Source: Clostridia bacterium
GTDB taxonomy: Bacteria > Bacillota > Clostridia > Oscillospirales > CAG-272
Length of the DNA: 34,050 bases
Reading direction: 5' to 3'
Assembly (NCBI GenBank): GCA_017468385.1
Contig: JAFUIQ010000045.1
Span: forward strand, 1-34,050
Part shown: positions 1 to 34,050 of the stretch, piece after piece
Layout of the letters: each line of letters opens with the position of its first letter
How positions within the stretch are numbered: the first letter of the stretch is position 1
Made by a program: the position numbers and the translations under genes
The notes under the pieces: model-generated
Seen by the model: the letters and a program-made list of their open reading frames with translations, nothing else
Told to the model about the DNA's origin: nothing
Database searches by the model: none

Positions 1-110
1 TCAACATCAGCACCTCAGAAAACGGGGAGAACTGATGGGGAGAACAAAGAAAAATATTAAATTCAAGATACCCGAAAAACCCCGTAAAATCAAGGGTTTT
101 CGCTCAGGAG
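1..110. mobile_element. Probable end of an integrated element (att-like repeats)
   Basis: No gene is visible here. A 9-bp direct repeat GGGGAGAAC occurs at 24-32 and 37-45, a 13-bp period like arm-type sites of tyrosine integrases. An inverted repeat follows: CGAAAAACCC from 73 and GGGTTTTCG at 94-102, only 8 bp from the point where the tRNA-Ser sequence at 111-170 stops. The layout of arm-type repeats, core inverted repeat and interrupted tRNA fits an attachment site. No integrase lies in the window, so the element would extend off the left end. This is inference from layout. Confidence 0.45.
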
Positions 111-170
111 GCTACCGGATAGCGACCACGATTTCGAGTCACGCCTCTTCGACCACTTGAGTACTTCTCC
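111..170 (-). pseudogene. Truncated tRNA-Ser (anticodon CGA)
   Basis: Read on the minus strand, the sequence starts with acceptor arm GGAGAAG (164-170), a D-arm with CTC/GAG pairing, and an anticodon arm whose 7-base loop CTCGAAA holds anticodon CGA (stem 127-131 and 139-143 with two G-U pairs). A class II variable arm, GCTA-TCCGG-TAGC, follows at 111-123. After that no T-arm (no GGTTCGAAT-like loop) and no CTTCTCC acceptor strand appear, so the gene seems cut at the T-arm border. tRNA-Ser(CGA) is dispensable where tRNA-Ser(UGA) reads UCG, so loss could be tolerated. A good promoter lies just upstream. It could instead be a degenerate copy of an intact gene elsewhere. Confidence 0.6.
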
Positions 171-184
171 GTACACCAATGTGT

Positions 185-213
185 AGTATACCACATCGCC
201 GGCGCAAATGCAA
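185..213 (-). promoter_or_regulatory. Promoter of the truncated tRNA-Ser
   Basis: On the minus strand a -35 TTGCAT (208-213) and -10 TATACT (185-190) are separated by 17 bp. The predicted start is a few bases before the tRNA 5' end at 170. An intact promoter on a truncated tRNA suggests the loss is recent. Confidence 0.7.
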
Positions 214-253
214 GAGGAATTGCGCAAGATTGCCCAAAAACAAAGAGGCGGAA

Positions 254-712
254 TTATTCCGCCTCATCCGGATCCTCTTTCAGTCCCTGCAATTCCCGCA
301 TGAACGTTTCCACATCCTTGAATTCGCGGTACACGGACGCAAAACGCACATAGGCCACCGCGTCCCGCTTTTTCAGTTTTTCCATGGCCAATTCGCCAAT
401 CTCCCGGGAGGGGATTTCCCGGCGGAGGGAATTCATGATTTCCACCTCGATCTCCGCGGCGATGGCTTCCGCATCCACCGGACGCTTCTGGCAGGCTTTG
501 AGAAGGCCGCCCAGGATCTTATTCTTATCAAAATATTCCTTCGTACCGTCTTTTTTTACGATAACGGGCTGGAAGGCCTCGATCACTTCATACGTAGTAA
601 ACCGCTTCTGACATTTCAGACATTCACGGCGGCGGCGGATGCTGTCGCTTTCTTCTACCGGTCGGGAATCAATAACTTTACTGTCTGCGTAGCCGCACAT
701 GGGACATTTCAT
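254..712 (-). CDS. nrdR: Transcriptional repressor NrdR
   Basis: NrdR is the cytoplasmic zinc- and nucleotide-binding repressor of ribonucleotide reductase genes. The 152-residue length is typical. The N-terminal zinc ribbon is visible as C3-x2-C6 and C31-x2-C34 around the conserved stretch VIDSRPVEESDSIRRRREC. An ATP-cone domain follows (about residues 46-136), which senses ATP and dATP. The ATG has ribosome site AAAGGAG at good spacing, and a strong promoter lies at 761-789. The gene reads toward the truncated tRNA-Ser with no other gene between. A lone NrdR-box-like palindrome lies upstream at 814-829. No ribonucleotide reductase gene is in the window. Identification is secure. Confidence 0.97.
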   Translation of the reverse strand: MKCPMCGYADSKVIDSRPVEESDSIRRRRECLKCQKRFTTYEVIEAFQPVIVKKDGTKEYFDKNKILGGLLKACQKRPVDAEAIAAEIEVEIMNSLRREIPSREIGELAMEKLKKRDAVAYVRFASVYREFKDVETFMRELQGLKEDPDEAE

Positions 713-760
713 GGAATAACTCCTTTACACACGCGTCGGGGGATTTCATTACTGCCGTGT

Positions 761-789
761 ATTATACCACAAATTCCGTTTTTTGTCAA
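761..789 (-). promoter_or_regulatory. nrdR promoter
   Basis: Minus-strand -35 TTGACA (784-789), 17-bp spacer, -10 TATAAT (761-766): a full consensus housekeeping promoter reading into nrdR. Confidence 0.85.
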
Positions 790-813
790 TGCGTTGATGA
801 TTATCCCAAAAAA

Positions 814-829
814 TATCAATATATTGTGT
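814..829. promoter_or_regulatory. NrdR-box-like palindrome
   Basis: Positions 817-826 are the perfect palindrome CAATATATTG. The 16-bp stretch matches the NrdR-box pattern ACACAATATATTGTGT at 13 positions. It sits about 25 bp upstream of the nrdR -35 and 67 bp before the divergent lipoprotein start. NrdR sites usually come as two phased boxes, and I see no second one, so autoregulation is only suggested. Confidence 0.35.
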
Positions 830-895
830 TTTTCCGAGGAACAAAATGGGTGTTTGTTTCGTCTAACGGACAAAAGAATTAACGGAGGCATCCTT

Positions 896-2476
896 ATGAA
901 ACGAATCCTCGCCGTATTGCTCGCCCTTCTGCTGAGTGCATCCCTGGCCGCCTGCCATACCGATCCGCCGGATGTGCCGGAGGTACCGGATGTGCCGGGC
1001 ACATCCACCCCTGCCGAAACGGATCCCCCCGTCGCGGATATTCCCTCCCCGGACTTCCGTGCTCTTGAGAAGCTGGAACAGCTCCCCTTTTCCATGGATT
1101 ATGCCATCCTGAAGGGATCGCCCCTCGGCGGCACTTCCTCCTTGTATGTCTGGGAAATGGGGCTGGCCTATTACGTCGTCCATCAGCCCTCGGAGGCGGA
1201 TCCGGCCGAATACTACCGGGGCACTCTCACCCTGCCGGAGGGATATACCGGCGGCCGCATTGTTTCCGTAGGTGCCGGTGCGGGCAGTGGAGAGATTGTG
1301 ATAACAGTAGTGGCAGAAAAGGACGGCGCGACCGCGGCACTGGACTATCTGGGCCTGTCCGATTCGCTGGGGCAATTCACAGCGACACCCCGGGAGGATA
1401 TCCCCGACGTGCCGCTGGCACAGCTGATCCAAGTGGTGGAAAATCCCGGGAATCTGTCCGTACACACAGTGAAAATCCCGGTGAAGAACGAAAAGACGCA
1501 GGTGAGGGACTACACCTTCAGCGATCGGTATCGGATGTACGTTACATCCGAAGTTCTGCAGAACGATGCCAGCGGCTACCTTGTGCACACGGATGATTTG
1601 TTTATCGTGGATCTGGCCGAGGGCAAGATTGTCCATCGGGAAACCTTGGATATCGATGAAGATCCCTTCGACCTGATCTACACCGATGACGGATGTGTGC
1701 TTATGAATCGGATGCCGATGGAAGACGGTGCATATTATAAGACCTCCGCCTGCTACAAGATCACCGAGGCGAACGGCGCATTTACCGTAACTCCCGTAGA
1801 ATGGGAGGCTTTCCCCTCCGCCGACGCCATTATGCACTCTCCCAATGGCACATATACCGTATATCACACCCAGGAAGACGGCTGGAACAACGGCGGCATC
1901 GACGTGAAATATCCGGACGGATCGGTACGGCGGATTCTCACCAACGTGATGCTGGGCGACTCCCCCGACTGCAAGGCAATAGGAATCGGGGACGTGATAG
2001 GCTACACACCCCTGGGATTTATGGATGACACCCATTTTGCCTATTATATCGGCGGCTGGGAGTGGAGCCGGGGCTATGGCATCTATGACCTGGAAAGCGG
2101 AATGGCCACGGAATACCGGGATGCCTGCCACCCGCTGACCACCTACGACGGCGTTTTGTTCATACAGGCCCGCACCGACTACGATGACCGGGATCCCATT
2201 CTGCCCGGGGAGATATACCAAGTACATGTGGACGGAACGAAGGAAAAAATGCCGCTGGCCGGCCTTTCCTTCCGTCAGTCCAAATGGCTGAAGCTGGAAT
2301 CGGAGGCTGTGGGAGAAACGGGCCGGATCGGAAAGGATACACTGACCGTATTCTCTGCCGATATGACCGCGGAACTGGCGAAAATCGAGTTGCACCATCC
2401 GCTGCACAGAAACTACATAACATATTATCTCTACGAAAACAGTATCAACCTTGTTGTACCCACAATCGAGTCATAA
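896..2476 (+). CDS. Secreted lipoprotein of unknown function
   Basis: A 526-residue exported lipoprotein. The N-terminus MKRILAVLLALLLSASLAAC is a signal peptide ending in a lipobox (L-A-A-C) for lipid attachment. A short acidic Pro/Val linker with DVPEVPDVPG-type repeats follows, then a long region rich in beta-strand patterns (repeated aromatic and Gly/Asp turns) that could be a propeller or other all-beta fold. I recognise no catalytic motif. The start was chosen at 896 because GGAGG is at 884-888 and the signal peptide begins there; the open frame extends further upstream only because it overlaps antisense of nrdR. The gene is divergent from nrdR and ends in a two-way terminator. The linker resembles that of the beta-helix lipoprotein at 5545-7722. 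Confidence 0.85.
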   Translation: MKRILAVLLALLLSASLAACHTDPPDVPEVPDVPGTSTPAETDPPVADIPSPDFRALEKLEQLPFSMDYAILKGSPLGGTSSLYVWEMGLAYYVVHQPSEADPAEYYRGTLTLPEGYTGGRIVSVGAGAGSGEIVITVVAEKDGATAALDYLGLSDSLGQFTATPREDIPDVPLAQLIQVVENPGNLSVHTVKIPVKNEKTQVRDYTFSDRYRMYVTSEVLQNDASGYLVHTDDLFIVDLAEGKIVHRETLDIDEDPFDLIYTDDGCVLMNRMPMEDGAYYKTSACYKITEANGAFTVTPVEWEAFPSADAIMHSPNGTYTVYHTQEDGWNNGGIDVKYPDGSVRRILTNVMLGDSPDCKAIGIGDVIGYTPLGFMDDTHFAYYIGGWEWSRGYGIYDLESGMATEYRDACHPLTTYDGVLFIQARTDYDDRDPILPGEIYQVHVDGTKEKMPLAGLSFRQSKWLKLESEAVGETGRIGKDTLTVFSADMTAELAKIELHHPLHRNYITYYLYENSINLVVPTIES

Positions 2477-2508
2477 GAAAAACGCCCCATGCGGGGCGTT
2501 TTTCTTAT
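2475..2508. terminator. Bidirectional terminator between convergent genes
   Basis: Stem ACGCCCC / GGGGCGT with an A-run before and a T-run after it, so it can stop both the plus-strand lipoprotein gene and the minus-strand metalloprotease gene ending at 2519. Confidence 0.9.
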
Positions 2509-2518
2509 GTGACGCGGA

Positions 2519-5059
2519 TCACCACACCTGCTTCTGCATGACAAGGGATCCGTTGCGGCCGCTGATGTACAGCATGTATTGATGCACAGCGCCGCCGGCG
2601 TCCGTAAAGGAGATGCCGTAGGTGGTCATATCCCCGTAGAACACCACGCCGATAACCAGCGCTGTCTGCTTATCCAATGCGGGCAAGGTATACAGATCCC
2701 CGCCGGCGGCGAATCCGTCCGCCGTATAATCCAGCGTAGTAAAGCGGATATCCGTCAGGGGCTCATAAGCGCGGAACAGCAGTTTCTGCGTGTATTCCGA
2801 CTCCGTGACGATGTGCTCCACATATTCCGTGCCGATCTGGCCGCTGTCCCGCACCAGTTCCACCGTCATAGGGATATGGGGTGCCACCGCCACGGCTTCG
2901 TCCAGATCGATCCAGCCACCCGATTCCAGCCGGCCCCACCGGATTCCCTCACTGTCCGTCGTTTCCTCGGTGATGGTATAGGTACCCATTTTCAAGAGAG
3001 CACCGTCCGATGAGGAATCGTATCCCGGCTCGGTATAAATCGGCAGATCGGGGCGGGTAACGGAGAGGCTGTTGGAAATGCCGGTTTCTCCCCTGTGCCG
3101 TGCCACAAACGCCGCTATATCCTCCGTTGTCACGTCGGCCCACGCATCGGAATCGCGCACACAAAGGCGGATATACATAGGCGTGCCGGTCCGTTTTCCG
3201 TCTCCGATCATCAGATAGAAGGTTTCATCAATTTCGTATCGGCAAATATACAATCCCGAGCCAACATCCCGGCAAGCGTAGCCGGCGAAATCCTCCCAGG
3301 TGAGATAACTGCCCCATTTGGATAGGGTAATCACATCGTCCAGAGTGAGCTGCGCCCCCGATTCATCGGGCAGAGGGGCGGTATCCGTTACCGTCTGCAT
3401 CTCAATCCTCTCCTGCCGGAACGCATAGGCCCGCTCCCGCAGGGCGGATAGTAGCAGCACCTGAGCCAGGCTGGCATCCACATCGTCCGCACTCATGCCC
3501 GTCTCAAATGTCAGCCGATTGTATCCGATGTGTACTTTCCCGTTCAGGCAGGTGGATATGCAGGCATAGCACACAGATTTGCCCCAGGAAGTGACAGGAA
3601 CGGTGGTTCCCACCACATTGTCCCCGGAATAAAAGGTGCGGTTGACTTCGGCGATATCCAGATTCCGGCCGTAGATCACAACGGTGCGCCCCTCGGTATA
3701 GATATCGGAGAGGATCACCTCTTTATCGGATGCGGCCAGATCATACAGCACCACATCGTGCAGATAGGCCACGTAATAGTTTTTCTTTGCCATGCGGGCT
3801 TCAAATTCCTTCAGCGACATGCCGCAGATCACGTACTCGTCGCTTTCGTTGATCCGGAAGGCCAGTTTCGTGAAGTCGTTGTCAAAGAGGTAGATCAGTC
3901 CGTAGGAATACTGTCGGGCACCGTCATAGTACCAGATGGGCGGCGTCTCACTTGCCAGATCCACGCGCGCGTCCACCCGTCTTCCGTCAACGATAAAATC
4001 TCCCCGGAACTCATCAAATTCGATTTTTCCGTTCATCTCCACGGTACAGGCCACGGCGGAAGTCGGATCCTCGCAGGGGAAGCGTATGCCCTCCACGGAC
4101 GAATCCACAAACCGCTCCGGATTCGTCAGAAAGCACACCGCCGCCACCGCGCAGGCGATCACCGCCAGCAGCCCGATCCAGAACGCGGGCTTTTTGTAGT
4201 GCAGCACCGACCGGATCCGCTCCTTCACGCCCACCTCGCCGAAGGCCAGGGGACAGGCGGAAATCATTCTGTTTTTGATACTGCATTCCAGCAGTGCCTG
4301 GGAATAGTCCGCCCGCGCGTCCTCTTCCATGTCCCGCACCACCCGCTCGTCGCAGGCCATCTCGATATCCCGGCACAAAAGGATGTAGGAGAGCCAGATC
4401 AGCGGATTAAACCAATGCACGGTCAAAAGAAGAAATCCCAGCGGCTTCCACCAGTGATCCCGCCGGCAAATATGGGCCTGCTCGTGGGCGATAACGTACT
4501 GCCGGCTCCCCTCCGCCAGATCGGCAGGCAGACAGATCCGCGGCCGGATGATACCGAACACAAAGGGGGACGGGATGCTCTCGCTGATGTAGACATTATC
4601 CTGCAGATGGTGTGCCGACCGGATGCGGCGATACACCTGCCAGTAGCTGATGAGAGCATACAGCACCATCGCCGCCATGCCCGCGATCCACACCCAGGCC
4701 AGCACAAAGGAGGCGCTGATACTTCTGCGAACCGTAATGGTCGGAGCGGTGGGGTAATAGTGGACCGTCACGTCCTCTCCTATGATGGAATCCACCGGGA
4801 TGTCCTCCGGCACGCTGTCAAAGAAAAAATCTTCCTCGGGCACATCCGTATCCTGCCCGATCCACTCCGTTTCCGGCATCAGGCTGTAGGCACTTTCGAT
4901 GGTGATGGGGCAGATGAGGCGGACGGCCACCAATCCCCACAAAAGGACGCTCACCCAACGGGGCGCACCACGGAACACCAGCCGCAGAAGGAGCACCACC
5001 ATCACCAAAATGCTGGCGGACAGGCTCATGTTGATCAGTTTCAAAAACAATTCGGTCAT
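2519..5059 (-). CDS. BlaR1/MecR1-type M56 membrane metalloprotease with non-standard sensor
   Basis: An 846-residue membrane protein of peptidase family M56, the signal transducers that cleave a BlaI-type repressor when they sense a signal. N-terminal membrane segments occupy about residues 8-30, 35-55 and 115-140. The zinc site is H192-E-Q-A-H196, with E233 in the EMACDE stretch as the likely third ligand. Another membrane helix lies near 293-315. The outside part (about 315-846) is not a penicillin-binding domain: I see no STxK/KTG set. It has an SH3-like stretch near residues 690-750 and beta-rich segments. It overlaps the repressor gene by 4 bp (ATGA), so the two are translationally coupled. 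The ligand is unknown; an envelope or antibiotic signal is the family expectation. Confidence 0.9.
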   Translation of the reverse strand: MTELFLKLINMSLSASILVMVVLLLRLVFRGAPRWVSVLLWGLVAVRLICPITIESAYSLMPETEWIGQDTDVPEEDFFFDSVPEDIPVDSIIGEDVTVHYYPTAPTITVRRSISASFVLAWVWIAGMAAMVLYALISYWQVYRRIRSAHHLQDNVYISESIPSPFVFGIIRPRICLPADLAEGSRQYVIAHEQAHICRRDHWWKPLGFLLLTVHWFNPLIWLSYILLCRDIEMACDERVVRDMEEDARADYSQALLECSIKNRMISACPLAFGEVGVKERIRSVLHYKKPAFWIGLLAVIACAVAAVCFLTNPERFVDSSVEGIRFPCEDPTSAVACTVEMNGKIEFDEFRGDFIVDGRRVDARVDLASETPPIWYYDGARQYSYGLIYLFDNDFTKLAFRINESDEYVICGMSLKEFEARMAKKNYYVAYLHDVVLYDLAASDKEVILSDIYTEGRTVVIYGRNLDIAEVNRTFYSGDNVVGTTVPVTSWGKSVCYACISTCLNGKVHIGYNRLTFETGMSADDVDASLAQVLLLSALRERAYAFRQERIEMQTVTDTAPLPDESGAQLTLDDVITLSKWGSYLTWEDFAGYACRDVGSGLYICRYEIDETFYLMIGDGKRTGTPMYIRLCVRDSDAWADVTTEDIAAFVARHRGETGISNSLSVTRPDLPIYTEPGYDSSSDGALLKMGTYTITEETTDSEGIRWGRLESGGWIDLDEAVAVAPHIPMTVELVRDSGQIGTEYVEHIVTESEYTQKLLFRAYEPLTDIRFTTLDYTADGFAAGGDLYTLPALDKQTALVIGVVFYGDMTTYGISFTDAGGAVHQYMLYISGRNGSLVMQKQVW

Positions 5060-5427
5060 TTCCCTCCCCCTTTCCGCGCCCGGTCGATCATGGCCTGCAA
5101 TTCGTCCAGATCCCCCTCGGACAAGGTTTGTCTTTTCGTAAAGGCGGCAAAAAACGCAGGCAGCGATCCGTCAAACTTCTTTTCCACCAGTTCATCGATT
5201 TCGGAGGATTGCACCTGATCCCGGGAAACCAGCGAGGTGATGATGGAATTCTCGTTTTTCACCACGCACCGCTCCGTCAATCGCTTAATGACGGTGTAGG
5301 TGGTGGTGCGTTTCCACGCCAGCTGATCGGCACAGAGTCGGACCAGATCCGAGGTGGAGATCGGCTCGTGCTCCCACAGAATCCGGCAGAATTTGTATTC
5401 ACTTTCAAAAATTTTCGGCGTTTCCAT
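5056..5427 (-). CDS. BlaI/MecI/CopY-family repressor
   Basis: A 123-residue winged-helix repressor. The sequence shows the family pattern: an N-terminal DNA-binding domain with the W-KRTTTYTVIKRL recognition region (about residues 37-50), then a C-terminal helical dimerisation part. Such repressors bind paired dyads and are cut by the partner M56 protease. The ATG at 5427 has ribosome site AAGGAG. The promoter just upstream holds two related 16-bp dyads, one of them between -35 and -10, which fits autorepression. No beta-lactamase gene adjoins, so the regulon may lie elsewhere. It is the first gene of a two-gene operon with the protease. Confidence 0.93.
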   Translation of the reverse strand: METPKIFESEYKFCRILWEHEPISTSDLVRLCADQLAWKRTTTYTVIKRLTERCVVKNENSIITSLVSRDQVQSSEIDELVEKKFDGSLPAFFAAFTKRQTLSEGDLDELQAMIDRARKGGGK

Positions 5428-5440
5428 ACTTTCGCTCCTT

Positions 5441-5491
5441 GTCTAATGGATTAGTCATATACAGTCTAACACGATAGACACTCTTTGTCAA
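5441..5491 (-). promoter_or_regulatory. blaI-type promoter with two operator dyads
   Basis: Minus-strand -35 TTGACA (5486-5491), 17-bp spacer, -10 TAGACT (5463-5468). Two similar dyads overlap it: GTCTAACACGATAGAC at 5464-5479, covering the spacer and -10, and GTCTAATGGATTAGTC at 5441-5456, near the start of transcription. They share GTCTAA and an inverted TAGAC/TAGTC half, with centres 23 bp apart, about two DNA turns. This is a classic repressor-blocks-polymerase layout. Confidence 0.75.
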
Positions 5492-5510
5492 TACGTTTTT
5501 GTGAAAAACA

Positions 5511-5535
5511 AAAAAGAGCCTCCCGGCTCTTTTTG
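5511..5535 (-). terminator. Terminator of the 9163-5545 operon
   Basis: Stem AGAGCC / GGCTCT with loop TCCC, flanked by A- and T-runs, just past the stop of the beta-helix lipoprotein gene. It resembles the hairpin at 9293-9321. Confidence 0.88.
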
Positions 5536-5544
5536 TTTGATTTC

Positions 5545-7722
5545 TTATTTCCAGCAAACGCCGTTATCGTCCAGGGAAACCGTGACGGAATCGGTAGTTT
5601 CCAGCGTGGGGGACGAATCGCCCAGCACAATCACCTGGGCACTCATTGTGGTGGGAATACGCACCGTGGCCGTGCTGTCCCCGATGCCGGCCACCAGATA
5701 CTGATCCCCGGTAAGGGTAAGCTGCGTCGCCTTGCCTACGCTTGTGAAATTCCGGCAATGGGTGGCTTCGCCCGACATACCGCCCCGGGGCATGATGGCA
5801 ATCACCGCACCGCCCGTATAGGTGTATCCCTGCTCGCTATCGATGGCGGAATTTCCGCCGGAGGTGGAAATAACCACCGTATTGCCGCCGTCAAAAGCGA
5901 TGCCGGCGTACGAGGTACGGCTGTTGGAATCGATTCCGTCACCGCTGCAGTAAATATAGACCGTGCCGCCGCTGATGCGGACCACCGTCCCGGTGGTGGT
6001 TGTGGCGTTGATTCCGTCATCCTTGGCGATTACGGATACCGCACCGCCTGCCACATGTACCGTGTTTCCTTCCACACCCTCATAACAATTCTCAATACAG
6101 ATCCGGCCTGCCGTTATGCTGACCGCCCCATCTGCGTGAATTCCGTCATCGTTGGAATACAAAGTAAGTGTACCGCCGCTCACCGTCACATGGCCGAGAG
6201 CCGATTCCCCATTCTCCAGGGCCGTATCGTTGTTGGCGTGAATCGCATCGTCGTAGGATTTGATCGAGGTGGTTCCCGCCGTGATCACGATCTCATTGGC
6301 CGCCTTGATTCCCTTGGTGGAATAGTCTCCCTTGTCGGTATTGCCATCCTGCATACCGCCAAATCCACCGGGGCCGCCCGGCCCTCCCGGACGGCCGCCG
6401 AAGCCGCCCTCCTGGATTTTGGTGGTGTAGTTGGTCCAGCTGTAGGAAAGCTGATTGCCGCGGCTGGTCAGCGCAAAGGTATCGTAGGCCGTATTGGGCG
6501 TCATGGCATCCGATGCCACCAGATACTCCGTATCCTGCCCCAATTCCATATCGGAAGAATAGACAAAGAACTGCATACGGCTGTACGCATCCTGTTTGGG
6601 GAACGCATAGTAATAGTACGTACTCCGCCCGCCTTCTACTGAGGAATGATATTCCGCATTGACCCAAAGGAAATCACTGTCGGAATTGGAATATTTCACG
6701 GAGTATTTGTACTGGTTGCTCGTGAAGCGGATATAGTATCCCTCCGCAGACACCGCTGTAACCTCCTCGGAATAGGCAGAATATTTATCCGTAAAGATGG
6801 ACAGTACGGTATCCTCCCCCTCGATGTGCACGTCATAGGCCGCATCGATTCCATCGCACGCCGCGTAAATGGTATGACTGCCGCCTGCAATGGTGACCGT
6901 TCCCCGCTGATTCCCTTTTTCGGAGATGTTGCTGTTGGATGTTTTGATGCCGTCACCGCCGGTGGCGATCAGCGTCAGATTGCCCCCCGTGATCTCCACG
7001 CTGTCATTGCCCTTGAGGGCGTTGTCCACGCAGGCCACCGTCAGGGTCAGATTCTTCACCGACAAATCGTCCTTGGTATGGATGCCGTTGTTGTTTTCAG
7101 ACACGACCGTCCATGCGCCCTTGCCGGATATCTCCAAATCCGCCGCGGCGTAAATCGCCCCCGCGTGCAGCGTCTCATCGGCGGCATCCACTGCATCCCG
7201 CATATCGTACAGATAATTCTCGTAATTCTTTTTGGCCGTCAGCGTAACCTTGTCGCCGCTGAGCACCGTGATGGGATTCACCTGATGGCTGATCAGGGAG
7301 AATCCGTGGAATTCCAATTCAAACCGCTGGTCCGCCCCCGGATCGATCACGATATTTCCCGTAAATTTCCCGGAGACAGCGTACACCGTTTCCTCCCCCA
7401 CCGCCGTAAAGCGCAGGGTATCTCCGTCCAGGACGTACGCATTCGGCGTGCCGGAAATACATTCAATGGAAATCTCGTGGACAGGAGTTCCCTCCGAATC
7501 CCCGTCGAAAAATCCGGCATACAGTCCCAGATTGTCCGGCGCTTCGCCGGCAGCCGGATCATCCTCTTCCAAAGGGAGCGTGTCCCCGCCGAAATCCCTT
7601 TCCCCGGGCACACCGGGCATATCCGGCATATCCGGCATATCCGGAAAATCCTGTCCGGGGGTGTTGGCGCATCCCGCAAGCAGCAGCACGCACAGCCCCA
7701 GCGCTATCCTTTTTCTATACAT
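5545..7722 (-). CDS. Cthe_2159-like beta-helix carbohydrate-binding lipoprotein
   Basis: A 725-residue lipoprotein. The signal peptide ends in lipobox L-L-A-G-C18. A low-complexity linker follows in which FPDMPDMPDMPG comes from three 9-bp tandem repeats near 7619-7646. The remainder is full of right-handed beta-helix rungs with repeats such as DDGIHADGAVSIT, NDDGI and GDGIDSNS, matching the Cthe_2159-type domain (Pfam family of cellulose/pectin-binding beta-helices). Two blocks (about 100-300 and 460-660) flank a less repetitive part and a Gly-rich GGFGGRPGGPGGPGGFGG stretch near 440. It likely sits on the outer face of the membrane and binds polysaccharide. The gene is last in an operon with the VTC-type and DUF4956 genes, 12 bp behind the latter, with ribosome site GGAGGAG. 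Substrate is inferred only. Confidence 0.85.
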   Translation of the reverse strand: MYRKRIALGLCVLLLAGCANTPGQDFPDMPDMPDMPGVPGERDFGGDTLPLEEDDPAAGEAPDNLGLYAGFFDGDSEGTPVHEISIECISGTPNAYVLDGDTLRFTAVGEETVYAVSGKFTGNIVIDPGADQRFELEFHGFSLISHQVNPITVLSGDKVTLTAKKNYENYLYDMRDAVDAADETLHAGAIYAAADLEISGKGAWTVVSENNNGIHTKDDLSVKNLTLTVACVDNALKGNDSVEITGGNLTLIATGGDGIKTSNSNISEKGNQRGTVTIAGGSHTIYAACDGIDAAYDVHIEGEDTVLSIFTDKYSAYSEEVTAVSAEGYYIRFTSNQYKYSVKYSNSDSDFLWVNAEYHSSVEGGRSTYYYYAFPKQDAYSRMQFFVYSSDMELGQDTEYLVASDAMTPNTAYDTFALTSRGNQLSYSWTNYTTKIQEGGFGGRPGGPGGPGGFGGMQDGNTDKGDYSTKGIKAANEIVITAGTTSIKSYDDAIHANNDTALENGESALGHVTVSGGTLTLYSNDDGIHADGAVSITAGRICIENCYEGVEGNTVHVAGGAVSVIAKDDGINATTTTGTVVRISGGTVYIYCSGDGIDSNSRTSYAGIAFDGGNTVVISTSGGNSAIDSEQGYTYTGGAVIAIMPRGGMSGEATHCRNFTSVGKATQLTLTGDQYLVAGIGDSTATVRIPTTMSAQVIVLGDSSPTLETTDSVTVSLDDNGVCWK

Positions 7723-7734
7723 ATTCGCTCCTCC

Positions 7735-8427
7735 TCACAACTCTCCCGAGCGGCTTTCCTGTCGGGACACCATGATCTCCAGATTGCCGTTCCGGGTGCG
7801 CAGACGGTCGATCAGCGCCTTCTCCGCAGAACAATCCTTCAGGATCACATGGTATGTAAGCCGGAACATGCTGCCCATGTTGGTGGTCTTAACCTGCACC
7901 AGCTCGTGCTCTTTGGTGTATTCTGCGAAAATATCGTCAAACACCTCGGTGTAGTCCAGATCCTCAGGGATGGTGATCTTGATCATCTTGTGTGCCGTGG
8001 GAAGTCGGCGCCCGCGGATGTCCACCAGATCATACAGCACGAACACGGCGCACATAATCACCGTAAACAGCGCGGCAAAGCCAAGATAACCCATGCCGGC
8101 GATCAATCCGGCACCCATGGCGAGAAAAATGGTGACGATCTCCTTGGCAGAGCCGGGGGCGGAGCGGAAACGAACCAGGCTGAACGCCCCTGCCACCGCT
8201 ACACCGGCACCGATATTTCCGTTGACCATCATAATCACCACGCACACCACCGCCGGCAAAAGCGCCAATGTGATCAGGAAACTTTTGGTGTATTCCCCCC
8301 GCCACATATAGGCCGCCGCCATCACAAGGCCCAGCAAAAGGGACACCCCCAGGCACAGCAAAAAATCGCCGACGCCAATGGCACTCACAAATTCCGTATC
8401 AAAAATTCCTGTAAAAACTGCATCCAT
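7735..8427 (-). CDS. DUF4956 membrane protein
   Basis: A 230-residue integral membrane protein of the DUF4956 family. Hydrophobic helices lie near residues 15-40, 46-66 and 88-120 (for example LLGLVMAAAYMW and LITLALLPAVVCVVIMMV), with the conserved middle block FSLVRFRSAPGSAKEI after GAGVAVAG, then a soluble C-terminal ferredoxin-like part. No enzyme motif is visible. I chose the start at 8427 because AGGAG lies ten bases upstream; an ATG at 8448 in the same frame lacks a ribosome site. The 5' end overlaps the VTC-type gene by 29 bp, which implies coupled translation. DUF4956 genes commonly neighbour VTC-type polymerase genes in Firmicutes, so a role in the same membrane process is likely, but its biochemistry is unknown to me. 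Confidence 0.88.
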   Translation of the reverse strand: MDAVFTGIFDTEFVSAIGVGDFLLCLGVSLLLGLVMAAAYMWRGEYTKSFLITLALLPAVVCVVIMMVNGNIGAGVAVAGAFSLVRFRSAPGSAKEIVTIFLAMGAGLIAGMGYLGFAALFTVIMCAVFVLYDLVDIRGRRLPTAHKMIKITIPEDLDYTEVFDDIFAEYTKEHELVQVKTTNMGSMFRLTYHVILKDCSAEKALIDRLRTRNGNLEIMVSRQESRSGEL

Positions 8428-9163
8428 CTTTCCATTTCTCCTGTTCATTCTGCGCGTTATGCCAATCCGCCCTGGGGAACAGCATGGTTTCGTAAGCCGT
8501 GCCGTATTTCGAAAAGGAGGTTTTGTAAATCCGCTCCCGGGACAAAACCTGCGTCATCCACATGGGAATTCCTCCTGAGCATTTCAGTTCCATGAGAACC
8601 ATTCCCTCCTCCAGAATCGGCTGGCCGTAGGCGGGACTGGTCAGATCCACATCCTCCTGCCGGGCGAGAATCCGATCATCAAAGGTGACCCGGAAATCCC
8701 CGCCGTTCTTTTCATAGAAGGCCTCCCTCTCGTAGGAGAGAAACACCGTAGGCTTCAGCCCGCAGTAATACTCCATGAAGTAATCGATTTCGCGGGAAAT
8801 CTGCGTCTGCACCGGGCAGGGTTTTATGCCCGCCGTCCACTGCATGGCATCCGATTCAGCCAGGGGAAGCCGCCGCTTGTATACCACATTATCGTATTTT
8901 TTCTTCAGTTCCACAAACACCGTGCTGTCGTGGGAAGCCTGGGCATAACTGCGGAGGCGCAGTTTTTCTTTGTAGGCCGGCTTTTCCACCGACCGTCGGA
9001 TCAGCCGATAGGTATCCGTATCGAAATAGATGTTGCGGATCGTTGATCGCCCGTAAGCATCCATAGCCATATAAGGCGCCATGGCCTGCAAAAGCATCTG
9101 TTTCTGCTCCCGCGTCAGCATGTATTTCAGTTCATACCGCCGGAACACCGTTTGATACGCCAT
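8399..9163 (-). CDS. VTC-domain polyphosphate polymerase-like protein
   Basis: A 254-residue protein of the VTC/CYTH tunnel-enzyme fold, which in yeast Vtc4 makes polyphosphate from ATP. The tunnel residues are visible: E11-x-K13 in RRYELKYML, the basic strand KEKLRLRSY, VFVELKKK, then YKRR, SYERE, RVTFDDRI and a late acidic strand VLMELKC. There is no SPX domain and no membrane segment, so it is probably cytoplasmic and would work with the DUF4956 membrane protein whose gene it overlaps. The start at 9163 (MAYQTVFRRYE) has GGAGG in front; the longer frame to 9196 has no ribosome site. It begins an operon VTC - DUF4956 - beta-helix lipoprotein. Polymerase activity is inferred from fold and motifs. 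Confidence 0.88.
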   Translation of the reverse strand: MAYQTVFRRYELKYMLTREQKQMLLQAMAPYMAMDAYGRSTIRNIYFDTDTYRLIRRSVEKPAYKEKLRLRSYAQASHDSTVFVELKKKYDNVVYKRRLPLAESDAMQWTAGIKPCPVQTQISREIDYFMEYYCGLKPTVFLSYEREAFYEKNGGDFRVTFDDRILARQEDVDLTSPAYGQPILEEGMVLMELKCSGGIPMWMTQVLSRERIYKTSFSKYGTAYETMLFPRADWHNAQNEQEKWKDGCSFYRNF

Positions 9164-9194
9164 GCTCCCCCTCCATTCCCCGCATTGTACATAC

Positions 9195-9203
9195 ATGATA
9201 CCA
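9195..9203 (-). promoter_or_regulatory. Possible extended -10 promoter of the VTC operon
   Basis: Minus-strand TGGTATCAT is an extended -10 element about 30 bp before the VTC-type start. No good -35 is seen. The 9204-9290 stretch otherwise holds nothing I recognise. Confidence 0.4.
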
Positions 9204-9292
9204 TATTCACCTAAAAACAGGCTAAAGAACCCGACCCTTTATGCCCCTCAAATACCGGCAAAAGTAAGCCCCACTGTATTTCGCTGTCCAAA

Positions 9293-9321
9293 GCAAAAAG
9301 AGCCTCGCGGCTCTTTTTGTT
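9293..9321 (-). terminator. Terminator after the CotH-type gene
   Basis: Stem AGAGCC / GGCTCT, loop TCGC, with A- and T-runs on both sides, between the CotH-type gene and the VTC operon on the same strand. The two are therefore at least partly separate transcription units. Confidence 0.85.
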
Positions 9322-9344
9322 GACACGCAGGAACCGCTCCTCCG

Positions 9345-11363
9345 TCATTGATCGGAACAATAGTATGCATACAGCCATGCATTCCGTTTCTCGAGCCAGT
9401 CCTTCAAGTACGCAATTTCGCCGTCGTACGTACCGTCGACGGGTCTGTGCTCATACAGGCTGTACCCCGTTTTGGTCGTCCAAAGCGAATTGTTCCGGTC
9501 AATCCCTTCGCGGTGCGCCGCCACCAGGCTGTCAATTTGATTGGGACCCAGTTCATTATCCCGGTACAAATTAGCAATGATCGGCTGGTATTCCACATAA
9601 AGATCCCGGACAAGCGCCCGGAACTCTTCATACTGGAACAGATACTGATTGAACAGACCGACGCACTGCAGCCCTTCGTAGGACAACCCGGATGTGTCCA
9701 CGTTATTGTATGCCGGATAATAGGATTTCGAACAGTTGCCCGAGCTCAGATCAAAATCCCAGACGGGACCTTCATACAGTTTGTTGTCCTTTATATAAAA
9801 CCGCGTGCTGCTCAAAAGATAATCGATATTCTTGAACAGCTCCTGAACGATATAGCATCTGGCGAACGAATCCACGTCCACATAGGTCTTCACCCGATCG
9901 TAGTCCCCCGACAGAAGGGCGTTTTCCGCGTCTGTCATGAAATTCTTGAGCCAGGTGCGCTGTTCCGCACTCGGCGTTTCCGGCTCGTTATATCCCAAAA
10001 TCAGATTGATAGTCGGCGTGACGATGCAGGAGGGATTGGAATATCCCCGATACGGCTCCAACTCCATCAGATATTCGTTGTTTTCGGTGTCAATGTCCAC
10101 CTTGGTTTTGCTCACATCGATGGGCTCGCATATCTGATACAATCCGCAGTACTCGCCGTTCAGATATACCTCCGCAAAACAGGAATTGGACGTATAGTTT
10201 ATCCCAATTGTTTGCGCAAAGGAATAGGCTATCGTATTGCGCAGCTGGGTTTTGTCATACAGATTGGCAAGCAGACACCACTTTTTCCCTTTGCCCAATC
10301 CAAGCAGCTCCATCTTTTCGGAGAACTTGATGTTGTACGGTGCTTTTTTGCCTACCGATGTGGAATTTCCGCGGATCTTCACAGTGGATTCCGCATCGTA
10401 CACATCGCTGTACACACCGGTGGGATCATGTACAGTGATGGCGCAGGAAACATATTCCCGACGGCTGATGGTGTTGTCGGTAGTAAGGTACACCTGCGGC
10501 AGGGATCCGGAAGCGTTGGGAAGCTCCGCCTGCCCCAGCGGGATCACGCCGATGCGCCGATCTCCGAACGGATTTTTGTATTCCTCACGCACCGCGCCAG
10601 ATAAGCCATCGGATATATAGGTTATCATCGCCGCGCGATTGCTGACGACAGCATCCGTCACTGCGGCGGCATCTTTGAATACGTCCGCTATTTGGCCGGT
10701 GACAGATTGGCTGAATGTGATCGTATATGTGTTGTCCTCCACAAGAGCCGTGCCGCCGATCTGCACGTTTTGTACGCGCCGCTTCCCGGAAATGCCAACG
10801 ATTTTGCCCGCTTTGTCCGTTTGAACCGGCGAGGGTGTGTTCAAATCCAAAACGAGCGTCAGGCCGCTCACATGCGCATATTCGGGATTGGCGGCGGGAA
10901 GATGACGGTATGCGATTTCAAGACAGTCCAGGATCGCGGCCCCGGTGGCCCGCACCGTAATCAGATCGCTTTCCACGGGGAGCACACCGAACACATCCGC
11001 TATGGTGATATCGCCCGGGGCGATGCCGCCGCCGATCTCGGCGGCGCATACGATCGCCGCATCGGCATCCGCGGCACTGCGATAGGCATCGGCGCAGAGA
11101 TTTCCCAGATTGGTTTGTGCCCGGGAAAGGATGGTTTGCCCGCCGGACGGGTCCGCCGCGACCAGCGCATATTCGGTTTTTCCGATCACGGTATTCACAT
11201 CTATGGGAGGAACCTCCGGTTCTTCCGGCGTAGGATCTGTCTCCGGCGGGATGGCGGTTGTATCTTCCGTGCCGCTGACGGGAACATCCGACACCGATCG
11301 GCATCCGCCAAGAACACTGCATGAGATTAAAAGAGCAAACAGAATCATGGAAATTTTTCTCAA
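9345..11363 (-). CDS. Lipoprotein: 5'-nucleotidase C-terminal domain fused to CotH kinase domain
   Basis: A 672-residue exported lipoprotein with an unusual domain order. A signal peptide ends in L-G-G-C21, then a Pro/Glu linker. Residues about 60-270 match the 5'-nucleotidase C-terminal domain, with GGGIAPGDITIADVFGVLPV followed by ITVRATGAAILDCLE and the SGL strand. The catalytic metallophosphatase half is absent and the usual NGGGIR is changed to EIGGGIA, so substrate binding may be lost or altered. Residues about 290-600 match CotH: KIRGNSTSVGKK, the Lys in YNIKF, and metal motif VWDFDLSSGN. CotH proteins are spore-coat or surface protein kinases. The start is probably TTG at 11363, eight bases after GGAGG; a TTG at 11369 is too close. 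It stands upstream of the VTC operon. The fusion is the notable point. Confidence 0.85.
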   Translation of the reverse strand: MRKISMILFALLISCSVLGGCRSVSDVPVSGTEDTTAIPPETDPTPEEPEVPPIDVNTVIGKTEYALVAADPSGGQTILSRAQTNLGNLCADAYRSAADADAAIVCAAEIGGGIAPGDITIADVFGVLPVESDLITVRATGAAILDCLEIAYRHLPAANPEYAHVSGLTLVLDLNTPSPVQTDKAGKIVGISGKRRVQNVQIGGTALVEDNTYTITFSQSVTGQIADVFKDAAAVTDAVVSNRAAMITYISDGLSGAVREEYKNPFGDRRIGVIPLGQAELPNASGSLPQVYLTTDNTISRREYVSCAITVHDPTGVYSDVYDAESTVKIRGNSTSVGKKAPYNIKFSEKMELLGLGKGKKWCLLANLYDKTQLRNTIAYSFAQTIGINYTSNSCFAEVYLNGEYCGLYQICEPIDVSKTKVDIDTENNEYLMELEPYRGYSNPSCIVTPTINLILGYNEPETPSAEQRTWLKNFMTDAENALLSGDYDRVKTYVDVDSFARCYIVQELFKNIDYLLSSTRFYIKDNKLYEGPVWDFDLSSGNCSKSYYPAYNNVDTSGLSYEGLQCVGLFNQYLFQYEEFRALVRDLYVEYQPIIANLYRDNELGPNQIDSLVAAHREGIDRNNSLWTTKTGYSLYEHRPVDGTYDGEIAYLKDWLEKRNAWLYAYYCSDQ

Positions 11364-11429
11364 AACCAATTCCTCCGACTCACTTCATGGAAACCCATTG
11401 TTTTCCGTAATTCTCCAATGGATAGATGT

Positions 11430-11458
11430 ATTATATCACACTCGGAACCGTTTTGCAA
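11430..11458 (-). promoter_or_regulatory. Promoter of the CotH-type gene
   Basis: Minus-strand -35 TTGCAA (11453-11458), 17-bp spacer, -10 TATAAT (11430-11435), about 65 bp before the TTG start. Confidence 0.75.
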
Positions 11459-11506
11459 TTCTTTATGTCATCTTGCACTAAGACGATTATGCTGTCGATT
11501 TGATCC

Positions 11507-11533
11507 AAAAAAGCACGCCGAAGCGTGCTTTTT
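11507..11533 (-). terminator. Terminator of the sigma/anti-sigma operon
   Basis: Stem GCACGC / GCGTGC, loop CGAA, with A-run and T-run flanks, 27 bp past the stop of the anti-sigma-like gene. Confidence 0.9.
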
Positions 11534-11559
11534 GTTGTGCGAGGGAATGCTGTCTTGCG

Positions 11560-12900
11560 TTACTGAATCTTTACGTAAATCTTACAGGTTTCATCGTAGA
11601 GCACAAGATCTCCCACTGCGGTGTCGCTATCGATCAAGAAAGCGATCTTCCATTGGTTATTGCCAAGATACTCCCGATAAATGCCTTCGCCATTGCCTGA
11701 ATGTGATTCCGGCTTTCTGTTGACCGCGGCATCTATGGATGTCATCTCCACCTTGCCGTCGGAAATTGTGTAGCCCTTCAGATCAAAGCCGTTGACACAG
11801 GCTTTGATCATTTCTTCGTTTGCCGCCTCATCGTCCGGAATAATGGTTACATCCTCCATGGTCAGCGTTACGACATACAGCTTCTTTGTGACGGAAACAT
11901 CTTCACCGTACTGCAAAGCCCATCCTTGCCCATCCTGAACGAGTATTTTCTCTGTACGTGTGTAAGGAATCAGTTTTCCGGAGTCGTCGATAAAGCTTTC
12001 CACATAATCCTTCCGGGTGATGCAATGCCGATTCAGTACATGGATGTTGTCGTGGATTTCCACGCGGTTCACCGTTGCGGTGTACCAGTCGTTGGCGGCG
12101 CGGACGGATTCTCCGATTTCCAATAGATCCGCCTCGTAAACGGGATCGCGTTCTATGACGATGGGTGTCGTCCAGTCGAAGGAATCATCGCTGACCTCAT
12201 TGCTGATCGGAAGCGCGAGCCACGGATCGTCGGTTTCCTCCAGCGTAAGCGTGGAAGCCATGGCAAGAAGTTCCTCATCCGTGATGCCGTAGCTCACCCA
12301 AAACTTCAGAACAAGCTCCTCTTCCTGCAGTAAGATATACGCCGTGCGATTGTAGTATGCCGCCTCACTGTGGCCTTTGATTACGTACATTGGCTTTCCG
12401 CCCGCATCGATCTGCTGGATATCGGCATTGCCGCCGATGATCTGATCCAGATCACTGCGGCGAAGGTCGATACCGTTGACGGTCATGCCGCGGGAGGTGT
12501 CATCGCTGTAGTATTTTCCGTTGGTGTTTTCTCTTTCTCTCATATCGGCGGGCAGATCGGGAATGAGCAGGCGGACACTGATCTCACCTTCCTCCGCATT
12601 CCAGCTGCGCGGGGGCTTTTCCTCCCGGTCAGCGGAGGTATCTCCTGTTTCATTCAGGCTGGCATGAATGTGGGTTTCATCTCCATCCCGTACCAACCGA
12701 AATTCAATCCACTGTACCGCCGCATATGCGCTGACAGTCAGAACAGACAGAAGGGCGGCGCAAGCCAGAATTCTGAGTGGAATGCGGGGGGCGGAACTCG
12801 CACAGCCGCTTTTTTCCGCTGTCTCTTCGCGCCGAAGGGCATTCCTTACCGCTTCTTTGCGCTCGGTGTACGATTTTGAAAAAATATGTTTATCTTTCAC
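11560..12900 (-). CDS. Probable membrane anti-sigma factor (DUF4367-like)
   Basis: A 446-residue single-pass membrane protein. The charged N-terminal segment (about 1-45) would be cytoplasmic, followed by one helix (about 46-62, LRILACAALLSVLTVSAYAA) and a large outer part. That part contains a DUF4367-like stretch near residues 160-205 (YVIKGHSEAAYY ... LVLKFWVSYGITDEEL) and a C-terminal region of beta-strands. The start is GTG at 12900 with ribosome site AGGAGA, overlapping the sigma gene by 11 bp, so synthesis of the two is coupled. The order sigma then membrane protein is the common one for ECF sigma and anti-sigma pairs. I see no zinc-binding ZAS motif, so the anti-sigma role rests on context and topology. 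Confidence 0.72.
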   Translation of the reverse strand: MKDKHIFSKSYTERKEAVRNALRREETAEKSGCASSAPRIPLRILACAALLSVLTVSAYAAVQWIEFRLVRDGDETHIHASLNETGDTSADREEKPPRSWNAEEGEISVRLLIPDLPADMRERENTNGKYYSDDTSRGMTVNGIDLRRSDLDQIIGGNADIQQIDAGGKPMYVIKGHSEAAYYNRTAYILLQEEELVLKFWVSYGITDEELLAMASTLTLEETDDPWLALPISNEVSDDSFDWTTPIVIERDPVYEADLLEIGESVRAANDWYTATVNRVEIHDNIHVLNRHCITRKDYVESFIDDSGKLIPYTRTEKILVQDGQGWALQYGEDVSVTKKLYVVTLTMEDVTIIPDDEAANEEMIKACVNGFDLKGYTISDGKVEMTSIDAAVNRKPESHSGNGEGIYREYLGNNQWKIAFLIDSDTAVGDLVLYDETCKIYVKIQ

Positions 12901-13408
12901 AATGTATCTCCTTTTCGGTATGTTGGGGTGTCCCTTTCAAGAGTTTGCGGGCACGCTCACAGCGCTTTCTCACCAGAGCCTCGCTGATTTTCAGCACAGC
13001 CGCGGTTTCCCGGACACTCAGCCCGTCCAGAAACAGGCATCGCATGACAGCGGCGTATTTGGGCGGAAGATCTGCCAGCAGGGATAGGGGCAGATTTGTC
13101 ATCCCATCCTCGACGGCTGCAGTGTTTTCGATGGCCTCATCCAATACCAGACAGTTTTCCCGCAGTTTCTTTTGTGCGCGGTACAAATCCAGGGCGGCGC
13201 TTCGCACGGTTTTGTATGCATACCTGCGCACGGCGGGTGATTGCGGATCCGCTATCTTGCTGCGGTTCCGTATCAGACGCAAAAATGCTTCATGGACGGC
13301 ATCTTCTGCCAAATATTCGTCATGCAATATTTTGTATGCTTCAAAATACATCGATTGCTCATACAGTCTGTACAGCGCATCGATAATATCCTCATTTGTA
13401 TATGGCAT
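12890..13408 (-). CDS. ECF-type RNA polymerase sigma factor
   Basis: A 172-residue ECF sigma factor. Region 2 is at about residues 5-70 (DALYRLYEQ ... AEDAVHEAFLRLIRNRSKI). Region 4 is at about 110-160, where the helix-turn-helix reads YAAVMRCLFLDGLSVRETAA then VLKISEALVRKRCERARKLL. The start at 13408 (MPYTNEDI) is chosen for the GGAG seven bases upstream; the frame continues back to 13507 without a ribosome site. It forms an operon with the membrane protein at 11560-12900. Target promoters are not evident; the upstream 100 bp holds no clear copy of a conventional promoter, so autoregulation by a special -35/-10 is possible but unproved. Confidence 0.9.
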   Translation of the reverse strand: MPYTNEDIIDALYRLYEQSMYFEAYKILHDEYLAEDAVHEAFLRLIRNRSKIADPQSPAVRRYAYKTVRSAALDLYRAQKKLRENCLVLDEAIENTAAVEDGMTNLPLSLLADLPPKYAAVMRCLFLDGLSVRETAAVLKISEALVRKRCERARKLLKGTPQHTEKEIHCER

Positions 13409-13563
13409 ACCATAGCTCCTTTCCGTGGGTTTTCGTCCGGACACTAACCATAACGATGAGAAGGATGTGTTTGTGACAAAACGGAGATATTTTTTATATT
13501 TTAGCATATTTCCCCTTCCTTTACCATGGAGGTTTTTTACGTATACTAAAGTATTTTATCTTT

Positions 13564-13769
13564 CCCCGGTTGAACCGGGGGTTTATTTCCACGCCTTAAT
13601 GGCGCCCAAAAAAGCACATTCCATTTTTGGAATGTGCTTTTTCTGTGGCTGCAGTCTCCACACCGTAAGGAAGAAGAGAAAGCGGCCTCGAAAAGCCGCA
13701 CAAATACTGGATTTATAACAAAAACACCATTGCGTCCGAGTGCGGCAGTTCGGATTTCCATGGTGTTTT
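13564..13769. repeat. Cluster of five inverted repeats, no gene
   Basis: Five stem-loops follow each other: CCCCGG / CCGGGG (13564-13580), CGCC / GGCG (13592-13604), a 14-bp stem AAAAAGCACATTCC with its complement (13609-13642), GCGGC / GCCGC (13682-13699), and AAAACACCAT / ATGGTGTTTT (13721-13769) with an inner TCCGA / TCGGA. Small open frames on both strands here have no ribosome sites and no recognisable families. The 14-bp stem could terminate in either direction, but no gene ends here. It looks like a palindromic intergenic repeat. Confidence 0.6.
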
Positions 13770-14082
13770 CAGTTCTCTTATTTGCAGCGAAAGGGCAGAT
13801 GAACTTTTCAGCGATGATGGAAGCTGCACTTGACTGCGATCTTCCGGGACGCAACGCCATGCTTGTGAACGAGTCCTGTGTGATGAATTGAATAATTCAT
13901 AGCTTGTGGTATAATTATTTGTGGTATGTATTTGCAAAGAACCAGAGAATTTTTCTTCCAACCCAACCTTTTCCCATTTTTCGATAACATATAGGTGAAC
14001 CCACTTAAAACATATGCCGACCGATTCATGATAAGGTTAAGTATATGTCCATTTGATGATTAGACCATGAGGAGGTGAATTT
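13770..14082 (+). promoter_or_regulatory. Upstream region of the large sigma gene, possible promoters
   Basis: A plus-strand TTGAAT (13888-13893) and TATAAT (13910-13915), 16 bp apart, could be a promoter with a leader of about 160 bases. Its -35 lies inside a perfect dyad ATGAATT-GAAT-AATTCAT (13883-13900), a possible operator. Nearer the gene, GAAC and CGAC 17 bp apart around 13998-14020 loosely resemble an ECF promoter, which would fit autoregulation. Both are weak calls. No gene is supported in this stretch. Confidence 0.35.
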
Positions 14083-15795
14083 ATGCCTATGTACAAGGAC
14101 GAATGTGACCAACGACTGGTAGAGTTGACTCTTTGCGGAGATAGCTGTGCATTTGAAGAGTTGGTATTGAGGCATAAGAGAGCCGTATTGGGGACCGCCT
14201 ATAAAATCACCAGAAACCAATACAGCGCAGAGGATGCCGCGCAAGAGGCCTTTGTGGCGGCATGGCTGCAGCTGAAATCCCTGACAGCGCAGGATAAGTT
14301 TGGTTCTTATGTTTGTGCCATTGCGAAAAACTACGCAAAAAAGACGGTGATGCGTGACAGTCGGTTTGGGCCGATGTTCAGCCTGACCGACTACGAAAAT
14401 CAAGAGTTTTATTTTGCCGATCAAGGAGGGGGCGGGGAAGATATATTTGAAGATGTTATCTTCGATCAGCTCCATGCTGAAGTGGAATTATTGAGCGAAG
14501 CCGTCAGGGAAACAATCAAGCTTCACTATTTCATAGGGCTCTCTGTAAAAGAAATATCCGCTCGTCTTGGTGTTCCTGAAGGAACGGTCAAATGGCGTTT
14601 GAGTGAGGGAAGAAAACAATTGCAGAAAGGATTTGGAGTTATGGATAAGAAAAATAAAGCTGACAATGATACCACGCTTGTGACTCGTGTGATGAAGCAG
14701 ATACAGGAACTGGAATTGTGTCAGATGAAAAACAATCGACAAGGCTTACAAGAAACTTATCAAACGGCTTTGGAAGCGGTTGAGGGGTTGCAGGATGAGC
14801 GGAAGAATTATCTGCTCGCATCGATCCTAAACATAGGAGTTCAGTTGGAGCGCAGCGAAGAGCGAATGTCCCGTTGGAAGCAAGCCATCCTGGATGGGCA
14901 CAATGATATGATGATGTGTCATTTCACCAGCTGGGAAAATTACCATCTGGATGGTCAGGAAAAGATCGACTTTATGCGTGAGGTACAGATTCCATTTTTG
15001 CAGGAACATAAATTCTCTTTAAGTGTAGGCTATGTCTACTTGATGATGGCCTTTGAATATTTCTGGGAGGGACGGTATGTGGAGGCTTTAGAGACAGTCA
15101 AACAAGCTAAGGGACTTCTCGAGCCATCCAGTGACTATTATGCCAATGCAGTGTCGGCTATTTCGGCTTGGAACAAGATGCTTGCCACCCCGGGCAGTGT
15201 ACCGACCACCAGAGGAGAACACATCAAGAATATCAATGGTTCGCTTTATTATTGCGAGAATCCGGGCATTATCTTTGAGGATACGCGATTGCGTGACTTC
15301 AGCAGATGCGATAGTTGTATTCTTGACACAGAACTTGCACTTGGTGAATCGAAAGTGTCCTCCTGCGGCCATGTAACATATACATTCAAAGAGGAGCAAG
15401 CGACTGCTGAAACCCCGGCGGGAGTATTTGAACATTGTCGTGTATATGAGGTTCGCGGTGAATATCCCGGTCGCGGTTCCTGGCCGCCGTTTTCCTATCA
15501 CAGTACGATTTATTTTTGTGAGGGAGTCGGTCTGGTTTGTCAAAAAGTTGAAACAAACGGACAAAAAGGAAGAGAGAGTCGGTGTTACTTACTGTCAGAT
15601 TATGAAATCCAGGGTGGTGAAGGATGGTTCCCGCTTTGCAAGGGTAACCGCTGGGCATACACCGACGTTTGGAACGAAACTCATACTATCAAATACGATG
15701 CATACTATGAAGTAACATTCTGGAATGGGACGGATGCTATGCTGGCGGCAGAAGAGATTACCTATACGCAGGAAAACAAAGAAGTTTCACCATAA
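14083..15795 (+). CDS. ECF sigma factor with ~390-residue C-terminal extension
   Basis: A 570-residue protein, about three times normal ECF length. Region 2 (about 20-85) includes RAVLGTAYKITRNQYSAEDA and AAWLQLKSL; region 4 (about 130-185) has LSVKEISARLGVPEGTVKWR. Residues about 200-355 look helical with repeated W/Y/L spacing (YLLASILNIGVQLE, SRWKQAILDGHN, YFWEGRYVEALETV), like TPR-type repeats. Residues about 390-560 are beta-rich, with a small Cys cluster (RCDSCILD ... SSCGHV). There is no membrane segment, so the extension is cytoplasmic and may be a built-in sensor or anti-sigma part. ATG 14083 has a strong GGAGG eight bases upstream. The gene stands alone, ends in a terminator, and is AT-richer than the core genes, suggesting acquisition. 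The extension's function is unknown to me. Confidence 0.82.
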   Translation: MPMYKDECDQRLVELTLCGDSCAFEELVLRHKRAVLGTAYKITRNQYSAEDAAQEAFVAAWLQLKSLTAQDKFGSYVCAIAKNYAKKTVMRDSRFGPMFSLTDYENQEFYFADQGGGGEDIFEDVIFDQLHAEVELLSEAVRETIKLHYFIGLSVKEISARLGVPEGTVKWRLSEGRKQLQKGFGVMDKKNKADNDTTLVTRVMKQIQELELCQMKNNRQGLQETYQTALEAVEGLQDERKNYLLASILNIGVQLERSEERMSRWKQAILDGHNDMMMCHFTSWENYHLDGQEKIDFMREVQIPFLQEHKFSLSVGYVYLMMAFEYFWEGRYVEALETVKQAKGLLEPSSDYYANAVSAISAWNKMLATPGSVPTTRGEHIKNINGSLYYCENPGIIFEDTRLRDFSRCDSCILDTELALGESKVSSCGHVTYTFKEEQATAETPAGVFEHCRVYEVRGEYPGRGSWPPFSYHSTIYFCEGVGLVCQKVETNGQKGRESRCYLLSDYEIQGGEGWFPLCKGNRWAYTDVWNETHTIKYDAYYEVTFWNGTDAMLAAEEITYTQENKEVSP

Positions 15796-15827
15796 GCCGG
15801 TTCGATAGTTCGAATTTGAAGATATTT

Positions 15828-15870
15828 AAAGGAGCTGACTCAAATGCAAAATTTGAGCCAGTTCCTTTTT
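15828..15870 (+). terminator. Terminator of the large sigma gene
   Basis: A long stem AAGGAGCTGACTCAAAT paired with ATTTGAGCCAGTTCCTT, two mismatches, followed by T-run. The T-run leads directly into the 18-bp direct repeat at 15868. Confidence 0.88.
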
Positions 15871-15885
15871 GGTGGAGGCGGTGGG
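15868..15885. repeat. 18-bp direct repeat of the tmRNA 3' end (distal copy)
   Basis: TTTGGTGGAGGCGGTGGG is identical to 17645-17662, which is the 3' end of ssrA including its CCA. Outside the tmRNA there is no reason for this sequence, so it looks like an attachment-site copy left by an element that used ssrA. The two copies bracket 1.76 kb. Confidence 0.6.
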
Positions 15886-15902
15886 GCAGGATGCAAGGGG
15901 GA

Positions 15903-17024
15903 TTATGACTGTGCAATAGTATACTTTCGCTCCAGTTCTATAGCAGCGTTCATGATCTCCGCAAACCGTTCTTCATCTCTTACCGTGTCAAACCAGTTCC
16001 AACCCGATTCAGCGGTAAGCGGTACGGACACATTGGTCTCCCAAATTCCGTAATACTCATACGGATTGTCCCCAATATAGACTGTGCTGTTAGACTCGGC
16101 TCTGGAAAAACGAATGTTATCAAACAGAGACAGTCTGCCTACCGAAAGTTTTTCGGCTTTTGAAAATGAATACCACTTTTCGTAGATTTTCAATGCTTCC
16201 TCGAGATTTTTGTATCCAAGGTCTTTGTTGCCGCAGGCAAACTGGGCAGCTGCCAAACGTATAAGTGTCAAACCGTAATTGCCGAGCCATCCCTCAGGGA
16301 CATTTCCGTTTCCAATTGTTTTCAGCAAATCAATGAGTAATTCGTTCCATTTTATTGCTTGCTCCGGCACATCCGCACAGTATGAACTTCTTCCAACGAT
16401 ATATTGAAACAGCAAAACCATTTCCAAGTCAAAATAGTCATGCGCCGAGGTATAATCTTGTTTGTCCCACAGTCGACGGCCGATAATATTGGGACGTACA
16501 AGTACGTGCTCATCAAATGTGTTGATATATTCCTGCGCCTCATCATCGTCACAAATAAATGCCAGCACCTTCCCTGCGGTAATGCGGAAACCTGCATCCG
16601 TGCACTCCGCAAGAATGCGGCGGCCCAGTTGCTTGGCTAATGTGATCAGTTTGAGATCGTCACGGTATTCCCGATAGACCATCCAAATGATCCATTCCAA
16701 AATGCAATACGTGTTTGGATACTGATGATAATACCGCATCAAGCATTCCTTTTGTTCTTCTTGCGTTGCCATCTGCCGCAACTCACCCTTGAATTGCTCA
16801 AGAATTTCAGCATCGGACTGATTGCCAACCCCGAACAACGCATCGGTGGATATGCCCAAAGCATTGGCAAGGGCAGGGATGAGAAGAACATCCGGGTATC
16901 CTGTTTTTCTCTCCCAATTGGAAACCGCCTGCGCTGATACACCGATTCTGGATGCGAGTTCTTCCTGTGTCAGATTCAATTCGCGGCGGCGTTTTGCTAT
17001 CACATCTGCAATATATAGTTTCAT
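15903..17024 (-). CDS. XRE-family regulator with long helical C-terminal part
   Basis: A 373-residue protein. The N-terminal HTH (about residues 7-62) is a clear Cro/CI type: RRRELNLTQEELASRIGVSA followed by QAVSNWERKTGYPDV. Residues about 75-330 are helical with repeated Trp/Tyr positions (YCILEWIIWMVYREYRDD, ALKIYEKWYSF), resembling TPR-like peptide-sensing regulators. The C-terminal tail is short. Start ATG 17024 has ribosome site AAAGGAG. The promoter at 17071-17099 is consensus, and a perfect 12-bp palindrome sits just downstream of it, a candidate self-operator. The gene lies between the two tmRNA-end repeats, AT-richer than neighbours, so it may be cargo of a small element. Its sensing partner is not evident. 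Confidence 0.85.
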   Translation of the reverse strand: MKLYIADVIAKRRRELNLTQEELASRIGVSAQAVSNWERKTGYPDVLLIPALANALGISTDALFGVGNQSDAEILEQFKGELRQMATQEEQKECLMRYYHQYPNTYCILEWIIWMVYREYRDDLKLITLAKQLGRRILAECTDAGFRITAGKVLAFICDDDEAQEYINTFDEHVLVRPNIIGRRLWDKQDYTSAHDYFDLEMVLLFQYIVGRSSYCADVPEQAIKWNELLIDLLKTIGNGNVPEGWLGNYGLTLIRLAAAQFACGNKDLGYKNLEEALKIYEKWYSFSKAEKLSVGRLSLFDNIRFSRAESNSTVYIGDNPYEYYGIWETNVSVPLTAESGWNWFDTVRDEERFAEIMNAAIELERKYTIAQS

Positions 17025-17050
17025 GAAAGTATATCTCCTTTATGACGTTC

Positions 17051-17099
17051 AGATGGCCATCTGTGATTAGATTATAGCATTGACTGGATTTTCGGTCAA
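17051..17099 (-). promoter_or_regulatory. Promoter and palindromic operator of the XRE gene
   Basis: Minus-strand -35 TTGACC (17094-17099), 17-bp spacer, -10 TATAAT (17071-17076). The perfect palindrome AGATGGCCATCT (17051-17062) overlaps the start of transcription. TTGAC and GTCAA also form a dyad across the -35 and spacer. Both are candidate repressor sites. Confidence 0.75.
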
Positions 17100-17195
17100 T
17101 AACGCCATGTGTTAGCGTGCTCAACAGATCGTTTAATTGCTCGATCATTCATTTACAACGGGAGAAAAATGAGTCTCTCTTCCCCATCTCACACC

Positions 17196-17229
17196 AAAAA
17201 CAAAAAGGGCCTCATGGCCCTTTTGTTTG
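17196..17229. terminator. Terminator after the 99-residue gene
   Basis: Stem AAAAGGGCC / GGCCCTTTT, loop TCAT, with a T-run on the minus strand. It ends the 17264-17563 gene and separates it from the XRE promoter. Confidence 0.85.
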
Positions 17230-17263
17230 GCTGCGCCGGACAGAAATGGTGCAGCCTCAAACT

Positions 17264-17563
17264 TCACTTTTTATCAGCATTCCGCAAGTCGGTCTTTGCA
17301 AGATCCTGCATCTCCTGCACGAACTGCTCGAATCGCTCTGTGCCCTCCAAATGGACATCGTTATAGTAGATAGGTTTTCCAAGCAACACGCTTGCCGCCC
17401 GTTTCAGGCGCCCCCATAATGTATTGAAATTATGATCATATCTGGAATCCTGTACGGTGATATTATAGCTGATATCTCCATCTTCCCACTGCGTCTTTTC
17501 GATTACAAACATACAGCACTTGCAGTCGCACGGTAGTGTTATCATTTTGCTTTTCCTATTCAC
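17264..17563 (-). CDS. Small conserved-looking protein of unknown function
   Basis: A 99-residue soluble protein. The start is GTG at 17563, six bases after AGAGGTGA; an internal ATG is possible seven codons later. Near the N-terminus is a Cys motif, C-D-C-K-C-C (about residues 13-17), and later a stretch WGRLKRAASVLLGKPIYYND that resembles small phage- or plasmid-type proteins I have seen without assigned function. It is acidic at the C-terminus. There is no membrane segment. It lies between the tmRNA-end repeats, upstream of the XRE gene on the same strand but separated by a terminator, and may be cargo of the same element. I do not assign a function. Confidence 0.7.
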   Translation of the reverse strand: MNRKSKMITLPCDCKCCMFVIEKTQWEDGDISYNITVQDSRYDHNFNTLWGRLKRAASVLLGKPIYYNDVHLEGTERFEQFVQEMQDLAKTDLRNADKK

Positions 17564-17644
17564 CTTACGTCACCTCTCAAAGCACTTGTTTTTTAAGAAA
17601 ACGCCCACGGTATAGAATGGTCATCCAATACCGCAGGCATTCCA

Positions 17645-17662
17645 TTTGGTGGAGGCGGTGGG
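17645..17662. repeat. 18-bp direct repeat at the ssrA 3' end (proximal copy)
   Basis: The chromosomal copy of the 18-bp repeat also found at 15868-15885; it covers the last bases of tmRNA. The ssrA 3' end is a well-known integration site for tyrosine-integrase elements. Confidence 0.6.
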
Positions 17663-18010
17663 AATCGAACCCACGTCCGAAAACCCATTAACGCAACTTT
17701 CTCCGGGTGCAGGGTACCTACAAAATTTCCCGGTGAAGGCGCCGATACCCGGGCCCCTTCACGCGGTAGCCTTTTAATGCATGACCGATACAAAAGCAAA
17801 CTCTCGGTTCACGTTCGCTGCTGAATTGACGCCCGGGGTTATGCCGCAGCACTCATAACGCGGACGAGCGGCTTATAGCCGCATACTGCCGTTAGGCAGC
17901 TGCAAATTCAGTGTTTGCGTTTAATTTTAAGTTAGGGATGATTTAAGAGGTTCCCCAACCTCTACCCGCTTATCACGTCTCAAGATCCCCGTCGAAACCT
18001 TTACGCCCCC
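17647..18010 (-). ncRNA. ssrA: Transfer-messenger RNA (tmRNA)
   Basis: tmRNA rescues stalled ribosomes and tags their product for proteolysis. The 5' end GGGGGCG (18004-18010) pairs with CGCCTCC near the 3' end, followed by ACCA ending at 17647. The T-arm GGGTTCGATTCCC is at about 17658-17670, and the tRNA-like 5' side has the conserved AAAGGTTTCGACGGGGAT. Total length is 364 bases, normal for one-piece tmRNA. Pseudoknot-type stems fill 17700-17880. smpB ends only 15 bp upstream, so both probably share the promoter at 18548-18576. The 3' end is duplicated at 15868-15885. Confidence 0.97.
17892..17918 (-). other. tmRNA tag-peptide reading frame
   Basis: On the minus strand GCA resumes translation and the codons read A-N-T-E-F-A-A-A then TAA. 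The encoded tag is eight residues, short, and ends in A-A-A rather than the usual L-A-A, though this still offers the hydrophobic-Ala-Ala type end used by ClpXP-like proteases. The choice of resume codon is inferred from its position after the A/T-rich stretch. Confidence 0.75.
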
Positions 18011-18025
18011 ATAGAGATGGAGATG

Positions 18026-18508
18026 TCAATCGTAATCCCGTCCCCGGGATTTGGTATACCGCTCGATGGTGCGGTCCGCCTGCTTTTTCGCCTCGGCATC
18101 CCGCTTATCGTACAGTTTCTTACCGCGGCACAGTCCCACTTCCACTTTTACACGAGAGGAGGAGAAATAGAGGGACAATGGAATCAGCGTATAGCCGTCC
18201 CTGGCCACCAGACCGTGGAGCCGCATGATCTCCCGCCGGTGCATCAGCAGCTTCCGATCCCGCAAGGGATCCCGGTTGTAGATGTTGCCCTTCTCATAGG
18301 GGGAGATGTGGATGCCGGTGGCGAACAATTCACCGTCCCGGATCTCGCAGTAAGAATCCTTCAGATTGACCTGACCGGCACGCAGACTTTTCACCTCTGT
18401 CCCGAACAGCGCGATGCCGGCTTCGTACGTGTCTTCCACGAAATAGTCGTGATGTGCCTTGCGGTTCTGGGCAATGATCTTGCGGCCGCTCTTATTTTTG
18501 TCTGCCAT
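18026..18508 (-). CDS. smpB: SsrA-binding protein SmpB
   Basis: SmpB binds the tRNA-like part of tmRNA and delivers it to stalled ribosomes. The 160-residue length is normal. The family signatures are visible: the early [20 protein letters not shown], then [31 protein letters not shown], and the basic C-terminal tail with [11 protein letters not shown]. The start at 18508 ([11 protein letters not shown]) has AGGAGG upstream; the open frame continues 50 codons further but without a ribosome site. It sits 15 bp before ssrA on the same strand, an obvious functional pair. Confidence 0.97.
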
Positions 18509-18547
18509 ACGCTGTCCCTCCTGTGAAAAAATCTGTGTCCGTATACT

Positions 18548-18576
18548 ATTATACACCATACAATTGCAAATAGCAA
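18548..18576 (-). promoter_or_regulatory. smpB-ssrA promoter
   Basis: Minus-strand -35 TTGCTA (18571-18576), 17-bp spacer, -10 TATAAT (18548-18553), about 40 bp before the smpB start. Confidence 0.75.
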
Positions 18577-18623
18577 TAGGAATTTGCTGTCCTTTTTCGT
18601 CAAGCACAAAAGACACTGTGATT

Positions 18624-18644
18624 ATTGCACAAAATATGTGCAAT
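18624..18644. promoter_or_regulatory. Inverted repeat in the divergent smpB/transaldolase region
   Basis: Perfect 7-bp arms ATTGCAC and GTGCAAT separated by AAAATAT, lying just upstream of the -35 of the transaldolase-family gene. It may be an operator for a regulator of that gene; the protein is not identifiable. Confidence 0.45.
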
Positions 18645-18651
18645 ATTTTTA

Positions 18652-18680
18652 TTGACAATGCCTGCGAATAGTGTTATAAT
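18652..18680 (+). promoter_or_regulatory. Promoter of the transaldolase-family gene
   Basis: TTGACA (18652-18657), 17-bp spacer, TATAAT (18675-18680): a perfect consensus promoter, about 40 bp before the start codon. Confidence 0.9.
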
Positions 18681-18726
18681 AACATTAGTAACATAAAAAT
18701 AATGTGAAAAAGGAACATAAATAACT

Positions 18727-19410
18727 ATGCAGTATTTTATTGACAGTGCCAACATCCCCGCAATCGACGCCATTTGCCGTTCTTTCCCCATCACCGGTGT
18801 AACCACCAACCCCTCCATCATCTGCAAAGAGAAGGAAGATCTGAAGAAGATCCTGACCGGTATCCGTAACGTAATCACCCAGAAGCGTCTGCTTCAGGTA
18901 CAGGCTGTTGCCAAGACCGCCGAGGGCATCCTGGCGGAGGCAAGAGCGGTTCGTCTTCTGGTAGGCGATCCTCTGGCCATCAAGGTTCCCGTAAGCCGTG
19001 AAGGTCTGCGTGCCATCCCCATGCTGAAGAACGAGGGCTTCCTGGTTACCGCAACCGCTATCTTCTCTCCCCAGCAGGCTATGCTCTGCGCTTGCAGCGG
19101 TGCAGATTATGTAGCTCCCTACATCAACCGTTTCGACTCCATCTGCGGCGACGGTGAGCAGCTGGTTCACGCCATCGTCAATCTGTTCGACGCCAGCAAC
19201 ATCGACTGCAAGATCCTGGGCGCAAGCTTCAAGAACATCCTGCAGGTTGAGTCCATCATGGAAGCCGGCGCACAGAGCGTTACCATCGCACCCGAGTTGT
19301 TCGACGGTATCGTATCTCACCCCATGACCGACCTGTCTCTGGAGACCTTCGACCGTCACTGGAACGAAGTGTACGGCGGCGCCAGCATCGACACTCTGCT
19401 CAACGCATAA
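18727..19410 (+). CDS. Transaldolase / fructose-6-phosphate aldolase family protein
   Basis: A 227-residue class I aldolase of the transaldolase family, small-subunit type like FSA and TalC. The conserved parts are FIDSAN with D6, VTTNPSI with N28, the Schiff-base lysine K86 in AIKVPVSREG, TATAIFSPQQA, then YVAPYINR and a late ASFKN motif. It would act in the cytoplasm in sugar-phosphate interconversion; whether it is a true transaldolase or an aldolase cannot be settled here. The perfect promoter, uniform GC-ending codons (AAG, GTT/GTA, CGT) and compact gene indicate high expression. It stands alone between its promoter and a terminator. A possible operator lies upstream at 18624-18644. Confidence 0.92.
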   Translation: MQYFIDSANIPAIDAICRSFPITGVTTNPSIICKEKEDLKKILTGIRNVITQKRLLQVQAVAKTAEGILAEARAVRLLVGDPLAIKVPVSREGLRAIPMLKNEGFLVTATAIFSPQQAMLCACSGADYVAPYINRFDSICGDGEQLVHAIVNLFDASNIDCKILGASFKNILQVESIMEAGAQSVTIAPELFDGIVSHPMTDLSLETFDRHWNEVYGGASIDTLLNA

Positions 19411-19424
19411 TCTTTCCATATACA

Positions 19425-19470
19425 GAAAAGGGACTGCCGTCCGGTACATGCGGCGGTTCCTTTTCATTTT
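19425..19470 (+). terminator. Terminator of the transaldolase-family gene
   Basis: Stem AAAAGGGACTGCCG paired imperfectly with CGGCGGTTCCTTTT, then a T-rich stretch. Confidence 0.8.
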
Positions 19471-19473
19471 TCG

Positions 19474-19502
19474 TTGACGGATCCCCTCGACTGTGGTACA
19501 AT
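19474..19502 (+). promoter_or_regulatory. Promoter of the membrane-protein gene
   Basis: TTGACG (19474-19479), 17-bp spacer, TACAAT (19497-19502), immediately behind the preceding terminator. Confidence 0.8.
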
Positions 19503-19536
19503 AGTTTTTGACAACACAGTATGGGAGGATAAACGT

Positions 19537-20349
19537 ATGGAAAGAAAGAATTTGTTCTGTCTGAACCTGGATGGGGAAACCGATGCGTACGATTGCGGGG
19601 ATCTGCTTCTCCGCCAGATCGATGCAAGAATGCAGGCGGAAGAAAAAGAACTGAACGATCATTATCACAAAGTTCTCATGGGACCCGTTAAATCTGTCGT
19701 ATACAGCGTTATTGCTATCCCGTTTTTGATGATCCTGGGATTCATTCTGTGCGAGATCCCGGCTCTGCAGCCGTACAAAACCGGAATCGTCGGCGGAATC
19801 GGCATCGTGATCATGGCGATCATCGCCGTGAATGTGATCCTGAACAAAAAACTCCGCAAAAAATCCACCGATGCGGCGAGGGATCAGGTAGACCGTTTCT
19901 ACGATCGCTGCGCCCGGGCACTTCACGTACCGGAAAAGGCACCGAGAGTGGATGTTTTCGCCTATCTTTACGAAGAAAAAGACGGCGTGCAGAAAAACTA
20001 CTACGCAAGCGGTGCCTACCTGGCCGAATTCAGTCATGTATTTGAAGAGAACGGCAATCTGTGCCTATATAGCGCAACCCGGGTATATGCCGTGCCGATT
20101 GCCTCCATTGAAGAATTTGTGCAGGTGAATGAAAAGATCCGCTTTGCCGACTGGGATAAGGAAACACCGCATAACGAAGGAAAATACGCTCCGTATAACA
20201 TCGAAGCCTGCGAGAATGACGAGTACTGCATGAACGATTACTACCGTATCCGCTTTACTCACAAGGGCACGCCCTATGAGCTTCTGATTGCCTCCTATGA
20301 CATCGAGCCGTTTTTGGAGATTGTTCCTCTTACCCCCACCACCGTATAA
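19537..20349 (+). CDS. Two-helix membrane protein of unknown function
   Basis: A 270-residue protein with a short cytoplasmic N-terminus, two adjacent membrane helices (about residues 53-75, VVYSVIAIPFLMILGFIL, and 82-105, GIVGGIGIVIMAIIAVNVIL) and a long soluble tail of about 165 residues. The tail has mixed alpha/beta patterns, many Tyr residues, and segments like YLAEFSHVFEENGNLCLYSA that recall a PH-like or YcxB-type barrel. I do not recognise a catalytic motif. The start at 19537 has GGGAGG upstream; the frame runs back 21 codons but over the promoter. Monocistronic, between its own promoter and a terminator. Confidence 0.85.
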   Translation: MERKNLFCLNLDGETDAYDCGDLLLRQIDARMQAEEKELNDHYHKVLMGPVKSVVYSVIAIPFLMILGFILCEIPALQPYKTGIVGGIGIVIMAIIAVNVILNKKLRKKSTDAARDQVDRFYDRCARALHVPEKAPRVDVFAYLYEEKDGVQKNYYASGAYLAEFSHVFEENGNLCLYSATRVYAVPIASIEEFVQVNEKIRFADWDKETPHNEGKYAPYNIEACENDEYCMNDYYRIRFTHKGTPYELLIASYDIEPFLEIVPLTPTTV

Positions 20350-20351
20350 CC

Positions 20352-20384
20352 GAAAAGGAGATGCCGAAGGCATCTCCTTTTTCA
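20352..20384. terminator. Bidirectional terminator
   Basis: Perfect stem AAAAGGAGATGCC / GGCATCTCCTTTT with loop GAA, shared by the convergent genes ending at 20349 and 20382. Confidence 0.93.
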
Positions 20385-20852
20385 ATTCCGGGAGCATTTC
20401 TCCGCGTCGATGGCGAGCACCACCATCAGCGCATGGAGGGAATCCACGGGATCATGGACGTCGATGGTATAGGTATCCGTGAAGTTGAAGAGTTCTTTGG
20501 CAATAGAGGCCACGGTGTTCCCCTCTTCGTCGCAGATGTCGTAATCCCACTCAAAGAAATCCCCCTCCACATTCCATCCGCGGCAATCCACCGTAAAGGA
20601 GGGACGGAAGAAGGAAAACTCCTTCTGCACCGTACCCACGCACTCCTCGCCGATATACAATTCAAAACAAGGCAAAAAGGTGAAAAGCTCCTGTTGTACC
20701 GTGGCCACATGGCGGCCGGAGGCGTCATTTATGTGCAGGCAATGCCCCCAGGACAACTGTCCCTCCACGGTATAGAGGGTCTCCCCTGCCTCGTTATAAA
20801 TATCATAACTGTCAAACCAGGAAAAAAATCTCTGACGAAACAACATTTTCAT
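20382..20852 (-). CDS. LURP-one-related (YxjI-like) protein
   Basis: A 156-residue soluble protein matching the LURP-one-related / scramblase-like beta-barrel fold. The pattern of repeated strand pairs is visible: YDIYNEAGETLYTVEG, LHINDASGRHVATVQQEL, FELYIGEECVGTVQKE, VEGDFFEWDYDICDEEGNT, and a final helix DSLHALMVVLAIDAEK that threads the barrel in this family. These proteins are common in Firmicutes with no settled role; a membrane- or lipid-linked role is often guessed. ATG at 20852 follows AGGAGG at good spacing. A TTGACA-17-TAGAAT promoter is directly upstream. Confidence 0.88.
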   Translation of the reverse strand: MKMLFRQRFFSWFDSYDIYNEAGETLYTVEGQLSWGHCLHINDASGRHVATVQQELFTFLPCFELYIGEECVGTVQKEFSFFRPSFTVDCRGWNVEGDFFEWDYDICDEEGNTVASIAKELFNFTDTYTIDVHDPVDSLHALMVVLAIDAEKCSRN

Positions 20853-20881
20853 ATGCGGAACCTCCTGCAGGAATATACTTT

Positions 20882-20910
20882 ATTCTACTATGCGCTCGTA
20901 CGGTTGTCAA
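20882..20910 (-). promoter_or_regulatory. Promoter of the LURP-one-like gene
   Basis: Minus-strand -35 TTGACA (20905-20910), 17-bp spacer, -10 TAGAAT (20882-20887), about 25 bp before the start codon. Confidence 0.85.
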
Positions 20911-20965
20911 GTCTCATTCATAAACATCCGTCCCCCGGGAAACACTACCGACATCCGCTATCCGC

Positions 20966-20994
20966 TTGACAAATTGGCAAAAATCGCATATACT
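20966..20994 (+). promoter_or_regulatory. Orphan plus-strand promoter, possible short RNA
   Basis: TTGACA (20966-20971), 17-bp spacer, TATACT (20989-20994). Transcription would start near 21001 and meet a hairpin at 21025-21050 within 50 bases, and no plus-strand gene follows. It is either the promoter of a very small RNA or a transcript antisense to the S1-domain gene that is stopped early. Confidence 0.5.
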
Positions 20995-21022
20995 AATTAT
21001 AGTAAATACGGCACAAACATGG

Positions 21023-21055
21023 AAAAACCGACGGATGACTCCATCGGTTTTCTTA
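21023..21055. terminator. Terminator of the S1-domain gene
   Basis: Stem AAACCGACGGA / TCCATCGGTTT (one mismatch), loop TGAC, with A/T runs on both sides; it follows the S1-domain gene on the minus strand and also the orphan promoter on the plus strand. Confidence 0.75.
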
Positions 21056-21059
21056 TGAT

Positions 21060-22019
21060 TTATCCCTCGCCGGAGGCGGGGTCAAAGCGAGTCTCCACCA
21101 ATTTGGTGCATCCCTCCGGGGAGTATCGCCAATATCCCATATGCCGGACCGCGGCCGTATCCACAAAATAATTCATTTTCTGCGGATGACTTTCCGCGTG
21201 GGCATCGATAATCACCAATTTGATCTTCATCCGCTCCGGCAAAATACTCTTTATGTACACAGCGCACCGATCCCCCACCGACACGCCCTCCCGCAATTCT
21301 GCCAATCCCGCCAGATTGGGAGCCAGCTCCACAAAAATCCCGTAGGGCTCAATGGAGCGGACGATGCCGGATACCGTCTGGGTGGGTGCAAAGCGAGAGA
21401 CGTTTTCCTCCCATGTGCCGAGCAGTTCCCGATGGGTCATATACACCCGCCCGGTTTCGTAATCGATGCTTTTCACAATCGCCATGATGGACTCGCCGGG
21501 CGTGAGCCGCTCGGATGGATGGGAAATCCGCGACACGGAGATACAATCCACCGTAAGGAGGGACACAATTCCGCACCCGATATCCACAAAGGCCCCGAAG
21601 GGCTCCAGGTGGGTGATTTTGGCCGGAAGGATATCCCCCGGAGCGCGGTGCATGACCCACTCCCGCATACATTCCTCCTGGGCCGCCCGGCGGGACAGAT
21701 AGGCCACAGGCCGTCCCTCCCCTTCCTCGATGCGCAGGATTTTGAAGCAAATCGGCTTGCCCACCCGGGTGATGATGGCAATATCCTTCGTCTCACTGCC
21801 GTCGTGGTTGTAGGCCGCTTCGTCCCGCTCGATGATTCCCGTGCAATCCCCCAAATCCACCCGCAGCGTCATGGTAGCACAGTCGCACATCCGCGCGATT
21901 CCCTCCAGAATCCGTTCCTGCTCCATCGCCCGCTGCAGCCCCGTCCGGGATGCCGTATGCCACGTGTTTTCCGCACTCCCCATCCGCATCCCCTCGGGAC
22001 AGTATCGCTTATCCGTCAT
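21060..22019 (-). CDS. S1 RNA-binding domain protein
   Basis: A 319-residue protein with S1-type OB folds, related to ribosomal protein S1. A weak domain may lie near residues 50-110 and clearer ones near 125-200 (GDILPAKITHLEPFGAFVDI ... VKSIDYETGRVYMTHREL) and 205-270 (VSGIVRSIEPYGIFVELAPN ... GDRCAVYIKSI). These barrels bind single-stranded RNA in the cytoplasm. Start ATG 22019 follows GAGGGGG. It is divergent from the YitT gene and lacks a strong consensus promoter in the 95-bp gap. Short S1-like proteins of this kind are common in Clostridia; a precise role is not clear. Confidence 0.88.
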   Translation of the reverse strand: MTDKRYCPEGMRMGSAENTWHTASRTGLQRAMEQERILEGIARMCDCATMTLRVDLGDCTGIIERDEAAYNHDGSETKDIAIITRVGKPICFKILRIEEGEGRPVAYLSRRAAQEECMREWVMHRAPGDILPAKITHLEPFGAFVDIGCGIVSLLTVDCISVSRISHPSERLTPGESIMAIVKSIDYETGRVYMTHRELLGTWEENVSRFAPTQTVSGIVRSIEPYGIFVELAPNLAGLAELREGVSVGDRCAVYIKSILPERMKIKLVIIDAHAESHPQKMNYFVDTAAVRHMGYWRYSPEGCTKLVETRFDPASGEG

Positions 22020-22114
22020 TTTGCGCCCCCTCTTTTCCCTGTCAATGGATTTTTCCGCATGCTATATCTTATGAGGCTGTCCCCGCCGTTATGACCGGGA
22101 GGCCGGGAGGTTTT

Positions 22115-22978
22115 ATGAATCGAAAGAATATTTGGAAAGACATCGCCCTTGTAATCATCGGCAGTATTCTGTACGGTGCCGGGCTTTCCCTGTTTTTGAT
22201 CCCGAAGAATGTGGTTATGGGCGGTGCGTCCGGTCTGGCGGTCACCGTCCATGCACTGACTTCCCTGCCCGTCGGCGTGGGAATTGTGCTTATCAATATT
22301 CCTCTGCTTATTCTGAACATCCGTCTGTGCGGATGGCGCGGCATGGCACGTACCATCATCGGCGTGTTTGTCACATCCGTCTTCACGGATCTTATGGAGT
22401 TTCTGCCTGCCGCCTCCGAGGATGCTTTGCTCAGCGCCTTCTGCGGCGGTGCGCTGATGGGGGCCGGTGCCGGCGTCATGCTCCCCCGGGGCTTCACCAC
22501 GGGCGGCTCAGACCTGGCGGCCTATCTGATCAATCGGAAAATCAAAAAATGGAGCGTCGGCTCCATCCTTCTGACGCTGGATGCCATGATCATCGTTGGC
22601 TCCGCCATCGCTTTGCATAATTTCAGCGGCATCATCCACTCTGTAGCGGCGGCGCTGGCCTACTCCATGGCACTGAATGCCATGATGAACGGCGCGGGAC
22701 GGGCCAAGCTGTCCTTCATCGTGTCGGATCATTACGAACAGATCAGCGACGTCATCATGGAAAAGATCAATCGCGGTGCCACCGTCTTGCACGGAAAAGG
22801 ATGGTACACGGGCAAGGATAAAACGGTAGTCATGTGCGTAACCAAGCGATCCGAGCTCTACATGCTGGAGCAGACCGTCCACGAGATCGATCCGGGTGCG
22901 TTTATGATTATCTCCGACGCGGCGCAGGTGCTGGGCGAAGGATTTGAAGAAAAGGACGAACACGGGAACAATCCCTGA
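22115..22978 (+). CDS. YitT family membrane protein
   Basis: A 287-residue protein of the YitT/DUF161 family with a C-terminal DUF2179 domain. About five membrane segments occupy residues 10-200, with conserved blocks LYGAGLSLFLIPKNVVMGG, GLAVTVHALTSLPVG and ARTIIGVFVTS, and GFTTGGSDLAAYLINRK. The soluble tail (about 215-275) has GATVLHGKGWYTGKDKTVVM, typical of DUF2179. The biochemical role of the family is not established. ATG 22115 has GGGAGG upstream, chosen over an earlier in-frame start at 21950 that lies inside the divergent gene. It ends in a strong terminator. Confidence 0.94.
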   Translation: MNRKNIWKDIALVIIGSILYGAGLSLFLIPKNVVMGGASGLAVTVHALTSLPVGVGIVLINIPLLILNIRLCGWRGMARTIIGVFVTSVFTDLMEFLPAASEDALLSAFCGGALMGAGAGVMLPRGFTTGGSDLAAYLINRKIKKWSVGSILLTLDAMIIVGSAIALHNFSGIIHSVAAALAYSMALNAMMNGAGRAKLSFIVSDHYEQISDVIMEKINRGATVLHGKGWYTGKDKTVVMCVTKRSELYMLEQTVHEIDPGAFMIISDAAQVLGEGFEEKDEHGNNP

Positions 22979-22991
22979 CATTGTGCCAAAA

Positions 22992-23022
22992 TAAAAAAGC
23001 GGTGCTTGCGCACCGCTTTTTC
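22992..23022. terminator. Bidirectional terminator
   Basis: Perfect stem AAAAAGCGGTGC / GCACCGCTTTTT with a four-base loop, between convergent genes ending at 22978 and 23031. Confidence 0.93.
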
Positions 23023-23030
23023 GTTTGTTC

Positions 23031-23810
23031 TTATATCTCGATCTCTCCCAGCACCGGATAGTGATCGGACAGATACACACCGTCCTCCGTATCCGTCAGG
23101 CACATGGATTCGCTGTCGCCGACGGGGGCGTTGGTGAAAATGTAATCGATCTTGATGCACCGATCCGTCCGCTCGGGATGATAGGCGTGGAACGTATTGC
23201 CCACATCGGCGGTGATATCCCGCAGAACACCGCCCCGGAAGGCGGTAATATTGCGGATCACCGGACTGTCCGGTGTCACATTCAGATCCCCCGTCAGCAC
23301 CACCGGAACGCCGGGATACCGCATATCGTCCCGGGCGATGCGGGAAAGCACCAGAGAAATTCCCTGGGCCTGCGCCATGGCACCCACGTGATCCAGGTGG
23401 GTATTGTATACCCGGAGCAGTTTCCGCTCCTGCCGCGTCAGAAGAGTCACCGCCGTACAGATGCGGGGACAGCTGCTCTGATCCGTGCCGAAACGGCTGC
23501 CGGGAACGTGGGGGGTATCGGACAGCCAGAATGTGTCCAGGCTAACCAGAAGGAACTTGTCCGTGCGGAATGCTATCGCCATATCCTCCCCGCCCAGATC
23601 GGTTTCCCGACCGGTGCCGACTACGGTATAGCCCGTCAGATTTTTCTCCAGCCATTCGTGGACGTGGGGACGTACTTCCTGAAATCCAATCACATCCGCT
23701 TCGTACTTGGGAAACTCCCGCCGGATCAGATCCTGTCTGCCGGAGAAGGAATTGATCCCATCCTTGACCGTATCACAGCGAATATTGAATGTACAGATTT
23801 TGATTTTCAT
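23031..23810 (-). CDS. Endonuclease/exonuclease/phosphatase-fold hydrolase
   Basis: A 259-residue enzyme of the EEP superfamily, which cleaves phosphodiester or phosphomonoester bonds using Mg2+. All the signature parts are present: CTFNIRCD with N9, GFQEVRP with E45 as metal ligand, YNTHLDHVG, TGDLNVTPDSP, KIDYIFT and the terminal SDHYPV histidine. There is no signal peptide, so it is cytoplasmic. The substrate (nucleic acid, sugar phosphate or lipid) cannot be told. The start at 23810 has AAAGGAT upstream; the frame extends another 51 codons, but that part is the dispersed repeat at 23855-23925 read through and is not coding. Confidence 0.93.
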   Translation of the reverse strand: MKIKICTFNIRCDTVKDGINSFSGRQDLIRREFPKYEADVIGFQEVRPHVHEWLEKNLTGYTVVGTGRETDLGGEDMAIAFRTDKFLLVSLDTFWLSDTPHVPGSRFGTDQSSCPRICTAVTLLTRQERKLLRVYNTHLDHVGAMAQAQGISLVLSRIARDDMRYPGVPVVLTGDLNVTPDSPVIRNITAFRGGVLRDITADVGNTFHAYHPERTDRCIKIDYIFTNAPVGDSESMCLTDTEDGVYLSDHYPVLGEIEI

Positions 23811-23854
23811 ACGGTGTATCCTTTCCGTATAGGAATTGAATATTCTGTTTCCAT

Positions 23855-23925
23855 GAAATTTGCGGCGGGATTTCCCGTTTTTTTGCCCGGAACGGGTAAA
23901 ATGGCCGCTTCTGCAACCAAGGGGA
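23855..23925 (-). repeat. Dispersed intergenic repeat, copy A
   Basis: Read on the minus strand this ~71-bp block aligns with 28696-28766 on the plus strand at roughly 80 percent identity with one gap. Shared blocks include CCTTGG, GCGGCCATTTT, GGGCAAAA and CGCCGCAAATTTC. Its hairpins are decayed compared with copy B. It lies between the CDF gene and the EEP-fold gene. Confidence 0.75.
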
Positions 23926-23931
23926 ACTCCC

Positions 23932-25110
23932 TTATTTTTGTACCGGTGCAAAGCTTTCGTCAATGGTAATCACGCAGAAGTGATGGGGATAGGACGCGGT
24001 GACCGCCTCCCGGATCCGATGGCACACATCGGCGTGGGGGATCGGACATCCCGCCGGCACCACGCAATCAAAAATCACGTTGGTGTGGGTAGCACCCGGC
24101 ACAATCCGCAGATCGTGGATGGACAAGGCGGGATCGATGCCCGTTACCACATCCGCGAGAAACAGCCGCAATTCCGCCACCACCGGATCGGATGTGACGA
24201 TAGGATCCAGATGCACGATCATGTGGATGCCCATGTGAGCGAGGAATTCCCGCTCGATGTTGTCGATCACATCGTGGCTTTCCAGGATGTTGGTCTCTGC
24301 CGCCATTTCCACATGGACGCTGGCAAACTGCCGTCCCGGGCCGTAGTCATGGATCATCAGATCGTGGGTTCCCAGCACGCCGGGATAACTCATGATCTTC
24401 TCCTGGATCATCTGCACCGTTTCGGGATCGGGCGCACGGCCCAGCAAAGGACTGATGGTTTCCCGCACCAATCCCACACCGCTGTACAGAATAAATACCG
24501 CCACGGCAACGCCCATGTATCCGTCCAGATCCACCCGGGTGAAGTGGGAGATCACGGTGGCCGCCAATACGGCGGAGGTGGCCAGCACATCGTTCCGGCT
24601 GTCGGCGGATGCGGCCTTCAGTGCGCCGGAATCGATCAGGACACCCAGTTTGCGATTGAACACACACAGCCACATCTTGACCAATATGGACACAATCAGT
24701 ATCCCCGCCGTCACCCAGCGGAACGTGCTGACGGCCGGGTGCAGGATCTTATCCACACCGGATTTGAACAACTCCACACCGATCACCAGAATCAAAACGG
24801 AGATCAGCAGTCCCGACAGATATTCATACCGGGCATGCCCGTAGGGATGCTCCGGATCCGCCGGCTTGCTGGCCATCTTGAAGCCCAGCAGGGTGATGAT
24901 CCCGGAGGATGCATCGGACAGATTGTTGAAGGCGTCCGCCGTAATCGCCACGCTGGCGGACAGAATACCGGCCAGAAGTTTGATGGCGAAAAGAATCAGA
25001 TTCCCGATGATGCAGACCAGACTGGACAGTTTTCCATAGGAGCTGCGCACCCGCATCTCCCCGGTTTTTTCGTAATCGGGAACAAACTTGCGAATCAAAA
25101 AATCAGTCAT
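23932..25110 (-). CDS. Cation diffusion facilitator, probably Mn2+ exporter
   Basis: A 392-residue CDF transporter. Six membrane helices occupy residues about 28-215, followed by a cytoplasmic dimerisation domain with HPYGH and HLDPIV. The metal site in helix 2 is N62-x3-D66 (NNLSD) and in helix 5 is D170-x3-D174 (DSRND). Zinc CDFs normally have His at the helix 5 position; Asn/Asp/Asp/Asp sites are reported for MntE-type manganese exporters. The adjacent mntP gene supports manganese as substrate. The start is 3 bp after the mntP stop with no clear ribosome site, so translation is probably coupled. An extra C-terminal tail of about 80 residues repeats the cytoplasmic-domain pattern, longer than usual. 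Confidence 0.9.
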   Translation of the reverse strand: MTDFLIRKFVPDYEKTGEMRVRSSYGKLSSLVCIIGNLILFAIKLLAGILSASVAITADAFNNLSDASSGIITLLGFKMASKPADPEHPYGHARYEYLSGLLISVLILVIGVELFKSGVDKILHPAVSTFRWVTAGILIVSILVKMWLCVFNRKLGVLIDSGALKAASADSRNDVLATSAVLAATVISHFTRVDLDGYMGVAVAVFILYSGVGLVRETISPLLGRAPDPETVQMIQEKIMSYPGVLGTHDLMIHDYGPGRQFASVHVEMAAETNILESHDVIDNIEREFLAHMGIHMIVHLDPIVTSDPVVAELRLFLADVVTGIDPALSIHDLRIVPGATHTNVIFDCVVPAGCPIPHADVCHRIREAVTASYPHHFCVITIDESFAPVQK

Positions 25111-25112
25111 CG

Positions 25113-25691
25113 TTAAAACGGCAGATTGAGTATGCCGAGATCCTCCAAAAAGATTTTCAATCCCATCAGAATCAGCACCACGCCGCCGAAGAACTCGGCT
25201 TTCGCTTTGAACTTGGCGCCGAAGACGTTGCCGATCTTCACGCCGATGGCGGAAAGAATAAACGTGATCACGCCGATGAACAAAACGGCAAACACGATCT
25301 TCGAGCCGATGTCCATGATAGCAAAGGTAACGCCCACCGCCAGCGCATCAATGCTGGTGGCGATCGCCAACGGAAGCATGGCGCGGAAGCAGAAGGAGCA
25401 ATTCATCTCCTCTTCCTCTTTGGACAGGGATTCACGGATCATGTTGGCGCCGATAAGGCACAGCAGGATCAGCGCGATCCAATGATCCACACTGGTAATC
25501 AGATCCTTGAACTGCACGCCCAACACAAATCCGATCACAGGCATGATTGCCTGAAAGGCTCCAAAATATCCGCCGCAGATGGCGGCATGGCCGAGGGTCA
25601 CCTTTTTCACGGACAATCCCTTACAAATCGACACCGCGCAGGCATCCATGGACAGCCCTACCGCGATGATAAACAATTCCCACAAAGTCAT
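25113..25691 (-). CDS. mntP: Manganese efflux pump MntP
   Basis: A 192-residue membrane protein of the MntP/YebN family, which exports Mn2+. Six hydrophobic segments are visible. The two conserved motifs are present: [13 protein letters not shown] with D16, and [10 protein letters not shown] with D116, equivalents of the acidic residues essential in Escherichia coli MntP. The start at 25691 (MTLWELFI) is preferred although its ribosome site AAGGGA is weak; a start 14 codons upstream has none. It is first in an operon with the CDF gene. The 65-base leader holds one strong hairpin but not the yybP-ykoY manganese riboswitch architecture. Confidence 0.96.
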
Positions 25692-25720
25692 ACGGTTTCT
25701 TCCCTTATGTAATGATGAAA

Positions 25721-25782
25721 GGGGGGAGGTCATCCCTCCCCCATATGTCGGTAATTATATCACACATACCGCGGCGTGTCAA
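25721..25782 (-). promoter_or_regulatory. mntP promoter with leader hairpin
   Basis: Minus-strand -35 TTGACA (25777-25782), 17-bp spacer, -10 TATAAT (25754-25759). In the leader, GGGGGAGG and CCTCCCCC (25721-25742) form a strong stem-loop with a short loop. It could be an attenuator or an RNA-stabilising hairpin; no T-run of terminator length follows. Confidence 0.8.
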
Positions 25783-25802
25783 GGAATACCGCTACAGGAT
25801 TC

Positions 25803-26150
25803 TCAGTTTTCCGCACGGGTGTATTCCACCACGCCGATTTTGATTTTGTCCTCTGTTTGGGAAAACGCAAAAGTACCGCTGTATTTCCCGGCTTCCTCGC
25901 CCTCCTCCTCACCGAACGTCAGGGTGATGGTCCCGTCGCCCAGTTCATACGTTCCGTTCAGCGTGGTCATGACCGTGCCGAGAACCAGCACCTTCACTTC
26001 CACGTCATGGCCTTTGAACGTATAGGCGGCTCCGCTTCCCATCACTTCGGCTTTATAGGTGCCGCTCAGGGTTTTCGCACATCCGGCCAATGCCGCACCG
26101 ATGCATACCAGCGCCATCATCACACAAAGAATTTTTACAAGTTGTTTCAT
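25803..26150 (-). CDS. Small lipoprotein
   Basis: A 115-residue exported lipoprotein. The signal peptide MKQLVKILCVMMALVCIGAA leads to lipobox L-A-G-C. The mature part (about 90 residues) is a series of beta-strands (GTYKAEVM, TTLNGTYELGDGTITLTFGE, KYSGTFAFS), resembling lipocalin-like or DUF-type small barrels. I recognise no family. ATG 26150 has AGGAGG upstream. It lies 38 bp behind the acyl-CoA synthetase-like gene on the same strand, so it may be co-transcribed, although the gap also holds a TATATA-rich stretch. Confidence 0.85.
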   Translation of the reverse strand: MKQLVKILCVMMALVCIGAALAGCAKTLSGTYKAEVMGSGAAYTFKGHDVEVKVLVLGTVMTTLNGTYELGDGTITLTFGEEEGEEAGKYSGTFAFSQTEDKIKIGVVEYTRAEN

Positions 26151-26188
26151 ATCGGTTCCTCCTGATTCTGTATATATAATCCTATGGG

Positions 26189-27907
26189 TCAATCCACAGA
26201 TTTATCCAAACTGAAGCGAAGAATCTTTCTTGAGGTATTCTTCACAAACTCCTCGGAGCGAAGCTTGATATGGCCAACCGCCTTGTAGGGAGCCATACGG
26301 GCGTTGATCTTGCGGATCTCCTCGGTGAAATAGGCGCGGGTATCGGTGATGCCCCGCTTCTCCAACTCTTCCGCATCGGGATAGATCTCGGCTACGATCA
26401 CTTCCCGCTTTTCGTTTTTGCTCTCGCCCGCGTATACGATGACCTCGTTCACGCCGGGCACGCCCTGGATCTCGAACTCGATCTCCTCGGGATACACGTT
26501 CTTGCCGTTGGACAGGATGATGATGTTCTTGATACGGCCGGTGATGTAAATCCAGCCCTCCTCGTCCAGCTTGCCCCAGTCGCCGGTGTGGAAGAAACCT
26601 TCCTCATCGAATACGGCGGCGGTGCCCTCGGGATCCTTATAATATCCCAGCATCACGTTGGTGCCTTTGACGCAGATCTCGCCCTCGCCATTCTCATCGG
26701 GCTCGTGGATTTTCACCTGCTCGCCGATGATGGGACAACCTACGGATCCGGCCTTGCGGTACTCGTTGCGGTTGCAGGATACCAGAGGTGCGCACTCGGA
26801 GATGCCGTATCCGTTCAGGATCACGACGCCGAAGGCCTCAAATGTATCAATGATGTTCTGGTTCAGGGCCGCGCCGCCGCAGATCACCATCTGCAGCTTG
26901 CCGCCGAAGGCGGACAGCACCTCTTTAAACAGGGTGCGGCTTACATCGATGCCCACCTTGCGGAGGGCGCCGGAAATCTTCATGGCCTTGCGCATGATAT
27001 CCGCCTTGCCGCTCTTCTCGGCGGTCTGCCAGATCCGCTTATACAGCGTTTCCACGAACAGCGGCACCAGAATCAGGTGGGTAGGCTGCTGTTCCTTCAT
27101 CTCGTTCAAGAGATACCGGATACCGCTGGAGATGTAGATCTCGCATCCCTGTGCGAAGTGTCCCACCAGATTGACGGTAGAGCCGTAGGTGTGGTGGGGC
27201 GGGAGGACAAACATGGTCTTGTCCGTAATCTGGAAGTTGTACATGCCCTGGGTCATATCGCTGACGATGTTGGTCTGGGACAGCATAACGCCCTTGCCCT
27301 TGCCGGTGGTACCGGAGGTGAACACGATGGATGCCAGACGGTTCGGATCGATCTGGTAATCATAGTAAGAGGTATCGCCGCCGGCCACAAGAGTCTCGCC
27401 ACGGCGCGCCACATCTTCCAGCTCCGTTGCCCATTCCGCGTCCGTTGCTCCCAGGCAGATGAACTTCTCCGCGAAGGTCAGCTTATCACGGAGCGCGTCG
27501 ATCTTTTCCTCAATGGAGGGCGCATAGAACACAAAACGTGTCTCCGAATGGTTGAGAATGCCGATGATATCATCGGGCGGAAGCTCCTTGTCCACGGGAA
27601 CGGTCACCGCACCCATGGCCATCAGCGAAATGTAAGAGCACATCCAATCGTAGGATGCCTCCCCGAGCAGCGCACACTGGCAGTCGCGGCAGCCCAGCTC
27701 AATCATGCCCGTACCCAGATTGCGGATGTGATCCCTTGCCTGGGCATAGGTAACGTGCACCACGTCCGCATCCTTGGGGGTGCGGCGGAAGGAAAAGGCG
27801 ATGCGGTCCGGGTATTTGCGAGCCACGTTTTCCGTCATGATACGGAAATCTTCAAAAACGGTTGTCTCGTACAGAGGATAATTTTTGGTACGATTCTTGA
27901 ATCCCAT
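26189..27907 (-). CDS. AMP-forming acyl-CoA synthetase / ligase
   Basis: A 572-residue member of the ANL superfamily, which activates carboxylic acids with ATP to acyl-AMP and then usually to CoA thioesters. The signatures are present: the phosphate loop FTSGTTGKGKGVM, GYGISECAPLVSCN, then HTGDWGKLDEEGWIYITGR with KNIIILSNGKNVYPEEIE, and the C-terminal catalytic Lys in KNTSRKILR. The length and DGxIxxGRxKxx-type hinge suit long-chain acyl-CoA synthetases. There is no signal peptide. The start has GGAGATACAAA before ATG. Upstream promoter elements are weak (TATACT without a good -35). Substrate not determined. Confidence 0.95.
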   Translation of the reverse strand: MGFKNRTKNYPLYETTVFEDFRIMTENVARKYPDRIAFSFRRTPKDADVVHVTYAQARDHIRNLGTGMIELGCRDCQCALLGEASYDWMCSYISLMAMGAVTVPVDKELPPDDIIGILNHSETRFVFYAPSIEEKIDALRDKLTFAEKFICLGATDAEWATELEDVARRGETLVAGGDTSYYDYQIDPNRLASIVFTSGTTGKGKGVMLSQTNIVSDMTQGMYNFQITDKTMFVLPPHHTYGSTVNLVGHFAQGCEIYISSGIRYLLNEMKEQQPTHLILVPLFVETLYKRIWQTAEKSGKADIMRKAMKISGALRKVGIDVSRTLFKEVLSAFGGKLQMVICGGAALNQNIIDTFEAFGVVILNGYGISECAPLVSCNRNEYRKAGSVGCPIIGEQVKIHEPDENGEGEICVKGTNVMLGYYKDPEGTAAVFDEEGFFHTGDWGKLDEEGWIYITGRIKNIIILSNGKNVYPEEIEFEIQGVPGVNEVIVYAGESKNEKREVIVAEIYPDAEELEKRGITDTRAYFTEEIRKINARMAPYKAVGHIKLRSEEFVKNTSRKILRFSLDKSVD

Positions 27908-28019
27908 TTTGTATCTCCTCGTACCGCCTAAGCGGTGATTATTATTGTGTTACAATTACTAGTATACCATATTTTGTTTGCGTTTTCATTAACTTACAGA
28001 AAAAAACTCGGTCAAAACG

Positions 28020-28196
28020 TTATTTTTCCGCTTTGCCAATATGAATCTCGCCGTGCTTCGCTTCATAAGCCTCGATACAGTCACGAATCAAAATCAGTAT
28101 CTGACTGTTAGCACTTCTTCCCTCATAGTCCGCAATTACATGCAGCTTATCCAGCATCCCATCCTCAATGCGGATGGACAAACTTTTTATAGCCAT
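28020..28196 (-). CDS. Ribbon-helix-helix (Arc-like) protein
   Basis: A 58-residue protein with a clear RHH fold: a strand SLSIRIEDGMLDKLHVIADY, then EGRSANSQILILIRDCIEAY as the second helix. Such proteins bind DNA as dimers, often as antitoxins or plasmid/phage repressors. The start at 28196 has ribosome site GAGG; the longer frame to 28340 crosses the divergent promoter region and is not used. It is divergent from the SLOG gene at 28305, with a shared AT-rich 108-bp region holding ATATATTTTATAT-type repeats where it might bind. I do not know its partner. Confidence 0.85.
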   Translation of the reverse strand: MAIKSLSIRIEDGMLDKLHVIADYEGRSANSQILILIRDCIEAYEAKHGEIHIGKAEK

Positions 28197-28304
28197 ATAA
28201 ACCTCACAACAGATATATTTTATATTTACTTTACACTCGTTTTGTGCTAATATGTTATTTATAGATACAAAATATATCCAAAATATGCTCTTGAGAGGTG
28301 TGTA

Positions 28305-28652
28305 ATGAAACTGGCTGTTATCGGATCCAGAGATATACATATAACGAACATGGAAGACTACATCCCCGCTTCGGTAACGGAGATTGTTTCGGGAGGAGCA
28401 CGCGGGATTGATACACAGGCAAAAGAGTATGCCAAGTTAACCGGGGTGAAATTCACTGTGTTTTTACCGGACTATTCCCGTTACGGCAAGGCAGCACCGC
28501 TGAAAAGAAACGACCAAATCGCCAATTACGCGGATGAAGCACTTGCATTCTGGGACGGACACTCCCGCGGAACCATATACACCATTCAAAGATTCCAAAA
28601 AATAGGGAAAACTGTTCGAATTATTTTTTTATCGGACATACCCAATGGATAG
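28305..28652 (+). CDS. SLOG-domain (DUF2493/YspA-like) protein
   Basis: A 115-residue single-domain Rossmann-like protein. The SLOG signatures are present: VIGSRDI at residues 4-10, SGGARGIDTQAKEYAK near 29-44, and a late ALAFWDGHSRGT motif. SLOG domains bind nucleotides or nucleotide-derived signals and are widespread in stress and defence systems, but standalone DUF2493 proteins are mostly uncharacterised. ATG 28305 has GAGAGG ahead. It is divergent from a ribbon-helix-helix gene, and 2 bp after its stop a series of perfect stem-loops begins. A regulator/effector relation with the divergent gene is possible but not shown. Confidence 0.85.
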   Translation: MKLAVIGSRDIHITNMEDYIPASVTEIVSGGARGIDTQAKEYAKLTGVKFTVFLPDYSRYGKAAPLKRNDQIANYADEALAFWDGHSRGTIYTIQRFQKIGKTVRIIFLSDIPNG

Positions 28653-28654
28653 AA

Positions 28655-28835
28655 GGAGGTGACGCATTTAGCAATGCGTCACCTCCGCGAGCTTTCCCTT
28701 GGCCGCAGATGCGGCCATTTTTGCCCGACATGGGCAAAAACACGGGCAATCTCGCCGCAAATTTCTACGAAATTTCGAATTTTTACGTCGCGAACGTAAA
28801 AATTCGGGGCTGTTGCATCTAAATGCAACAGCCCC
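28655..28835. repeat. Array of six consecutive perfect stem-loops
   Basis: Six perfect inverted repeats in 181 bp: GGAGGTGACGCAT (28655-28686), TGGCCGCA (28700-28717), TTTTTGCCC (28718-28740), AAATTTC (28759-28775), CGAATTTTTACGT (28776-28806) and GGGGCTGTTGCAT (28806-28835), each with its complementary arm. The first could serve as terminator for the SLOG gene and the last for clpC, but the four between are not explained by that. The middle part is dispersed-repeat copy B. Confidence 0.85.
28696..28766 (+). repeat. Dispersed intergenic repeat, copy B
   Basis: Aligns with 23855-23925 in inverted orientation (see copy A). The hairpins here are perfect, so this copy is better preserved or younger. 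Confidence 0.75.
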
Positions 28836-28838
28836 TTC

Positions 28839-31298
28839 TTATGCTTTTACCACGCCGCACAGATATCGCACGCCATCCCCATCCCAGACCGCCTCCACGC
28901 TGTCGCCCGCGCGGATACGCCCCGCCAGAAGCTCCTCCGAGAAGGTATCCTCAATCCGGCGCACAAGGGTACGGCGAAGGGGACGCGCCCCGTAACGGGG
29001 ATCTGCCCCGGCACGGGCCAGATTCTGCGCCACCTCCCCGGAGAAACGGATGGTGATCCCCAGAGCGGCGATGCGCTTGGTCACCTCCGCCAGCATACGG
29101 GCGGCAATCTCCGTCAGATCCTTTTCCGTCAGCCGGCCGAAGGTGATGATCTCGTCGATCCGATTCAGAAACTCCGGGGGGAAGGTACGCTCCAGCGCCT
29201 GCCGCACGCTGTCTTTCATCCGTTCGTACTCCACGGCATCGGATGTTTCTGCGGAAAATCCCAAGCGGCGGGGTTCCAGAATGTCCGACGCGCCCACATT
29301 GGATGTCATAATGATGACCGTATTGCTGAAATCCACCCGCCGTCCACGGGAATCCGTCAGAGTACCGTCCTCCAGAATCTGGAGCAGCAGATGGAACACA
29401 TCCGGATGCGCTTTCTCAATCTCGTCAAACAGCACCACCGAATAGGGCTTGCGGCGCACCTGCTCCGTCAACTGCCCGCCCTCGTCGTATCCCACATAGC
29501 CGGGCGGGGATCCCACCATCCGAGACGTAGTGAATTTCTCCATGTACTCGGACATATCCACCCGGATCAGAGAGGATTCTCCGCCGTACATCACCTCAGA
29601 CAGGGAGCGGGCCAGTTCCGTCTTTCCCACGCCGGTAGGGCCGAGGAACAACAGAGATCCCACGGGCCGTCGGGGATCTTTCAATCCCGCCCGTCCCCGG
29701 CGAATCGTTCGCGCCACGGTGCGCACCGCCTCCGTCTGGCCGATCACCCGATCGCCCAGCAGCGTTTCCAGCCGCGAAAGCCGATCGCTTTCCGTTTCCG
29801 CCAGGCGGGACACGGGGATCCCCGTCCAGGCGGTGACGATCTCCGCCACATCCTCCTCGGTGATTTCCATGGAAGATTTGGCCGTCGGCGCGCCGTCCAC
29901 CCGGCGGGTATCGTATTCCCTCTGCAAGGTCTTCTCCCGATCGCGAAGCGACGCGGCGTTCTCGTAATCCTCCGCCAGGATCGCTTCCTCCTTTTCCGCC
30001 GACACCGCTTTCAGCTTATCCTCAATGGCCAATACATCCGCGGTGGGCGTATAGGCAGCCAGCCGTTTTTTCGCCGCCGCTTCATCGATGAGATCGATGG
30101 CCTTGTCGGGCAGATACCGATCCCCAATATACCGCACGGACAGCCGCACCGCCGCATCGATAACCGCATCTGTGATCCGCAGGCGGTGATGCGCCTCGTA
30201 CCGATCCCTCAGCCCCCGCAGAATGGCGCGGGCATCCTCCTGGGATGGCTCCCCCACCGTCACCGATTGGAAACGCCGCTCCAGTGCGGCATCCCGCTCG
30301 ATATGCTTTCGGTATTCGTCAATGGTGGTGGCCCCGATCACCTGCATCTCTCCCCGCGCCAGAGCCGGTTTGAGGATATTGGCAGCATCCATGGCTCCCT
30401 CCGCACCGCCTGCACCGATGATGGTATGGATTTCATCGATAAAGAGGATGATGCGGCTGTTTTTCGCCGCTTCGGCGATGGCCCCCTTCATCCGCTCCTC
30501 GAACTCGCCACGGTATTTCGCGCCCGCGATCATGGATGAGATATCCAGCATGAGGATGATCTTCCCCCGCAGGCTGTCGGGCACATTTCCCTCCACGATC
30601 CGCCGGGCGATACCCTCCACTACCGCCGTTTTCCCCACCCCCGGCTCGCCGATCAGGCAAGGATTGTTCTTCTGGCGGCGGGACAGAATCCGGATCACCC
30701 GCTCCGTTTCCACATCCCGTCCGATGACGGGATCCACACGACCGGCCTTGACCGCCGCGCACAGATTCCGCCCGTACGAGTTCAGATTGGGGCAATCCTT
30801 CAGGGAATCCCGCCCGCTGTCCCGGGATGCGGAGGATTTCACCGATCGCTGGATCGGATTCTCCCCCGTCCCGAAATAGGAGGTGATATCCAATCGGATT
30901 TCCGTGCAGGACACCCCCTGATCGGTGATCAGTTTCACCGCCTCACATTCGCCCTCTCCCATAAGGGCCAGAAGCAGATGCTCCGTGCCGATAAATCCGT
31001 GACCCTCCCGCTCCGACTCGTAGGCGGAGTTTTCGATGACTTTCTTCGTGCGAGGGGTCATATCGGCGGAGGTGACGCGGCTCATCTCCCCGAATCCGGA
31101 TCGCTCCCGGATCATCTGGCGGGTGCGGTCGTAGCGGATACCGCGGCTCTCCAACACCCGGGACGCGATGCTGTCCGTCTCGGCCAGAAGACCCAGCAGC
31201 AAATGCTCCGTGCCCACATACGTATGCCCCATTTCCCGTGCACAGCTGAGGGCGCTGTTGAGGGCGTTCTGCGCTTTTTGTGTAAAACGGTTTACCAT
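28839..31298 (-). CDS. clpC: ATP-dependent Clp protease ATP-binding subunit ClpC
   Basis: An 819-residue AAA+ unfoldase of the ClpC/MecB class that feeds ClpP. Two N-terminal Clp_N repeats (about 1-75 and 80-145, each with a GTEHLLL motif), D1 with Walker A GEPGVGKT (217-224) and Walker B ILFIDE (284-289), a UVR-type middle coiled coil with EEAILAEDYENAASLRDREK (about 437-456), D2 with GPTGVGKTE (553-561), and a C-terminal Clp small domain. The usual ctsR-mcsA-mcsB genes are not upstream. Instead a peptidoglycan-binding operon precedes it, and a possible forespore-type promoter is in the 83-bp gap. ATG 31298 follows GGAGG. It may be the only ClpC or a second, sporulation-linked one. Confidence 0.96.
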   Translation of the reverse strand: MVNRFTQKAQNALNSALSCAREMGHTYVGTEHLLLGLLAETDSIASRVLESRGIRYDRTRQMIRERSGFGEMSRVTSADMTPRTKKVIENSAYESEREGHGFIGTEHLLLALMGEGECEAVKLITDQGVSCTEIRLDITSYFGTGENPIQRSVKSSASRDSGRDSLKDCPNLNSYGRNLCAAVKAGRVDPVIGRDVETERVIRILSRRQKNNPCLIGEPGVGKTAVVEGIARRIVEGNVPDSLRGKIILMLDISSMIAGAKYRGEFEERMKGAIAEAAKNSRIILFIDEIHTIIGAGGAEGAMDAANILKPALARGEMQVIGATTIDEYRKHIERDAALERRFQSVTVGEPSQEDARAILRGLRDRYEAHHRLRITDAVIDAAVRLSVRYIGDRYLPDKAIDLIDEAAAKKRLAAYTPTADVLAIEDKLKAVSAEKEEAILAEDYENAASLRDREKTLQREYDTRRVDGAPTAKSSMEITEEDVAEIVTAWTGIPVSRLAETESDRLSRLETLLGDRVIGQTEAVRTVARTIRRGRAGLKDPRRPVGSLLFLGPTGVGKTELARSLSEVMYGGESSLIRVDMSEYMEKFTTSRMVGSPPGYVGYDEGGQLTEQVRRKPYSVVLFDEIEKAHPDVFHLLLQILEDGTLTDSRGRRVDFSNTVIIMTSNVGASDILEPRRLGFSAETSDAVEYERMKDSVRQALERTFPPEFLNRIDEIITFGRLTEKDLTEIAARMLAEVTKRIAALGITIRFSGEVAQNLARAGADPRYGARPLRRTLVRRIEDTFSEELLAGRIRAGDSVEAVWDGDGVRYLCGVVKA

Positions 31299-31333
31299 AA
31301 TTCCTCCGATGGCTGCGTCGATGTATCACGATT

Positions 31334-31362
31334 ATTCTCGCCCCGTTTTTTCCCTTTCATAC
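31334..31362 (-). promoter_or_regulatory. Possible sigma-F-type promoter of clpC
   Basis: On the minus strand GTATG (31358-31362) is followed after 15 bp by GGCGAGAAT (31334-31342). This matches the sigma-F -10 pattern GGnnAnAnT and a GnATR -35. No TTGACA/TATAAT promoter is present. One matching sequence in a gap could be chance. Confidence 0.35.
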
Positions 31363-31380
31363 ACCGGTGAACCATCGGAT

Positions 31381-31911
31381 TTACTGCCCGTTATCCCTCA
31401 GCACATCGTTGTACTGCTGTGCCATGCGGTTCCACGTATGTACATCGGTCTCTCCATCCATCGGCAGAAGATTCACCCGCTGGAATGTGCGCACCGCGTT
31501 CTGCGTCGTATCGTCATAGATGCCGGACAGGGGGATATGTCCGTACCCGTCGTAGCGGATCCGCAGTTCGTTAAGCATCATCTGCAGAATCATCACCAGA
31601 TCGCTCCGCTCCCGGGCACGGATGCGCCGTTCCCGTCCCCCAAAAGGGCGGATGGGCTCCGGCACCGCCGTCCACTCCCGATACAGGCGGCTCATTTCCT
31701 CCCAGGTGCGCCGATCCACTATGCCCGTCTCGGGCCATCCCCGCCGTCGCTGGAACTGCCGTACCGCCCCTCGGGTAACGTCATCATACCGCCCGGTTTC
31801 CCGTGGGATCTCCCCCTCCCACGATTCCCGATCCGCCGCCGCTCGCAGCATCCGCTGCAGAATCCGGACACGCTGTCCCTGATCCCCGTGATCGTAATAT
31901 CCGCCCGTCAT
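31381..31911 (-). CDS. Protein with two peptidoglycan-binding repeats
   Basis: A 176-residue protein made of two PG_binding_1-type three-helix repeats. The first is at about residues 10-75 (QGQRVRILQRMLRAAA ... DDVTRGAVRQFQRRRGWPET) and the second at about 100-165 (RSDLVMILQMMLNELRIRY ... DDTTQNAVRTFQRVNLLPMD). They bind cell wall peptidoglycan or spore cortex. No signal peptide is visible, which suits a mother-cell or forespore-made protein deposited at the spore, or export by an unknown route. Its start overlaps the stop of the SpoIID-like gene by 4 bp (ATGA). It is last in a three-gene operon. Confidence 0.9.
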   Translation of the reverse strand: MTGGYYDHGDQGQRVRILQRMLRAAADRESWEGEIPRETGRYDDVTRGAVRQFQRRRGWPETGIVDRRTWEEMSRLYREWTAVPEPIRPFGGRERRIRARERSDLVMILQMMLNELRIRYDGYGHIPLSGIYDDTTQNAVRTFQRVNLLPMDGETDVHTWNRMAQQYNDVLRDNGQ

Positions 31912-33305
31912 CCGATCTCACCTCCAAATTGTGTACCGGAGGCCTGTGCCCCCTGGAACAAATCCCGATACGTTTCCGTAATGGACTCCCATGTGGCCGC
32001 CCCTACGATGCCCGACGGCTCAATGCCAAACAAGGTCTGATAGGCCCGCACCGCCTCCGCGGTCCGCGCGCCGAACACGCCGTCCGCGTCCAGTTTCGGG
32101 ATGGACGGATAGGTGTTTGATATGTAATTCAGATATTCCTGGATCCGCGTCACCTCCGCGCCCCGGCTGCCCCGGCTCAGCGGCGTCCCCGGATAGGGGG
32201 CGGTAACCCCGGAGAAATAATTCTCCGGCAGGGATTCGTACAAGGAGCGGTAGGTATTGTACAGTCGATTCCATGTGACGGTGTCCACGATACCGCTGGG
32301 CTCCAGCCCCTCTTGCTGCTGAAACTGCTCCACAGCCTGCCGGGTGGCCGATCCAAACACGCCGTCCACAGCGATGACGGGCAAGGTTTCCGTGAAATTT
32401 CCCACAAATGCCAGCAGATATTGCAGTTCCCGCACGTCCGTACCGGTATCCCCCTCCTGCAGAATCCGCGGAAGCACATCCCGCACGTCATCCGGTGTCA
32501 ATCCCTCCGCGTTCAATTCGGACAGCCGTTTCACCGCGTTGTAGATCCGCTCAATGGCGTACCAGGTACTCCGTCCGATAATGCCATCCTCCGTCAGGCC
32601 GAAGATCCGCTGAAACTCCCGCACCGCCGCCTCCGTATCGGGACCGTAGATGCCATCGGTCACGGGGATTTTGGGAATGGACGGGTAATTGCGGGAGATG
32701 CGGTTCAGCCGCACCTGAATCCGGCGGATCTCGTTGCCGCTGGTGCCCGGCCGCAGGGCGATTCCGGGATAGCTTTCCGTAACACCCATGATCGGTGCGT
32801 CCTGCACCAATTCAATATTATCCCCGTAATAGAATTGCAAAATCTGATAGGGGGCATACCCCTGCTCCGACAGGTTCACACTGCCCCACTGGGACAATCC
32901 CTCGCAGGATACCTCCACACCGTCGCAATACTGGGCGAACAGCGGTGCCACACTTCCCTGCCGGCGGATGTAGTCGTTGAAGATGTCATCCACGATACGG
33001 GATATGTTGTCAAAAATATCCCGTTCGTACACGAAGGACTGATCCGACGCGGTGGAATTGGTGATATCGAAATCGTATCCGCGGGATCGGTAATATTCGG
33101 TATACACCCGATTCAAAGCAAAGGAGATCTGCGCCAGCACGTTGGCGCGGATGGCCGTCTCCGGCCAGGTGGGATAGATTTCGCTGGACGCCACATTTTT
33201 TATGTAATCCACAAAGGGGACCGTCACATTCCGCGCCGCGGATCCCGCCGGTCCCAGATGTACCGTGATCGTTTCGGGAATCACCGGAAAATTCAGATTA
33301 TTCAT
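31908..33305 (-). CDS. SpoIID-like domain fused to three peptidoglycan-binding repeats
   Basis: A 465-residue protein. Residues about 15-165 resemble SpoIID/LytB: VPFVDYIKNVASSEIYPTWP, then ETAIRANVLAQISFALNR, DITNSTASDQSFV, and later GLSQWGSVNLSEQGYAPYQI with LQFYYG. SpoIID is a lytic transglycosylase for engulfment; its catalytic Glu corresponds to the SSE position here, which looks kept. Then three PG_binding_1 repeats (about 190-265, 285-360 and 385-455), each with an AVREFQ / AVEQFQQ / AVRAYQ helix. No signal peptide is evident. The start at 33305 has GGAGG and overlaps the upstream gene by 8 bp; the frame to 33371 lacks a ribosome site. Context and fold suggest a role in spore wall remodelling; this is inference. 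Confidence 0.82.
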   Translation of the reverse strand: MNNLNFPVIPETITVHLGPAGSAARNVTVPFVDYIKNVASSEIYPTWPETAIRANVLAQISFALNRVYTEYYRSRGYDFDITNSTASDQSFVYERDIFDNISRIVDDIFNDYIRRQGSVAPLFAQYCDGVEVSCEGLSQWGSVNLSEQGYAPYQILQFYYGDNIELVQDAPIMGVTESYPGIALRPGTSGNEIRRIQVRLNRISRNYPSIPKIPVTDGIYGPDTEAAVREFQRIFGLTEDGIIGRSTWYAIERIYNAVKRLSELNAEGLTPDDVRDVLPRILQEGDTGTDVRELQYLLAFVGNFTETLPVIAVDGVFGSATRQAVEQFQQQEGLEPSGIVDTVTWNRLYNTYRSLYESLPENYFSGVTAPYPGTPLSRGSRGAEVTRIQEYLNYISNTYPSIPKLDADGVFGARTAEAVRAYQTLFGIEPSGIVGAATWESITETYRDLFQGAQASGTQFGGEIG

Positions 33306-33729
33306 ATCCGTTACCTCCATACAGCGCGTTGCCCGTCTCGGGAGACTCCACAATGCGCTCCTCAGTCGCATCCCCCTGCACCGTGGGAATCAAAAGCACC
33401 GGCTGGGCGGAAACGATCCCATCAAACACAGGGGCCCCCAGATTGGTCACGCTGTTGTATCCCTCCTTGCGCACCTCAATGTTATACCGCGCAAAGGGAG
33501 TGGGCGTGCCCGGCGTCAGAGATTCCGACCGGGGCGGTGCGGGCAATTCCACCGGCGGGGTCAATCCGTCGATGCCCGTACGCAGTGAATACAAAAGTCC
33601 CGTATTCCCGTTCTGCGGATCGCTTCCGTAAATATCCACCGTGGCATCCGCCACGGGCAATGCGCCGCCGGCGGTGCGCACAATGACGCGTAGAAATCCG
33701 TTGCCGCCGGTATCCACTTGGTTGTTCAT
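33298..33729 (-). CDS. Small beta-sandwich protein, first gene of the PG-binding operon
   Basis: A 143-residue protein. FLRVIVRTAGGALPVADATVD at residues about 12-32 is like a carboxypeptidase-regulatory-type beta-sandwich, with ARYNIEVRKEGYNSV and FDGIVSAQPVLLIP as later strands. No signal peptide or catalytic motif is seen. ATG 33729 has GGAGGTG upstream. Its end overlaps the SpoIID-like gene by 8 bp, so the three genes (33729 to 31381) form one translationally coupled operon. I recognise the fold type only, not a specific family. Confidence 0.82.
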   Translation of the reverse strand: MNNQVDTGGNGFLRVIVRTAGGALPVADATVDIYGSDPQNGNTGLLYSLRTGIDGLTPPVELPAPPRSESLTPGTPTPFARYNIEVRKEGYNSVTNLGAPVFDGIVSAQPVLLIPTVQGDATEERIVESPETGNALYGGNGYE

Positions 33730-33757
33730 ACATTCACCTCCATACCATATCATTGCC

Positions 33758-33785
33758 AGTATATGCGCCACCCCTTTGTCCCGTG
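33758..33785 (-). promoter_or_regulatory. Possible mother-cell sporulation promoter
   Basis: Minus-strand CATATACT (33758-33765) fits the sigma-E -10 pattern CATAYAHT and also a sigma-K type CATA-n3-T. CACG stands 16 bp upstream, where a sigma-K -35 with AC would be. There is no conventional -35. It starts transcription about 30 bp before the operon. Confidence 0.4.
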
Positions 33786-33806
33786 AACAAAAACGGAAAG
33801 TCAGGA

Positions 33807-34050
33807 CCTCCGGCAAAGCCGGAGGCTTGCTCTGCCCCTATAAGGGGCTATTTCCGGCAAGCATCTAAAGACGCACGATATTCTATCACTCGCATCACTT
33901 GCCCTGCCGCCGCAAATGCGGTATGACATCATAGCCTTCCACAGTGTGGGAAGGTGGCATCCGCTCAGCGTATGACGGATGAGTTGTATATACAAACCAT
34001 TACTCCTCATCCACCGTTCGCTTGCGAACGGTCCCCCTTCTCCCACAGGA
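33807..34050. repeat. Palindrome-rich non-coding block at the window end
   Basis: No gene is supported. Inverted repeats follow closely: CCTCCGGC / GCCGGAGG (33807-33825), GCCCCT / AGGGGC (33834-33848) nested in GCTTGC / GCAAGC (33825-33862), CCGCA / TGCGG (33910-33921), CCTTCC / GGAAGG (33935-33954), CATCCG / CGGATG (33958-33981), the palindrome TTGTATATACAA (33984-33995), and ACCGTTCGC / GCGAACGGT (34013-34032). The density suggests an intergenic repeat or structured RNA that continues off the right end. Small open frames on both strands here have no ribosome sites. Confidence 0.6.

Follow-up and report, generated by a model that had tools for sequence, protein, structure and literature searches.

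A neighborhood in which genes for CotH, a polymerase, DUF4956, and DUF4832 lie beside Pel genes was described in 2020, reportedly by Whitfield. In its available text, that neighborhood study names cotH-PPP-DUF4956-DUF4832 accessory genes beside pelDEADAFG, with PPP denoting poly-phosphate polymerase (PMC7112168). The experimental study of such genes appeared in 2025 and deals with SIR_1594-1591 of Streptococcus intermedius (PMC12345266). In the text available from that report, SIR_1592 has an MgtC plus ACT make-up, and we infer that it is a DUF4956 protein. Deletion of SIR_1592 or of the CotH gene changed Pel level and aggregation, whereas the same text reports no such change for deletion of the VTC gene. 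It also states that the three-gene arrangement was not found outside Pel loci (PMC12345266).

In eukaryotes, the VTC complex hands polyphosphate into the vacuole, according to the available text of PMC10657179. The bacterial polyphosphate makers named in the accessible parts of two reports are PPK1 and PPK2 (PMC10657179, PMC13318637). For VTC-DUF4956 genes, we found no polyphosphate measurement reported in the open-access literature, as far as its available text goes.

The gene cluster and the VTC-DUF4956 pair

The window, the whole 34,050-nucleotide stretch of DNA analyzed here, encodes a CotH protein (9345..11369), a VTC-type triphosphate tunnel polymerase that is a putative polyphosphate polymerase (8399..9163), a DUF4956 membrane protein (7735..8427), and a Cthe_2159 carbohydrate-binding beta-helix lipoprotein with the lipobox LAGC (5545..7722). 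The first-pass annotation described four co-oriented genes, and this is confirmed: all lie on the minus strand and all exceed their Pfam cut-offs, at 146.5, 141.9, 57.4, and 214.8 bits, respectively. The VTC ORF is listed from 9196, and its likely start is the ATG at 9163, preceded by the ribosome-binding site GGAGGGGGAG. The DUF4956 ORF is listed from 8448. Its overlap with VTC is 50 bases from the first ATG and 29 bases from the second (8427), which is favored because an alignment of relatives supports it; the 29-bp overlap noted earlier is right if DUF4956 starts there. Genes for a BlaR1-like M56 peptidase and a BlaI-like repressor (2519-5427, minus strand) lie just downstream of the cluster. 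On the other side are genes for a 446-aa protein (11560-12900, minus strand) and an ECF sigma factor (12890-13507, minus strand), which overlap by 11 bases. Pfam, with E limited to 0.01, recognized neither the 446-aa protein nor a 765-aa window protein; the former is perhaps the anti-sigma partner of the sigma factor that it overlaps.

The pairing of VTC with DUF4956 is constant in the genomes sampled. Among 39 relatives, each family gave 34 matches, and DUF4956 adjoins VTC downstream on the same strand in all 34 cases. In an even draw of 129 genomes from the phylum, 15 contain both families and the remaining 114 contain neither (Fisher 6.7e-20; Fisher and Poisson values here ignore relatedness). 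Each family has 21 matches in this sample, and the two are adjacent in 20 of 21 pairs, with DUF4956 downstream in 17 and upstream in 3. The 21st pair (G130) lies on two contig ends, and 3 of the 21 (two in G000, the window's genome, and one in G036) are already among the relatives' 34. Among 14 named control genomes, scored for presence, both families occur in the same three: Bacteroides ihuae, Corynebacterium glutamicum, and the archaeon Methanosarcina acetivorans. On plasmids, the pair was found in 4 of 4 examined, of five records with VTC; one is from an actinomycete.

We also examined the best 80 of at least 594 confirmed loci, ordered by their similarity to the VTC of the window; this set describes the window's clade only, and several of its loci are short contigs. 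The pair is present in 79 of the 80, and in the remaining locus (L108) VTC ends 119 bases from the contig end. The two frames overlap or lie no more than 20 bases apart in 68 of these 79 loci (best 80 of at least 594). Overall, VTC and DUF4956 behave as one module, and the earlier proposal that polymerase and DUF4956 belong together is borne out by their adjacency in 34 of 34 cases in relatives and 20 of 21 in the phylum sample. Elsewhere in the window's genome, another VTC-DUF4956 pair precedes two tandem CotH genes of 788 aa each by ORF (L023, G000:C21:15000-31000).

The VTC (PF09359) match of 141.9 bits compares with a cut-off of 23, and the VTC profile matches VTC4 structures with an E of 6.2e-22. 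Yeast VTC4 residues R264, R266, E426, and K458 correspond to R80, R82, E203, and K230 of the window's VTC, numbering that was worked out by hand from alignments. These four and 18 other columns (22 in total) are invariant among 32 sequences, drawn from the relatives' 34 loci with the exception of 2 missed by the first gene call (alignment A2). R264/R266/E426 is a triple whose change inactivates VTC4, according to the available text of PMC9911596. The first-pass annotation named loss of tunnel residues as a finding that would refute it; the compared residues are intact, with R80, R82, and E203 invariant. The chain consists of the VTC domain alone, and no SPX or VTC1-type membrane domain was detected (Pfam, E up to 0.01).

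PPK1 gave no match in the window's genome (93.64% complete) and none in 20 of 24 VTC-bearing relatives. It is present in 4 of these 24 and in 3 of 15 other genomes, so there is no mutual exclusion with VTC. A PPK2 match of 277.7 bits in the window's genome contains one in-frame TGA (L159, G000:C17:31687-32352), and given this match the organism may own another polyphosphate enzyme.

CotH and the VTC unit

CotH lies 148 bases from VTC on the same strand, and a CotH gene occurs within 6 kb of the VTC-DUF4956 pair in 14 of the relatives' 34 loci, including the window (0.37 expected). Both observations favor the first-pass view that all four genes form one system, in which a polymer or phosphate donor made inside is used by CotH outside. 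We nevertheless consider this very improbable. A perfect inverted repeat with a T-run separates CotH from VTC (9294..9319, minus strand; 11-nt arms, 4-nt loop), and a promoter-like site, TTGCAA-17-TATAAT with TG before it, lies upstream of CotH (11430..11458, minus strand). The repeat, seen by repeat search at 9319-9294 and unlisted in the terminator scan, is probably the terminator of CotH. A terminator-like hairpin also follows the VTC unit, 3' of Cthe_2159 (5511..5534, minus strand). The scan found 15 terminator-like sites versus 9.7 expected. Promoter-like sites in the region numbered 9 versus 8.3 expected in shuffles, so the site upstream of CotH is weak alone. Such promoter-like and hairpin sites are pattern matches and no proof of transcription units.

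Comparison across genomes also argues against CotH as a member. Orthologues of this CotH occur in two relatives, G021 (70% identity, contig C7) and G003 (58% identity, contig C6), in both cases unlinked to VTC. In G021, an orthologue of the window's 446-aa protein (70%) lies near the CotH orthologue (L136, C7). Stretches of 18 and 14 kb around the G021 and G003 orthologues showed no further window-protein match. The G021 VTC nearest the window's (69%, L045) shares contig C33 with DUF4956 and Cthe_2159, and its surroundings out to 6 kb showed no CotH. CotH was found beside VTC in 0 of 80 stretches examined (best 80 of at least 594 confirmed loci). The Pfam CotH model, run on the genomes of 30 of these best 80 loci (of at least 594), found CotH somewhere in 14 and nowhere in 16.

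Both partners, CotH and Cthe_2159, lie within 4.5 kb of VTC in the window alone among the 114 loci listed, a further point against the inclusion of CotH in the set. The hairpin between CotH and VTC, the unlinked orthologues, and the count of 0 of 80 (best 80 of at least 594) led us to reject the four genes as a single unit. CotH is probably a separately transcribed neighbor of the VTC unit. The idea of CotH as part of the system fits loci of another clade, where CotH partners VTC-DUF4956, better than it fits this locus.

The CotH protein has a more complex architecture than first described. Residues 82-220 are a 5'-nucleotidase C-terminal domain (Pfam 88.8 bits), missed in the first pass, and the CotH kinase domain (PF08757) spans residues 330-666. 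The CotH profile matches the CotH structure 5jd9 with an E of 1.3e-31. D498, D516, and D538 are invariant in an alignment of 15 CotH proteins, made up of 13 of the 15 at VTC loci plus two orthologues; we take D516 and D538 to be the catalytic pair. The protein is probably a lipoprotein, judging from an LGGC motif read by eye that the lipobox pattern did not flag. In the 5'-nucleotidase domain (PF02872), the alignment to 2z1a has a gap at the Arg of GGGIR and Val at the Phe of PFGN, presumably both nucleotide-site residues. With the Arg missing and the Phe replaced by Val, nucleotide binding by this domain is doubtful. The fusion of the 5'-nucleotidase C-terminal domain and CotH kinase in one frame occurs in 3 of 39 genomes, those of the window (9345-11369), G021 (L136, 6125-8155), and G003 (L137, 3413-5437).

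Surface partners across loci

Cthe_2159 occurs within 6 kb of VTC in 10 of the relatives' 34 loci, versus 0.24 expected. The window alone has both this gene and CotH within that distance, and neither was found within 6 kb at 11 of the 34. The surface partner is not constant across VTC-DUF4956 loci. Within the window's clade, Cthe_2159 is no more than three called genes away at 72 of 79 pair loci (best 80 of at least 594); of the 7 of 79 with no close copy, three (L079, L104, and L126) have a contig end soon after. Genes at these loci were called by script as simple longest ORFs, and CotH and Cthe_2159 were found in the best 80 of at least 594 with our own HMMs. Measured against Pfam in the relatives, these HMMs recovered CotH at 14 of 14 linked loci and Cthe_2159 at 9 of 10, under the nearer three-gene rule. 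The beta-helix lipoprotein proposed in the first pass can be retained as a conserved third member in this clade. Of the suggested conserved neighborhood, VTC-DUF4956-Cthe_2159 stands and CotH drops out (0 of 80, best 80 of at least 594). The conserved unit here is VTC, DUF4956, and the Cthe_2159 beta-helix lipoprotein, in that order.

The Cthe_2159 lipoprotein (PF14262) has a profile match to a solved relative, PDB 4peu, with an E of 1.7e-20. Lipoboxes were detected in 59 of 76 Cthe_2159 proteins near VTC, versus 0 of 114 VTC and 2 of 115 DUF4956 proteins (loci listed). In the available text of published work, this fold is dependent on calcium and binds cellulose as well as pectate-like polymers (PMC6712302, PMC8746771). 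At four loci (L110, a VTC-DUF4956-Cthe_2159 locus of Lachnoclostridium phytofermentans, 12476-13892; L113; L119; L129), a phosphodiester glycosidase (NAGPA) gene, named from L110, and an ORF of 138-153 aa follow Cthe_2159 or lie just beyond it.

A rapidly built tree covers 114 VTC proteins; of its 111 inner branches, 48 are weak. On this tree, 2 changes account for the labels Cthe_2159, CotH, and both over 95 labeled rows, and 18 are required when the 19 loci with neither partner are treated as a third state. The window sits among the Cthe_2159 loci. In other loci, CotH stands in place of Cthe_2159, clade by clade, and some loci have neither.

We considered and rejected a restriction of the module to Pel loci: PelF and PelG, detected with models built from 3 sequences each, occur together beside just 3 of the 14 CotH-linked loci and are absent as a pair from the stretches examined at the other 11. 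The same pair was found in 0 of 80 stretches examined (best 80 of at least 594 loci), with one weak PelF alone (L063), and the window gave no PelF or PelG match at E up to 1e-10. Among these 11 loci, CotH comes last in nine (VTC-DUF4956-CotH) and first in the other 2, the window and L050 (CotH-VTC-DUF4956). In Nonomuraea and Planococcus, VTC, DUF4956, and CotH are present, with no PelF or PelG within 6 kb. A Planococcus maritimus plasmid carries VTC, DUF4956, CotH, a large protein, a HEAT protein, and a glycosyltransferase in succession (L163, 5389-12069).

These neighborhoods bear on an alternative in which VTC makes no polyphosphate. Its tunnel would instead act on nucleotides or short polyphosphates, by hydrolysis or transfer, and the module would modify a surface polysaccharide, for instance by phosphorylation, or adjust how much of it is present. 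The three Pel-linked loci and the glycosyltransferase and HEAT protein of Planococcus agree with such a role, as do the altered Pel amounts in two S. intermedius deletions (available text of PMC12345266) and the binding of polysaccharide by Cthe_2159 proteins (available text of PMC6712302). It is opposed by the compared VTC4 residues, which are kept, and by the lack of PelF plus PelG in the stretches examined at 11 of 14 CotH-linked loci and in the best 80 of at least 594. We regard this alternative as unlikely.

DUF4956 and a possible route for polyphosphate

The DUF4956 protein has three hydrophobic segments (residues 27-45, 61-84, and 109-139) followed by a soluble tail. G87, R93, R95, and G114 are invariant among 29 sequences, and R93-x-R95 ends a hydrophobic stretch; the alignment (A1) covers 29 of the relatives' 34 genes, the first gene call having missed 5. 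Comparison by hhalign of a DUF4956 profile with an MgtC profile, the latter built from 11 MgtC proteins (of 21 matches) of these genomes, gave a Prob of 95.3 and an E of 2e-8 over 198 columns. Controls (two reversed profiles, eight block-shuffled ones, and five from other families) gave E values of 0.022 to 0.7. With E allowed up to 1, the window's protein had no match to the Pfam MgtC model (PF02308), whereas 14 of the 29 aligned proteins match it weakly (lowest E 0.0019), missing its curated cut-off. In the other direction, the MgtC model finds one DUF4956 gene weakly, below cut-off (G034:C9, E 3.5e-4). A PDB profile search gave nothing significant and no likeness to the VTC1 membrane domain; the RelA ACT domain scored an E of 0.24, not significant. 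From such comparisons, DUF4956 is a remote relative of MgtC, by shared fold or ancestry, with an MgtC-like membrane part and a probable ACT-like C-terminal part.

DUF4956 could be a regulator or anchor rather than a channel, with an ACT-like tail that, as in MgtC, senses the state of the cell and turns the polymerase on or off at the membrane. Polyphosphate would then stay inside, and the surface lipoprotein would have another task under the same control. We see this as a real possibility, and a regulatory role is nearly as likely as the favored export reading. The homology to MgtC spans both the membrane and tail parts, and MgtC proteins are known as regulators, not channels, as the available text of PMC12345266 also has it. 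The similarity to ACT, not significant here, has a counterpart in the ACT part of SIR_1592 described in that text. Genes for a histidine kinase or response regulator lie near 46 of the 79 pair loci (best 80 of at least 594); kinase and regulator were named from one member each, and none of six two-component proteins reached a curated NCBIfam cut-off among the matches listed. Against regulation, the frequent lipobox-bearing surface partner points to a task outside the cell, and a regulator, we reason, need not occur in each genome that has VTC.

We tentatively favor a split VTC, in which the polymerase operates on its own membrane protein, DUF4956, frequently joined by a surface partner that varies with the clade and is Cthe_2159 here; we hold this with slightly less than even confidence. 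The pairing, the mostly overlapping or touching frames, the kept tunnel residues, and the remote likeness to MgtC are features of the sequences themselves. From them we infer a polyphosphate product, its export, and its use at the surface. The VTC polymerase would dock on DUF4956 and use ATP to make polyphosphate on the inner side of the membrane. An assembly of DUF4956, probably oligomeric, would anchor or gate the polymerase and lead the chain outward, where the surface lipoprotein could hold or use the polymer or its calcium salt. Taken together, VTC and DUF4956 would amount to the eukaryotic VTC complex in split form.

More speculatively, and doubtful on present evidence, VTC-DUF4956 may be a prokaryotic polyphosphate synthase-translocase that puts polyphosphate on the cell surface for use by clade-specific surface proteins. 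These users could be a calcium-dependent beta-helix, or CotH, which might even draw its phosphate from the polymer in surroundings poor in ATP. The published S. intermedius deletions, as given in the available text, cut both ways for the split-VTC reading: a strict two-part machine would not predict a Pel change with deletion of SIR_1592 but none with deletion of VTC. With a constant partner, what is annotated as a "VTC domain protein" becomes a two-gene system that can be tested, and DUF4956 gains a working context outside Pel loci.

The eukaryotic VTC complex (VTC4 with VTC1, VTC2, or VTC3) has a homologous tunnel polymerase, whose equivalent residues are kept in the window's VTC, and like the bacterial module its polymerase is accompanied by a membrane part. 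The two differ in that polymerase and channel helices are fused in the eukaryotic complex, whereas the window has a separate, MgtC-like DUF4956 partner. DUF4956 differs from the MgtC family itself in its invariant residues, its weak Pfam matches, and its position beside VTC in the counted pairs.

The Pel accessory genes and SIR_1594-1591, in the available text, share the VTC and DUF4956 families with the window. The window is unlike that group in having no PelF or PelG match, and its conserved partner is Cthe_2159. In contrast to the statement in the accessible text of PMC12345266, 11 of 14 loci here with the three genes showed no PelF or PelG in the stretches examined. In Clostridium perfringens, NELoc-2 has a VTC gene, then a membrane protein of 222-226 aa, and CotH (PMC2879425, table). 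The 222-226 aa protein is labeled tubulin/FtsZ there, and we take it to be DUF4956. According to the same table, genes for a 685-aa protein, a HEAT protein, and a glycosyltransferase come next in NELoc-2, the same succession of gene types as on the Planococcus maritimus plasmid, and Cthe_2159 is unlisted (PMC2879425).

As far as the available texts go, the CotH/VTC/DUF4956 neighborhood beside Pel genes (2020) and the MgtC-ACT make-up (2025) are already in print. The constant VTC-DUF4956 pairing and the Cthe_2159 form were not found in the open-access literature, within the text accessible. To these systems the present analysis adds the constant pairing in the sampled genomes, a Cthe_2159 form accompanied by two-component genes, and the exclusion of CotH from the cluster.
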